Source: Gaeumannomyces sp. JS-464
Taxonomy: Eukaryota; Ascomycota; Sordariomycetes; Magnaporthales; Magnaporthaceae
DNA: 64,000 nucleotides
Assembly: GCA_002197995.1 (NCBI GenBank)
Contig: NGZR01000002.1
Span: 7,068,001 to 7,132,000, forward strand
Reading direction: 5' to 3'
Made by a program: the position numbers and the translations under genes. This document shows positions 1 through 64,000 of this stretch, piece by piece. Within the stretch, counting starts at the first letter, position 1. Each line of letters starts with the position of its first letter. Under the pieces are notes generated by a model, which did not search any database, was not told where the DNA came from, and saw only the letters and a program-made list of their open reading frames with translations.

Positions 1-757
1 ATGGAACCCGGAGTTACCACCCACAACTGTTTGTTGAGCATATCCTGCCTCTTTGGGGGGCATAGTCGCGAGCTATGAGCGAGCGATGAGCGATCGGTGA
101 CCCCATACGCGAAAGCATCGGGCTGACCAGGCACGTTTGGAAAGGCCACGGGACGAAGGATGTTGCTGCTGTTGCATTCGGAGGGCCGACTTGCTTCGTG
201 GCACCGCACGGGGATACCATCCGGCTTGGAGGGTGCCTGAGCTACACCACACAGCTAAAGACCTGTACCTAGGCAGCGCGCCGCCGAGCCTTCCTCCAGG
301 CCAAAGGTCGCCCCGTGTGCAATCTCGGAACCAGCAAGCTCTCCGGTGGAGAGCAGGAAAGGGAGGGCCCAAACCAGGACGATGCCGCCGGCAGCTCCGG
401 CGCCCGGTTTCCAGGTTGTAATGGAAAGAAGATGGTGGTGGCGGCGGCTGGTGGTGAGAGGGGCAAGTGGTGTGATTTCTCCATGTTGATCTACAACGCA
501 TTGCCGTTCGGGACCAAAGAAAGAGTAGATTTGATCTGAAGCAGACCGAGGGCGTATCGAGAGGTCGTGGAACCACACCAAAGCACCAAATTCGTACATG
601 ACACGCCATGGCACGTTGCCGGCCACTGCCGACAGTCCCGAAGAAAAAGGAAAGGAAAAAGAGTAGTCCGCGCGACCAAACGTATTGGCTGTACCCTCCC
701 CAAAATAGGAAAAACATCTTGGTAATCACATACACGCGTGCCACTGGTGGCCTATCG
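1..757. other. Left edge, no gene recognised
   Basis: Several overlapping open frames exist on both strands, the longest on the minus strand from 771 to 73, but none shows a recognisable domain. All are arginine, serine and proline rich in the way shadow frames of GC-rich DNA are. The stretch lies downstream of the mitochondrial carrier gene, which ends at 758, so part of it is probably that gene's 3' UTR. Confidence 0.5.
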
Positions 758-1909
758 TCATAGTCCATCATCGGCTGCGGTGGCGGCGGCCCAGAGGGGG
801 AGGTAGTGCTTGACGTTCTCGTAGACCAGGAAGGTGACCCAGGTGGCAGGCAGGACCCTGACGACGCCCGGGACGAGGCCGCGGTAGAAGCCCCTGGGGC
901 CCTCCTCGCGCCACAAGCGGCGGGCGACGCCGCTGATGCCGCGGCCGAAGCGGGCCTCGGCGTCGTAGTTCTGCAGGCGGCTGCGCAGGACCTGGTACGG
1001 GTACGTGGCCGCGCCCGCCGTCAGCTTGGCCGCCGTCGAGATGACGACCGTGGCCTCGTTGCTGATGGCGGTCGCCGCTGTTGCCGCCGCGTCGTCCTCC
1101 CCGCCGCCACGAGCGTCGTGACCACCCTGCCGTTGTTGTTCTTGTTTCTGGCGTCGCTGTCGCCGCAGCCTCCGGTTGAGGTACACGCGCTTGGCGGGCT
1201 CGTAGACGGCGAACTGCACCGCGCCGTGGCTGACGCCGAGCAGGCTGATCCCCAGGCCCCTGTAGAACCCCCTGACCCTTCGCCGTGCCAGATGCGTGCT
1301 GCGCCCGCCCACATGCTGGGGTAGGCGCCGGCGCTGCCCCGGTCCGACGACAGCATGCGCGTCTTGAGCACCCAGACCGGGTTCGTCAGCACCTGCACGC
1401 CCGCGCCCGCCAGCGCCGAGCTGACAAAGTAGTCGGCGGGCGTCAGCTGTTGCTGCTGCTGCTGATGCTGGTCCGAGCCGCTGTCCCGTTTCAGCAGCAT
1501 CACGGCGCGCTCGCACCGGCTCTTGAGGAAGAAGAAGGACGCCCAGCTGGCCGCGTTGCCGACCAGGTTCGGCGTCAGGCCGCGGTACAGCGCCGCGACG
1601 GGGCTCTGCGTCTGCACCAGCGATCGCAGCAGGGCCACGGTGGTGAGCCGAGAGGTCGCCGGCCGTGCCGAGCCCGCAGACGCTGCCGCTGCGGTTGCTG
1701 CCGCGATGTTGCTTCGGTGGACTTTGGATTGGCCGGTTTAGCATTAGACCAAGAAGATGGCGGAGAAAAAAAAAACACTTACTCTGCATGCGCGTCTTCA
1801 CAATGTCGAGCGGGTGCACGACGAGCGTGGCGACGGTGCCGGCCGAAAGGCCCGCGATCGTCTCGATCAGGGCGGGAGAGAGACCACCCGCATCTTTGGC
1901 CACTCTCAT
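758..1909 (-). CDS. Mitochondrial carrier, FAD/folate transporter type (Flx1/SLC25A32-like)
   Basis: Inner-membrane solute carrier with the three tandem repeats of the family. The signature motifs are PLDIVKTRMQ in repeat 1, NPVWVLKTRM in repeat 2 and YPYQVLRSRLQ in repeat 3. The NPxW and YPYQ variants are characteristic of the FAD/folate subgroup, which imports flavin or folate cofactors into mitochondria. One intron (1722-1782, GTAAGT...AAAG) splits the codon after TRMQ and restores IHRS, as in homologues. The start is placed at 1909 (MRVAKD...GLSPAL), although an upstream in-frame ATG at 2050 exists. The reading frame changes at the GGG run 1276-1278: adding one G gives GEGVRGFYRGLG and a 363-residue protein. 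A low-complexity Gln/Arg/Ala insert lies between repeats 2 and 3. The family is secure; the exact substrate is inferred. Confidence 0.88.
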   Translation of the reverse strand: MRVAKDAGGLSPALIETIAGLSAGTVATLVVHPLDIVKTRMQSKCFFFLRHLLGLMLNRPIQSPPKQHRGSNRSGSVCGLGTAGDLSAHHRGPAAIAGADAEPRRGAVPRPDAEPGRQRGQLGVLLLPQEPVRARRDAAETGQRLGPASAAAATADARRLLCQLGAGGRGRAGADEPGLGAQDAHAVVGPGQRRRLPQHVGGRSTHLARRRVRGFYRGLGISLLGVSHGAVQFAVYEPAKRVYLNRRLRRQRRQKQEQQRQGGHDARGGGEDDAAATAATAISNEATVVISTAAKLTAGAATYPYQVLRSRLQNYDAEARFGRGISGVARRLWREEGPRGFYRGLVPGVVRVLPATWVTFLVYENVKHYLPLWAAATAADDGL

Positions 1910-2535
1910 CAAAAGGGCGAGACTGTTATCTTTTCTCCAGGGCCCCTCCTCAGGCCATTTTCTTTCGGTGCAAGAGTATACCGGCGGCGACGTCAGGTTC
2001 GGTGTTGAGATGTGGACGGAAGAAGTTTGAGCCGCATTGCAGAGCCTCAATTTTCGTCATCGTCGCTATGCTGGAGAAAAAACTCGTTCGTCATGCCCAC
2101 ATTTGGGTGCCCCTTAGCCTACCTACTGTCGACAACCACATTCGAACATCCCCATTAAATTTCCAACCATCACTGCCACTCCCGATGAGCACGATACGTC
2201 GACGAACTTTGTTTTCTTTTGCAAGCCTCGGTCGTCTGCATTGCAGCTCGCGGCAGCTCGCCGCACACGAAATTCACGCGACAGTTCGCCGCCTTCATGT
2301 CCTCGTACAAGAGTAGACAGGTTCATTATGTGTATCGTACAATTGTCTTCAATGTGTATCTAGTATCAAGTCGTGCTTGATCTCGGAAGATGCCCCGCCG
2401 TATCCGCGGCGAAATATCATGGGGACCATCTCAATGGGTGCCCCCAGAAGTATCCTGTCCGTTCATGTCATATCCCACCAACGCCTGTCCTATAATACGA
2501 GCCTCCCATCTTAAGCCATGCCATGCCGTGCTGTT
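1910..2535. other. Intergenic, carrier promoter and TOM7 3' flank
   Basis: No coding feature seen. It lies upstream of the minus-strand carrier and downstream of the TOM7 stop at 2536, so it should hold the carrier promoter and the TOM7 3' UTR. Confidence 0.5.
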
Positions 2536-2938
2536 TTATGCGAGGGGCGAAAGAAGCCTGCCGGGTATGTTAGTGATGTTGCCCTCGGAGTGATCGGGAC
2601 GAGGTCCGGCGAACGTACTTGATGACCGATGGTCGAGGCTCGCTCCGAGTGTAACCTAGCGACAAGCATAGCGCATTAGATTGGGTCGGATAGCGCGTTG
2701 GCGCCGTTTGACGGCGATGTCCCGGCCAGTGAAGATCGAGGAGGGGTTCCCGTCGTACCGAGGTAGAGGATCAGGGGCAGGTAGCCATAGTGGATAACAA
2801 CGCGCGAGACATCGATGAGCTTGCCGATGCGCTCCTGTGTGTAGCGATTATGTGAGCAGATTGTTCCGTTCCAGGAGATCCTTCCACGCCACGCCCGGGA
2901 TTGCGACGGACCTTGGACTCCTCGGAAAGGGCGAGCAT
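2536..2938 (-). CDS. TOM7: TOM7, small subunit of the mitochondrial outer-membrane translocase
   Basis: A 53-residue tail-anchored TOM-complex subunit that modulates assembly of the import pore. It is spread over four exons: 2912-2938 (MLALSEESK), 2759-2834 ([12 protein letters not shown], then [12 protein letters not shown], the membrane segment with its conserved Gly-Tyr-Pro region), 2619-2655 ([11 protein letters not shown]) and 2536-2557 (LLSPLA and stop). Introns are 2835-2911 (GTCCGT...CACAG), 2656-2758 (GTACGA...GCTAG) and 2558-2618 (GTACGT...CTAAC...GGCAG). The exons sum to 162 nt, exactly 54 codons, and the join gives a colinear fungal Tom7. The first donor, GTCCGT, is the weakest site. 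A GTAAGG...CTAACG...ACTAG pair at 2975-3035 suggests an extra intron in the 5' UTR. No single open frame covers the gene, so frame-based callers miss it. Confidence 0.92.
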
Positions 2939-3645
2939 TTTAAGCGGACGCAACAAGGGTGTACGATGTCGATACTAGTAGGTTTCCACGCGTTAGCGAT
3001 CGGCTCTGCGGGGGCCTCGTCGGGAGGTGCCTTACCTTGGGGTATCAAAGGCGGTCGGCTGCTCGAGATGTCGTTGGCGCGGGGGGCAATGGTGGTGATG
3101 ATGGCAGCCCAGATCAAGCTCAATCATCAAAATCGTAATTTTTGACCACAAAAGGTGGAGCCAGCCCGGCGCTGCGGCGGCAGGCACAGGATAAGGTGGG
3201 CCTCAAGCTAGAGTCGCCCCAGGTTGGGAGAGCTTGGCTGGATTCTGGTGCACGGCCTGGAAATTTTGGCTGGAGCTGGTCTCTAAACTCACGCCGTGGC
3301 TCTTCTAACCGCACCCTGTCAAGCTCCCAACCTCGCGTCACATCAATTGAGCCAAAAAATTCGCCGCAGAAAACGCGACGGGCTTCCATCACCACACACC
3401 TCGGCCCGCAGGATCGATTCCCATCCCCGGCGACAGACATCGAACGCCGCCCGCACGCCACGCCACTCTGCCTGTAAATACTGCATAGCAGCGTATAAAA
3501 GGCAGAGGCTCGGGTTGTCCAGTTGCCTTCTCCCTCGAGCCCGCCTCGGTCTTTTGCGCGCGCCGCCGTCGAGAGTCGATTTGCCGAGGGCATCGCTTTC
3601 TGCTCCTGCCCCGAGGCGCCGCAACCGCCGAAAAAAGCCGCCAAG

Positions 3646-4967
3646 ATGGCGAACCGACATTGGGAGCAGAATAAGGAGGCCACCATTTATGTGGGGAACC
3701 TGGACGAGCGGTTCGGCGAGGCCCTGATGTGGGAGATGATGACGCAGATGGGGCCTGTGGTCAACTTGCACATGCCCATGGATCGCGTCTCGCGCACACA
3801 CCAGGGCTACGGCTTCGTCGAGTTCGACTCACCCGAGTCGGCCGATTACGCAGCGCGCGCTCTCAACGGAATCCGCGTCTACGGAAAGGTCATCCGTGTC
3901 AACAAGGCCAGCGCCGACAAGCAGCGCGCCGCCGAGATAGGCGCCGAGCTCTTCGTCAACAACCTCGACCCCCAGGTCGACGAGAAGATCCTCTTTGACA
4001 CCTTCAGCCGCTTCGGCCAGCTCGTCACGCCACCAAACGTTGTGCGCGATGCCAACAACATCTCCAAGGGCTACGGCTTCGTGAACTTTGATAGTTTCGA
4101 GGCGAGTGACCAGGCACGCGACACCATGAACGGCCAGTATCTGCTCAGCAAGCAGATCACTGTCGAGTACGCCTACAAGAAGGACGGCAAGGGCGAGCGC
4201 CACGGTGATGCTGCAGAGCGTAAGCTAGCCGCCGAGGGCAAGAAGCACAACATCGCGCCCGAGCAACAACCCCTGCCACCCGCCTTCCTCATGACCGCAC
4301 CACCAACGACCCCGGCAACACCTACCGGCCCAGTCTCTGCCGGCCCCGGAGGCCCTGCCGGCGCTCCTCCAGGCTTTGAGCCTGGAAACGCCGGCCGACC
4401 CGGCGGCGTGCCACCCGGGCCCGGTGGTCCTCCGCCCATGGGTCCTCCAGGAGGCATCCCTCAGGGCTTCGCCCCCCCGCCACTCAGCGCCCATGGAGGC
4501 CCCATGCCTCCGCGCGGCGGCCCGCCTCCCGGCTTCGGGGGTCCGCCGCACCACCACAACAACCACCATCACCCCCACCACGGCGCTCCCCACCAGCACA
4601 TGGGCCCCCGGGAGGCCCTGGTGGTGGCGGCCGCATGGGTGGCGGCCCGCCCATGCCTCCGCCCATGGGTCTCGGCGGTCCAGGGCCCTCGGGCCTACCC
4701 GCCCGTCCACCTCCGAGCCAAGCGGTTTTCGGCATGCTGCCTCCCAACGACTTCCACCCCGGCGGCGGGCCCCCCGGCGGAGCTGGTGGCTTCCGCGGTG
4801 GTCCCCCCGGCGCCCCACCCCAGGGATTCGCACCGCCGCCCGGATTTGGCCCTCCGAACGGTGCTCCGCCAATGCCTCTGCCCGCTGGATTTATGCCTCC
4901 TCCTGGGGGTATGGGCGCACCGCCCGGTGGGCCTCCTCCGCCGCCGGGCTTCCCTGTGCGTCACTGA
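3646..4967 (+). CDS. SF3B4: Splicing factor 3B subunit 4 (SF3b49/Hsh49)
   Basis: Component of the SF3b module of U2 snRNP that contacts pre-mRNA near the branch site. Two RRM domains lie in the N-terminal half. RRM1 (about residues 12-92) has ATIYVGNLD as RNP2 and GYGFVEF as RNP1. RRM2 (about 100-185) has LFVNNLD and GYGFVNF. A long Pro/Gly-rich tail, typical of SF3B4, follows from about residue 205. The start at 3646 gives [20 protein letters not shown], the conserved N terminus; the frame is open further upstream but not conserved. The frame shifts at the C run 4605-4609: one extra C lets the tail continue as [15 protein letters not shown] to the stop at 4967 and gives 440 residues. No intron is seen. 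Confidence 0.93.
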
Positions 4968-5669
4968 GGCCACTACTTGTGTCTATCAGGCTTCAGAGGA
5001 AGCAGCCACGCCGATGGCCGCCGTGGCGTAATATCTGGCATCTTTGTACTTGGCTCAGCGGCCGAAACTTGGGCTTTTGGCTAGGAGAAAGCCAATGCAA
5101 CCTCGGCGCGGGACCTCGACCCCATGTCGCTCCGACATGAAGAGGCAGTCGCGCCGTTTGGCAACCACGACCCCTGACGGCAGAAACAGAGCATACATCA
5201 CTCGTCGTGATCAAGTCCTGGCCTTGCCTGTCTCTACTGCCCGGCAAGGAGTACTGACTTGGCGCAGGTCAAACCGGGACACCCACATAACAAGTCGGGA
5301 ATGAGGAGCTGGTCGAGCCGCGGGTTTTTGTTTTGGCCCCAAGACGGGCCCGGGGGGTGGATAGGGGTTGGTGGGGAATGATTTCGCAGCAACGTACCTT
5401 GATCGCTGCGAGTAATGAGAATCCATGTCCGAGAATACGGGCGGGGAGGAGTTGGTGGAAAGCGAAGTATATACCTATATACCCCAAGGAAAGGGATTTC
5501 TTTCATATTGCTTGGATTTCAGTGCAGGATAGGCCAATGACACGAGAGATGAAGATAAAATATTCCCGTGAGGGAGTGATACTACCACCCCCTAGGTTGC
5601 TATCTGCACTTCCCCCTTCCATTTCAAGCATATCTGCAGGATGCGTTTTCTAGTTGTTGGGTATTAAAG
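4968..5669. other. Intergenic, SF3B4 3' flank
   Basis: No gene recognised. It holds the SF3B4 3' UTR and the spacer before the 5S gene. Frames here are short and have no domain. Confidence 0.5.
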
Positions 5670-5687
5670 GCATGCTTATAAGCATGC
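5670..5687 (+). promoter_or_regulatory. Palindromic TATA element upstream of the 5S gene
   Basis: A perfect 18-bp palindrome with TTATAA at its centre. The TATA core lies about 27 bp upstream of the 5S start at 5705. Dispersed 5S genes of Neurospora-type fungi carry a TATA element near -29 that is needed for RNA polymerase III transcription, so this supports a formerly functional 5S promoter rather than a random 5S fragment. Confidence 0.65.
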
Positions 5688-5704
5688 TAGTGCCCAAGTC
5701 CGCC

Positions 5705-5769
5705 ACATACGGCCATACCCACTGGAATATACGGGATCCCGTCCGCTCCCCTAGTCAAACCAGTGAGGG
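5705..5769 (+). rRNA. 5S rRNA gene, 5' part only (interrupted)
   Basis: The sequence starts ACATACGGCCATACCCACTGG and contains GGGATCCCGTCCGCTC, the standard 5' region of ascomycete 5S rRNA. The CCCACTGG strand can pair with CCAGTGAGGG at the end of the segment, forming helix II. Similarity stops after TGAGGG at 5769. The missing 3' part is found about 6.5 kb away at 12285-12341. As it stands it cannot give a complete 5S transcript: the internal control region continues into the missing part. Confidence 0.82.
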
Positions 5770-6337
5770 AGGGCTGGTTTGACTACCGGAAAGCGATTGG
5801 ATCCTAAACAGCTGGCTAATGATAATTTTGGTTAAAGGTTGATTGTTGTTATGGGCAGTAGGGGTAGCCCTACTGGACCCGCTGTTTGCATAAAGGCATG
5901 GCGGGCCCGTGCATATAGTGGGTCCCAGGCCCTGACAGGGGCCTGCATCCTTATCTACCAATAAGGAGGGGTACAGATTATCTGACAGGTCCCAGGACTT
6001 GTCGGTCGGCTCGATCGGCCCCCTGCACGGGCCACCACGCACGGGCCACGTTCCTGTAGATGGAATAGGCCCCTCGTTGGATCCGCGCGATCCGACGAGG
6101 GCCAGAGAGAGAATCATCATCACGACTTTACCATCAGCCTCGCCCGGCCTTTGGCCGTTACCGTTGGAGGTTTCCTGTCGCTGGGAGGCATATCAATTTT
6201 TAATCAAGGCCGATGGAAATAAGGAGAGCGATTGTGGTTCGCGCTGGACATCATCTACTGCTATGGCCAATGGAGGCCCGACCACGGTATCCACCCTAAG
6301 TTCTTCTCCACCAAGCGCTTAGCATTTGCACGTGGTG

Positions 6338-6492
6338 TGATGGCGCGGCGTGCCTTGTTGGGCAGACGCAGCCATGTCTCGTTTGCGCCAAGGTACTAAG
6401 CCCAACGTGGGATACAAGTCGGAGAACTTGTATCTTCTCGTCCTTTTGGCCTAGTTGGATTGGGCTTAGCTAGATTTGCCAGAGCCGTGACA
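6338..6492 (+). repeat. 155-bp inverted repeat, copy A
   Basis: It is matched in inverse orientation by 11181-11335, with roughly ten substitutions and short gaps over 155 bp, most of them transitions (for example CGTGGGAT against CGTAGGAT). Each copy begins TGATG and ends GTGACA. Nested palindromic arms lie inside: 6396-6405 pairs with 6460-6469 and 6411-6419 with 6426-6434. Together the copies bracket the NLR gene. About 0.5 kb of AT-richer DNA without a gene follows (6493-6966), with a TATAAAT box near 6558 that would suit a retroelement LTR, though this is not proven. Confidence 0.85.
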
Positions 6493-6966
6493 TGTGGCAC
6501 CCTACATCATTCCGACCCCTTTATCTGCAATTGGTTGTTGTTAACGATGGTTGATCTTATAAATGGGCTTCATCGTATGTCGAGAACTCCTTGCCCCCTT
6601 CTTCTCTAGATACAAAGTGGTGATTGGAAAAGAGAGTGTCCTAATATACACAGAATGGAGTGGAGATAGAATCTTCTAGAAGAGATATACAACAGGATTC
6701 GTGACTGTTGTAACTGGTGCCACAGTGGGCTGCAAAATCTTCTAGAGCAGCGTAGCATTTCTGCCCCTTGATAGTTGTTCACATTGACGTGCTGCTGTGC
6801 TGTGGCAAAGCGTGTTTCGCCACTGTCACCTGATAGAAAACGTGGTTGGACGGTTCCAGAATATTCTCTAAAGGCAGCGCAAACCTATAAAGCTACTTGT
6901 CCCCTTATGACCCGGTTCAGGGCAAAGTGATAAGAAAAAAAGAGAAACTAATTTAAGGAAGGTTCT

Positions 6967-9900
6967 CTAACGAGAAGTAATATCACCTAAAAACCGGAAG
7001 AACAGTACCCGTCCTGAGGAGCACCCTAAAGCTATTCTAAATCTTGATGCAGCCGAACTCTGTGGTCGGTATTCAACGGGCAGCCACAGCAAATTCTGCC
7101 CATTCCAGGTGATCCATACTTTGTCGAAACTGATGCCGATACCTTCAATATCTGCATTTTTATGCCGTAGATAGGTTTGAAGTGTTGCTGCATCGGCAGC
7201 CGGTGGTTTGCGAAGCGATATATTTCCAAAATCTGTACGGAGGTACGAGCCTTTGCATTAAATGATAAGGTGGAAGTTAACCCTGTAAACGTCGCCTCGC
7301 ACGCGCCCGTCGCCGCGTCCCAGAGCTTGACGGTTTTGTCGTCAGAGGCCGACGCGAGCTTCTGGCCGTCGGGCGAGAAGGCGGACGGAGAAAACCCAGC
7401 CGTTGTGCCCCTCGAGCGTCGCCTCGCACGCGCCCGTTGCCGCGTCCCAGAGCTTGACGGTTTTGTTGTAAGAGGCCGACGCGAGCTTCTGGCCGTCGGG
7501 CGAGAAGGCGACGGAGAGGACCGAGCCGTTGTGCCCCTCGAGCGTCGCCTCGCACGCGCCCGTTGCCGCGTCCCAGAGCTTGACGGTTTTGTTAGAGGCC
7601 GACGCGAGCTTCTGGCCGTCGGGCGAGAAGGCGACGGAGCGGACCGAGCCGTTGTGCCCCTCGAGCGTCGCCTCGCACGCGCCCGTTGCCGCGTCCCAGA
7701 GCTTGACGGTTTTGTCGTCAGAGGCCGACGCGAGCTTCTGGCCGTCGGGCGAGAAGGCGACGGAGAGGACCCAGTCGTTGTGCCCTCGAGCGTCGCTACG
7801 CATGGGTTCCAATCCAAATCCACTGGTGAGAGCAATGAAATGCAATGTGGAAATTTATGGCGCCATAATTTCCGAATCACACTTTTTTCTGGTGCAAATT
7901 CCAAAGCTGAGGCGTAGATTTGGAGAGGCGATGCGTCGATAGTAGTGTAATTTTTCGGGAGAAAACGTTGCAAATCACGAAGAAGCGCCGACACTGCTAT
8001 GCTGTTTCTTGGCTAAAGCTACGTTAGTACATATCTTTTTTGTAAAGATGATAGAAGTACTTACGTTGAGCATATTTAGCAGGCTGTTTAGCATGCCGAT
8101 ACTTTCTCGGATCCGCCCTATTACACTTAACGCTTCGAGCCAGTATAGAAGATGGTCGGTTAGGAAGTGACTGGCAGGATCACCGTCTTGTATCTGCCTT
8201 TTGCTCTCTTCCCAATGGTAAACCCAGTATCGACAGGCATATTGGACCTCGGGCGGCAAAACGGAATTGATCGTCTGCTCGTTAACTTGGGACCGGAGGG
8301 TTCCAGGCAAACGCATGCCACAAATGTTTCTTTTAAGGTTATCGCCGGTTGATAGCAGTTCGAGGCAGCGGTTTGCCAGCCGTTCGTGGGTGTTTTGCTT
8401 GTTAACCCAGAATGGGTTCGCATCGCGGTTTTCGTCGTCCACGAGGAAGTCGCGAAAAGACAGATGAAGCAGTTTGACTGGGGCGATCGGATCGTCGGAA
8501 ATTTCAAGGACAGAATGCAAGCCGCGTAGCTTCGAATCAACGTTCACCTGGGGTTTGCCAAGTAGCCGTGCCAGCGATGCGGTAGGGAGTGGATCGGCGA
8601 GGAGTACGATAGCGCCGACAATCTCGCGGAACCACCTAAGTATCGCAGTTCTCTCATTCTCTGTGCGACTAATTGATCCTGAATTTGTGCGCTTGAGAAG
8701 AAGCTGATTTAGGATCGGCAGATATGTCGTGTGAAGCTGAGACCATCCGCCCTTTTTCCTGTACTCGAGGATCTTGTCCAGCTGCTCTTGAGGATCACCC
8801 AAGTTGCTATCGGCAATAAAGCGGCAAGCTGTCGATGCGAAGATGAAAAGCGGCACAGCCATATCGACAAGGCCTGTGAATCTGAGAGCTGGAGGCCAGT
8901 CTAGCGGTAGCCCAGGTCCTCGAACAGTTTTGTTGAAATTGCGCCGGAGTCGATCTAATTCCCAACGCAGGAACGTAGAAATGTCCTTTCTTATAGCAGG
9001 CTCGGGAATCTCGTGAAGGGCCAGGTCTTGATATCTGCCGTCGATTTCTTTAAAGCCAAGGCGGATGGGCAGCTCGGGTCTGCTGGTGACAAAGAATCGG
9101 ATGCGGATCGATGTTGCCTCTTTTGCTCTGGACAGAAGGCGAACCAGGTTAATGGCATCCTCTTCCCGATCGCACTCGTCAAGCGCGTCGACCACCACGA
9201 TAAGCGATTCCGGGACACCGCCTTTGCATTTGTTCAGCGGCTTTAGGAAGAGCTTCTCGAACTGCTCTCTTTTGGTTTTGTTAACGATGGCCGGGTCGCT
9301 TTTAATCACTTTCTGGACGTGCGAAATCAAAGCCGGGAGTTGTTGAAGGAGCTGAGCAAGGATGGTGGTAAAAAACATGGCTGCTTTGCCCCGGTCGCCT
9401 TCACCCCTTTTGAAGAAAAAGCTGGCGCTGGGCACCTTTGCGTCGGCAAATGATTTGGTGATGGTTCGAGAAATGGTCGATTTGCCGGTGCCAGCCATGC
9501 CGCGCAGCCAAAATATGCCCTTTCCGTTCGGATCCTCGATCCATTTGTGAATATAGGCAAGGAGGTCCACGCGGGTGGCAGGGTGGCAGCTGGGGTCGTG
9601 CTCGTTGGCTTCGGCGTCGAATGCTGCGCTTTTTGCCACTGGAAGCCTTAGCAGATCGATTTGAATGCTATTTATTCAGCGTTAGCTACATACAAAATTT
9701 GTATTTGTTTATTATTGGGGTGGTAGAGGCATCGAAAGGAGAAGCTGTTGTTTGATCTTAGGAACTGGTGATCTTACGCGAGATTATTGACGCCGTCTTG
9801 CGTTTTCTGTACGGTTTTTTCGACTATTTGTTATTAGTTTTTATCCGCTAAGGGGAAGAAAAAAAGGAAACAAAAAAATGCGGAGGAAAATGTCTCGGAA

Positions 9901-10936
9901 AAACGCAGATAGTAGATGATACCAGTTACGCACCTGCACTAAGAACCTCCTCGATCTTCTTCACCGCATCGACCTGGCTGGGCATAATCTGCCTCAGAAG
10001 ATCCTTGGCATAAGCTGCCGCCATCATAGCAGCAAAGCCCTGCCACTCCTTATTTTTATGCGAATCCGAATAATCACAGATTCCCCTAATCACCAGGCAG
10101 GGGAAATGGTTCATCAAACCGGCCGCCTCCATTTCGAAGCAGAGGACGCCCTTTTCGGCCGCCAGCTTGTCCCGAATTTTGGCATCCTTCATCAGCTGGT
10201 TCGCGCTCGCAATCAGCCCGTAGTGGATCGCAGGGTCGTCCTCGTCCGCATGGCGACCTGGACGAGTGATAAGGTGCTGCGGATCACTGCCGCACACTTC
10301 GCTGCAGTCGTTTGGCGAATCTGGATCCTCAGGAGTAGGGTGCACAACTTCGGAGCGATATAATTTGTCACTCGTGGCAGGTGGGCGGGAGTATTTCTTT
10401 CGGAGGCGCCGCTTTTTTTCGAGTATTTGAGTAATGCCCGTCATGAGTTCGTTGCCGTCGGCCTCGTATTGCGCTTTCAATTGACCCACTGCTGTGCGGA
10501 GGACTTGAGGGGGGAGATTGAGAAATCCTGTGTGGACGAAGTCCTTCTCCTGGATGGTTTTTCCATAGTCGTACTGAAACACGCTGCCCTTTCCGCCCGC
10601 AGGACTGCTAACAACGACGTCGCCGAGGCGTATGTCATGCTTCCGGCTCGGAGCGCCGCCCCCGATGCCGACCATCAGGCCGATGCGGATATTGGGAAAG
10701 CTGTGGAGCATATCCCTTGCGACCGTGGCCGCGGTTGTCATCCCGTACTCTCCATCCGGCTGCTGAGCCATGACGACGTTGTGCTGCCCGATCCTGCCGA
10801 GTGTGTAGGCGTTATTGTCATGTTGGCCGACGCTTTTGGGCGGTTCGTGTCGCTCGTCGAGGAATTGCTGGGCGGCGACGTACTCGGTCGTTACGGCAGA
10901 AATCCAGCCGACGGTGTACTTGTGCACGTCCGACAT
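6967..10936 (-). CDS. NLR (STAND) protein: PNP-NACHT-WD40
   Basis: Fungal NLR-type receptor of the kind linked to heterokaryon incompatibility and non-self recognition. Exon 1 (9934-10936) encodes a nucleoside-phosphorylase-like domain: GIGGG at residues 90-94, FEMEAAG near 268 and CDYSD near 287. Exon 2 is 9778-9823. Exon 3 (8065-9667) encodes NACHT with Walker [10 protein letters not shown], Walker [11 protein letters not shown] and sensor FFVTSRPE. Exon 4 (6967-8012) encodes four WD40 units and a conserved tail ([28 protein letters not shown]). Introns are 9824-9933, 9668-9777 and 8013-8064. Exon 4 needs three single-base corrections: a missing G at 7783-7785, an extra base at 7381-7384 and a missing base at 7250-7251. 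Corrected, the gene is 1,233 codons with consistent phases. It is the only gene between the inverted repeats and may be intact or recently broken. Confidence 0.88.
7294..7796 (-). repeat. Four near-identical WD40 repeat units
   Basis: Tandem units with copy starts at 7294, 7421, 7547 and 7670 on the plus strand (period 126 bp; one unit lacks a codon). Each encodes HNG(W/S)V.SVAFSPDG and [17 protein letters not shown]. Near identity at the DNA level is typical of WD repeats in HET-E/HNWD-type NLRs, where concerted evolution and selection diversify a few positions. Four units are too few for a seven-bladed propeller, so the array may be contracted or collapsed in assembly. Confidence 0.88.
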
Positions 10937-11180
10937 TAGAAGTGAGCGCTTTTAGACAGAGAGGGATTGATTTCTAGTAGTTTGAGGGAGAGGCGACGGG
11001 AAATATTGTAGAGGGCACAAGAGCGACAGCGGTAAAAAGAAGATGAAAACCAGGCAATGGATGGGCACAGGGGCAGAAATGGGCCCCAACGGGGAATTCA
11101 CTACGATGGAACTGACCAGGAGTGGTAAGGCTGTGGGCGAGGGGCATGACAGTCGAGGGAGGGGACCTTAGCCAGCCCTC

Positions 11181-11335
11181 TGTCACGGCTCTGGCAGTTT
11201 CTAGCTAAGCCCAATCCAACTAGGCCAAAAGGGCAAGAAGATACAAGTCCCCGACTTGTATCCTACGTTGGGCTTAGTACCTTGGTGCAAACGAGACATG
11301 GCTGTGTCTGCCCAATAAGGCACGCCGCGGCATCA
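11181..11335 (-). repeat. 155-bp inverted repeat, copy B
   Basis: Inverse partner of 6338-6492. It lies 245 bp upstream of the NLR start codon, so it may hold or border the NLR promoter. It has the same internal palindromic arms. Several differences from copy A read as G-to-A, compatible with mild RIP or ordinary transitions. No clear target duplication flanks either copy. Confidence 0.85.
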
Positions 11336-11340
11336 TAAGG

Positions 11341-11396
11341 GCATGGAGGGGGGGGGGGCATGGAGGGGAGCATGGAGGGCAGCATGGAAAAAAGCG
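11341..11396 (+). repeat. GCATGGAGGG minisatellite with a poly-G run
   Basis: About four imperfect copies of GCATGGAGGG-type units, including a G tract of roughly twelve, directly outside inverted repeat copy B. Further GGCATGG motifs follow to about 11460. Confidence 0.75.
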
Positions 11397-12284
11397 TTAA
11401 AAAGGCATCGAATGGGCCATAAAAACCGCATGGAAGGACACCGTACGAAGGCATGGGGAAAATCAACGAGGAATGTTCATATCGGATATTTATCATACGG
11501 CTTGTAACCTGCCCGCTTTATGTCCGTTCCATGTCAATGTCAAATACGTTCATCACCAGTTGACAAGTACGATCATTTGACGCTCCCCGGTTTACATTGC
11601 GAGCAAGTTGTTTTCCGGCATGAGATTACCGAACACGCGAACGATGGAGGTCGGCGGCATCACCGTCGTTCGCAGTGATGGCAGCGTTAAGCCTCCAGGC
11701 TTCGGCGATGCACGCCTTTAGTCGACTTGGAATACGCGTCGCTTGCCGGAAGACCGCAAGGTAGCAAAAAGAACTCTTCTCCGGGGCCCCGTCGCAATCT
11801 CCGCACGTACTGTCAGAGCTGAAGTTAACTGCCTACCTTCCCGAGCCGGGGTGCAGAGCCTCGGTGCTGCCTTTCCAGAAAACGAAAAACTGCGGTCTGT
11901 CTCGATGAGCTGCCGCCTTTACCGGCGGATATTTCCCAAAGGCTGCGTGGCATCAGACCAGGCCTCCGCAGACACCAGGGCCAGTCGCGGCCGCCCCCAA
12001 AGGCCCAACCGCGGTGGCGAAATGCGCGCGATCAAGTGCAGATGCGAAAAGATCCTGCCTTGGCATATCCGGGTCGTGCTATTGGGGGAGCAGAAGCGCC
12101 AAAAGCACATTTTTCGTCTCGTCCAGGGAGCATATGAGTTGGAACACAAATGGGTGTGTAGGGTGGGGCGCAGCAAACAGCTGTTGAAAGGGGAGCAGAC
12201 GCGTCCGTTTTTGGAGGCGAACACCTCCGTTTCGGGGCGGTCTGGTTCCCACTGGCTCCCAACTTCTCCCAAGTACCAAGAGAC
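11397..12284. other. Right arm of the island, no gene recognised
   Basis: An open frame of 187 codons runs from 11743 to 12306 on the plus strand, but it has no recognisable domain and reads into the 5S remnant, so it is probably fortuitous. The last 20 bp before the 5S hexamer (CTCCCAAGTACCAAGAGAC) weakly resemble the middle of 5S rRNA. Confidence 0.45.
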
Positions 12285-12341
12285 TGAGGGCCGAACTAGT
12301 ACTTAGGTGGGTGACCACTGGGGAATCCTCGGTGTTGTATG
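12285..12341 (+). rRNA. 5S rRNA gene, 3' part only (interrupted)
   Basis: TGAGGGCCGAACTAGTACTT leads into GGTGGGTGACCACTGGGGAATCC, then GGTGTTGTATG, the standard ascomycete 5S 3' region that includes the GGTGGGTGACCACC-like hairpin. GGTGTTGTATG can pair with the ACATACGGCC start of the 5' part at 5705. The two parts joined at TGAGGG give about 116 nt, close to a full 5S rRNA. Confidence 0.82.
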
Positions 12342-12346
12342 TTTTT
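12342..12346 (+). terminator. Oligo-T RNA polymerase III terminator
   Basis: A run of five T directly after the 5S 3' end, followed by further T-rich sequence, as expected for a polymerase III terminator. Confidence 0.6.
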
Positions 12347-12464
12347 GCATTTTTTATTTATTTTTTATCTATCACATGGGGTAATGTTTACCAGAACAGG
12401 ACCTTGACCCCATCCCCCGTTTCATTCAGGGGTTATACATCTCGCCCGCTCCGTTTTCGCATGT

Positions 12465-14110
12465 TTAACTGCATGTTTGCTGATCCTTCCTGACCTCCTC
12501 AAACCGCTCATGCTTCAGCAGGCCGGCAGTCGAGGGCCTGTCCTCGACTTTCCATTGCAGCATGGACTGCACCAGCGACATGAACTGCTCCAGATCGCCA
12601 TGCGACATGTCGCACCGCTTCTGCAGCCGTGCCCGCTGCCAGATATCTCCATAGTCATAGTGGCGCTCCAGGTCCTCCCTCTCGTCCTCCTCCTCCTGGG
12701 TCAGATCCCCGAGGCTCGCCCGCGACCGCGCGTTACCGCCAGCGCCCGCCCACCTGTCAGCCGTCGGCCACGCGGCCCGCAGCTCAGCAGGCACGGGCCC
12801 CAGACGCTGTGCCAGATCGCGTATGAGATGGCTCTGGGTGTAGGATTCCTCCTCGTCGTCCCGCGGCCGCCCCTGGTTCCAAACTAGACTCTCCAGCATC
12901 ACGGTGTGCCAGAAGGTGATGCCCATGGACCAGATGTCGGCCCAGTGGGTGTACGGCCGCCGCCGTATCAGCAGCTCGGACGGGCTGTAGTCGCGGTGGT
13001 TGAAAAGCTCCTCCCTGGTCAAGCACTCGTCGGAGCATGCGAAACCCGGATCCACGAGCACGACGCGTAGCTGCTGCTGCTGCCCGGCCTCGAAAAGCTT
13101 CACATCGTTCCCGAAGTAGATAGGGGCAGAGTGGACGGTGTACCGAATCTCGCCCGGCTGGGGAGGTTGACGATCGGCGCGATGGAGGAGATCGATCCGA
13201 GATGCCGAGAGGATGAAGTTGGCCTTGTTCAATTCTGCAGAGTGCGGTTCTGCGAGGGGATCATCCGGGTGGTTGGAACGGAACGCGGCCCATTGCTGGG
13301 CGCAAGGTTCTTACACTGCTCCCGCAGCCCGTCTTGTACCCTCCAAAGCCGACGCAGCTCTGCGATACGAGAGGGTAATGCACTGGAGCGGGTAGAGGCT
13401 GTGTGGATTCGCATTCGGAATCCCCTTCGGCGTCCTTGTCCTTGTCTCTCTCCTCGGTTGAGCCACCTTCCTGTTCTTGTTCTTGATCGTCTTCGGCTTT
13501 CTCCTCGGCTTCTTGGTCGCCCCCCGTTTCTTATGCGGGTTCATTCCCGACAGCAGCCTCTGCGGCGCTACCGTCTTCCTCCGAACCTGGCTCCGACCTG
13601 GCCGCTTCGCTAGAAGCCGGCCAGATAGGCCTTTGTATCGTGTTCTCGTCCAGGTTCTCGAGAGCCTCGCTCAGAGCAAAGCACATTTTAACAGGCCGCA
13701 CGTCTCGATGCGCCACACGCCGACTGTGGAGGTAGTCCAGCCCCAGGAGGAGCTGGTAGCAAGCCCTCTTGGCGGCGATGGCCGACCAGCCGTCGCCTTG
13801 GACAGGCCTCGACGACCGCCCCAGCGCAGCGTTGAGCTGGGCTCGTCGCTCTTCTGCGATCGTGAGGACAGTGGCCAGCGAGCGTCCAAGAGGCTCTACA
13901 ACGCTGACGTAATGTCTACCACTGGGCCCGTCGACGTCGAACCCCTCAGAGGCAGGCTCGACATGGCGCCGGCTGAGGTGATTGTTACGGGCCAAATGCG
14001 CCTTTGTTCGCCGCATTGCTTGGCTGTCCTCTATGGAGAAGACCTTAAGGGCCACATAGCGTCGTGTTTCGGATCTGAGGAAGCAGGTCAGCAAGTGGAT
14101 TCAGCTAGGA
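12465..14110 (-). pseudogene. Degenerate protein kinase, probably SRPK-like
   Basis: Kinase segments lie in three frames. The N-lobe part (about 13620-14094) has RRYVALKV with the VAIK lysine, YQLLLGLDYLHSRRVAHRDV and SEALENLDEN. The C-lobe part (12465-13232) has VVLVDPGFA in place of DFG, DYSPSELLI in place of APE and ADIWSMGITFW. The HRD segment reads HRDVRPVKM, lacking the usual asparagine. Between the lobes an acidic insert (DQEAEEKAEDDQEQEQEGG) continues the N-lobe frame but is cut by an in-frame TAA near 13531. The frame then changes twice, with no convincing introns, before AQQWAAFRSNHPDDPL. No start codon is evident near 14094. Both the missing motifs and the stop suggest decay rather than only sequencing error. 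It sits beside the split 5S gene. Confidence 0.65.
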
Positions 14111-14542
14111 CGCTCTCTATGTAGCTAGCAGCAAAACGATAGCAGTTTATTCGAGGTTAAAACTGATACCTTTTGTCTCGAGCCAACCACATGGTGCACT
14201 AGCTGCCCGACCCTAGCTTGCAGAAAACGTGATAACGATCATTCAGGACATCGCCAAGGTGGACGGGGTAGAATTTGCCCTCGGTGTATGGCTCGTGTCC
14301 CTCCTGTCAAGCGGAATGTGGCGGTGTGTGTGAGCAATGGAATATCTATCAGTGGCGCGTAACGCAGCTGGACGTATGCTGAGTTGGAAAATGTGTACTG
14401 ACCCCATCGAGTTGGGATTCAGATAGACGCTTTCTGCAGCCATTATCACGCCTAGGCCAGGATGACGAAAGCCGGCTGTTATTTTCGGCTTTGATCTTGG
14501 GTGTTGAGGTAGGATCCTGCCCAGGTGCGTTCAGAAGAGAGG

Positions 14543-14586
<44 letters not shown>

Positions 14587-15461
14587 AAGGCTTTGTGAAC
14601 ATCCGCCGGGTGGAAGGTCGGTTTTGCGTCACCAATCCACCCTCCGGGAGTTGCTGGCTCAGTGGGCAAGCCGTGCGGCGCAGTAATATGGACCCCACCT
14701 CGGCATTCACGTCGGTGTGTTGGTGCAGGCTGTTGGCGCCGGTGATTTCTGGCCCCTATACTGCGCCCAGCGGTGGCAGAAATAGCAAGCAAAAGATCAA
14801 CAATGTGCGACCAGGTGGGTACCACCAACCTATTAAGCAAAAGCCCCTATCTTCGTGCACGCGATTGTGCAGACCTATTTATTGGCCGTCACGACGAGAT
14901 AGGGTCTGCCCGCAGACTTACTATGGCCACCATCGAGCGGTTAGAACGGCTAATCTCGATCCATCTCCGGTTACGTCTCCCCAACGTGGCGTTGCCGGAG
15001 GACAAGCCTTAAGGCGCAAACGGCCGCCAAGACAAGTGTAACGGTAACGTACCGAGGAATTTGTTTACCTACCGTTTGGACCTTGGTAGACCAACGGCAG
15101 TCCCGGTGCAGCTGGTATTGTGTAGCACGGGCTTATATGCATCAGGGGCACTCTGAGGCTGAGGACGTCGTCCCGCCTATATCCAGTGCCTTGCTCTGTT
15201 GGCAGTCGCACTCATCGGGCCATCATGTTTTCACACAGTCGAGCGGAGGCGAAGCCTCACTCGGCGATGGTGTCCGTTCTGCATCAGCTACTCTACTCTA
15301 CAAGGTCCCCGTCAGTCTTGATGTGATATGAGGGGCTCATGGAGGTATATGAAGTCCTCGACTTCTCCTTTGGGAGACCAGTATGGTTCTACTAGAGTAT
15401 CAAACTATAATCTCTATCATAAAATAGCAACAACCACTCACCATTTTCAGAAGACGTCAAG
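14111..15461. other. Intergenic, no gene recognised
   Basis: Only short frames without domains. It contains the GT microsatellite at 14545-14582. Any missing 5' exon of the kinase remnant or first exon of the secreted-type gene would lie here; neither could be placed. Confidence 0.4.
14545..14582 (+). repeat. (GT)19 microsatellite
   Basis: Uninterrupted GT dinucleotide tract of 38 bp, ending GTATG. Likely length-polymorphic. Confidence 0.95.
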
Positions 15462-16036
15462 GTGCGCTTCGCCACCATCGTCGCCTCGACCATCGCCGCA
15501 CTGGTCACGGCCGCAGGGGCAGCCCCAACCTCACGCGCCGAGTCCCTGTCTCCATCGATCGAACCGCCCCCTGAAACGCTCCTACCCAGCACCGCACCCG
15601 TCAACGCACGCTCTGTCATCCTCGAAAGGCAAATAAAGGAGAGCAAGACCGAGGTGCAGTTCCGAATCAAGGGCGGCGGCGGCTTCAAGCAGAACGAAAA
15701 GGAAGAGGCCGTCTTGCTCGCCCAGAAGGCGCTGGCCAAGTCCCAGTGCACGGCCGGCAACATCGTATACAGCTGGCACAGCAAGCTCTTCACAAATAGC
15801 CACGACGAGAAGGAGCACTTCACCGTCGAGCCCACGGCCGGCCCCGGCGCGGCGAAGGGCAAGATCCACGTTTACAGGGCGGGAGGCCCAGAGGGGTCGT
15901 CTCAGGGGAAGGGCGGAAACGCGGATCCGAGCCCCGCTCCGGATCCGGACCCGATTCCTCCTCACCTGGCCCGGTCAGTGCTAAGGACAAGAATGGGAAG
16001 AAAGAAAAGAAGAACAGGGATAAGAAGCCCGTGTGA
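15462..16036 (+). CDS. Small secreted-type protein, unrecognised family
   Basis: The N terminus RFATIVASTIAALVTAAGA is a good signal peptide (basic, hydrophobic, small residues before the cut). It is followed by a Pro/Ser linker and a compact region with KTEVQFRIKGGGGF, LAKSQCTAGNIVYSW and EHFTVEPTAG. The signal peptide begins with GTG at 15462 where ATG is expected, so the start is mutated or misread, or lies in an upstream exon (an acceptor-like TTTTCAG ends at 15450). The frame must shift between about 15893 and 15955 for the Lys-rich end (SAKDKNGKKEKKNRDKKPV) and the stop at 16036; without the shift the frame runs on to 16343 with no sense. Function unknown. Confidence 0.5.
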
Positions 16037-16423
16037 AGAACAGTCACAAGTTGCATCCGTGTCCTCTAGGCTCGGCTTGACTACTTTGTCTTGGTGGTGT
16101 TCACTGGGGCGGACATTATTGGCAACGAGGATACGTGCTAAAAGCAAAGGCCTGGGACAGCGTGGAAAGGCCCGGGAAGATATCAAACGGAGTCCAAAGA
16201 GCATGAGAGGGACTAAGGCGTTGGTGTCTTGTTTTCTCGCCTTTGGCCGTCTTTTCCTGTTTTGTTTCATTCGTTTCATTTTGACTGCTCGCTATCTTTT
16301 TTTCCTTTTACTGCTTCACCAACTTTGCTTGTCAAGTTCCTGATCCTTCTCGCCTCTTGGGCATGCCATCCATACAATTTTACAAAGACTTTTTGCAGGA
16401 AGATTATGGCCCGGCTGCAGCGA

Positions 16424-16669
16424 CCCAGACAACCTCGCTCGTGCGAATACCATCCAAGAACCAAGACCAGCACGGTGGCATAGCTACTCCGCCGTATCCT
16501 AGCTCCCCTGGCCACCAACCTACCTGCTTAATAGTCCCCAGACAAGAATTTTCTGTACCTTGATGGTAGCAATCCCAGCCAACCTCGCTAGTGTGAATAA
16601 CACCCAAGAACCGACACCAGCAGACCAGGCAGGCCTATCCTCCCATATCCTAGTCCCCTGCTTGCTGAC
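16424..16669 (+). repeat. Imperfect direct duplication, period about 150 bp
   Basis: Copy 1 at 16424-16522 and copy 2 at 16574-16669 share CCCAG.CAACCTCGCT, then CCAAGAACC and ATATCCTAG-like blocks (CCGTATCCTAGCTCCCCT against CCCATATCCTAGTCCCCT). No coding content seen. It lies downstream of the MetRS stop codon, in a spacer of about 750 bp. Confidence 0.7.
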
Positions 16670-16786
16670 CATAGTCTACACATAGGAATATGGTATCCCC
16701 TGAAGGCCCATCTCCCAGCCTCGTCGGCTACTGCTTAGAGTCTGCATGTAGCGATACGACTCCTCAATGACAAACCAGCCAACCCT

Positions 16787-18750
16787 TTACTCGACAGGCC
16801 CATCCTCCTCCCTCTCGCCCCCAAACTGCCTCCGCCATTCCTGCGCCCTGCCCGGGTGGACGAGGCCAAACAGCTCGCGCGGCCTGCCGACCTCGTGCGC
16901 GTGCTCGCCCAGGATGGACGGCGTCCAGAACTCTCCCGGGATGTGCGGCGTCGGGTCCGCGTTGAGCATGCCGCAGATGCGCCTCGCCGTCTCGGGGATG
17001 AAGGGCGACACGGCCGAGGCGACCAGGTGCGCCGCGTTGACGGCCACGCCGACGTCGGCCGCAAAGTCGTCCTCGGTCGTGTCCTCGGTCACGTTGGCCC
17101 CGTCCCCGTGCAGCGCCGCGTCCGCCTCGAGCAGCACCAGGTCCAGCTGGTCCGCCATGCGCAGCGCCACCTCCATGGCGTCGCGGAACCGGAGCGCCTC
17201 CATGTAGCCCCGGTACTGCGCCAGCAGCGTGTTGAAGATGCCCAGCCAGAACTGCGGAGGGGGCCTCGCCCACCGGGGCTGGGCGTCTTCCAGTCCGGCA
17301 CGATCCCGCCAAAGCACGCGTGGTTGACGCAGTCGACGACCCGCAGCACCGCGCGCTCCAGGCACACGGTGAGCGTGTTGCTCGCCTCGACGAGCGAGTC
17401 CCAGCAGAACTCGGTGTCGGCCCCGCCCTCGGGCCGGTGCCAGAGCAGGCACCAGCGCCAGACGTCGGCGGCGACGCCCGTGGCGCGGGCCGAGTCGCCA
17501 AAGACGCCGACGCCGCGCGACTTGGAGAACTTGGCGCCGCCCTCGTACGTCAGGTAGTCCGTCGCCGCCACGTGGTGCACCATCGTCCACGGCTCGCGCG
17601 TGCCGAGCTGCGAGGCCGGGAACACGACCGAGTGGAAGGCGACGTTGTCCTTCCCATGAACTGGTACAGCCGCACGTCGTCCGGGTTGCGCCACCACTTC
17701 TCCCACGCGTCCGTGTGCGCCGCCGTGATGGACACGTACCCGATGCACGCGTCGAACCACGAGTACATGGCCTTGCCCTCGTAGCCCTCGAGCGGCACGG
17801 GCGTGCCCCACGTCATGTCGCGCGTGATGCTGCGCGCCGACAGGCCCTCGGCCAGCCACGCCGCCGTGACCTGCCGGCCGTTGTCCGACCACTTGCCCCG
17901 CTCGGCCGCCTCGCACGCAAACGCCTCGACCTCGCCCTGCAGCTTGTCGAGCCGCAGGAACGCGTGCCTGGACTCCCGGACAGCGGGCGCCGACCCGTCC
18001 AGCTTGCACCGCGGGGACTCGAGGTCGGACGCGTCCAGGAGCCGGCCGCACGGGTCGCACTGGTCGCCGCGCGCGTCGGCGTAGCCGCAGTGCGGGCACC
18101 GCCCCTCCACGAGCCGGTCGGCGATGAAGCCCGAGTGCTCCTCGCAGTAGAGCTGCGGCCGTCGTCTGCTCCTCCAGGAAGCCGTTGCGCTTGAGCTTCA
18201 GGAAGATGTCCTGCGCGATCCCGGCGTGCTTCTTGCTGGTCGTGCGTCCAAAGATGTCAAAGTCGATCTCGAACCAGTTGTATATGTCGGCGTGGATCTT
18301 GTGGTACTTGTCGCAGAGCTCCTGCGGGCTGCAGCCCTCTTTGATCGCCTTGGTCTGGGTCGTGGTGCCATATTCGTCCGTGCCTGTTGTGGGGGGTTGT
18401 CATGTAAGTATATACGCTGGCGTGTATGTAAGTAGACATGAGAGGGGAAAGGCTAGCTGCTGATGACACTCACCACCGACAAAGAGCGTGGTTACACCAC
18501 ACGCTCTGTTGTATCTCGCAAAGGCATCGGCAGAGAGCACCGAGCCGATGATGTTGCCGAGGTGCGGGACGTTGTTGACATAGGGCAGGGCGCTTGTGAT
18601 CAGGACGTTGCGTCGTCCGGGCTTCGGGAGCGCCACACGACGGCTGGGCTTGGGAGGGCGGGGAGGGACAGGTTGCAAGGTTGAGATGTGTGCGCCTACG
18701 TCCAGCCCTATGATCGGTCTGTGCGGTCTATCGTCCGGCTCTTCGGCCAT
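16787..18750 (-). CDS. MES1: Methionyl-tRNA synthetase, cytosolic
   Basis: Class I aminoacyl-tRNA synthetase charging tRNA-Met. Exon 1 (18474-18750) has [19 protein letters not shown] with the HIGH-type PHLGN motif. After the intron 18384-18473 (GTGAGT...CAACAG), exon 2 resumes at TDEYGTTTQ. The zinc-knuckle part has CPHCGY and CDPCGR. KFSKS is the KMSKS signature, and the helical anticodon-binding domain follows. The start is at 18750 (MAEEPDDRP); an in-frame ATG at 18801 is an alternative. Three single-base shifts interrupt exon 2: one extra base near 18156-18160, one missing near 17651-17655 and one missing near 17255-17280. The corrected length fits the intron phase exactly. Because this enzyme is essential, the shifts are most simply read as consensus errors. 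Confidence 0.94.
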
Positions 18751-19488
18751 GGTGACGAGAACGGACAAACGGCTGGTTGGTAGACGGGAAGTGATAGACA
18801 ATGATGCCTAGAGAGACGAGGCTGTGTGTGACAGCTATGATAAAGTCCAAGATGTGTGCCGAGGTGCTGGTTGTCGAGCACCGGGCTTCGGGAATGGATG
18901 GGATCCTGCTGGGGGTTTTATGCTGCCCGGGTAGTTCATGCCAACCATGAATGCCAGGCTGTAAGGCTAGAACGCGGTTGACCATTATCATTGTTTGTTT
19001 GTCACTCGCAAAGGACAGCTCTTGCCACGTCCCGAAAAGCAACACTGCTTTGCGCGGTAGGCGGTAGGCACAACGAACCTGCCCTGTATGAAGCTTCTTC
19101 ATTCTACTGTCTGATTCTGGGCTGTGCCGTAGAGCCTACTCGTTGGCTAATGCTGATATGAAAGCGCCCTTTGACTAATTTGTGGCCATTCTGGCTGATA
19201 TCCCCCACCCATTTTCTCTGCCTCCCCTGTCAAATATTGCTGGCGTAAAATATCCACTCCTCCCCCTTGTTTTCTTCTTCTCCCGTTTTCCATGCCCGAC
19301 TATCGAAACATTGCAACGTATAATACAGAAACAACAAAGGGCAAAGCTGAGCAAAGACGAGGCGAAACAGCAGCTAGAGCCACACCACAGGATAATGAAT
19401 CCCCTCCCAGATAGATGGGCCGATGGTGTGAAACGAAAGTACGCCCGAAAAGCAATGCCGCAGTAATAATGAGGACAAGCAAAGATCT
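18751..19488. other. Intergenic, MetRS promoter side
   Basis: No gene recognised between the MetRS start and the end of the CBP80 frame extension. It includes the MetRS 5' flank and the CBP80 3' UTR. Confidence 0.5.
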
Positions 19489-19722
19489 TTAAAAGACCAT
19501 CAGGTCCACCTCGTCGGGATTGGGAGCTTGAGTCTTGGCATTGAGGGCCTGCATCTTGGGCTCGGCATCACCAGTGAGAAGATCCAGCTGACCGTCCTTG
19601 GGCCCCGTCTTCTGCATATTATCTTTGATCTCGGCCGTGGCCTGTAAAAAGGTCATATTCGATTCCTCGTCAAGATTGTGGGGTTCAAACGAAATCAGGT
19701 CCTCACTACCACGCGGCACCTC
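19489..19722 (-). other. In-frame extension after the CBP80 stop codon
   Basis: Directly after the TAG at 19723-19725, the same frame stays open for 76 more codons (EVPRGSEDLISFEPHNLDEE and so on, ending DEVDLMVF). Its composition looks protein-like. It may be the true C terminus behind a nonsense change or read error, a readthrough product, or an exon reached by an intron that removes the TAG; no strong donor was found. Confidence 0.5.
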
Positions 19723-22513
19723 CTAGTTCGCCTCGGTAGCGGTAGCGGGGGCCTGCTCCGTGGGAGCGGCCGCAGCCTCAGCAGCCGCAGCCGCATTAGC
19801 CGCAGCTTCGACAGCAGCAGCCGCGATCCTCTTCCGGTTCTTCTCGGCCTCGACAAGGAAATTCTCCTCGACCGCGGCGCGGCGCCGGAACGCGCGCAGC
19901 CACCGGTCCACCCACTGGCGCGCCAGCGGATCGCCGGCCGCCGCCAGCACCGACGACGCCGACCTCGCCTTGAGCGCGCCCTCGATCAGCTGGAACAGCT
20001 CCCGCAGGTCCTTGGCCTCGGGCGTGTCCGCGTAGGGAACGTGGTCCGAGCCGTCGCCGTTGGTTGCGTCGGCCATGACAAGGTCGCCGTCCGCCGCCGG
20101 CTTGGCGGCCTGCTTCTGGGCCACGATCTGGCGCACACGGCCCGAGACCTTGATGACCGTGTTCAGCACGAGCTCGTAGAGGTACGCGTGCGCCAGGCGC
20201 GCCTCGTCGGCCGCCTCGCCGCCCACGGCCCACTCGACCACAACCTGCGGCGTCAGGATGGCGTAGTTGAGGAGCTTCTCCACAATGGAGAGCGCCACGC
20301 CCGGATGGGCTGACCAATACGACATGACGGCCGCGATGATCTGCGTCCGCGCCGCCGCCGAGGCCGAGCCGCTGTCCAGGAGCCGGTCCTTGACCCGCTC
20401 GATGCAAGCCAGAACGTGAGAGAGCGATTTGGATCCCACTGCCAACACCGCCGTCATAAAGACATCGGTGCTACTCACCAGAGGGTCACGCCCCTGGTCC
20501 ACCGCCTCATTTTGGATCTGCTCGATCAACGGCTGGATGTCCTCGTCAGGCACCTTGCTCTTAAGGAGTTTCACCATCTCGCGTCCCTGGGCAGCAAAAG
20601 GCACGTCTGACGATGCGTCGTGGTGTGTCAGCTCATTCTCAGTATAATAATTGCTCTCCCATTTCCCACCGAGCACTCACCATCGTTGGCGAATTTGAAA
20701 ACAGGAACGTCTATCTCCTTCTCGGGGCCTATCAGAGGCTTGTACTCGTCCGGAACGGTGTTCTTGATGCGCTGGGCGAAACTCAGCCGTATCTCCTTGT
20801 CCAGCGCGGCCAGGATGAAGGCCTTGTGGGGGTGCAGCGTCGGCAGCTTCACGTCCTCGACCCATTCAGTCCACTTCCAGGTGAAGCCGAAGTTGCTCAG
20901 GTGATGAGAGAACCAGTCGACGAAGCGGTGTGTCAGCTCCAGATCGAGGCGACCGCCGTTGCGGTACAGCGACCTAATGGCCCTGCCCAGACTGGGTGCG
21001 ATGGCGGCGGGCGATACCCTGCACGTCTCGTACAGGACCGAGTGGTAGTACACCAGTTTGTGCTCCGGCGCTGGCAGCTGGAGGAGCTGCGAGAAGACCG
21101 TGTCCACCACCACATCCTCGGGCTTCCACGTCGACTTGCCTTGCTCGATATCGCGCAGGCGATCAAAGGGAGTGGCGCGCTTGACAAACGTGCCGTTGCC
21201 GAAGAAGCAGTCCACGTCGATAAGCGTGCGGGCGACGAAATTCCTGTTGTAGTCAAGAATGTTGATGGTGTCCAAGATGGCATCTCGTATCAGCGACGCC
21301 GCGATGCTGGTGTCGGGGGGCACAGAGTCGACATCCTGGCCTGAATATACCGAGAAGTAGACCTCGGGGAACAGATCCCGGTTGCCGGCCACGATGTTTT
21401 CGGGGATCATGACAGTGGGCAGGGCGTGCCTCGGGCAGTCGTCCAGCTTGGACTGCTGCTCTACCTCTCGAGCGGCATCTTCCACGGCCGAGGAATACAG
21501 TCCACAATCCAACCCCCGGCGGCCTCAGCCTGCAGTTGCTTCTGGAGCAAGGCGATCAGGCTCGGGTACTGATTGGAATTCTCATCACCGGGGTCGGATA
21601 CGTAAGGATCGACCAGTTTCTGCATCGGATGCGGCTCCGACGCAATGATCTCGGTCTTGTCCATGAGCTCCGCCGCCTCTCGGCCCACTGTCCGGGAGCC
21701 GCAGCCATGACGTACGGAATCGTGAGCAGGATGATCTTGACGAGCTCGGTTCCAATGGTCTAGTTACGGGCGGCAGAGGATCGTTAGCTCCTTAGTGTTC
21801 GAGTGGCGTCCTCTCGACGGCACCGGGAAGGAGACCTACATCATCGGAGCTGGCCGTCTGCAGGTCGACAGCGCGGTCGAACAGGGCGTTCAGGATGGGG
21901 AAGATGCCCTCGCCCTCAAGGCAACTCTGCAGGCAGGCGAGGAGCTTGAGCAGCAGCTTGGCCTCGCGCCACTCACCACGGCTGACCGCACCCTCGAGGT
22001 CGCGTGCGGCCTTGGCGAGAACAGCGGCGGCGACCTCGCCGCGTATCGTGTTTGCAACGAGCACGACCGCGGCGACAAATGGCGTCTTGAATGGCTGCTC
22101 GACAGCGAGCTGGCAGACCAGGTCGACGAAACCGCGGTTAACAAAGTCGTCTTCCCAGTTGTCGGCGACAATCTGTGCGGTCTCGACTGCATCCTGGTGC
22201 CATTTGCGCACAGCAGACTCGGCCAGGCCGAGAAGCTGCCGCCGGATCCGCGCAAAGGGTGGTGCCGAATCGTGTCGTCGGCGGGGCGGCCCGCGTCGGT
22301 CGAAATCTTCGTCTTCTGCAGGTAGTCGAGAGCGTGCGCGCGAGGCGAGCGAAATGTCAGTCATCAAGTCAATGTAGTGCACGATGCAGGGGCCAGCCTC
22401 GCGGTCGCAGCCATCTGGGAGGAAATGCGCCCACCATTGTATCTGCGCTTTCGTGGGTTGTATCCGCCACGGCCGCCGCCGCCGCGAGGACGTCTGTCGT
22501 AGCTGTCGGCCAT
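19723..22513 (-). CDS. CBP80: Nuclear cap-binding complex large subunit (CBP80/NCBP1)
   Basis: Large MIF4G-fold subunit that with CBP20 binds the m7G cap of nuclear transcripts. Exons: 22435-22513 (MADSYDRRPRGGGGRGGYN), 21840-22315, 20681-21759 and 19723-20606. Introns are 22316-22434, 21760-21839 and 20607-20680, all GT-AG with consistent phases. Recognisable stretches are RRQLLGLAESAVRKWHQD, TIGTELVKIILLTIPYVMAA, PVFKFANDD joined to VPFAAQGREM, and SHVLACIERVKDRLL. Exon 3 contains two single-base shifts, near 21681-21690 and at the GG of 21464-21465, both apparently missing bases. The tail is Ala/Glu-rich and stops at TAG, after which the frame stays open (see 19489-19722). Confidence 0.92.
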
Positions 22514-24436
22514 TATCTCGTCATAAAAGGGTGGTGTTGAGAGCGACTGCAGCGATGGTGGTCGTTGGGGCTGGGCGTCGCGACCCAGAACGCGCTCTCG
22601 ACGAGGCTGAACAGAACAAGTGAGGCGGCTGTTGCGATCGCGTCTGGTGGAATTGTGGCCGCAGTACTGGCACAGCTCTTGGTTGAATTCGATGCCAGGA
22701 CGGCGCAATATCGAGGCGCAAAGAAGACTTTCGCGAAATGCCGCTCAGATATCCTGACAATGAGATTGTTGGCTGCGGCCTTCGATCCCGTTGAACTCTT
22801 GACGAATGCTCTACTGTAAGTTCCAGGTTGGGAGACGGCAAATGGTAGCTCGACTTGGTCATGCCGCCGGATGACATAAGCGGGACCCGAGTCGCACGGA
22901 GTAAGTGAGCCTCGTACGTCAGGCAACAACCGAAACTCCATCCACCAGCACATCAACAATTGACGCTCCATCACTCACTTGTCTGCCCGGGTGTTTTATG
23001 AGAGGGCGGAATATTCTTGTAGAAAGCATGCTAGCTATGCAAGTATAGGCCTGCCGCTCAGATAGACGAGTAGTGCGGGTTGTATTTACTGGTACAATTC
23101 CCTGCCGTCTCGTAGCAGAAAAAAATCTGTTGAACGCAAAGGCCTCAGACTTACCAACACTCAATGCTGAAACATGCCTGAACGCAGCCAACTGTGTCCC
23201 CCTGCTGCCGTTGTCTACACCTAGGTCATGGGTGTGTCATGGAGCTTTGATTTCTCCGGCAGCAATAAATCACCTGTCCGTTGTTTGATAACTTTCAGCC
23301 AGCGGTTTTTTTTGCCAAAAAGAGAACCGAAACGAAAGAAAAGTTTCCCCGATGTGTAGCGGGAGCGAAGTAGCCAGTCGCCCGTGCCATTTTCTTTTTT
23401 TGCTCCTTTTTCTTGTGAAGTGACCCCCCCCTTGAACAGATAATCCAGGCGCCGTCGACGCAGCCTTACAGAAAGGAAATGACGTGATAAAACGATAAGA
23501 ATAAAAAAAGCATCCATGCCAGCCAGCATGCTCGTATTTCGGGCGCTTACTCCCTCCTGGTCCGAAATCCATGTAAGAACCAACCAACGGAAGCCACCAA
23601 GCCCCCATATAAACACCTGTGAATCCTCCTTGGGTAGAACTTCGAATCGTGGTAACTCTCCCCAGAAGGTATCTTTCTGGTTCCGTGCAGCCGTTGACGG
23701 TCGCGCCGGACCATTGCCAGATCATAACAAATGAGTAAACCATACACGCCGAAACCCTCTTTGACACCTCCAAGCTCCATCACATCGCTAAAGCGTTCTT
23801 GAGGGGAGGACTGTGTTGTTCCCGAGGGCGGACAGCTAACATGAAAAGATCCGCAGGACCAGCTACTCGCGACACGAGCAGACAAGTAAAGGCCAAGTGC
23901 GACATAAGGGATGGAAATAAGCAAGAAAAAAAGCCATCTCGGGTCATGCAGAAAGAATCTAGGAGGAAAAAGCCGGTTGGTATCTTAGTCTGTCCTGCAA
24001 GCCTGTCCACCTAGACGGGTCGGAGGGATCGGGCAAGTGCTCAGCTCGTTCGGCTGAGCAACGGGGTGACCGAGGGCAACTGGCAACCGGCCATATAAGA
24101 ATAGCCGTACCATCGTCCGCCCCCCACCGGGCCCATGCTGCCCGGGACGAACCAATCGGAGTGTTCTAGCAGCCATCCACGCGATTTCTTGTCTGCCGCC
24201 CTTGACAATGCTAAAATCTGCTGTATAGGCACACATTCGGAATCGACAGGCTGCCAGTGATCTCGGTACCGCCTGACATATCCGCTGCCACTGGCGCCGT
24301 GTCGTCGGTGACAGGCCATTTCCGATCTCGGAGAGGTTTCATGGTTGAGTTGAGATGTCGGGACCACGATTCGCCGATCGATACCGATACATGTGTAAGG
24401 GAAAGGGGCTCGTTCCCGGAGAGAGAGGAGACTGCT
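22514..24436. other. Intergenic, CBP80 promoter and GSK3 3' flank
   Basis: About 1.9 kb between two minus-strand genes. Open frames up to 167 codons occur on the minus strand (23270-24367) without any recognised domain. They probably overlap the GSK3 3' UTR. Confidence 0.45.
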
Positions 24437-26017
24437 TCAGTCTAGCCTTGCGAGCATCTCTTCCCTCCTCATCGGTGTGAAATGATCGATGTCGAGCCCA
24501 CGTTCCAGTAGGATAGGCTTCATGTGAGCGGGCACGAGCTGGCGGTTAAGTTCTGGGGCAATCGACAACTCTGCAACATCACGCAGTCAGCTCTGTCAAT
24601 TGATCGGGCAGATATTTAGGGAAGCCACCCTTCGCAGCCCGCGTCCAATACATACCATGACGGCTGAAGTCGAACAGAGCAGGCAGCTCCCGAAGTTGGC
24701 CGCTCTGGTGCCTCGAATCCGGAAGCTTCGTGTTGGGGTCCCGGAGCTCATCGAAGAAGGGGTGAACCATGGCGTCGATTGCTGCCAGGCGTTCGGTCGG
24801 GGTGTACTCGAGGAGGCGCGCAATCAAGTCGATAGCATTATTGTCGGCTTTGCGGAGAACCCTGTTGAACGGATGGGGCTTGATCTGAGGGAACTTATGC
24901 TCCATGTAGTTGGGGTTCATTGTCCGGATCTGCTCACGCGTCGGTGTGCCGAGGACCTTGATGATCTCCACCAGCTGGTCTATGCCCGACTCTCCAGGGA
25001 ACAGGGGTTGTCCAAGCATCAGCTCGGCCATGACACAGCCGGTAGACCACACATCTGTCGAGGGCAAAGGGGAGCATGGTCAGCACAAACGAAAAGACCG
25101 AGATCAACGGCAGCAATGGGCCACATGGAATAGCGGCTTACCAATCTTGGTGGTATAGTTGGTCGCCCCAAAGATGAGCTCGGGCGCGCGGTAGTATCGT
25201 GAGCAGATGTACGAGACGTTGGGCTCGTTCTCCACAAGTATCTTGGCACTGCCAAAGTCACACAGCTTCAGGACTCCCGTGGAGGGGTCGAGCAGCAGGT
25301 TTTGCGGCTTGATGTCGCGATGGCATATGCCCTGTGAGTGGATGTAGGCAAGGGCCCTGAAGAGCTGGTAGATGTAGAGCTTGACCTCAAGTATCGGCAT
25401 CGTCGTCTTCATCTTGTTGAAAAACCTCGAGGCGCGGTAGACAGTTTCGGGCACGAACTCTTGAACCAGGTTCAGGTAGACCTCGTCTTTCTAAAAACAC
25501 GCCAAACGCAATCATGTCAGCGACTGCCCGCTACCATCGATGTACCCTGCTGAAATTACTCACCCGCTCGCCGTTCGAGTAGTAGAAGGCCTTCAGCTGA
25601 ACGATGTTGGGGTGGCGGACGATACGCATGATCTGCAGCTCTCGGTTCTGTATCCAAAGTTAGCCCCGGGCCAGCAAAACCGACGCAAGATGCAGCAAGA
25701 GAACGAGTGAGCCCACCTTGAACCTCTTGTCTTGGAGCACACGCTTTATTGCTGCATCCTCGTTCGACGGCGAAAGCTTTGTCTGGAACACGACGCCGAA
25801 CGATCCATTGCCGACGATCTTGCACTGCGTGTACTGCAGATCGCGTGTCTCGCCAGTGATGCCATCTTGCACCTTCTCGCGAATAACCTCTGCGACGAAC
25901 GGTCTTCAGTATCAGTATCGCAGCTGAGAATCAAGGATGGAAGAGACGACGACGGGAGAACAGATACTCACCACCCATTCGCAGGGTATTGAAAGCTGCG
26001 GGGCGATTCTGCGACAT
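24437..26017 (-). CDS. GSK3: Glycogen synthase kinase 3 family Ser/Thr kinase
   Basis: CMGC kinase acting in nutrient, stress and developmental signalling. Six exons: 25972-26017, 25717-25889, 25564-25647, 25142-25490, 24656-25054 and 24437-24570, together 1,185 nt or 394 residues, the usual length for fungal GSK3. Motifs: [10 protein letters not shown] (glycine loop), [12 protein letters not shown] (catalytic loop), CDFGSAK, and [13 protein letters not shown], which includes the activation-loop tyrosine. All five introns are GT-AG with matching phases, and no frameshift is seen. The start is [15 protein letters not shown] and the C terminus ends [11 protein letters not shown]. Its upstream side faces a 10-kb gene-free region, unlike any other gene here. 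Confidence 0.96.
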
Positions 26018-27150
26018 AGCGGACGGCCAATTTCAGGTTCGATGTTATTGCGCGTATTGCCTAGCGGCTCGGGGCGGTTGGGGTGCCAAGGGCGACTGAA
26101 GTCCTGTGATGTGTGCCGTGGTGGGCAACCGAGCAGAATGAAGCTCGATGATTATGCGGTTTGTAGGCAGGCGGCCGCGGTCGGCGATGGTGCGGGCGGA
26201 AAATTGACAATTGCTTCGCAGGGAGGGGACCGTGTCGAGTCCAAGGTGGCTTGGGCGAAGGCGGCTAACCGTTGGGCTGCCGAAGGATGGTTGTGTTGCG
26301 GAGGGTCAAGCGGATTGATCAAGGCAAAAAGCAGGCGCTGGAGACCTGGTGGCGGGAGTGGTCTGGTGACTGGCCCCGCGGCAGGGATTCAATCAAATGG
26401 GCGGCGGCGCGACGGTTGTAACGGCTGTGTGCTGCCTGGAGAGAGACTTGGCTTCTGTTAGGGAACACGAACGTTGAGGTCGAAAAATCAGGAAACGAAG
26501 CCTTTTTGGGATCAAGGGGAGGGAGTAATTTGATGCTGCGATGTGGAATCGTGAAAACAACAAGTCGATGTCGCACTGGGCGAAGGCAGAAAGTGGGAGC
26601 GCTTGCTGGTGGTGACGGAGGGTGGGGAAGCGGAGTGATGGGAAGAGCAGGGCAGGGAAATCAGTAATATGGCGGTGGCTACTGGTGTTGAAAGAACGGG
26701 CCGGCGTCTAGCGACTCGCTGGTGGGGACAACAGAGGTGCGTGGGAATTGTAGGGGTCCCGACAAATGTGGCAATCATACACGAGTCTTGATTGAGCCGG
26801 GGCGAGGGGTGTCAGGGCCCTCGAGACGAAGAGCCCAGAAAAAAAAATAGGAGAATAAAATAAAACAAAAACAAGACACGCTCCAGGCTTTGGATGCAGC
26901 GGCTGCGCTTTAGCGAGGCGAGGCGGGAGTAGGTTGCAACTAAAGGGTAGTGTAATTGAATGCAGCCGAATTCGATATTGAGGTGTGCAGCAGGCAGCAT
27001 GCCCGGAGAGCAACGGAGGGTTCTTCCTTCGCGATGGGGATGGGAGTGCTGGGATTGTCGAACCAGGCGGGCGGTTGGGAAGGGACGTGGTGAAAAAAAA
27101 AAAAAAGGTGGGAGGGAGGGAGAAAACAGTGGTGGCTCAACCTGCTGTTA

Positions 27151-27174
27151 CTGCTGCTGCTGCTGCTGCTGCAG
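27151..27174 (+). repeat. CTG trinucleotide repeat
   Basis: Seven uninterrupted CTG units ending CTGCAGG, about 1.1 kb upstream of the GSK3 start codon. It lies in no supported reading frame. Confidence 0.85.
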
Positions 27175-30100
27175 GACCAGCCAGGCCCGGTCGGGCCTCA
27201 AGTTGAGTTGAGCAACTCGCGAGAGCCCGCTCGAACGACAGACACGGACGCGCAACAGACAGCGACGCAACGCAACGCAACGCACGGCAACGGGGCAGTT
27301 GAGGAGACGGATGGGCGACGTGGTGAGGCAGGTCGGGCTGGGCTGGGCTGGGCTGGAGACAGGAGTGGAGGGTTGCAAGGGTCCAGCAACCACGCCGGCG
27401 CAAGATCCAAGCCAAGCAGACACGCACAGCATGCGCGCATGGCAAAGACCTGGGTAGCCCGCGTGCGTCCTGAGTGGATGCAACTGGGAGGTCCGCTGAC
27501 TGAGTTGACTTTTTCCAGTTTCCTGCGCTGCTCCCCCTCTTGCAGCCGGGCTGCGGGGTCAGATGGGCAGCCAGGCAGGCATGCGCGCATGTGTGTGAGT
27601 GCTGCGGGTGGGCGTGGCGTGGGCTTCCGTGCTCAGCAACCCACTTGTGCCTTTCAACAACACCCGACACACCTGGACACCCCGTACCGCCCAGCCCGAC
27701 AGCCCGCCGCGCCGGTACCTGGAAAAGCAAGCAGCGTACCTGCACACTCACGGCTCCAGCCATTCATTGTCTGGCCAGGAGACTCTGCCCGAGGTGCTGC
27801 AGGGTGGATGTGATGCGTGTTGGACGGGTCGAGGCTCGGGCGAGATTGGCTCGAGGTAGGCAGGGCAGGGCAGGGCAGGCACCAAATTCCCAGAGGTACC
27901 TGTTATTCCGTGCAGCGGGCGCCGGCGATGGCGCAGACTCGGGAACAAACGTGGGCAAAAAGGGCGGAACGGGGTTGCGAGCCGGGCATTGGAGGGGTAG
28001 CTCGCTGGAGCTAATCGGGCAGCTAAGGGGCAGCTAAGGGCAGTGGATGGACGGGAAGGGGCACGGCAGCGGAAGGCAGAAAGTCGAACCAAACTACGGG
28101 CATGCACGCCGTCTTGTCGTGCGCTTCCTGAAGGCCCTCGTCTGTCTGGTCCGGTCAGCCCCCCTGTCTCACAACACAGCTACGGCAGTGTCCAGCTGGA
28201 GGGGAATCGTTGGCTAGGGCCAGGCAGGACGAGCTGGAGTGCTGTAGCTGCGGCTCGGTGTTGGCAGGTGGCACCTACAGTCGGGTTACTATCGCGCGCT
28301 GGCTTGTGGTCGAAGAGCCGGCGAGGGATGGAATCGAAAGGGGCACAGGCTTGGAGATAAACCGATAGGGCGCACGCGTGTCATGGATGGAGTCCGGGTC
28401 CCGCGTCGACAGCCGCCGTGCTGAAAGGTCAAGATACAGGACAGGGAGGAAAGAGCTGAGGATTCGAGGCGGGGCAAAAAACAGGGAGGGTGGTCGGTTT
28501 TATTTCGCCTGTGGGGTGCGAGCCACACGCCCTGGCAAGAAATGGCGACTGGACTAGGAAGGCACGGCCAGCCCGGCGGTGCTGGACGTCTGGCTGTGTG
28601 GTCTGGTGGTGTGGTACCAGTTGCAGTCGAGTGCAGCCCGGTACCGCGTTTGGTTTGTGGTGGCCACCTGCAATATCCATCACTTTGGGAGCACACCTGT
28701 TACGCTTCTATCTTTATGTTTTGTTCTCTATTTTGGTTTCTATGCTCTTATTGCTATTTTCTCACGCGGTGTAGGTTGCGTAGCCTACCTAGGTGAACAC
28801 AAAGGTCGAGCCGCCTTGCCTGGCCTCTCTCCTGGCACACAAGGAGCCTGACGGCAACGACCAAACGTGGGCGTGAGAAAACAACAAGTAAGGTACTACC
28901 AAAGGGGCGTATGCAGAGCACGACGTTTGGCTCTTGGTTGGTATTACATTTGCTGGAACCGGCTGTTAGGCACGGTGATTTGGCCTTGACGACGACACAT
29001 GACTGACCTCCACCGTGGCTTCCAAAACTGCCTTGCTTCCGCCACTGGGCTGTCCTCTGGGCTGGAGGTGGGTTAGGGGAGTCACCTCACTGCCCGACCT
29101 GCAGCACCTCCTCCAACAATCGTATGCCTTGTTCTCATCCTTCCTTTTGACACACCTTATTTTTCATCTGGCCACACCTTGAGAGGCTGGGGAGACCGCC
29201 GGGGCCCGTTACCCGCGCGTGACCTCCGACAGGTGGAGGTTTGGAGCTAGGGCAAATTGGCGGACACGCTGAAAGGTAACGTGATCCCCCAGAACCGAGC
29301 CTTTCGTCACTGGTGTCATCTCGACCTCGAGACGGGCGGCGCCACCATTGGATATGACCAAGCTTCCGGCGTGGCCTTAAAATGATAATACGAGGGTCGA
29401 TTGTCTGCCGACTAGATCGCTGCAGTTCCCACTGAATATCTCTGGTTTCGGAACTCGCATCGGTCAGGTGACAAGGAGTTTTGACTCGATTGCTAAAGCA
29501 GTTCTAGACGGGAAAAGCAATGAGAAGTCGGACGGATGTGGGCAGAACAAAGGAAAAAAAGGAATAAAATCGGAAGTTATAGATGACGACTTCTCAGTCC
29601 CAGAAAATCGGAAAACGTGCCTAAGCTACATTGCCCGGCAAGGACAAGAAATGGGAGCTGCACGCTTCGCTTCAGGAGCTTGGGACCTTCGCTGTCCCAC
29701 TCTAAGGAACTACCTACCTACCAGGTAGAGATGTTAGCATCGGATTCGACCCGACTCCCTGTGAGGGCCGGTTCGAGCCTTTCGGCAAGGGACATGTGCC
29801 CCAAACGGCCCGGAGAACAAAGGGTAAAGGATCGGCCGCATCTCGGGGCTAGGGGTGGTACGGTAGCCATCAAAACTTGGCGTGTAGTTGATCCAAGGGC
29901 TCGCGCCTCCGAATAGCTTCACTTGCATGCAAAAACAATGCCCAGCCTCCTGCAAGCGCACAGGTCCGCAGCCAGCAGTGGGGGCGAGCTGCAAGGAGTT
30001 GCCCAGGCCCGATGAGATCCAGGCGAGGGCGGGAAAATAGGGGCCGCTAGTCAGAGCAAGCGCTCACGCGCGAGGCAGAGCTTTTCCGGGCCCCGAGCAG

Positions 30101-32850
30101 AAACTCCACCCAGCAACCCAAGCTCTACTACGTAAGGAACCGCCCATTGACTGAAAAGATGCAGCCCCGGGGTGGACACACGAACCCGGTTCCCTCCCCG
30201 CCGGGGAGGTCACGATGATCACGGAGAGTGGGTATCGGCGAGAGGGGTTGGAGGGCCCCGAAGTGGGTAATCCCAGCGAGAGGGGGGACGAGATGGATGA
30301 CGAGTGTCCGCGTTTGTTTCGCCAGCCCTGAGGCAGCAGGCGGGGATGCTACACACGCGCACACACGGTGCAGTCCAACAGGATCTTGGCTTTTTTTTTC
30401 CACGTCACCTTGAGTGCCAGCCCTGCAACCGGCACGCTCTCCGTCCTACCGTTCCAAGGCACGCGCACAAAACAGACAAGAGGCGGAAAAAGAAAGAGGA
30501 AGAAAGGAGCACGAGGGAAAAGAAGACGGTCGCGATGATGATGGACCAGATTTTGCCAAGCCGATAAACGGGGCAAATCGTCCTGCGCCCATGGATCCTC
30601 CTTTGTTTGACATCCGGTGCGGAATCCCCTCGATGCGAGAAGACGGCGGAGTGTTTGACCGGGCTTTCTTTGGCCAATTGCAATCGTTTCCTTGTCCCGG
30701 TCCTCTTTCCAGCTGTCTGTTCACCGCAAACAAAGCGGAATCAGTACATATTTTACACCCTTTTTGAGCAGTGCCGGCTTGTACCTTTTTCTGGCTAGCG
30801 CAAAGTGGGGGCCGCCCTCAGCTTTGGGTCGCCTGTGGTTCTTTCGCATTCAAGGGGCCCGTCCATTTGGGGGGCCTTTTTTTGCTCATGTGCCCTTTTT
30901 TGAGACGAGCAAAACTGCGTCAAGGGACTCGGCGGCGGAACCTAAAAAAGTCGCATCTGTCATGGCCAAGAAGCGTGAGCAGAGCTGCAGGCAGGGTTTT
31001 GTTGGTCAAGAGATGGCGCCACGGCCCAGATTGGTCGCAATTGCCGTATCTTAGCGACCATAGACGTGCGCTTCACAGCGAGCTGCGGCATGCGTTTCTG
31101 ACGTTTGCAGATGCATTTGGCAGTGTTTTCTTTTCTTGCTCTTCTTTCTTTTGCCTCCTTACTGCAGGAAAAGCAACAAGTGCGCATCCATACATCCCAT
31201 CCACGTATCCAGGGAAGCCCCAGGAACCACCAATGACAAAACATCCAAGGACGAGTGCCTTGGGTGCTTGGCTGAGCTCGGTGTAATACTTAATTCGTCG
31301 CCGGCCGCTCTCTGAGGGTGTGTTCGAATGACGAGGAGCGCCGATGGCCAAATGAGAGGCTGGCATCAGAGATTCGTTTGAACCATCGAGGACGTGGGCG
31401 CGTGGCCAGATGCCTCCCCCGAGGAAAACTCAATGCGATCAGATTGCATCATAGCCATACATTAGGCTCGCGCAAGTTGCCCTGGCCCCCCTGCCCACCC
31501 TCCCTCTTGAGCGGAAGGCGAGGCCTTCCGCGCGGCATCACCGGGCTTTGCCCAGCCTAGCCGGCTCTGCACGCTCCCGTCTATTGGTAATCAAGCAACG
31601 GCTTTCTTGGGGGACCCGATTCCGGGCCTGCCGCGACTCCGAGAAGGAAGCAACAGTCGGAACGTATGAGTTTGCAGCATGGGGCAGCCGACGCCATCTG
31701 TCCCATGTTTCCCCTGCAACAGCTACATATATCCGCGGCCTAGATTTAACCAAAGCATCGTGTCTCTCTCGTTGGGTGACACGGGGTGCAACAGTCGCAC
31801 CAAGACGCCAAGGCAACCGTCGCCTGCTCACCTTGTGGCTGCTCTGGGCGGGCCCGTGTAGACTGACTGGGTCCCTCGATGGCTCCATCTCGGCCACCCG
31901 CGATGTGCGCAGTATCGGTGTAAAGTCCCACTGCATTGCACAAGAGGAGGGAGAGTCAGGAGAGGTGTCAACCAGTAGAGAACAAGTGAAACCCAATTGA
32001 CCCCGGCAACAAACACACTTGGAGGTATCTAAGCGTCTGTCGTCCCCCGCCCGCCTCCGTTGCGCCCTCCAATTGCGATCCGACTTGTAACGCAGCGACT
32101 AAAGTTGTCGATAAGATTAGATGTCGCTCAGGCCGGGAGCCGCCCGGGCGGGCAGCGACGTTGGTTGTGGTATCTCGGCCCCCCACCACCTACCGGCATT
32201 GGAAAGGATAACCTCGACAGGGACCGGGTGCATCGAGTCTCTTGCTTGGTTCTTGTCACCACTCCTCATGATCCGTGTCGAGGCCAGCCAACACCTTTGC
32301 TCAGGGACCGGTAGAACTCGACTTGTGATAGACATCCAAGATGGGCGAAGGGGAAACGCTCCCTCCGCTTAGCCCCGTCTAGGACTGGTGCAGCTCCGTG
32401 CATTGACCAGAGACCGTCCATCCCGCCCCTTCCAATGAGCTCGGCCTGGGCAGCAAAGCAGCAGCATGGTCGTCCAAACACCATTCGCCGTACGTCGCCA
32501 CACCCCCATTGGCCCTCAATTGGCCTATTGGAGCTTAGGGGAGGTGGGAGCTTTGTGAGCTCTTCATGCAATGCATCATCGCTTTCCTCCTCACAGCCCC
32601 CGCCTGTATCATTTTCCCCTCACACTCCACCAAAAAGTACAGGCCCCCGTTTATAGCTGTGTTCAACGCCAATGGGAAAAACGTCAGCTAGGCAGGAGAG
32701 TGCAGAAAGCGGCCTTGCGGCATTGCAGCACAAAAAAAGGTGCCGCCACATGCAGCAGGAGCTCGCAGACGCCGGGTAACCAAAAATAACCCAATCACCG
32801 CATGCCAGGCCTACAGAGAGAACGGAGGCCTGACGACCCCTAAGACCTAG

Positions 32851-32854
<4 letters not shown>

Positions 32855-32883
<29 letters not shown>
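32855..32883 (+). repeat. T29 homopolymer tract
   Basis: A run of 29 T. On the minus strand it reads as poly-A. A processed-transcript origin was considered, but the flanking sequence shows no coding remnant. Confidence 0.9.
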
Positions 32884-33451
32884 GGGTTGCGCAGTGCGGA
32901 GATGTCCAGAAAGCAAAGCTCCAGGGTCCGCTGCCTACAATAGCATCCAAGCCGCACTAAATTCACCACTAATGTTTCGCTGCACGCAATTGGGGTCCCA
33001 TGACCCATCAGCCCACAGCCTACATACAGCATTGGATGGATCCGCCGAGTTTGCAGACCAGCCTCTAACGCCAGCATATCCCAAAGATCGTCAGGAATAG
33101 GCTCAGTTACCCTCCTGTACCTTGCCCTTGGCCGTCATAAAAGGCGGGTTCCGATGCAGGCACCCACAAGTTTGGCGCCGTGGTGACGGGACCAGACTCG
33201 GGCCACGGCCTTCCTAGAAGCCCTGCCCGACCCGATGGAGGCGGCTCCCAATGTGTATACGCGACCAAACCGGGCGCAATCCAGGGGTCATGATGTTAAA
33301 ATCTGCCACGTGATGGCAGATACAACATGTCCCTGGCTCGAAGCCAACATGCCATTCCGCATCTGGCAAATGCGTTCGATACGTGGCACCAGAACGGCCC
33401 GTCCTAGGACGTGGGAGAAGCCCCTTTCCGATCCCGGGCAATAGGGGCCGA

Positions 33452-33479
33452 ACATGCACCTAGGAACATGCACCTAGGA
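33452..33479 (+). repeat. 14-bp perfect tandem duplication
   Basis: ACATGCACCTAGGA occurs twice head to tail. The unit contains CCTAGG, the core of a motif found repeatedly in this gene-free region. Confidence 0.85.
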
Positions 33480-36210
33480 GATATTCCTCCCCCAGCCCGC
33501 GGCTTTCCGTTTTCGAGACTGAAAAAGATCGGCCGGCCTTGCTTTTAGTCACTAAGAAGGTGTGGGAACACGGCGGGAAGGAGAACATGACGAGGGAGGT
33601 CCAAATGGGGCAAAGTCTGAGCGAGCAAGCATGTGATTCGCGCGTCTGGCCTGAAGTCTTTTTTTCTGGTCTCCCTGAGGTCGTCAGCCGCCCGAGGACG
33701 CTCTCATGACGAACGCATCCAATGTATGTGCCTACTTATCTACCTACCTAGGTAATGTATTCATGAAAGAGGCCAGCCGTGGAACCTCGCCGGCGGGCAG
33801 TGACTCGCCAGGGTTGGAACTGGTGCCTTCGCAGCCGGCATGTATCATCGATTTCAATGCGTTGATCGACATCCATTGGTTCAGGCTGCAGCTCAAGGAG
33901 CTTAGACCAATGCTAGATACCACCTCGCTCGACACGGGCAGGCCAAACTTGACGGGGTGGCAGCCACTGCGTGTCATCCTACGATCTTCCTGCTGAGACG
34001 TAGCTAGGCATACAAGTCACCCGTGTCTAGCTCGCGCTTAACGGAGCTGATTGTTAATTGAAAAAGATCGTACCCGTTTTCCACCTCTCGGGCGATGATC
34101 GCTGCGTCTGCCCAGCCTGCAGCAGCAGGTATTGCAGCATCACATCACCAAGATGGCGGGGTAGACATGCGCCCCGACTCCATGCCAGCTTGAGCTGGAG
34201 CCTTGGGCGATCCGCTCCCAATTCCCTCCATCCATGGGAGGCCCCTGTACGCGAATGCATCAGAGAGGGGTGCCAACCGCGTCCCGTCATGATACGGCCC
34301 GAGAGAGAGAAAGGTAGTTTGAGAAAGTGGCAGCATGTGAGACCGCCATTGGGAACGCCCGAGATGCAACCCCGGGACCGGACGGCTGCTGGGAGCTCTC
34401 GCGGACTGGAATAGGCAGACTACCTATGAGACAGGAGGAAGAGCTCTGAAAGCTCCGACCGAGCTCGTCTCGGTATTCCCGACCCTTTCCCAAGAGGGAC
34501 ATGCCGGGGCGGGCGGGGAAGGAGGGCTATCTCTCATGGCCGCCTGCATCCGATTTTCCCCTTTGAGCGAGCTGCATCGTCATGGACTGAGGGAGCTGCA
34601 TGGCCTGCTTAAACAGAAGCCCTTTATCAAACTCCCGTCACTCGTTGTCCACCACCACCGCTACCACCACCACACCACCCAGATGGATGGCCCCATGTGT
34701 CTTCAAAAAGGTGATGATCCCGCATCACACCCTCCCTTTTTATTTTTATTTTTCTCGGGGTCGTGCAGAACATGGCGGTGGCTTAGGGAGGAGGGGCCAC
34801 ATCCTTCCAACAAAAAAAAGCTTGCACACACCATCACCGCAAAAAGATGTGCAGATGGCTGTGCCAAGTCCCATAGTACTGAACTACGAACGCCAGCGAG
34901 GATATCTCCCTGTCTATTATCTGTCATTGCATCAAGCCACCCAAGCCCCAGCATACACCCCACGTGCTCCCAACGGCGGCGACGACCCAAACACCCGCTG
35001 GCGTGGCTTTTCCCAAACGAGGCTTCGTACCGGGGTGCTACTTTATACGCGAGGGAAGACATGGGCTGAACGAAGAGGCTTCCTCCCATCCTGAGATCCT
35101 TCTCCGATGCCGGGATGCAGTTCGTGCATGGTTCACTGAGACAGGCGGCTGGGAAAAAGCTGCGTTCTGGGAAGCCGCCTCTCGTTTCTCTGCGTTTGTG
35201 CTACCACAATCTGCTGGACCTCTTGGGCCACTTCGAGACAAAAACGGTAGACCTACGGAGATGAAAGATTGAAAATGAAAATAAGAAAAGTAAGTATCCA
35301 GTTAGGTACCTAGATAGACAGGGGACGATCGGAGAAAACGTGAGCAGAGCCCCCCCAATCTACAATGCGCCTTTGGTGGCTGTTCAACTGTGTTTTTGCA
35401 GCTTGGTGGTATGAGAAAATCTTTTTGGCGGCGACTTCTACCCCCTCGTCACCCACCTGTCGAGGTGGTCGATCGTATCTTGGGTCCCCTAAACAGTTCC
35501 GGCCACACCCCATGCCTGTCTCGTGTCAATGGATAACGGAGAGCCGTCTTAAGGCTAAGGGTGGTCAAGGGTGTCCCGGAATCGCGGAAAAGGATGCTTC
35601 GTGCGTCCCTGCCGGTCTTAGACCCGGACTCATATCCACCAGAGCGGGATATGGTGGGATGAGAACAACAGGCGGGGTGGTACATGGCTGAGACATCTAG
35701 GTAGCCAACCTGGATTATACCCGCCAGCTTTTTGGTTGCTCCCAAAATGACTCTCAAGTTCTTGTGGCCGCTAGGCGGCGGTCGGGGTTGTTACACTGCT
35801 TCTATGGATCCCGTGCTGGACCAAAAAAGGCTCCTGCGTGTTGACCTGGCGGATAAACATAAAATCCCAACATAAAAACTTGACACTAAAAATACAACAA
35901 AAGAAAAACCTGTGCTAGAGACTCCCTTTTCGGGCAGGGACGGCACTATATGACGCCTGATATCCATGATAATAAACTGTAACCCTCTCTGGAGCTGGCC
36001 GTTGTCATGTAGTCGCGAGACTGCATGCATCACGGCGGGGGTGCGTCCAAGCAAAAAACAACAACGGGGAGCCTTCTCCCCGAGCTCGCAATTGGCCGGC
36101 AGTCGACGTCCAGGTCTACTCAGGAGCGAGGGGACTAAAAAAGCAAGCCAGCAGTTAGGATGCTGAGCCCTTTGGTCGGAAAGGTATGGGATCGGGCATT
36201 TTGACGAGAC

Positions 36211-36926
36211 TTAGAGAGCCAAGTTGTACGAGTACTCATCCTCCATGTTCTGGCTGATCCAGAGAACAGCAGAGCTGTAGGTTATAAATGTCAGCCTTCT
36301 GATATCATCCAGGAGCGGCAGGTCGGTTAGAATCGGTCAAAAAAAAAAAGCCTTACCTCAATCCCACCAGAGCATTAGCCACCACGTTCTCGACCCCCAT
36401 GCCCATATAGGGGAACTCGATGCTGGGCACGACGTAGCCAAGGACAAAGACGCAGACGCCCCCGGCCATGCCGCCCGCCAGGCAGGCGAAGCCGAGGAAC
36501 AGCACGACGCGGGCCTTCCAGGCGACGCCCGACGAGGAGCCGCTGTAGCCGAGGCTGTCGTTGCCCAGGCGCGACTTCTCGACGCTGTTGATGATGAGCA
36601 TGCCTAGGCTCGAGAAGATGAAGGGCAGCCAGTCGACAAAGCTGACGTGCACGTCGGACCCGTTGCGCGTCGACTTGGACCACACGGCCGCGTCCAGGAG
36701 CGTGTAGAAGGCGAGCGAGAACTGGAGGGGGGCAGGGCGGACGGGTTAGTCTGGTTCATTGGAGCGGCATGCAGCTCGTGGGCAATCATGGGGAAGAACC
36801 CCAAAGAGAAAAAAAGGAGACCAAAAAACATACAAGTGCGCCCGAGGCGTACACGCCGGCGTTACGCGCCCAGATGCTGTTCAGCCATTGCGGCTTGCGG
36901 AACTTCCAGAGTCGTTCCTCCTCCAT
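36211..36926 (-). CDS. VPS68: VPS68/UPF0220 (TMEM50-like) membrane protein
   Basis: Small multi-pass endosomal/vacuolar membrane protein; yeast Vps68 acts in vacuolar sorting and endosomal function. Three exons: 36834-36926 (MEEERLWKFRKPQWL...), 36357-36721 and 36211-36274 (SAVLWISQNMEDEYSYNLAL), giving 173 residues, close to the family length. Introns are 36722-36833 and 36275-36356, GT-AG. Hydrophobic stretches include AGVYASGALFSLAFYTLLDA, VDWLPFIFSSLGMLIINSVE, ARVVLFLGFACLAGGMAGGV and the following CVFVLGYVV. A likely cytosolic N terminus is rich in Arg, Lys and Trp. No frameshift is seen. The yeast name is assigned by family resemblance. Confidence 0.88.
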
Positions 36927-38542
36927 ATCTGCAACCAGCGGGGTCTGGGAGTGATTCTAAATGTGTCCGATCCGTGATGCTAATGTCTTTCGCGATCAAA
37001 GAAAGACGGGCCTAGACCGGGCGCGTGGAGGACTGGGTTGTCGGGTATTTCGAAAGTAGGAAGCCCCGCGGGCAAAGCGCGATCGATCGACGTCGAGCCG
37101 GCTCGGAGAAGAGAGAAAAGCAGAATGAGAATCGCTTCGAGTTACGAGATAGGCGGCGGGGCCTATTTGGTTCTGCCGTTTGACGACTTCGATTGCGCGG
37201 GCGCGTGGGCGGAAGGGGGTTGTTGCTGGTGAGATGGGCCGCTCTGAGGCTGCTGTGAGGCGGAGACATGACGACGTTGAATGACTGGGCCGCCGTCGAG
37301 CCGCGCGTGTCTTGGCCGTCCTGCAACGGTCACATGGACTAACACGTGATCGCATCATGTGCTCGGACACCTAACAATGGAACGTCTACCTCCACCTGCT
37401 TATGTCCCAACATGGATCAATATGTTGTAGTATGCCTTTGGCATTGTTTATTATTTTTCTCTATAGAAATCATGATGGCCATGCCCTGGAAGCCTGAGGA
37501 AACCGGTGGGGACATTTCCCTCGCACAACATGGGCCTGGGCACTTTTGCATCACGACATCGGGAGAAGGCGACCGGTGATGAATTTGTATCATGTCGGTT
37601 ACTCCCTTCTCTGGTAGTCAGAGGGCAAAGTGCTGGAAAACAGCGCATAACTTACACCGCCAAGCGGTGTGTGGACGCAGATATATACAGCTCCAGCATA
37701 TAAAAAACACAAAGCCCAACCCGAAAGTCCAAGCAAGTATAGAGGAACTGTAGCCCTCCTGACCCTCTGATGCCCGCAGCGGCCGGACCTCCCATATATT
37801 TCCCAGCCCTGCGATTCTTATTGTTGAAACGAGATGAAGTTACCCGGACCACTTCGGCCTCCATCAAACAGAGCTGTTCTGGGTGGTGGCTGATGTGTGA
37901 CCGAGGCAATCCTCCAAGATTAGAAAAAAAAAAAAAAGGACCACAGGCGAAGAAGCTGCCATGGGCGCAACACGGGCGGCTCCAGTCGAAAGAGAAAAGG
38001 AGTCAACAGGTGTGATTCCTGCTGTTGGTACAAGGCTGGCAAAGCCATAGAGCCTTAGCCTGATTTTTCTGGGTTCCTCCTAGTCGCCAAGAAGAGTCTC
38101 TGGCGCTGGGGATTCTGTTGAGGGCGAGACGAGTTTGAATACATTTAATGAGCCCTCTGAAGACGGGAATAAGAATAAGGCTTTCGTTGTGAAACGGAAA
38201 GGCCTGGGAGAAAATTCAAGACTCCGCCGCCTCTCAATGCTGTTGTATCGAACGTGGTGAAGGAAGACGAGAAAGCGAGAAATAATAATAATAATAAACG
38301 AGAGCATGAGAGAGACAGGAGAAGAAGATAAAAGCGGAGAAAACAAATAATGGCATAGCAACGCGAGATTGTAAGTCGTGATTTGCCGTAGAAGACGCCG
38401 TGAAACGCCGAAATGTCCAGTGCTAGTCTTCGTCTCCCAATAACATAACAATTCTCCTCCAGTAGACTCCCCTGAATTTTCCTCGCAAGGGACATGCGAA
38501 GAGCCCACAAAGTCGTAAAACGCGTCATGTGACCGAATCTCT
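36927..38542. other. Intergenic, no gene recognised
   Basis: Spacer between the VPS68-like start and the KNR4 stop, both on the minus strand. Short frames only. An ATAATAATAATAATAA tract lies near 38282. Confidence 0.5.
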
Positions 38543-40379
38543 CTAGATTTCGATCGTCTTCATGGCCTCCTCCAATCCTGCCGGCTGCTTGCCGTTTGCT
38601 TTGGTTGATTTCCCATTCGCATCGGAAGGCGAGGCTACCTTGTTGCTATCGGCGGGCGAGTTGGGTGCGGTTGGTACCGAGGCCTTTCCGTTCATCAGGT
38701 TCGACATCCTATCAGGAGTTCCGGTCTTGACCTCGTCCTTGCTCACACTCGGCCGCGGAGTGTCGAGTTCGACCAGCTTCTCCTTGGCCTTGGCGGTGGG
38801 CGGGCTAGCGGGGGAGATGCCGAGTTCCGAGTCGGGCAGGGACGTCTCCTCCGTGACCCTGGCCAGAGGGCTAGACTTGCCATAACCAGGGCGGTTGGGG
38901 CTTGCAAGAGGGGACGTGACACTCAGGCGCTGGAGCGGCCTTCCTCGCGGCTCGGGGTTGGTATCGATCGGGCCGGCGTAGGGCGATCCGGGGGCAGTTG
39001 GCGAAGCGGCGCCGCCGGGAACAACCGACTTCCTCTTGGCACCACGGCGACCGTGCTTCTGGTCCGTTCTCCACCTCAGAATATCAAAGTACGACGGCTC
39101 GACACGCGAAGTCTTGAACTCGCGCAGCTTCAGCTCCTTGGTATCCTCATCGACCCACCACTTGCCGCTGTTCAGGTCGTCGGCAACAACGGCGAGGAAA
39201 TGGGCCCAAGACCGGGCAACCACGTACTTGGTGTCGTAGTCGCGTCCGAACAGAATAACCTGGCCCCAGGTGCCAGCCGGGCCCGGAGCCAGATCGATAG
39301 CCAGGTTGTTGCCACCCCAGTCCCGGACAAGGGGAATCCAAGCAGGGTGCGCGTACGCCTTCTGGATAGCGTTGGGAGGAACAGAGTCCTGGCGGGCAAG
39401 GAGATCCTGTCGCCAGTTCGCCCGGCTGGGGGAAGACGACGCGCTTGAAGGGCCTGCCCTTGATGAAGATGCGTGGCTGCTGCTGCCACCGAGAGCTTTT
39501 GAGGGTATGGCGGGATTCACGACGCTGGTGTCCATCAAGAACTCGTGGTTCACCTTTCTCCAGTTCTCCCACTCCTGGACCATCTCCTCACAGTCGAGCA
39601 GCATGGCGCTGAAGATGATTCCGGTGGGAATGCCACCGCGCTCCTGGCCGTCGTGGATCCGCAGCGACTCGCGGACGTCCATTGGAAGGGAGCAGTCCAG
39701 CTGGTGCTCCAGCTCGTTGAGATCGTTGTTGGTGCATCCCTCGCACACCTGGTCGTACAGCTCGGGGTAATTCTCGTCTGCCCATTTGTCGATGCGGTTC
39801 CAGCTGTGCGAGACTGGAGGGGCGGGCGGCATATACCGTCCTGGAAAGACTGCATGGGGATCTCGCCCGCGGGGCTGTGAGTCTCGAAGCCATCTTCGTT
39901 TGTTCCTCCTAGCACTCTCGCCCCGAAGGCCGGGTGAGTATGGTCTGACGGGGCCGGGGCTCAGCGCGGGCGATAACGCGCCATTGTCGTATGCGGTTCC
40001 AGTTCTTGGGAATCGTGCGGTTTCATCGGCGAAGGGAGACGAGAGATCGGCTCGGGACTCGGAGGCTGTGGCAACGGAGGTCAAGCCGCCCATCCCTCCC
40101 TGTCCGAGGGGGACGTGACGGCCTGTGCGGTATGGCGAGTCGTAATTAGAATCTGTGAGCGAATTGGTCGTGGTTAGCATTGCATCCAGACGATCACGGT
40201 GCTGCAGTTTGATGGAGTGGCCGTTGCGCATACGTCTGTCATAGCTAGTCATCGTATGCCAGAAGGATTTGAAGACGTTGCCGAGTCTGCAGTGTTCGGA
40301 GTCCCCGGTCAGTAAAGGATCGCCTCAGAAGAAGGCTTTGAGGGGCGGGCGATGATCCAAGGACGTACGATTCCGCCAT
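38543..40379 (-). CDS. KNR4: Knr4/Smi1 cell-wall synthesis regulator (GS-1 type)
   Basis: SUKH-superfamily hub protein that coordinates glucan synthesis and cell-wall integrity signalling; the Neurospora homologue is gs-1. Exon 1 (40369-40379) encodes only MAE plus two bases; the intron 40287-40368 (GTACGT...CTGCAG) leads to LGNVFKSFWHTMTSYDRRMR. The SMI1_KNR4 domain covers about residues 150-390: WNRIDKWADENYPELY, CSLPMDVRESLRIHDGQE, GIPTGIIFSAMLLDCEEMV, WIPLVRDWGGNNLAIDLAPG and GQVILFGRDYDTKYVVA. Both ends are low-complexity Ser/Pro/Lys, as expected for the intrinsically disordered arms. About 584 residues with no frameshift. Confidence 0.95.
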
Positions 40380-43300
40380 AATGGGCGATTATTCTGGGCG
40401 ACCAGGGGACGAGGACGGGCGGTTGTTGGCAGACCAGCGGGCTTGTCGCTGTCGTTGTGTCGGTGGCTGGCTTTTTGGCCTCCAGTGCGGAGCGTGTTCG
40501 CCGAGCGGAGCAGCCGACAAAGACACAGAAATAAGTAAAGAAAAAAAAAATCGGCGAGAAGACGAGATGCCGACCAAGAAAAACGACTATTATTAAATTG
40601 GATTGTTTTCTGGCGTCCGCGGGCGGGATTCCAGAGTCGCGCCGAGAAAGGGCGGTGGTTGGATAGAGGGTTTAACGAAAGACGTAAACAGAAGGAAGGG
40701 GCCAACGAAAGCAACGAACGGGGTGCTTGTTGGACGTGTCAACGAAAGCACGGAATTCCTGGCCCGAAACTGGCTCCGTCGTCGAGTGTCTGCTGGTGCC
40801 GTGGTGGCGAGCAAGAGGTCGAGGCAAGGAGGAAAAAGAAGGAAGTAGAAATTAAAGAGGGAGCGACCGAGGCATAGATGGCACAAAAAATTGGAAATGC
40901 TCTCTCCCGTTTTTCCCCTGTCCAGAGAGGCGAGATCATAAGGAGGAAGGGGGTGCCGGGGTGGATTTGGAGATTGCTGCCAAAAGTGAATGGGCCAGTA
41001 GGAGTGACCCACTCCCTGAACGCATTTGTGCTAGCGTACCAGTCCTAATCGACCTGCGAATGGCGGTCGCCCGTTGCCAACCGCTGCACTAGCCACAGGC
41101 CGCCCAGGGGGGTTCAGTGTGTTGCACCGCTGGCGCCGCTGCTAGTCAGGGCGCAAAGTGGGGGGGTGAAGACAAGGCCCGCGGTGAGCAGTGGCGTTCA
41201 GGGGCAGACGCAACCCACTTCGCTAGCCCAACCGCTGGCAGAAGTTAGACCTCGATATGCAGTAGGACGACCTGGAAGCGATCGCTGAGTGTATACTCCG
41301 GTGTCGCTGTGGATATGGATGTTCTGTAAGCGGAGGGATGGCTTGCTTGCCTCGACTGTGTGTGCGTGTGCGAATGGGGACATGTCAAGCTGTGTGTTCC
41401 CAAGAACCATTGATGTTTCAGTGGCGTCACGCCAGAGCAAACGAACTGCTCCGTTGTTACCAACGCCACCAAACTTGCGGGCTCCTACAAGCAAAGCATG
41501 AATCTACCTCATCAATATTCTTAGCCATCGTTGGCTTCTAGGATTCCATGGTGCTGACTTTGTCACCGTGTAATACTAGTGTTTGGACCGCATCTCTTCC
41601 GAAATGCCCTGTCCATTTGTCAATAATGTCCACCTCGCCTGGCCTCTTCTTTCGAGCCACCATCTTTTTTTTTTCTTCGTCGACTGACCCGCCGTGCTGT
41701 AATCGACGTTACCTTGTATTTCCCGCCATCCCACCACGCCCCTTTTTTCCAGGGCCCAGTTCTTCGTCCCAAAGGCTCGTCTGTCATGCTGATCCGCGGC
41801 ACGTTGGCTGCGGGAGCCCGGCGTCCCTGTCACCCCTTTCACATCTACATCATTTCCCTCATGCACTGCTGCGGGCCCATAATTTCCTTCGTTCGGCCAG
41901 CAGAACCCGCAATGCCGGCGCAATGCACAGCACATTCCAGAAAGAAGGCTGGGTGGGCGGGCTTTGGAGCGGGCAGCAGACAAGCTTGGAAGTCTAAATT
42001 TACCCCCTGAGTGACTGGCAAGCAGGCAAGGAAAGAAAAAGAAAGAAAACGCATGGCGGGGCCGCTCTTCCAGGCAAGCGAAAGGTGCCATCCGGAGGAC
42101 GGGAGCCAAGATGGGACCACGCTCGCGAGGCGCGAAAATTCCCCCCACCCAATTGCGTTGGTGCTGGCGTTTCATGCCTGTCGACGTCAGGGCCAAGCGG
42201 CAGCGTTTCCTTGGTTTAGCCACGCTACCCTCTGGCGTGCCGCTCCGTTGGGTTAGAGCGCCTGGGGAAGCCGCGTCCTGCAGCTCGGCAACGGTGGCTG
42301 GCAGGATATGGCCGCTTTGATACTTTACATGTGCTTTCTCTGGTTGCTTTTTTCTTCAACTCGGTATTTCTTCTCGGGCCGTCTTCCCTCTTTCCCCCTA
42401 CGCCAGCGCGTTCCCTCAATCTCGTCGCCCACAATAACTTGGGCGCTTGAGACTGTCCGGCGTGCTCCTCAGGCGCAGATACGATGCCCCGTGCGCCCCA
42501 GGACACCTCTGTATCTCCATCCACAGAAAACCAGAAAAGTAGCATCGCCACATCAAGGTGTAGCGTATCGCCACTTTGCGTATGTTCTGCAACATGACGC
42601 TCTGCAGCATGCTGGAATCAACCGTGTCGCGCATGCTGATTCGCTAGCCTAGGACGCACAAGGCAGACGAGCTAGCGATCAAGTGCCGTGTTTCATTGCT
42701 CTGGGGGACCAAGGTTGCACAACATGAAAAGAAATCATGTGAGTCCATTACCATACGACCGAAGCGTGGAGGGGTCTTCTGAAGCTTTCAAGGCCATGTC
42801 CGCTACCCCCATCAGAGGTAGGTAGGTGTCGCCTCAAATGCGACGACGCCCCTTGCACAGCACCGCAGATCGCTGGCAGCACAGCCTAATAGGTCAGTTG
42901 CGATCCTCTGGGCCGGCGGGCGATCGTCTCGTCTGGTGGCGACCGGGACGTGTGCGCCCAGCCACACCTCGCCGCGTTTCCCCGAAGGGTCCGTGGTCAG
43001 CTGGGAGGAAGACGTGTGTCGGATACATTGCGACGTGCGTCAACCACTTCCAAGGAAACCGCTGTTGAAGTCTTGTTGTGGCTGACCACGAAGCATGGGG
43101 TTGAGCCGGCCCGGGTCAGTCGTTGGTCAGAACTGGCTCGGGTTGATTGGCTCTCATCTGCTGTCGAGGACGTGATGAGGTTAATGGTTGACTTGTCGCC
43201 CTGCGGAGACGGCAAGACGGGCACCCCCGTGGGGAACCTAGCAGCAAAGACATCCATCGATACGTAACAGGAGTCTTGAACACGGCCGCAACAGGCTTTC

Positions 43301-43381
43301 GAACGTGGCTTTCACCTAATTTCAGCATTGATATCAACGAGACTTGGACAAGGTCATGCTTGCCACAAGATACAGCGATTT
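40380..43381. other. 3-kb intergenic region
   Basis: Upstream of KNR4 and downstream of the F-box gene. Frames up to 215 codons exist (41576-42223, minus), but they have no domain and atypical composition. The first few hundred bases probably hold the KNR4 5' UTR and promoter. Confidence 0.45.
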
Positions 43382-45026
43382 CTAGTTTACTTTCAAGCCA
43401 TGCAGACCCAGAGTGTCCTTGAAGTCTTCCATCGCCCTGTCGTCCAAAAGCCTCGTGTCCTTCGCGAAATGCTCATTCCCTAGATGGCTCTGATAGGCGT
43501 TCGTCCATGAATGCGAGCCGCCGATTGAAAACCAGATATACTGCATCACATCCTTACGCCCCTGCCTCAAGCCGACGCCGTGCCGGCGCGTCGCTCCGCA
43601 AGGGTTCTCGTACTCAGCGGGGTTGTAGGAGTGCTGAGAGGAGAACCGCCCTGCCCGGTCTTCCGCGGCGGCGGCAGGTCGTATGTGAGGGAGACGCTGG
43701 CGCCCCTACGGTCCTCGTTGTCCTCGCGCAGCTGCGCCTGGCCATCCCAGTCGCCGTGGCCCATGGCGAAGACGCGCAGCCGGGAGCGGGAGAAGGCGTT
43801 GCTCCACCGGGGCAGGACGTTGTGCCAGCGGAGCCCGAAATAAAGCCTCTCCTTCTCGCCCTCCGGGATGTACCGGTAACTCCCATCGCTGGTATGGGGT
43901 CCACGGATGCGCGCATGCCACATGATGGGACAATCGTCCAGGTATAGTTCCTCGAGCCGGCCATCGTCAGCGAGCCCCGCGATCCAGTCGACTTGCCAAT
44001 CGTGCGAGAAGATGTACCTCCCGAGGGCGAGCACGCGCAGGTTCGGGAAGCCGCCACCGTCGGGGTTGATGGTCCGGAAGTCCATCTTGGGGCACCAACC
44101 CCAGTAGTTGCGGTCGTAAAGCGAGAGCACTCGCAGGTGCTGGGCCACAGGAGGTGATAGCCACGTCGACGGGAGCTTTTCATAGAATTCATAAGTCTCT
44201 GGCTGCGAGATATCAGTGCAGGGCGCTATGTAATCATCCACGCGGGTGACGAGAAGCTTAAGTGATTGGAACGTCGGGGCCGCCAGAATGGCCCGAAAGG
44301 CACCCGACTCAGTCAGACGCGTATCATTGAGGTGGGAAAGGTTGGAAATGGTCAGAGTCTCCAGCTCGATGGGGCCGAGGCCCATGCCAGGGGATCTCCG
44401 GTACGGATGGTTGAGGCGCAAGTCCCTCTTGAGAATGGCCCATCCGCGGGGAGTCCAGGTTCCCATCAGTGCGTGGAAGGCGGTGTTGAGCACGTGAAAT
44501 CGAAAGTTGGCCGTCTCCATGGCGCGCTCCTCGTGGACGTCGTCGCGATCTTCACTGTCGCTCCCACCATTTTCACTCCCATCACCACCACCGTCGCGCC
44601 CGGCATGGTCGCGCCCATTATCGTCCCACGGGATGTGGCTGCTGAAGCGGAAGTTCAGCGTGCGCAGGCTGCGGAAGCACGCGAGCCGGGGCAGAACAGA
44701 GAGGAACGGCCCGGGGAGTTGATAACAGTCGCCCATGCTTTCCATAAAGGTGTCGCAAGTCACCTCGCGGACAAGACGGCGCAGATGTTCCGTTTCTGTG
44801 ATCCGTATGAAGGACTCGATGCTCGGGGCTGGCTCATCGTCGTCGCAACACCATCAGCCTGGAGTTCAATGTGTCGAAACGCAATTTCAGTGGCCAGCGA
44901 CGAAAGCTGCTGGCACACCAAGCGGCAGTAGAGGATTGTCTGCTTCGAGAGCTGCGAGAGGATGAGGCGTTGGATATCGACCGGCAGGTCAGCCATCGCC
45001 GCCGTGGGTTGGATGGAGGACGCCAT
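43382..45026 (-). CDS. F-box protein with a leucine-rich C-terminal region
   Basis: The N terminus (MASSIQPTAAMADLPVDIQR, then LILSQLSKQTILYCRLVCQQLSS) matches an F-box and would dock to Skp1 in an SCF ubiquitin ligase. The remainder has LRR-like blocks (ELETLTISNLSHLNDTRL, LRVLSLYDRNYWGW, NLRVLALGRYIF, LEELYLDDCPI) that probably bind a substrate, which cannot be named. An Asp/Gly/Glu-rich insert near residue 160 is low-complexity. Two shifts are needed: near 44841-44855, to reach DDEPAPSIESFIRITETEHL, and near 43641-43650, to reach HSYNPAEYENPCGATRRHG and the C terminus ending GLHGLKVN at 43382. An ATG at 45050 is an alternative start. The corrected length is 548 residues. Confidence 0.78.
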
Positions 45027-45777
45027 AGCGACGGTTGGGGCAGGGTGCATATGGCTGTATAGATGCTCGCCTGATGTCTGGCCCAAGGATAGACTTGCCC
45101 TCACTCCTTGGACGCGGAGGGGGCAGGGACTTATATGCGGCGAGAGGCCCGGGGCCTTGCACAAGATGCTGCCTGGTGCCTAAACATTGTGGGGGGTCTG
45201 CCTGCAGACGATGCACGTTGGTGACTTCAAGCAGCGGTGTCTAAATCGTGAGATTTGGTTTGTCGAAATCAGGGGGTGGTGACCAACACACAATGCAGAA
45301 TGCAGATACTAGCTCTTTACAGCTGCAAACATGCTGCTAAGGGTGTGAATCAGACATGGCTGTCGCTTGGCATACGCTTGTACCCAGTCACATCAATCAC
45401 AAGCATTTCCGAGGAGCGCACAAAAGCGCACGTGGGCCAATGCTGTCTGGTGGTTGAGGCTGTCGCAGAGCCGCATAGAAAGATCACGTTGTGGTTCAGC
45501 GGAATGTGAGGCTGAGAGTGGATTTCATGTCCGGTTGCATGCGTCGTGGAATTTGCTTTGTTTGCGCCCTGACAACCAACCACCAGACACCACCGTAATC
45601 CTGAACCTGCGCCGTTCACCTGCGTGATATCCACCACGCCCATGCCTGGGTCTAGGTACAAAAAATTCACACCGTAGTGCGGCCTCAATCCCCCGACGCA
45701 TGCCTGCCCGAGCATCCCTGGCTTTCCAGCTCAATTTGACCTCTGTGCTGCAAAAGAGGCTGCCAACAGTCCGAACC
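45027..45777. other. Shared divergent promoter, F-box gene and RAI1
   Basis: 750 bp between divergently transcribed genes, with no coding feature. It likely carries both promoters and 5' UTRs. Confidence 0.5.
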
Positions 45778-47576
45778 ATGGCGACGGCGACGGCGACCCC
45801 GACCCCGACCCCGTTCAGGGTGCACCCGGCCTCGCGGTTCGCGGGCGAGAGCGAACCAGTGCGACGGCCAAAGGAGTTTGCGTGCTTCTCCTACGACGCC
45901 AACCACGAGTTCCGCCTCGACGACAGCTCTATGAAGTGGTACTACCCGCCGCGGCTGGGCGTCGACCTGTCCGAGGGCTTCGAGACGTTCGACAAGCTCG
46001 ACGAGGGCGCCACGGCCGAGCACGTCGACAGCCTGCTCAAAACCATCATGGCCACGAGCTGCGCACGGGCCAGAAGATCGACTCCCAGATCGTCACTTGG
46101 CGCGGCATCGTGACCAAGGTATGGTCGAGCCGAGCCTGGCGTTGTTGTTCACCCGTGTTGGCAACCTACCATGATATGGCCGCATCGAAAAAGGCGCTTA
46201 GACACTGACATGAGGGATCATGAGAGTGTAGCTCATGTCCGCTGTCTATGAGGATAGGGACGGGTAGGCCTCCAATTTAGATGGGTTTCTTACTACTCGC
46301 ACGTGGGGAGATGAGACGCAAGCTAAAACAGGTCCTCATTTTTGCTCAAGATTCGATCTCAATGCTACTTTATATCAGGTATGTATATCTTCAAAGGGCA
46401 AAACTAGCTGAGTAACAGCTTCAGTATGGCTCAACAAGTGAGACTGACGACATTTACGCCAATTACATAGGACTGCGTGTAGGCACTCCCCGAATTTTTG
46501 GACACATGCGTAGCGTGGGGTGAAACTGACATGGCTTTCTCCACACAGCTTCATCGAGGAGGATCACAAATGCCGAATGGACGCCAAGAAGGCTCAAGAC
46601 GCAGAACCTTGGAGAGCTCCAATCCCACGGGATGTGATGACATTTTGGGGTATGTTGGGATTACTTGGTCTGATAAGATGTGAAAAAAAGATGCGCCGAA
46701 GATCGTTTCTGACTTGACCGTGCCGAACGGCAGGCTACAAGTTCGAGACCCTTGCGACATTGCCCAAGCCGTGGGGCGAAACATCTCGCGAATACATCGA
46801 AGGCCGCGAGCGTGAGCGGGTCAACAACAAGGAGCAGTACTGTTCCGTTGTCCGCACCGGCATCGGCAAGACTATACTATGCCTAGGCGGTGAGGTAGAT
46901 GCAAGTGAGTAACTCCTTTGACAGCCCCTTTGACTTGACAGCCATCAGGAAAAGGGAAAAGGAAAAATGGGCATTGACTAAATGGCATCGGTTGCCTAAC
47001 CCAAAAGTCTGGGACTCCAAGCCCGAGCCCGGCAAGCCATCAACTGGGTCGAGCTCAAGACGTCGGTCGAGGTGCGCGGCGAGCGGGACGCCGCGAACCT
47101 CGAGCGCAAGCTGCTCAAGTGGTGGATCCAGAGCTTCCTGCTGGGCGTGCCCAAGATCGTTGTCGGCTTCCGCTCGCGCGATGGCGTCTTGACCAGCCTC
47201 GACGAGATGGACACGGCCGGCATCCCGGCCTCGGTCCAGCGCCGGGGCCGCAGCTGGAACGGCAACACGTGCATCAACTTTTGCGCGGCGCTTCTTGACT
47301 GTGAGTGGTGGTTTGACGAAACAGATGTGTTTTTCTTGTCTTTGTCATACTTTTCTTGCTCACCACGCATGTCGGCTACTAGGGGTCCGCGCCGGCGTGG
47401 ACGACGACGGCGTCTGGCGAATACGGCGCAAGCCCAGGTCGCCCGTCATCGAGATGTTCAAGATCGAGGAGACGGGCCACGGCAGGATCCTGACGGATGA
47501 GTTTATCAACTGGAGGATAAAGCTTTCGCTGCCTCCACCTCCAGCCGACACCAGCGGCGAGGCCAAAGATGAGTAA
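45778..47576 (+). CDS. RAI1: RAI1/DXO decapping nuclease (Rat1-interacting protein)
   Basis: Removes incomplete or non-canonical 5' caps and stimulates the nuclear exonuclease Rat1. Eight exons: 45778-46118, 46232-46263, 46351-46378, 46471-46478, 46549-46649, 46734-46904, 47008-47300 and 47383-47576. All junctions are GT-AG with matching phases, and exon 4 is only 8 nt (GACTGCGT, Asp-Cys-Val). Motifs: FACFSYDANHEFRLDDSS, FIEEDH, GYKFETLATLPKPW, catalytic LGGEVDA and VELKTS, and IQSFLLGVPKIVVGFR. Two single-base deletions break the frame: at CC 46052-46053 (expected MAHELRTGQK) and at CC 47037-47038 (expected GKPINWVELK). Restoring them gives a complete protein ending SGEAKDE. Confidence 0.94.
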
Positions 47577-48355
47577 AGTAATGGTGCCGTGGTGGTGGTG
47601 GCAATGGGGCTGGGAGTCGGAGAAGTTTGTTTTCTGTCACGAGAAAGACAAGAGAGGCACTTGGGTGCCGGAAGCTAATGGTATAGCGGAACTACGAACA
47701 TTGAGGCGATCTATGCAAAGCACACTGGACGATTTGGACACCGAATAATAAGAGCAAAATGCAGTGACGAAAGCTTCGGCCAAAAGCAGGACCCTCTCTT
47801 TTCTGCTATCTGAACAAAGCCAAGAAGACATGGCCAAAGAAATCCTACAACAAAGACAAGATGAACGCCATACACAGAAATCAAACACTTTTGATCGGTA
47901 TCTTACCCTTTCCCAGCCCGAAATTTCCCTCACCATGACGCACATTAGTGACCGACGGAGATGATCAAAGCAAAAGAACGGCCGTGAAATCATCGCGTCT
48001 TCAGCGTCACGAGGGACAACAAGAAAAAAAAGAAAGAAAAAAGGACGACAGATAGAGAAGAGAAGAAAAACAAGTACAGAAAATCCTAGAGAAAACAGCC
48101 GCTGAAAATCAAATAACATCCAAGTCATCGCGGAGGAGATCGCCTCCACTCGATACAGCAAGTAACGAGGTTTCCGATATTATGCGCTCGCTTGGATGTC
48201 TCTGCAATGTTGTAATGGCTCTCGGCAAGCCCATTGTAGCCAGGGCCGAGATCTGCTTTGTTGATGCACCCCATTGAGCTTCTTGTGCGGGGCAAGTCTA
48301 GGCAGGTAGCCAAGAAGTGTGGGAACCCAAAAAGCGAATCGCCACAGCGGGAGCC
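47577..48355. other. Convergent 3' region of RAI1 and the GCK kinase
   Basis: Two genes converge here, so the 780 bp should hold both 3' UTRs. A-rich tracts lie near 48025-48045. No gene seen. Confidence 0.5.
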
Positions 48356-50611
48356 TTATGTGTCGTTCTGCTGGGGTGTGTTGAAGGCCGGGAAGCGTGT
48401 TGCTAGGCCCTGCGCCCAACGGCCGTACAGCACGTCCGAGAGCTGTTTGTAGTGCTCCATGCCGGGCCTGGGGTCCTTCCCTCCTCCCGGCAGCCCGCGC
48501 GAGCGGAGCGTGGCCGTCTGTAGATCCTGCATCCTCTCGCGGTCCAGCGCCGACATCTTGTTCGGGCTGCCGGCGGGCGAGGCTGCGGCGGTGGACTGCT
48601 GCGCGTCGCCGGCCAGGGCCAGGGCCGACGGGGCGAGGCTGCTGTTCTGCCGCCGCCTGTGACTCCTTAGGTGGGGGTTGGCGCCGCTGAGGTGGAGCTT
48701 GGTCGGGCTGGTGCTGGTGCTGCTCGAGTTGCTGACGGCGCTCTGCTGCGACGGCGGCCGGGTCGACGAGGGCGTGCCCTCGCGCGCGTTCTGGAGGGCC
48801 TTGGGCTGCGGGGTGGCTGGCAGGACGGCAGCGGCGAGCTTCGGGTCCTGCGCGGCGGCTGAGTTGATGCTGCGGAGAAAGTGGAGCATACCGTCTGGAT
48901 CGACGGCGTCGAGATAGGATAGAGCGTCTGCGAGGTTGGCGAGCGCCGAGCGCTTCTGCAGGGTCGAGGTCTGGGCATGAAGCTCGGCCATAGTCGGCTC
49001 CATGGCCTTGTTGTACAGCCGCCTGCCGAGCACACCCTCTTTGGTGCTGGGCTCGACCGGCCCAGGGGCCATGGAGGGGAGGCGGTTCTCGTTGTTGCTG
49101 TCGCCGTTGATGGAATCGGTGGCGATGTCCGGGATGGAGCCGTCCGAGGGCACGCGACGGAACAGGCGCATTGTGGAGCCGCTATTTCCAAATGACAGAT
49201 CCGGCTGCAGAGGACGCTTGTGGATAATGATGGACGACCGTGGTGAATGGTTCATCGAGGGATATTGCGACGCCGACGATGACTGACGCTTGACGACGTT
49301 CCGCCTGACCGTTCCTGTGGGAGCGCCCGGAGATGAAGGCTGCAAAGGACCGTCTTTGATGTCGAGGCGGCGCATGGAGTCCTCGGCGGCCCACACAGAC
49401 GATATTTTGCGCTGCCGGACCGTCACCTTCTTGGGTCCGAACGACTTGACGGTGTCGAACACCCACTCATCCGAGTCGTCCCTTGGTGTTATGGACTGCA
49501 GAGTTTCCTGGTAGTATACCGGGTGGGACTTGCGGCTGTTCTGGGCGTCGTAGACCTGCCTGCGCTGGATGAGCTCCTGCAAGGCCTCGGTCTTGCCGGC
49601 AGACCTGATGAATTTGTGCTTGAGCAGCTCTTTGGCGGTGGGCCTTCGGTCTGGGTCCTTGACGAGGCACTGTGCAACAAAATCCTTGAAATCCTTGCTA
49701 TAGTTGCCCTCGAGACGCGGCGGAGGCTTCTTGGGGATCTCAAAGAGGGCCTTCATGGGGTGGAGATCTGAGTTCGGGGGCTCGCCGACGGCAAGCTCCA
49801 TGGCGGTGATGCCAAGCGACCAGATATCGGCCTTGAAGTCATAGCCAGCCTGCTGGATGACTTCAGGGGCCATCCAGAATGGGGTGCCGACGAAAGTGTT
49901 GCGCTGCGACTTGATGTTGGTCAACTGGGCGGCGACTCCAAAGTCGGCCAGCTTGACGCTGCCCTTGTCGGAGAGCAGCACGTTGGCCGCCTTGATGTCG
50001 CGGTGGATCTTTCCCTCGGCATGGAGGTACTCGAGGCCGCGGAGCAGCTCGCGGCACACGATGGCGATGTGGCCTTCAGCAAAGTTGCCCGGTTTTAGCT
50101 GCAGGGCTTGAGTGTCAGCGGCTAGTTCGCATCAAATGGAAGCAGTATGCTGGGCGTACCAGGTCGAGACATGAGCCGCCTCCTAGGAACTCCATAACGA
50201 TCCATAGTTTATGCCCCCTCAGGAAGCTAGCTTTGTACTGTGTGACGAAGGAGCTGGCGCAGGTGCTCAGCACCGAGATCTCCTGCTGGATCTCCTGGAT
50301 GTCATCTTCGCTTGACTCTAGGTCAATCTGTGGGCGGACAGCTTGGTTAGCAAGAGACAATGGTCTGCCGGCGAGGCAAGCACAATGCGCCGATGGGAGA
50401 GACGTACATGCTTGATCGCAACGGTCTCGCCCGTCGTCCGATCGATGGCCTTGTAAACGACGCCGAAACTGCCCTCTGGACGGCGATAGCACAGTTAGCA
50501 ACATGCGACGAAAGCAAGTTCGGTGGCCGTGATGGCGGTCGTGGTCTGTCACTTACGCCCAAGTTCCTCGAGCACTTGGTACTGGCTCGCCAGGCCTCCG
50601 TCCACAGCCAT
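48356..50611 (-). CDS. STE20/germinal-centre kinase, probably Nak1/Kic1/POD-6-like
   Basis: Ser/Thr kinase with an N-terminal catalytic domain and a long C-terminal tail. Exons: 50557-50611, 50408-50478, 50160-50327 and 48356-50098, 678 residues in total. Motifs: [12 protein letters not shown] (the first loop residue is Gln instead of the more usual Arg), [49 protein letters not shown] and [13 protein letters not shown]. The GTPFWMAPE signature is diagnostic for STE20/GCK kinases. The tail is Ser/Pro-rich and ends with a conserved-looking [18 protein letters not shown]. The assignment to the Nak1/Kic1/POD-6 branch (RAM/MOR polarity pathway) rests on this tail and is less certain. It is divergent from CYK3 across 1.8 kb. 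Confidence 0.9.
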
Positions 50612-52426
50612 CTTGCCCAGTGGATCTCAGCTCGGGCCGCGCCCCAGACGCTTCCTGCAGACTCTTTGCGCCGATGCAGGCTGCAGGCAGGGATGAGTGC
50701 GCGGTTCTGGGTGCGAGACAAGAGATTTGTGAAGCAGTTCGGACGCGGACTTGCGCTGTTTCGACGCAGCAAAATGTAGACTGGCAGATGGCGTGGAGAG
50801 ACGGAGAACTGGGAGGGCAGACGGAGTCGCAGAAAAGGGCACGAGTGTTCGGTTGGAGTGTGTTTGCGATGCGCAATTCGCCTTTTTTGCCGTGGTTTTG
50901 CGGCGCTTGATAGTAGAGGCGACTGTTTTGTTTGGGATGGGAGCTTGGGCCGGGTCTGCCAACCGGGCAACCCGTCGCTAACCCCTGCGCTCCTGGGGCG
51001 ACCGGGCTGGAGCTACGTGCAGCCCTGGTATTTGCTTGCACAAGCAGGGCTGGATCTGTCTGGGGGATGATGGTTCGCTGTGGGAATCCTCGGCCATTTT
51101 CGAGAGCGATGGAAACTTTGTTTGGCGAAACGCATCATGCACGAAAGACGGAGCAGCGAGGCAGCGAGGGGATCCTAAGGAGCAGCGCTGCCGTCCTTTG
51201 TCCTTGGGCCCACTCGCTGCTGTCTGGCACAGCTGCATTCCACCGACGGTGCTTCGCGAGAGGTCCATTCGATGCACGATTGCTGCAGGTCCCCAGGACG
51301 GGACCCGCGCTTGCTGCAGCTGGGCGCTTGGAGGGTGGATGGGATCCCTCGACGTCACTGCTGGCAGCGCCTGGAATGCCCTGAGCCGTTGCTGCCCGGA
51401 ACGAGCGGTTTGCCTTGCGTGAGAAGGCGTGTGATCATGCGTTTGCGCGGCCACATTCTACGTGATAATGCGTGCAATTGTTTTCCTGGCCAACACCCAC
51501 CGCTGCTTTATCCGACCTGGGGAAGCCTATTTAAGCGTACCAAACATGGGCAGAGACTGGCGCCCACGGGCTGCCGCCGGGCACTCGGTGAGAACCCTGC
51601 GCCAGCTCGCAGCCCTGTGTCATCTCGGCGCCATCGCGAGGTTGAATCCTCCGCAAAGGGCCGTCGAGGGTGACAAAAAGGGAATTCCTCGACTGCAGGC
51701 CTCGGGGCGCAACGAGAGAGCAGCAGGCCATTCCCCAAACAGGCGTGATAGACTGCAGCTATTGGCTGCCAAGGGCACACCCTGCCTGGCTATGCCCCTC
51801 TTTTATTGGCACCCGACCGGCTCGGGGCCCGGCGGCTGAGCCAGTCGCCTGCCGTGGTCAGAATCAGGCTAGGGGCGCCTTCCCCACGTCGGGTTGCCAT
51901 CGTAGCAACGCCGCCAAAAGAAAGTGTTTACATTGGCGAGCTGGACGCGGGCAGAACGCTGGGACCACCCCCCGGTCAGAATCCACACCGCCAACGGCGG
52001 CACCACCCAGCCAGACCAGACCTTAACAACGGGTGGAGGGCACCTCGCGAATCCACCAGGGAACCACCTCCTGCCTGCTCGCTTCGCTGGACAGCCTGGA
52101 TCCCCTCAAAGCTTGCGTGCCTTGCTTGTTTCTTTGCATTCCGTTTTGCGAGCGAATACTATGTCATAATTGCATTCTGTTATTGCGCATCACCTTCGAC
52201 CTCAACTCCTTGCAGCCGGACCGAGGCCTCGACCGCACATGTCCTCGCGAGACCGCCATCGCCACCACCAACTTGATTTACCCGCCAGCTTGTCGCAAAA
52301 CCTACCTGCTCAGCCAAGTCTGCGGGAGGGGCACACTTCTCGGACTTGAGGCTTCACAGAAGGGCCAGTCCAGCGCTTGTTGACAACATCACCTTGCAAT
52401 TTGCAGTTCCAACGAAGACGGCAAAC
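50612..52426. other. 1.8-kb divergent promoter region, GCK kinase and CYK3
   Basis: No domain-bearing frame. Two cell-polarity/cytokinesis genes start on either side, so regulatory elements for both are expected. A pyrimidine-rich leader precedes the CYK3 ATG. Confidence 0.5.
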
Positions 52427-55400
52427 ATGGCGCCTGCAGCGCCGCCTCTGCCCACGCGGTTTCCGTGTTGGTGCAGGGCCGTGTACTCATGGGGAGGAGA
52501 GGTAAGCGCAGCTCCCTCGAATGGATGGCATGATGGGCAACACAGGGCAGACCAACTCACGCACTGCCGGATATCATGTTAGGGCAAGAAGGATCTTGGC
52601 TTCATGGAGGGCGACTTGATCGAATGTCTCAACGCCGGTGACGGATCGTGGTGGACAGGAAGGCTTCGCAGGGACCGCCGCATGGTCGGGCTATTTCCAT
52701 CCAACTTTGTCGAGCTTCTACCTGAGGACTTCCGTCCCATGAGCAGGTCGACCAGCCCCTTAACACAGAGCAACACGCCGAGTCCAAAGAACACACCCCA
52801 GAAGTCGAGGACGTTTCGGAAACCGTTCGAAGCCTATGCGAAGGCGCCGCATTACACCACGGCGAAGCAACCCGAAACCTACAAGACAGGCGCCGTCCAG
52901 GCTAGCCCTGCACGCTCTCGCGAAACATCCAACGCCTCGGCCAACGGGGCTGCCGCTGCAGCCGCCGCCGAGTCGATGCGCAGGGCTGCGAGCCCGGCGC
53001 CCCGCGGCCACAACTATGCCGATCGGCACCGAGCCGCCAGCCCAGCGCCCTCTCGGATGTATGACGATAGGCACCGTGCCGCGAGCCCAGCACCGTCGCG
53101 GATGTATGACGATAGGAGGGGAGGACCGAGTCCTTCACCGATGCACAGCCACGAGGACATGAGGAGAGCTGCCAGTCCTGCTCCTATGCACAGGCACGCC
53201 GATATGAGGAGAGCCGCAAGCCCCGCTCCGCCGCGCGGTTACGACGATCGGAGAAGAGATGCCAGCCCCAACCCGATGCACAGGTACGAAGACCACAGGA
53301 GAGCTCCCAGCCCTAACCCGGTCCGCCACTACGACGATCACCGGAGAGCGCCTAGTCCCAACCCTCACAGGTACGAGGATATGAGGAGAGCCGCCAGTCC
53401 AGCGCCGCTTCAGAGATATGAAGATATGAAGCGCGCGGTCAGTCCAGCGCCATTCGAAGCTTTTGGATCAAGGGCACCCTCGCCAGCACCTTCTGTCGCA
53501 TCGTATAGGCCGTACCGGCCCCAGGTGCCACCCGCGAACACGAATCCCAAGATCTGCATTTTGATCAGGGATTTGACGACCCCAACTCCCCACCGCCTCC
53601 GGCACCCCCACCCCACCGACATGTAGCACCGAGGCATGGCTCTAACCTGTCATACGACCAAGGGGCGAATGGGGGTCTTGAGAGACATGGCTCAAACATG
53701 TCCTATGAGTCTCGGGGAGGCATGACGCAGGCATGTCGTATGGCCAAGGCGCACGCCGAAGCCCAGAGAGGCAGGGCTCCAACATGTCCTATGGTCAGCC
53801 TTCCAACGGCTACCACACTCCGAGGATACCGTCGCCCTGCCCATCGCCAGGGGGTGGCAGCGGCTTGACACCCTCCCCATTACGTGAGGCTATGGACGGG
53901 GTTATGGAACAGTTGGATGCTCTCAACATTCCCCGGCACACCGAGTCTCCCGAGCCAGCCCTGGATCCTTGGTCACCCGAATCTTTTGATATGGTCCATC
54001 AGCACTCTCGAAGGAAACACGCCCGGGAGAAAATGAGACCGCAGACGGCTATGGGCCTTCCACGTGCCGACTCGGGCTACGAAACCTACAGCGGGGAATC
54101 CTCTCAGGAAGGAAGTCAGGAGAACACGCGTCATGGTCGGCGCGGTCAAGAGGAGTCTGGGCTTCCGCAGCTGAGCAACTATGTCGAGCGCATGGAGAGC
54201 AGGCTGCGCAGCATGCACAATCGCGCACCGAATGCCGTTGATGGCGACACGCCACCACCCCCGCCGCCCAAGGCGATGCACCACGAGAGACCGAAGTCGT
54301 CGATGGGCGGAAGTGTGCACGGATCCGAGATGGCCTACAACGCCAAGCTCCGGCATAGGAAGTCGGCGTACGATATTGGAAAACAAGTTCTGGGCCGCAC
54401 ATTTACCACAAAAACGAACTCGACGAGCGCGTCTTCGGGAAACCAGAGCATAACGACCCAGAGCACCAACCACAGTCTGATGAGCGGGGTCTCGGCTGGA
54501 GGCATCAGCGCTACGAGCGCCGGAAGCCTCGCGCGGAAGAACCAACAGCGAAGGGCTCAAAGTGCTATGAGCATGCGAGACCCGGATTTGGAGCGACCCG
54601 AAACCCCCTTCACGGGTGTCACTTATCACAGCAGCCATGCTTCAGGGGACTCGAGACCAAAGTCGCAGATGGGGATCCACGACGACCCCATGGCAGGCAT
54701 CGGTGGCCTCGGCGGCTTGACGCAGCCCAAGGCAAAGAAGTCCAACTTCTTCAAGAAGATCCTAGAGTCGGCCAAGACCGGGGTTGCGAGCACGCGAGGC
54801 AGCATCGCAGCAGCCGGGGCGAGCGGCATCCACTCATCAAGTGCTATGGGCCGCTCAATGCCGAGTGGACTTTCTGGTATTGCTGGCGGCCTGGTTAGTT
54901 CTGTCGGTGGCAGCAGCAGGGACACCGCGAGGGAGATGAACCTCCACGCTGGTGTCGACTGGGTCCAGATCCGGCGCGACGTGAACCGGTCCAACACACT
55001 CAGCCGCAACGAACGGAATGAGCGGCGGGAACGCTGCCAGATGATGGACTACCCTGCCCTGGACCCTGTGGACGAGCTATACGGCAGCATCGACGGCGAC
55101 GAGGGCGCCGACGGAGCGCCAGTGCCTGAGCCGACCAACTACGCCGCCATCAACCTCAACCAGGTGGACAAGAACTCGCGTTTCATCAGTGGCCTCCCAC
55201 AGACCACGACGGCGATCACACTCGCAACAACCTACGTCTGCCGGCCGTACCGCAGTGACGTTCAACGCCTCCGAGCCATCTTCACCTGGGTTGCCGAGAA
55301 GATCTGCTGGGAGGAAGAGTTTGAGGGGCAGATCGACACGAGGCGTGTCATAGCAAGCAAGCGCGGGTGCGCCGAAGAGTACGCCTTGTTGGTTCTCGAG

Positions 55401-56657
55401 ATGTGCACAGCAGTCGGCCTGCACTGCGAGGTAGTGCGTGGCTACCTGAAGTCTCCGGGCGACATCCCCGAGATGGGGCTGATGCCGAGATCTAACCACT
55501 GGTGGAATGCGGTCGTGGTGGACAACGAGTGGCGCATGATCGACTGCTGCCTGGCAAGTCCGTCTAACCCCCGGCGCGCCCAGTATTCGACCGCCAGCGG
55601 CTCGTCGGCGGACCCGTGGTGGTTCCTAGCGCGGCCGACCGAGATCTGCTGGACGCACATCCCTGAGCACCACTCGCAGCAGCACATCTGTCCGCCAGTA
55701 GCCCACGAGATTCTGCTCAACCTTCCGTGCGCCTGCCCACCCTTCTTCCGGTCCGGGATCCAGATGGTCGACTACAATACGTCGCTGACGCGCATCGAGG
55801 ACCTCGAGATGGTGCACGTGCGCTTCAACGTGCCCGACGACATTGAAGTGGCCGCCGAGGTGGAGGTGCGGGCCTTCTCGCGCGATTCGGACGGCGACTT
55901 CTTCGAGTCGGGCGAGCTGATCAAGAAGCGGGCCCTCGCGCAGGCGGACTGGGTCGGCGGGCTCAAGCGCTACACGGTCAAGGCGCTGCTGCCGGGAGAC
56001 GAGGGCACGGGAGTGCTCAAGATCTACGCGGGCAAGCGGGGGCTCATGCACAGCATCAAGGACATACCGCACCCCGTCGCCTTTGCGCTGCCGATCCTGC
56101 ACACTGGCGAGAACCCGCCGTACGAGTTCGTGACGCGCCACCCGACCCCTCACGCGCAGCGTCACGACATCTACGTGGTGCAGCCTCAGTGCCAGCGGCT
56201 GGCGCTCAACAACACGTTTGTGTTTGCTGTGCGGCAGCACCCCAGCTCGCTTGGCAGCGGCGGGTCGGCCATGACGCCGTCGTCGAACCCGGGCGGCACG
56301 TCGCCCATCCCGTTTGCCCGGCCCGGCTCGGCAATGAGCATGACCAGCTCTAGCGCGGCGGGGTCGTCCAACCCGAGCTCGGCGACGGGCGGGCACGTCG
56401 CGGGCAAGAAGCCGGCCAAGCTGGCGATCCAGACGCCAGGAGGCAAGATCCTGAGGCTGATGCGCAAAGAGGAGCGGCGAGGCGGCGCGGTCGGCGTCGG
56501 TGGGCGCGGCGCTAGTGGGTCCGATGAGGACATGAGCGACGGTGGCACGTGGGAGACCATCATCAAGTGCAGCGAGAAGGGCGTCTGGCGCGGGCTCGTG
56601 CTTGCGGACCGGACGGCGAGGTGGTGTGTCTTTTCCGAGTGGGTTTGCGACGGTTGA
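52427..56657 (+). CDS. CYK3: Cytokinesis protein 3 (Cyk3): SH3 plus transglutaminase-like
   Basis: Promotes primary septum formation at the contractile ring. Exon 1 (52427-52501, MAPAAPPLPTRF...YSWGGE) and the start of exon 2 (from 52583, GKKDLGFMEGDLIECL, WWTGRL, GLFPSNFVEL) form an N-terminal SH3 domain. A long disordered Ser/Pro region with tandem repeats follows. The transglutaminase-like domain has LRAIFTWVAEKICWEEEF, GCAEEYALLVLEMCTAVGL, SNHWWNAVVVDNEWRMIDCC and WWFLARPTEICWTHIPEH; Cys-to-Gly/Ala replacement makes this domain inactive in known Cyk3 proteins. Two missing bases, near 53540-53560 and 53715-53735, break the frame in the repetitive region; restoring them gives 1,383 residues. 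Confidence 0.93.
52970..53460 (+). repeat. Degenerate tandem repeat coding (R/H)RAASPAP units in CYK3
   Basis: About ten to twelve units of 14-18 residues built on RRAASPAP...YDDRHR or RYEDMRRA, within the CYK3 disordered region. Every unit carries a Ser-Pro, usually preceded by Arg-Arg-Ala, so the array offers many potential proline-directed or basophilic phosphorylation sites. The nucleotide repeats are diverged, so they are not a recent expansion. Confidence 0.85.
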
Positions 56658-57713
56658 TATCTTTTTTTTTTTTTTTCTATGTCGGCCGCTATACCTCTTT
56701 TTTCTTGATCTTTCCTCAGTTTGTTTGACATTTTCTTTCGTTGCTCTGGGCTGACTGGATATGGGACAATTTGTGGGTTTTGCTGTGACGACCAAGAGGA
56801 AAGTGTCTTGCAGATCTTCGAGTAAAGGGGTTGGGGAGTTTCTGCGTGGACTTGCTCATGTTGGCCTGACAGTTTTCTGACCATACTTTTATTGCTTTCT
56901 TTGGCATTGGGACTGGAGTTCTTTTTCCTTCTCTCATTTTTTTTTTCTTTTTCCCTCTCTTTTTCTCCAATACCTTGAGGCTTCTCCCAGCTTTTCTTTA
57001 TTCGTACATTCATGTATCCCTCGGGGACGACAAACATCCGCCAGGGCAAATGTCTAGCGAAAGCTGTATATGATGTCGGATTGCCATGTTTATTTGCCTG
57101 AGTGGCATATTTTGTTAGTACCGCCAGGATTGTAATAGAAAGCCACCCAGCATGACGATATGACAACTTTGGAACAGTTCCCCCGCTCCTGTCCGCCTTT
57201 AGCCCTCACGCCTCTCCTCTGTTAGTGCAGTGCTCTGAAATATCCCTCGTCCGAGCATAGTATGTACCAGGTGTCCATTTGAGGGTAGGTCTTTTCCAGA
57301 TGCAGCCAGCGTGAAGGCTCCCGTTGTGGGTCCGAGGGCGGGCGGCGCCGTCTTTGGTGCTACATACATCTGGAGAGGGGGTCGCCATGGATCAATCACG
57401 GCGGTTAGCAGTTTCTTGGCGGCCTCCCTCGGCAGTCCCGAACAGGGGCACAGGCAGCGGGTGGCCCACCTCAACCAGGATCCGTGCACAGCTTGGACAG
57501 GGAACCTCTGTCCCTGGCGTTTCATCTTTTTCTTGACCAGCCATCGTTGAGAAACGTCGACCTCAAGCTGGACCTTGACTTGGGCTTGTTCTGGTTTGCT
57601 GGAAGCTGTCATAGTTTTGTTTTTTGAGTATACCTTTTTTAGAACCTCTCTTTCTTCAAGCCATTCTCTACACGGGCTGGTCCTCATTGGTATTCAATAT
57701 CTATTATTGCACA
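56658..57713. other. Intergenic, CYK3 3' flank and SDR promoter
   Basis: Begins with a T-rich tract after the CYK3 stop. No gene recognised. The 162-codon minus-strand frame at 57199-57687 has no domain. Confidence 0.5.
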
Positions 57714-58885
57714 ATGGTCGAGCAAGCAAGAAGCGATACCCCAAAGGAGCGTCACGCCCTGTCCTGGGCCTCTGACTCTAATTATACTACAACGTAAGCT
57801 TCCTTTCACTTTGCTCCATGGGTTGCTTGAGCAGCACGTCCTAAGAGGCTAACCAAGCGCACTTCAGCGTCCCGTCGTATGCCTGGTACTTTCTCAAGTC
57901 GCAGTTCACTCCTCTGCCCCAGCCCAAGGGTAACTTTGACGGCCAGACCGTCATAGTAACGGGCGCCAACGTCGGCCTGGGGCTCGAGGCTGCCCGGACC
58001 ATTGTGCGCCTGGGCGCCTCCAAGGTCATCCTCGCCTGCCGGGACGCCGCCAAGGCCGAGGCGGCCCGCGCCGACATCGAGGCCAGCACGGGCCGGCCCG
58101 GCGTCGTCGAGTTCTGGCAGGTCGACGTGGGCAGCTTCGAGAGCGTCAAGGCGTTTTGCGCCCGCGCCGACAGGGAGCTGGCCCGGCTCGACGCCCTGAT
58201 CGGCAACGCCGCCGTCGCCATCCCGCACTTTGTCGAGTGCGACGGCGGCTTCGAGAGCACCATCGCCATCAACGTCATCGGCACGCTGCTCATGGCCGTC
58301 CTGCTTCTGCCGGCCATGCGCCGCACCGCGGCCCGCTTCAACGTCGAGCCGCGCGTCAGCTTCGTCGGGTCCGACGCGCACCAGTTCGCCCACTTCGCCG
58401 AGCGCCGCCCGCCTGGGGGCCGCCGGATCCTCGACGCCTTCAGGGACCGGGCCGCCATGAACACGGACCGCTACAACGTGTCCAAGGTGCTGATCCTGAT
58501 GTGCGCGCGCGAGCTGGCCCGCCGCCTCGACGGCGACGACCCGGCCCGGAACCCCGTCGTCATCAACGCGCTCAACCCGGGCATGTGCCGCTCCCAGCTG
58601 TTCCGCCACGCGCCCTTCCCGCTCGACTGGATCCTGGCCGCCGGCGTGCGCGTCGTCGGCCGCTCGACCGAGGCCGGCTCCCGCACCCTCGTCGCCGCCG
58701 CCGCCGCGGGGCGCGAGTCGCACGGCCGCTACATGCTCGACTGTGTCGTCGTCGACGGGGCCGAGAGCCCCTTGGTTCGTAGCGACGAGGGCCGCGCCGT
58801 GCAGGTCAGGGTGTTTGATGAGATCATGGATGAGCTGGAAAAGGTCCAGCCCGGGATCGGCAAGATCCTCACGGGCTCGGCTTAA
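57714..58885 (+). CDS. Short-chain dehydrogenase/reductase (retinol dehydrogenase-like)
   Basis: NAD(P)-dependent oxidoreductase with the classical Rossmann pattern. Residues: TGANVGLG near 58-65 (cofactor glycine motif), GNAAVA near 139-144 in place of NNAG, serine of VGSDAH near 195 and YNVSK near 229-233 (catalytic Tyr and Lys). Exon 1 is 57714-57793, the intron is 57794-57867 (GTAAGC...CTAACC...TTCAG) and exon 2 is 57868-58885, giving 365 residues. LKSQFTPLPQPKGNFDGQTV just before the Rossmann start is typical of fungal retinol-dehydrogenase-like SDRs. The substrate cannot be told from sequence. No frameshift. Confidence 0.9.
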
Positions 58886-59365
58886 GCTGGGCTGTGCCGT
58901 TTAAATGATGCGAGTGTGCACGATAATATTATGCAATTGTCCCGGATTCGGACTCGTGTGGTCAACCACGTTGTATTGATCTCTTATATACTCTTTGATT
59001 GTTTTGTGACGGCCAAATCACCTGTAATCGGCCACATCTCGACGCAGACAACGCCCTTTGTCAGCACATTGCAGCAAAGGCTGTCTGATACCAACTAGCA
59101 CGAGATAGAGAAATGCGGCACAACGATCGGGAAGTTGATGGGAATCAATGAGGCCAAGAGCCCACCAATAGAATCAATCTGTTTTGCCTCGACTTCGTCT
59201 CCTCTTGCCTTCCCCTCAGCTTAATTGTCTCGCTCCGCTCCATTAACTCGACGGCTTGTCCAGTTTGGCATTTCAGGCACATACGCTGTATACCTACCCA
59301 AGAACCCAGGCCCCTGACAAGCCATCGGGAAACGAACAACCGCCGGGCCCCGAAGGCGAGTAGGG
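58886..59365. other. Intergenic spacer
   Basis: 480 bp between the SDR stop and the transcription factor start; no feature seen. Confidence 0.5.
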
Positions 59366-61476
59366 ATGAATTTAGCCCCACAGATGACGGCGGCTGCGGC
59401 GGGAAACGGCGGCGACGGCAGCCAGGAAACGCCGCAGCGCAAGCGCCGCCAGCACACCAGAAGCCGTGGCGGCTGCCACACCTGCGAGCGCCGGCACGTT
59501 CGCTGCGGCGAGCAGCGCCCAGTATGGTGCGATCACTGGTCTTTATTATTCCCGATGGGGATAACATGTGGCGCCTATCTTTCTTCTGCGAGCCTCGACT
59601 AACCTTGCTCTCAACCCTTCTCACGCCGTTATCTTGGTTGGCTCAGCACAAACTGTCTGGCTCGGGGACATCCGTGTGCGTATGATGACCCCCCGCCGCC
59701 TACCAACCCCCAGCGACCACCACAGCATACTGGGGCTGCCTCGATAGAGTTACTGCCGGCTCCGAGAACCGTCCTGTCGGGCTCGTCAGCAGATCCGTTT
59801 GCGTCTCTGGGTATCGAAATGCCCGGCCGGTCACATGAACTGCTCCAGCACTGTATGCTTTCCTCAGATTCCCACTTTCCCATCTCTCAAAGATATTCCT
59901 CTTGAAGAAAAAGGGGCGGGTTTGCAATCGAGATTTCCTGTAGCCGGCATGGTCTTCGAGGTCTGACTTTGTATTTCTCATCCCAACTTTGCTCACCACC
60001 GTTCATTACTTTTACAAGACATCATTTGCAGAGATGATTTGCGGAGGCTCGTATTTGGCCTTCGGATGAACAGTCGAGTATGAGGTGAGTCTGACCATGC
60101 AATTTGTCTATTAGAGAACTTCCTAGACGAGGATATATCCTAACCGGTGTGGATCACGAAACCGTAAAACAAACGGGGTCACCACATCAGGCCGACCCCT
60201 GGTTTCCACGCAGCGAACAAAGACATTGCGTCAATCTACAACCGTGGCCGCATCCTGGTGGCCGCAAAGTACGGCTACGGTTTGACAGGGAGCTGCTTCT
60301 GGTCCACCGGCCAGACGTTTCTGCACCACAAGGCGGCCATCATCCGATCGCTGAACGACAGGCTTAGCGAGAACACGACGCAGCCCGGCCGCCCTTCGAG
60401 CAGCCTCGCGGGATGGTCCATGAGGATCGTCTTCTTTCTCATCGCCATGGAGGTAGGTGTAGATAGGCTGCGAATCTGGGCCTCGGAAATTGTGAGTTCC
60501 GTTGCTGACCTGTTGGCCTTGCCTGTGAGCCACGCTCCCTAGAGCCTCGACCGCAACACCGACGCTGCCGAGACACACGTCAGGGTCTCATGTCAATCTT
60601 GAGCACCCTCCAGCTCCGGGATGCCAGCATGTACGCGTCCGGGCTGACGATGCTCAAACTATGTTTGTTGTAAGAAGCAATCCGGGTTTGACCAGATTCC
60701 CCAGCTTGGGTTTTCCAGAGCTATCCCGTCAAATATTGCGGAAGGAGTGCTCTGGAGCAATCACTAACCTCTCAGAGATACGCACACGGGATTTGAGATT
60801 TTTTTTGGAAGAAATGATGCAAGACTAACCCGAGGCACGCGAATCCAGATTTTTCAGCCTGCTCGAGGGCGCCAAGAAGGGCCAGGAGGACCCGCGGTTC
60901 AACCCGGACCGCTGGAGGGCGGCCAGCAGCGAGCAGCAGCGCGGTGCTGGGGATTACGGCAGCACCGCCAACACCAGCAGCCCCTTCGTGCTGGCGCGCC
61001 CGTACGAGTGGGCAGACGTGGCGTACGTGCTGTCGCTCATGGTGGACGAGTTCCTGGTCGCGGCAGACGACCGGCTGCCCGCGTCACGGCCGACGGGACA
61101 CGATGGGCGCGGCGCGGCGGCGTGTCTCGCGTGGCTGGGCGGCGCGGTCCGGACGGTCCACGCCAACGCTCAGCGGGACGGGCATTTGCACAGGTGGGCG
61201 CTAGCGGGGGTCTCGTTCGCCTCGTTGCTCGCGAGCCCGCCGCCGTCGGACGTGGCGAGTGACTATGACGGGACTGGGACGCAGCTCCGGGAGGTGCGGG
61301 AGTGGTGGGACAGGTGTGTGGTTGCGTGGCTGGGCACGCGGACGCTGCCGAGCTGCGAACTGGCCAGCGATGTGCTGGATAAGATCGCCTGGCTCACTAC
61401 GGCCGATGGCGAACGCGTCATTGAGCGGCTGCGGAGAGATATTGATGGCTCTGGTGAGATGTCTTTTGTGGTGTAA
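59366..61476 (+). CDS. Zn(II)2Cys6 transcription factor, probably interrupted
   Basis: Fungal binuclear-zinc regulator. Exon 1 (59366-59526) joined across an intron (59527-59646) to exon 2 gives CHTCERRHVRC, then GEQRPVCTNCLARGHPC: six cysteines spaced 2-6-6-2-6. A Lys/Arg-rich stretch precedes the finger. Downstream blocks fit the fungal-specific regulatory domain (PF11951 type): KDIASIYNRGRILVAAKYGY, FLHHKAAIIRSLNDRLSENT, RQGLMSILSTLQLRDASMYA, and the last exon from about 60852 (FFSLLEGAKKGQEDPRFNPD ... GEMSFVV). The middle (about 59880-60220) contains stops and no clear splice solution, and a shift near 60576-60590 is needed. The finger is certain; whether the gene is intact is not. Confidence 0.7.
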
Positions 61477-61824
61477 GCCGGAGTGAGGAAACGTTGAAAT
61501 GACCCCCACAGTTATCCGAACCTCGGTTCCCCGCACTTCACTAAAGCAGCAGGGATTCTCCAGGGGGAGGAGGCACTGCGATCCACACCCCACTCATCCC
61601 TAACCTTCGAGCGTTCTTGGGAGAGGCTTCCCAGCCTCGGCTCAACTTCTATGTCGAGCATGCCCAGTTCCCGCTTCATGAAATGAAGCGCGATGTGTGA
61701 AAGATGCCACTGTTTGGCTCTGCTTCTTCGACGTGAAATCACGCTCGGTTGGAACAGATCTTTGTGGTTTGCGGTATTCTTCAAAAAGACACATTAAAAA
61801 CAGCCATCCAACTACACGCCCAAG

Positions 61825-63077
61825 ATGTCCGGCTCGCCGCCTCTCGCGGGCCTCAAGGTCCTCGAGTTCGCCGGCCTCGCCCCTGGCCCCTTCGCGGGCA
61901 TGCTGCTAGCCGACGCGGGCGCCTCGGTCCTGCGCATCGACCGCGCCTCGTCCTCTGCCCCGCGCCCACGTCCGACCTCCTCGCGCGCCGCAAGGCCTCC
62001 ATCGCCGTCGACCTCAAGTCCCCCCGCGGCGCCTCCCTGATCCGCGAGCTGGCCGCCCACGCCGACGTGCTGATCGACCCGTTCCGGCCCGGCGTGCTCG
62101 AGCGCCTGGGCCTGGGGCCCGACGACCTGCGGCCCCAGATCGAGCAGGGCGGCCTGATCTACGCGCGCATCACGGGCTTCCGCCGCGACGGCCGCTACGC
62201 CGACATGGCCGGCCACGACATCAACTACCTCGCCGTGTCGGGCGTGCTGTCGCTGCTCGGCCGCGCGGGCGAGAAGCCGACGCCGCCGTGGAACGTCCTC
62301 GCGGATTTCGCCGGCGGCGGCGCCGCGCTGTTCCAGGGCATCCTGCTGGCCCTCGCGGCGCGCTCGTCCGGCGGGGGGAAAGGCAGGGGCGGGAGGGGCC
62401 AGGTCGTCGAGGCCAACATGGTCGACGGCGCCGCGTACCTGGCGTCGTTCCCGCGCTTCGCCCTCAAGATCCCGCACCTGGGCGGCGCGCCTCGGGGCGA
62501 GAACCTGCTCGATTCGGGCTGCCCCTTCTACGACACGTACGAGACGGCCGAGAAGGGCCGGTACGTCGCCGTCGGCGCGCTCGAGCCGCAGTTCTTCGCG
62601 GCGCTGCTGCGCGGCCTGGGCCTGCAGGGGAAAGGGTGGGAGGCGAGGCAGCAGGACAGGCGGGCCTGGCCCGAGATGAGGGCCGAGTTTGAGCGCGTGT
62701 TCAGGACGCGCGATAGGGCGGGCTGGGAGGCCGTCTTTGACGGCACGGATGCGTGCTGCACGCCCGTGCTGGGGTTTGGGGAGCTGGAGGCGGGCGCGGC
62801 GGCGGCGGCGGGGCCGGGGAGGAGGGAGGGGGACCAGCGGCCGCCGGTCGGCTTGCGTGATACGCCGCTCCTTGCCGTGCATCAGGGGGTTGTGGACCCG
62901 GCGGCTCAGGGCCAGGGTGAGGGTGTGCCGGGCTCGGGCTACGAGGCGGCCCAGCTGCGGCCGGGAGACGGCGGCGAGGAGCTGCTCGGGCGTTGGCTGG
63001 GCTGGGTCAAAGGGCGGGACTATGACGAGCAGGACGGTGGGTTGGTTCTCAAGCAGATGTCAAAGTCTAGGTTATAA
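61825..63077 (+). CDS. Alpha-methylacyl-CoA racemase (family III CoA-transferase fold)
   Basis: Interconverts (2R)- and (2S)-2-methylacyl-CoA esters for peroxisomal or mitochondrial beta-oxidation of branched fatty acids. The N terminus [20 protein letters not shown] and [12 protein letters not shown] are hallmark CoA-transferase III motifs. Further on come [28 protein letters not shown] (with the catalytic His) and [20 protein letters not shown] (with the catalytic Asp), which place it in the racemase subgroup. The frame shifts once near 61951-61970 (SSS to [12 protein letters not shown]), consistent with one missing base in a C/G-rich stretch. Corrected length is about 417 residues. The C terminus is Gln/Gly-rich and ends MSKSRL, not a clear PTS1 (the tripeptide SRL is a PTS1-like variant). 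Confidence 0.9.
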
Positions 63078-63555
63078 CCCCTGATGTGCTATACCGAGGT
63101 TCGACTCGATGTCGCCTCATGTATTTTATTTTGGAAAATCTGAGTAGAAGCAACCGAGCTATTCAAACGGTTGTATATATCCCTCCGAGTTTCTGCTCAC
63201 GTGCGTCACGCCACATGCTGCCAAAGCCGTGCTGAACCAGGATGTTATGAAGCATCCGATGACCGCGATTTCGGTCCGGTATCTCAGAGGTTCCTGTCGT
63301 CTTGGAATTTAGCTCGGCCCAGCGGCCTATGGGTCCCAGAGATCCGGGTACTTTGGTCTCCTCAACGACGACTGGGCGAGATTCATCAACGGTCATACTC
63401 AGAGCGGGCCTCAGGGTCCGTTCAAGACAGGGCCGGATATTGTTGTACAGCTTTTGACGAGTTGGTGATATACAGCGTGATTCGTGGAAGCGGTTGTGAC
63501 TTCGTGTTTCTCATCCACGATGTCCGAACCCCGCCTCCCTCATACGTTTGTGCCA
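63078..63555. other. Convergent spacer
   Basis: 478 bp between the racemase stop and the stop of the minus-strand partial gene. No feature seen. Confidence 0.5.
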
Positions 63556-64000
63556 TTAGTAGCCGCCGCCAGCCTCCCTCGCTGCCCTGCGCTCGGCAAC
63601 GCGCCTCTTGAACCTGATCTCGTCCCGCCGCCTCTCTCCGCCGTCGATCTTGCGGCCCAGCTTGTCCTCCCACATGCCCTCGGTCACGGTCAGGCGGGCG
63701 CCGGCGCCGCGGCCCTTGAGCGGCAGCACAAAGGGGCCCGAGATGCCGCGGACGCCGACGGCCTTGAAGCCCCTGACGGGCGCGCGCTCGGCGGCGGGCA
63801 GGTCGGCGGCGTCGACGTCGGCGGGGGTGCCGGCGGGCACGTTGACGACGACGCGGCCGCGCACGATGCCGTGCTGCGGCTCGACCACGTCCAGGACCTT
63901 GAAGTCGGCGGCGCCGTCGCGCACGAAGCGCAGGTCGCCGCCGACGCCGAAGCGGCCCTCGCGGTACTTTTGGCGCCACTCGATCAGGTACCGCCGCGTC
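63556..64000 (-). CDS. Unrecognised protein, C-terminal part (runs off the right edge)
   Basis: Open on the minus strand from the window edge to the stop at 63556, about 148 codons. The sequence starts TRRYLIEWRQKYREGRFGVG and contains DLRFVRDGAADFKVLDVVEP, GRVVVNVPAG, GFKAVGVRGISGPFVLPLKG and TVTEGMWEDKLGRKIDGGE, ending in a Lys/Arg-rich tail (RFKRRVAERRAAREAGGGY). Composition and codon use look genuinely coding. I do not recognise the family. No start or splice sites can be judged because the 5' part lies outside. Confidence 0.7.
   Translation of the reverse strand, partial: TRRYLIEWRQKYREGRFGVGGDLRFVRDGAADFKVLDVVEPQHGIVRGRVVVNVPAGTPADVDAADLPAAERAPVRGFKAVGVRGISGPFVLPLKGRGAGARLTVTEGMWEDKLGRKIDGGERRRDEIRFKRRVAERRAAREAGGGY

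Follow-up and report, generated by a model that had tools for sequence, protein, structure and literature searches.

The window, i.e., the whole stretch of 64,000 nucleotides that was analysed (C12:7068001-7132000), belongs to a genome of 53.0 Mb in 34 contigs, whose gene structure suggests a fungus. Two parts of a 5S rRNA gene are separated in it by about 6.5 kb, and the separating DNA contains a receptor gene of the NLR type. The question is what divided the 5S gene and how the receptor gene came to lie inside it. The insert is probably a short, captain-less relative of a 5S-targeting, Starship-like lineage that repeatedly carries NLRs, inserted site-specifically at the hexamer TGAGGG.

Structure of the Divided 5S rRNA Gene

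The features of the locus are given in Table 1. The two matches to Rfam family RF00001 extended over 5705-5783 and 12271-12343, with both scores below the gathering score of 38; at the gathering threshold, no RF00001 match occurred anywhere in the window. The original reading, a near full-length 5S gene on joining the parts at the hexamer, was borne out. The parts joined at one TGAGGG gave 117 nt that folded like an intact gene, and 115 of 119 alignment columns were identical in 7 of the 20 intact 5S genes compared (L018, which was not parsed, was left out of this sample). The left part was short by 2 nt, CTCTCCCC reading CTCCCC. TGAGGG occurs once in the intact 5S gene and once at each junction of the window copy, i.e., a short direct repeat of the target is present. 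The upstream TATA box was upheld as a TATA-like sequence, CTTATAAG, but a TATA-like match within 40 bp upstream was present in only 6 of the 20 intact genes.

Table 1. Coordinates of the features at the divided 5S locus (window positions).
Feature	Position	Strand	Evidence
TATA-like CTTATAAG, about 24-31 bp upstream of the 5S start	5674..5681	+	Read directly
5' part of 5S rRNA gene, ending in the core TGAGGG	5705..5769	+	RF00001, 29.0 bits; comparison with intact genes
Left copy of 6 bp direct repeat TGAGGG (target core)	5764..5769	+	Read directly; hexamer recurs at other halves
Left end of element: inverted copy of 5S left arm, then CTGGCTAATG motif	5770..5860	+	Common to L025, L045
157 bp repeat, read as solo LTR (TG...CA); not element proper	6336..6493	+	28 matches in genome; ends, flanks
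NLR exon 3: near-identical WD40 repeats (unit about 126 bp), two single-base frame changes	7257..8012	-	
NLR exon 2: NACHT (NPHP3_N) domain	8065..9638	-	PF24883, 3.2e-33; PF05729, 1.7e-07; splice sites by eye
NLR exon 1: PNP_UDP_1 domain; start codon at about 10936	9934..10936	-	PF01048, 7.7e-11
Second copy of 157 bp repeat, opposite orientation	11181..11335	-	Same dispersed repeat
Right terminal region, conserved in sisters	11336..12284	+	80-85% matches to L056, L057/L059, L058; alignment of 17 right ends
Right copy of direct repeat TGAGGG	12285..12290	+	Read directly
3' part of 5S rRNA gene, then oligo-T run 12342-12346	12285..12342	+	RF00001, 28.8 bits

Both 5S parts fit one isotype, the major one, because the joined sequence was 94-97% identical to 18 of the 20 intact genes and only 74% and 78% identical to the minor isotypes L020 and L021. 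The main doubt in the earlier reading, that the right part might come from another isotype, was thereby removed. The weak 5S-like similarity to the left of 12285, which had fed this doubt, proved to be the right terminus of the element, which was common to other copies; its likeness to 5S was not above that of shuffled sequences (156/500 reached the score). By contrast with this right arm, the left arm of the element scored 38 against the inverted 5S arm (shuffle mean 12.5; 0/500 reached it). The last 90 bp or so of the right terminal region contained GTCCGTTTTTGGA and AGTACCAAGAGAC, the latter followed directly by TGAGGG.

In the genome, neither the 65 bp upstream nor the 78 bp downstream of the 5S parts, used as queries, led to an empty site for the window locus, and no paralog of its flanks was seen when about 2 kb on each side were compared with the fetched loci. 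Two further loci had related right ends. A likely relative of the window element lay at C29:5089663-5080699 (L089, L058), where the 157 bp repeat adjoined the same right region and the last 380 bp or so of this region had no match to the window. The other (L066, C34:424000-424300) had a right end of the same family that stopped just before the core, with no 5S half after it; a deletion or another insertion site is the reading offered.

The Receptor Gene and the Repeats around It

According to the Pfam domain search of the main ORFs, the cargo was a single gene on the minus strand with the order PNP_UDP_1, NPHP3_N/NACHT and WD40, in agreement with the non-self-recognition-type receptor originally proposed. 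It was the sole recognizable gene of the 6.5 kb element and lay about 3 kb from its right end. The signals of its two introns looked acceptable on inspection by eye, and one of the introns had a TACTAAC branch site. The three-part architecture (N-terminal domain, NACHT and WD40) is that of the HET-E/HET-D-like fungal NLRs. The highly similar WD40 repeats of such receptors were present, spaced at 127, 126, 123, and 125 bp, and were frameshifted; this exon had two single-base frame changes, so that either the gene itself is defective or indels are present in the assembly at this place. The closest NACHT paralogs were at C29:761385 (71% over 192 residues) and C12:997686 (68% over 68 residues), and both adjoined none of the listed 5S junctions.

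Copies of a 157 bp dispersed repeat in opposite orientation stood on either side of the gene; hence, the NLR looks as if it were flanked by inverted repeats. The repeat had 28 matches in the genome, 17 of which were on C33 (1.4 Mb), a contig that may be an accessory chromosome. Among 14 copies inspected by eye, an exact 5 bp duplication was found at four, a duplication with one mismatch at four and no clear duplication at six. The left copy in the window, with a 5 bp duplication differing in one base, belonged to the second class, and the right copy belonged to the third. The 155 bp inverted arms were considered as transposon termini and were rejected, the arms being copies of this solo-LTR-like repeat.

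A Genome-Wide Family of Cut 5S Genes

The 5S family search of the genome returned 31 places, 21 of them scoring at least 80 bits. Separate 5S halves cut at or near TGAGGG numbered at least 21 on the left (5') and at least 17 on the right (3'), with those of the window included. These counts are lower bounds, obtained from two pattern searches of the genome and from reading of the junctions; L104 (C23:307896) was left off the left list for want of a recognizable left junction, and the right half C23:312098 was kept. The hexamer at the cut was exact in 14/21 left and 13/17 right halves, and the others differed by one to a few changes.

A search of other 5S loci for the same boundaries, as originally suggested, found common ends at most halves. 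On the right, GTCCGTTTTTGGA was found within two mismatches in 14/17 ends and the terminus CCnAGTACCAAAACATATGAGGG within six mismatches also in 14/17, both counted without a shuffle control; at least one of the two was present in 16/17, L098 having neither. On the left, the inverted 5S left arm was detected in 11/21 ends (at most 2/500 shuffles), CTGGCCAATG within two mismatches in 10/21 (0.97 expected), and at least one of these features in 15/21. Right arms were far less 5S-like, with 2/17 passing at the level of at most 2/500 shuffles. The left ends of L024, L029, L047, L088, L093, and L105 showed neither the inverted 5S arm nor CTGGCCAATG by those tests. These six left halves and L098 may be plain pseudogenes or parts of other elements. 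The interiors of the sister copies, among them C32:1021153-1026073 (4.9 kb, with a NACHT frame of 728 aa), C31:397046-459497 and C1:2312775-2321459, were mostly known through position searches.

Pairing of the Halves and an Empty Site

A right half on the same strand, downstream and within 70 kb, was found for 10 of the 21 left halves, with eight distinct right partners, as two right halves were each common to two left halves. The limit of 70 kb was picked after the positions had been seen. The distances were 4.9, 6.5 (window), 8.7, 15.5, 25.3, 30.3, 39.0, 57.7, 62.5, and 65.8 kb. When the right halves were placed at random, the mean was 0.23 pairings and the maximum in 5000 trials was four. 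As a control, neighbours of left halves on the wrong strand numbered one and those in the wrong order none. Unpaired were 11 left and 9 right halves.

The intact 5S gene L018 (C1:13149375-13149494) matched both flanks of the 66 kb copy and is a paralogous empty site for this sister. On the left side, C1:12876394-12876653 matched query positions 90-347 at 87%, i.e., about 190 bp of flank and the 5' half. On the right side, C1:12942348-12942501 matched positions 308-452 at 90%, i.e., the 3' half and about 50 bp of flank. This right match began 34 bases before the core because the 66 kb copy has a right arm that is itself similar to the 5S arm. With L018 as the query, 10/13 left halves ended at 346-350 and 3/8 right halves started at 342, an overlap of 5-9 bases; the remaining halves extended further on one side. 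Moreover, L018 matched the upstream flank of L030 over 186 bp, and a match of 414 bp was found between L009 and the flank downstream of the right half L060. Upstream flanks were common, by eye, to L006 and L027 and to L002 and L026.

Two other arrangements were observed. At C1:11270471-11301305, the right half L060 was located 30.7 kb downstream of the intact gene L008 on the same strand, and L009, elsewhere, agreed with one of these two genes in its upstream flank and with the other in its downstream flank; the pattern may reflect a rearrangement between 5S loci after an insertion. At L022 and C1:2321790, a right end was followed directly by TGAGGG and then by the left end of another element. 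Such tandem joints would be the outcome expected of repeated site-specific insertion at one core or of a circular intermediate.

Recurrence of Receptor Genes in the Sister Copies

When the genome was searched with the NPHP3_N family, 112 fragments were obtained and merged to 92 loci. The numbers of NACHT loci inside the junctions were 5, 7, and 8 within 5, 10, and 20 kb, respectively, against 0, 0, and 1 outside. Random placement at 10 kb put a mean of 0.63 loci inside, and none of 2000 trials reached seven. Without the window, chosen because of its NLR, and without the locus next to L098, a half with no common end, five loci were still inside at 10 kb. The orientation of the seven relative to the element was antisense in five and sense in two. 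The NACHT domain lay 2.0-3.0 kb from the right end, in antisense, in the window copy and in the copies on C32 and C31.

Search for a Captain Recombinase

The search for a captain in the window copy was negative: the whole-genome search with DUF3435 (PF11917) gave no match there, and none was present in the three main ORFs, as had been stated from the outset. The search gave 21 matches in the genome, which were grouped by hand into about 13 loci. One of these loci was inside a 5S element, and PF11917 matched nothing in the copies of 15.5, 25, 39, 62, and 66 kb. The single locus (L086, C1:2368976-2369179, minus strand) was a remnant 1.3 kb inside the left half at C1:2370468 (minus strand), pointing inward. 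Its score was 23.9 bits in the genome search, under the cut-off, and 30.6 bits (cut-off 25.8; E = 2.3e-07) when the frame was read with X at the stops. This piece is a broken Starship captain at the place expected of the first gene. The locus had 36-47% GC over most of its length and a TpA/ApT ratio of 1.21, as RIP can leave.

The copy at C1:2370468 was taken to end at the tandem joint C1:2321790, about 48.7 kb off, since no other left half was found between them. Its right end matched window positions 11350-12293 in two pieces (80% and 85%), and its left end was closely similar to that of the 4.9 kb copy on C32. No match at 1e-3 to the DUF3435 loci was obtained with six-frame translations of the 5 kb left-end pieces of the 62, 66, and 15.5 kb copies, of 24 left-half or right-end loci and of the window insert. 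Several DUF3435 loci matched one another well, and the remnant L086 had no significant match to the others. Its three ORF pieces alone gave no Pfam match, and the DUF3435 piece had no hit among solved structures. In the 66 kb copy, the TpA/ApT ratio of the leftmost 5 kb was 1.85; therefore, a captain may have been erased there.

Two loci outside the 5S elements were also recorded. The DUF3435 gene L081 (C1:10766100-10768950), whose matched part was free of stops and of RIP-like dinucleotide ratios, was near two inverted copies of the 157 bp repeat and not near a 5S half. The only DUF3723 matches of the family search of the genome were at C33:1217208-1218258, on the repeat-rich contig and not in a 5S element.

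Origin of the Insert and Alternative Explanations

The insertion with a short target duplication that was originally proposed is supported by the cuts at the same hexamer, the common ends, the left-right pairing and the paralogous empty site of the sister. The further proposal of a decayed or non-autonomous Starship relative is supported by the DUF3435 remnant that one sister has where a captain would be expected; in the window copy and in the other paired copies, no captain was found.

The anatomy of these loci suggests how the insertion may proceed. A mobile element would enter a 5S rRNA gene at its core, TGAGGG, through site-specific recombination. The captain, a tyrosine recombinase of a full-length sister, would bind an arm-core-arm site formed by the element ends and would recognize the same arm in the 5S gene, which the left end of the element imitates beside the core. 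Strand exchange within TGAGGG would then leave one hexamer at each junction. Near the right end, the element carries one NACHT-type receptor, transcribed inward, and this cargo recurs in several sisters. The cut was presumably made by this type of captain. The window copy has no enzyme and, therefore, either lost it after landing or was moved by that of a sister; we infer one of these two histories, of which loss was somewhat more likely a priori.

Decay in place is a sub-case of this reading, in which a 5S element of tens of kilobases landed and was afterwards stripped of the captain and of most cargo, the short form itself never having moved. The chances of this history are judged to be a little short of even. 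Among the 17 right ends, the terminus variant AGTACCAAGAGACTGAGGG of the window was shared by the 62 kb C31 copy alone, where a NACHT gene, oriented as in the window, lies 2.8 kb from the right end. Moreover, several captains elsewhere in the genome were AT-rich with RIP-like dinucleotide ratios. However, three paired copies (4.9, 6.5, and 8.7 kb) have retained both ends in spite of their small size; random deletion would not readily have this outcome, and these copies argue for movement by the enzyme of a sister.

A more tentative possibility, rather doubtful at present, is that in this lineage the 5S-targeting Starship-like elements regularly contain an NLR close to the right end as a fixed component, and that captain-less units of about 5-9 kb, made up of two ends and, in two or more of the three, one NLR, are mobilized in trans by the captain of full-length sisters. 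If this were true, a non-autonomous class of Starship would spread self/non-self receptor genes among 5S loci, and the element ends would be under selection to keep matching the 5S arm.

It is improbable that another 5S-specific recombinase is the mobilizer and the DUF3435 gene at C1:2368976 a passenger. This would agree with the failure to find a captain in the other paired copies, but the sole captain remnant occupies the place and direction expected of the first gene, and, with about 13 loci and 21 left halves, the probability of finding a locus by chance inside a left half at a distance of at most 2 kb was estimated at about 0.01. Direct repeats over 6 bp and a 5S target, as reported for Starships in the available part of PMC12153272, also speak against it.

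A separate NLR transposon nested in the 5S element and bounded by 155 bp inverted repeats (6338-6492 and 11181-11335) is very unlikely. The arms flank the gene and are complementary to each other at 93-100% in three segments; nevertheless, they belong to the dispersed TG...CA repeat, with its 28 matches and its exact 5 bp duplications at 4 of 14 copies. Two unrelated truncated 5S pseudogenes lying 6.5 kb apart by chance can practically be dismissed: this genome does have dispersed 5S genes and many partial copies, but the two parts agree in isotype, cut, strand, and order, 10 pairings stand against 0.23 expected, and common element ends adjoin the cuts, with a paralogous empty site known for a sister.

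Comparison with Known Systems

Truncated 5S rRNA pseudogenes have long been known in filamentous fungi, and those of Aspergillus nidulans are followed by a conserved foreign block. In these pseudogenes, a 5' 5S half is joined to conserved non-5S sequence, as it is here; a literature search on the A. nidulans pseudogenes found nothing. The insertion proposed for the window may explain the old truncated 5S pseudogenes of filamentous fungi too.

The Osiris Starships (Enterprise family) of Aspergillus fumigatus insert into 5S rDNA and fragment it. According to the available passages of that survey, they have captains, mean lengths of 38-138 kb, and direct repeats that exceed 6 bp, and 18 of the 20 Starships curated there possess terminal inverted repeats; elements under 15 kb were filtered out (PMC12153272). 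The window copy and Osiris are alike in the fragmentation of 5S and in the direct repeats; the position of Osiris within 5S is not given in these passages, and the terms NLR and NACHT do not occur in the text available (PMC12153272). Osiris elements are long and have a captain, as far as the accessible part of the survey describes them, whereas the window copy is 6.5 kb long, captain-less, and NLR-bearing.

The Voyager Starship is reported to insert into 5S genes at the target AGAATACAGGGC, as cited in the available part of PMC10128009, where DUF3435 and DUF3723 proteins are named for 5S-targeting Starships. On the 5S genes of this genome, the target given there is located, by eye, about 40 nt upstream of TGAGGG. 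In contrast with Voyager as described in that part, DUF3723 was found on C33 alone and not in a 5S element. Receptors of the NLR type, in one case NACHT-WD40, are cargo of captain-led Starships in the accessible portions of PMC12506042 and PMC12134995. As accessory genes in these portions, NLRs ride on captain-led elements; here, the receptor is the only recognizable gene of a 6.5 kb element. Of the typical accessory genes of Starships (NLR, PLP, FRE, DUF3723), an NLR is present in the window copy, and NACHT loci are enriched in the sisters, where its position relative to the right end recurs in two paired copies. A literature search conducted without full texts found no short captain-less element of this kind and no fixed NLR position.

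Two defining features of a Starship, the captain and the large size, are absent, and the window copy is therefore not filed as a Starship; its one recognizable gene and 6.5 kb compare with up to 66 kb in the paired sisters. It would nevertheless work like a Starship and has ends in common with one. The recurrent NLR inside 5S elements links self/non-self receptors to mobile DNA, and the resemblance of the left end to the 5S arm hints at the way in which the target is recognized. Surveys of Starships start from captains and long elements, and short captain-less copies with both ends are a blind spot of such surveys; in this genome, the cut 5S gene delimits such copies on either side, so that they could be recognized even when no captain was present.
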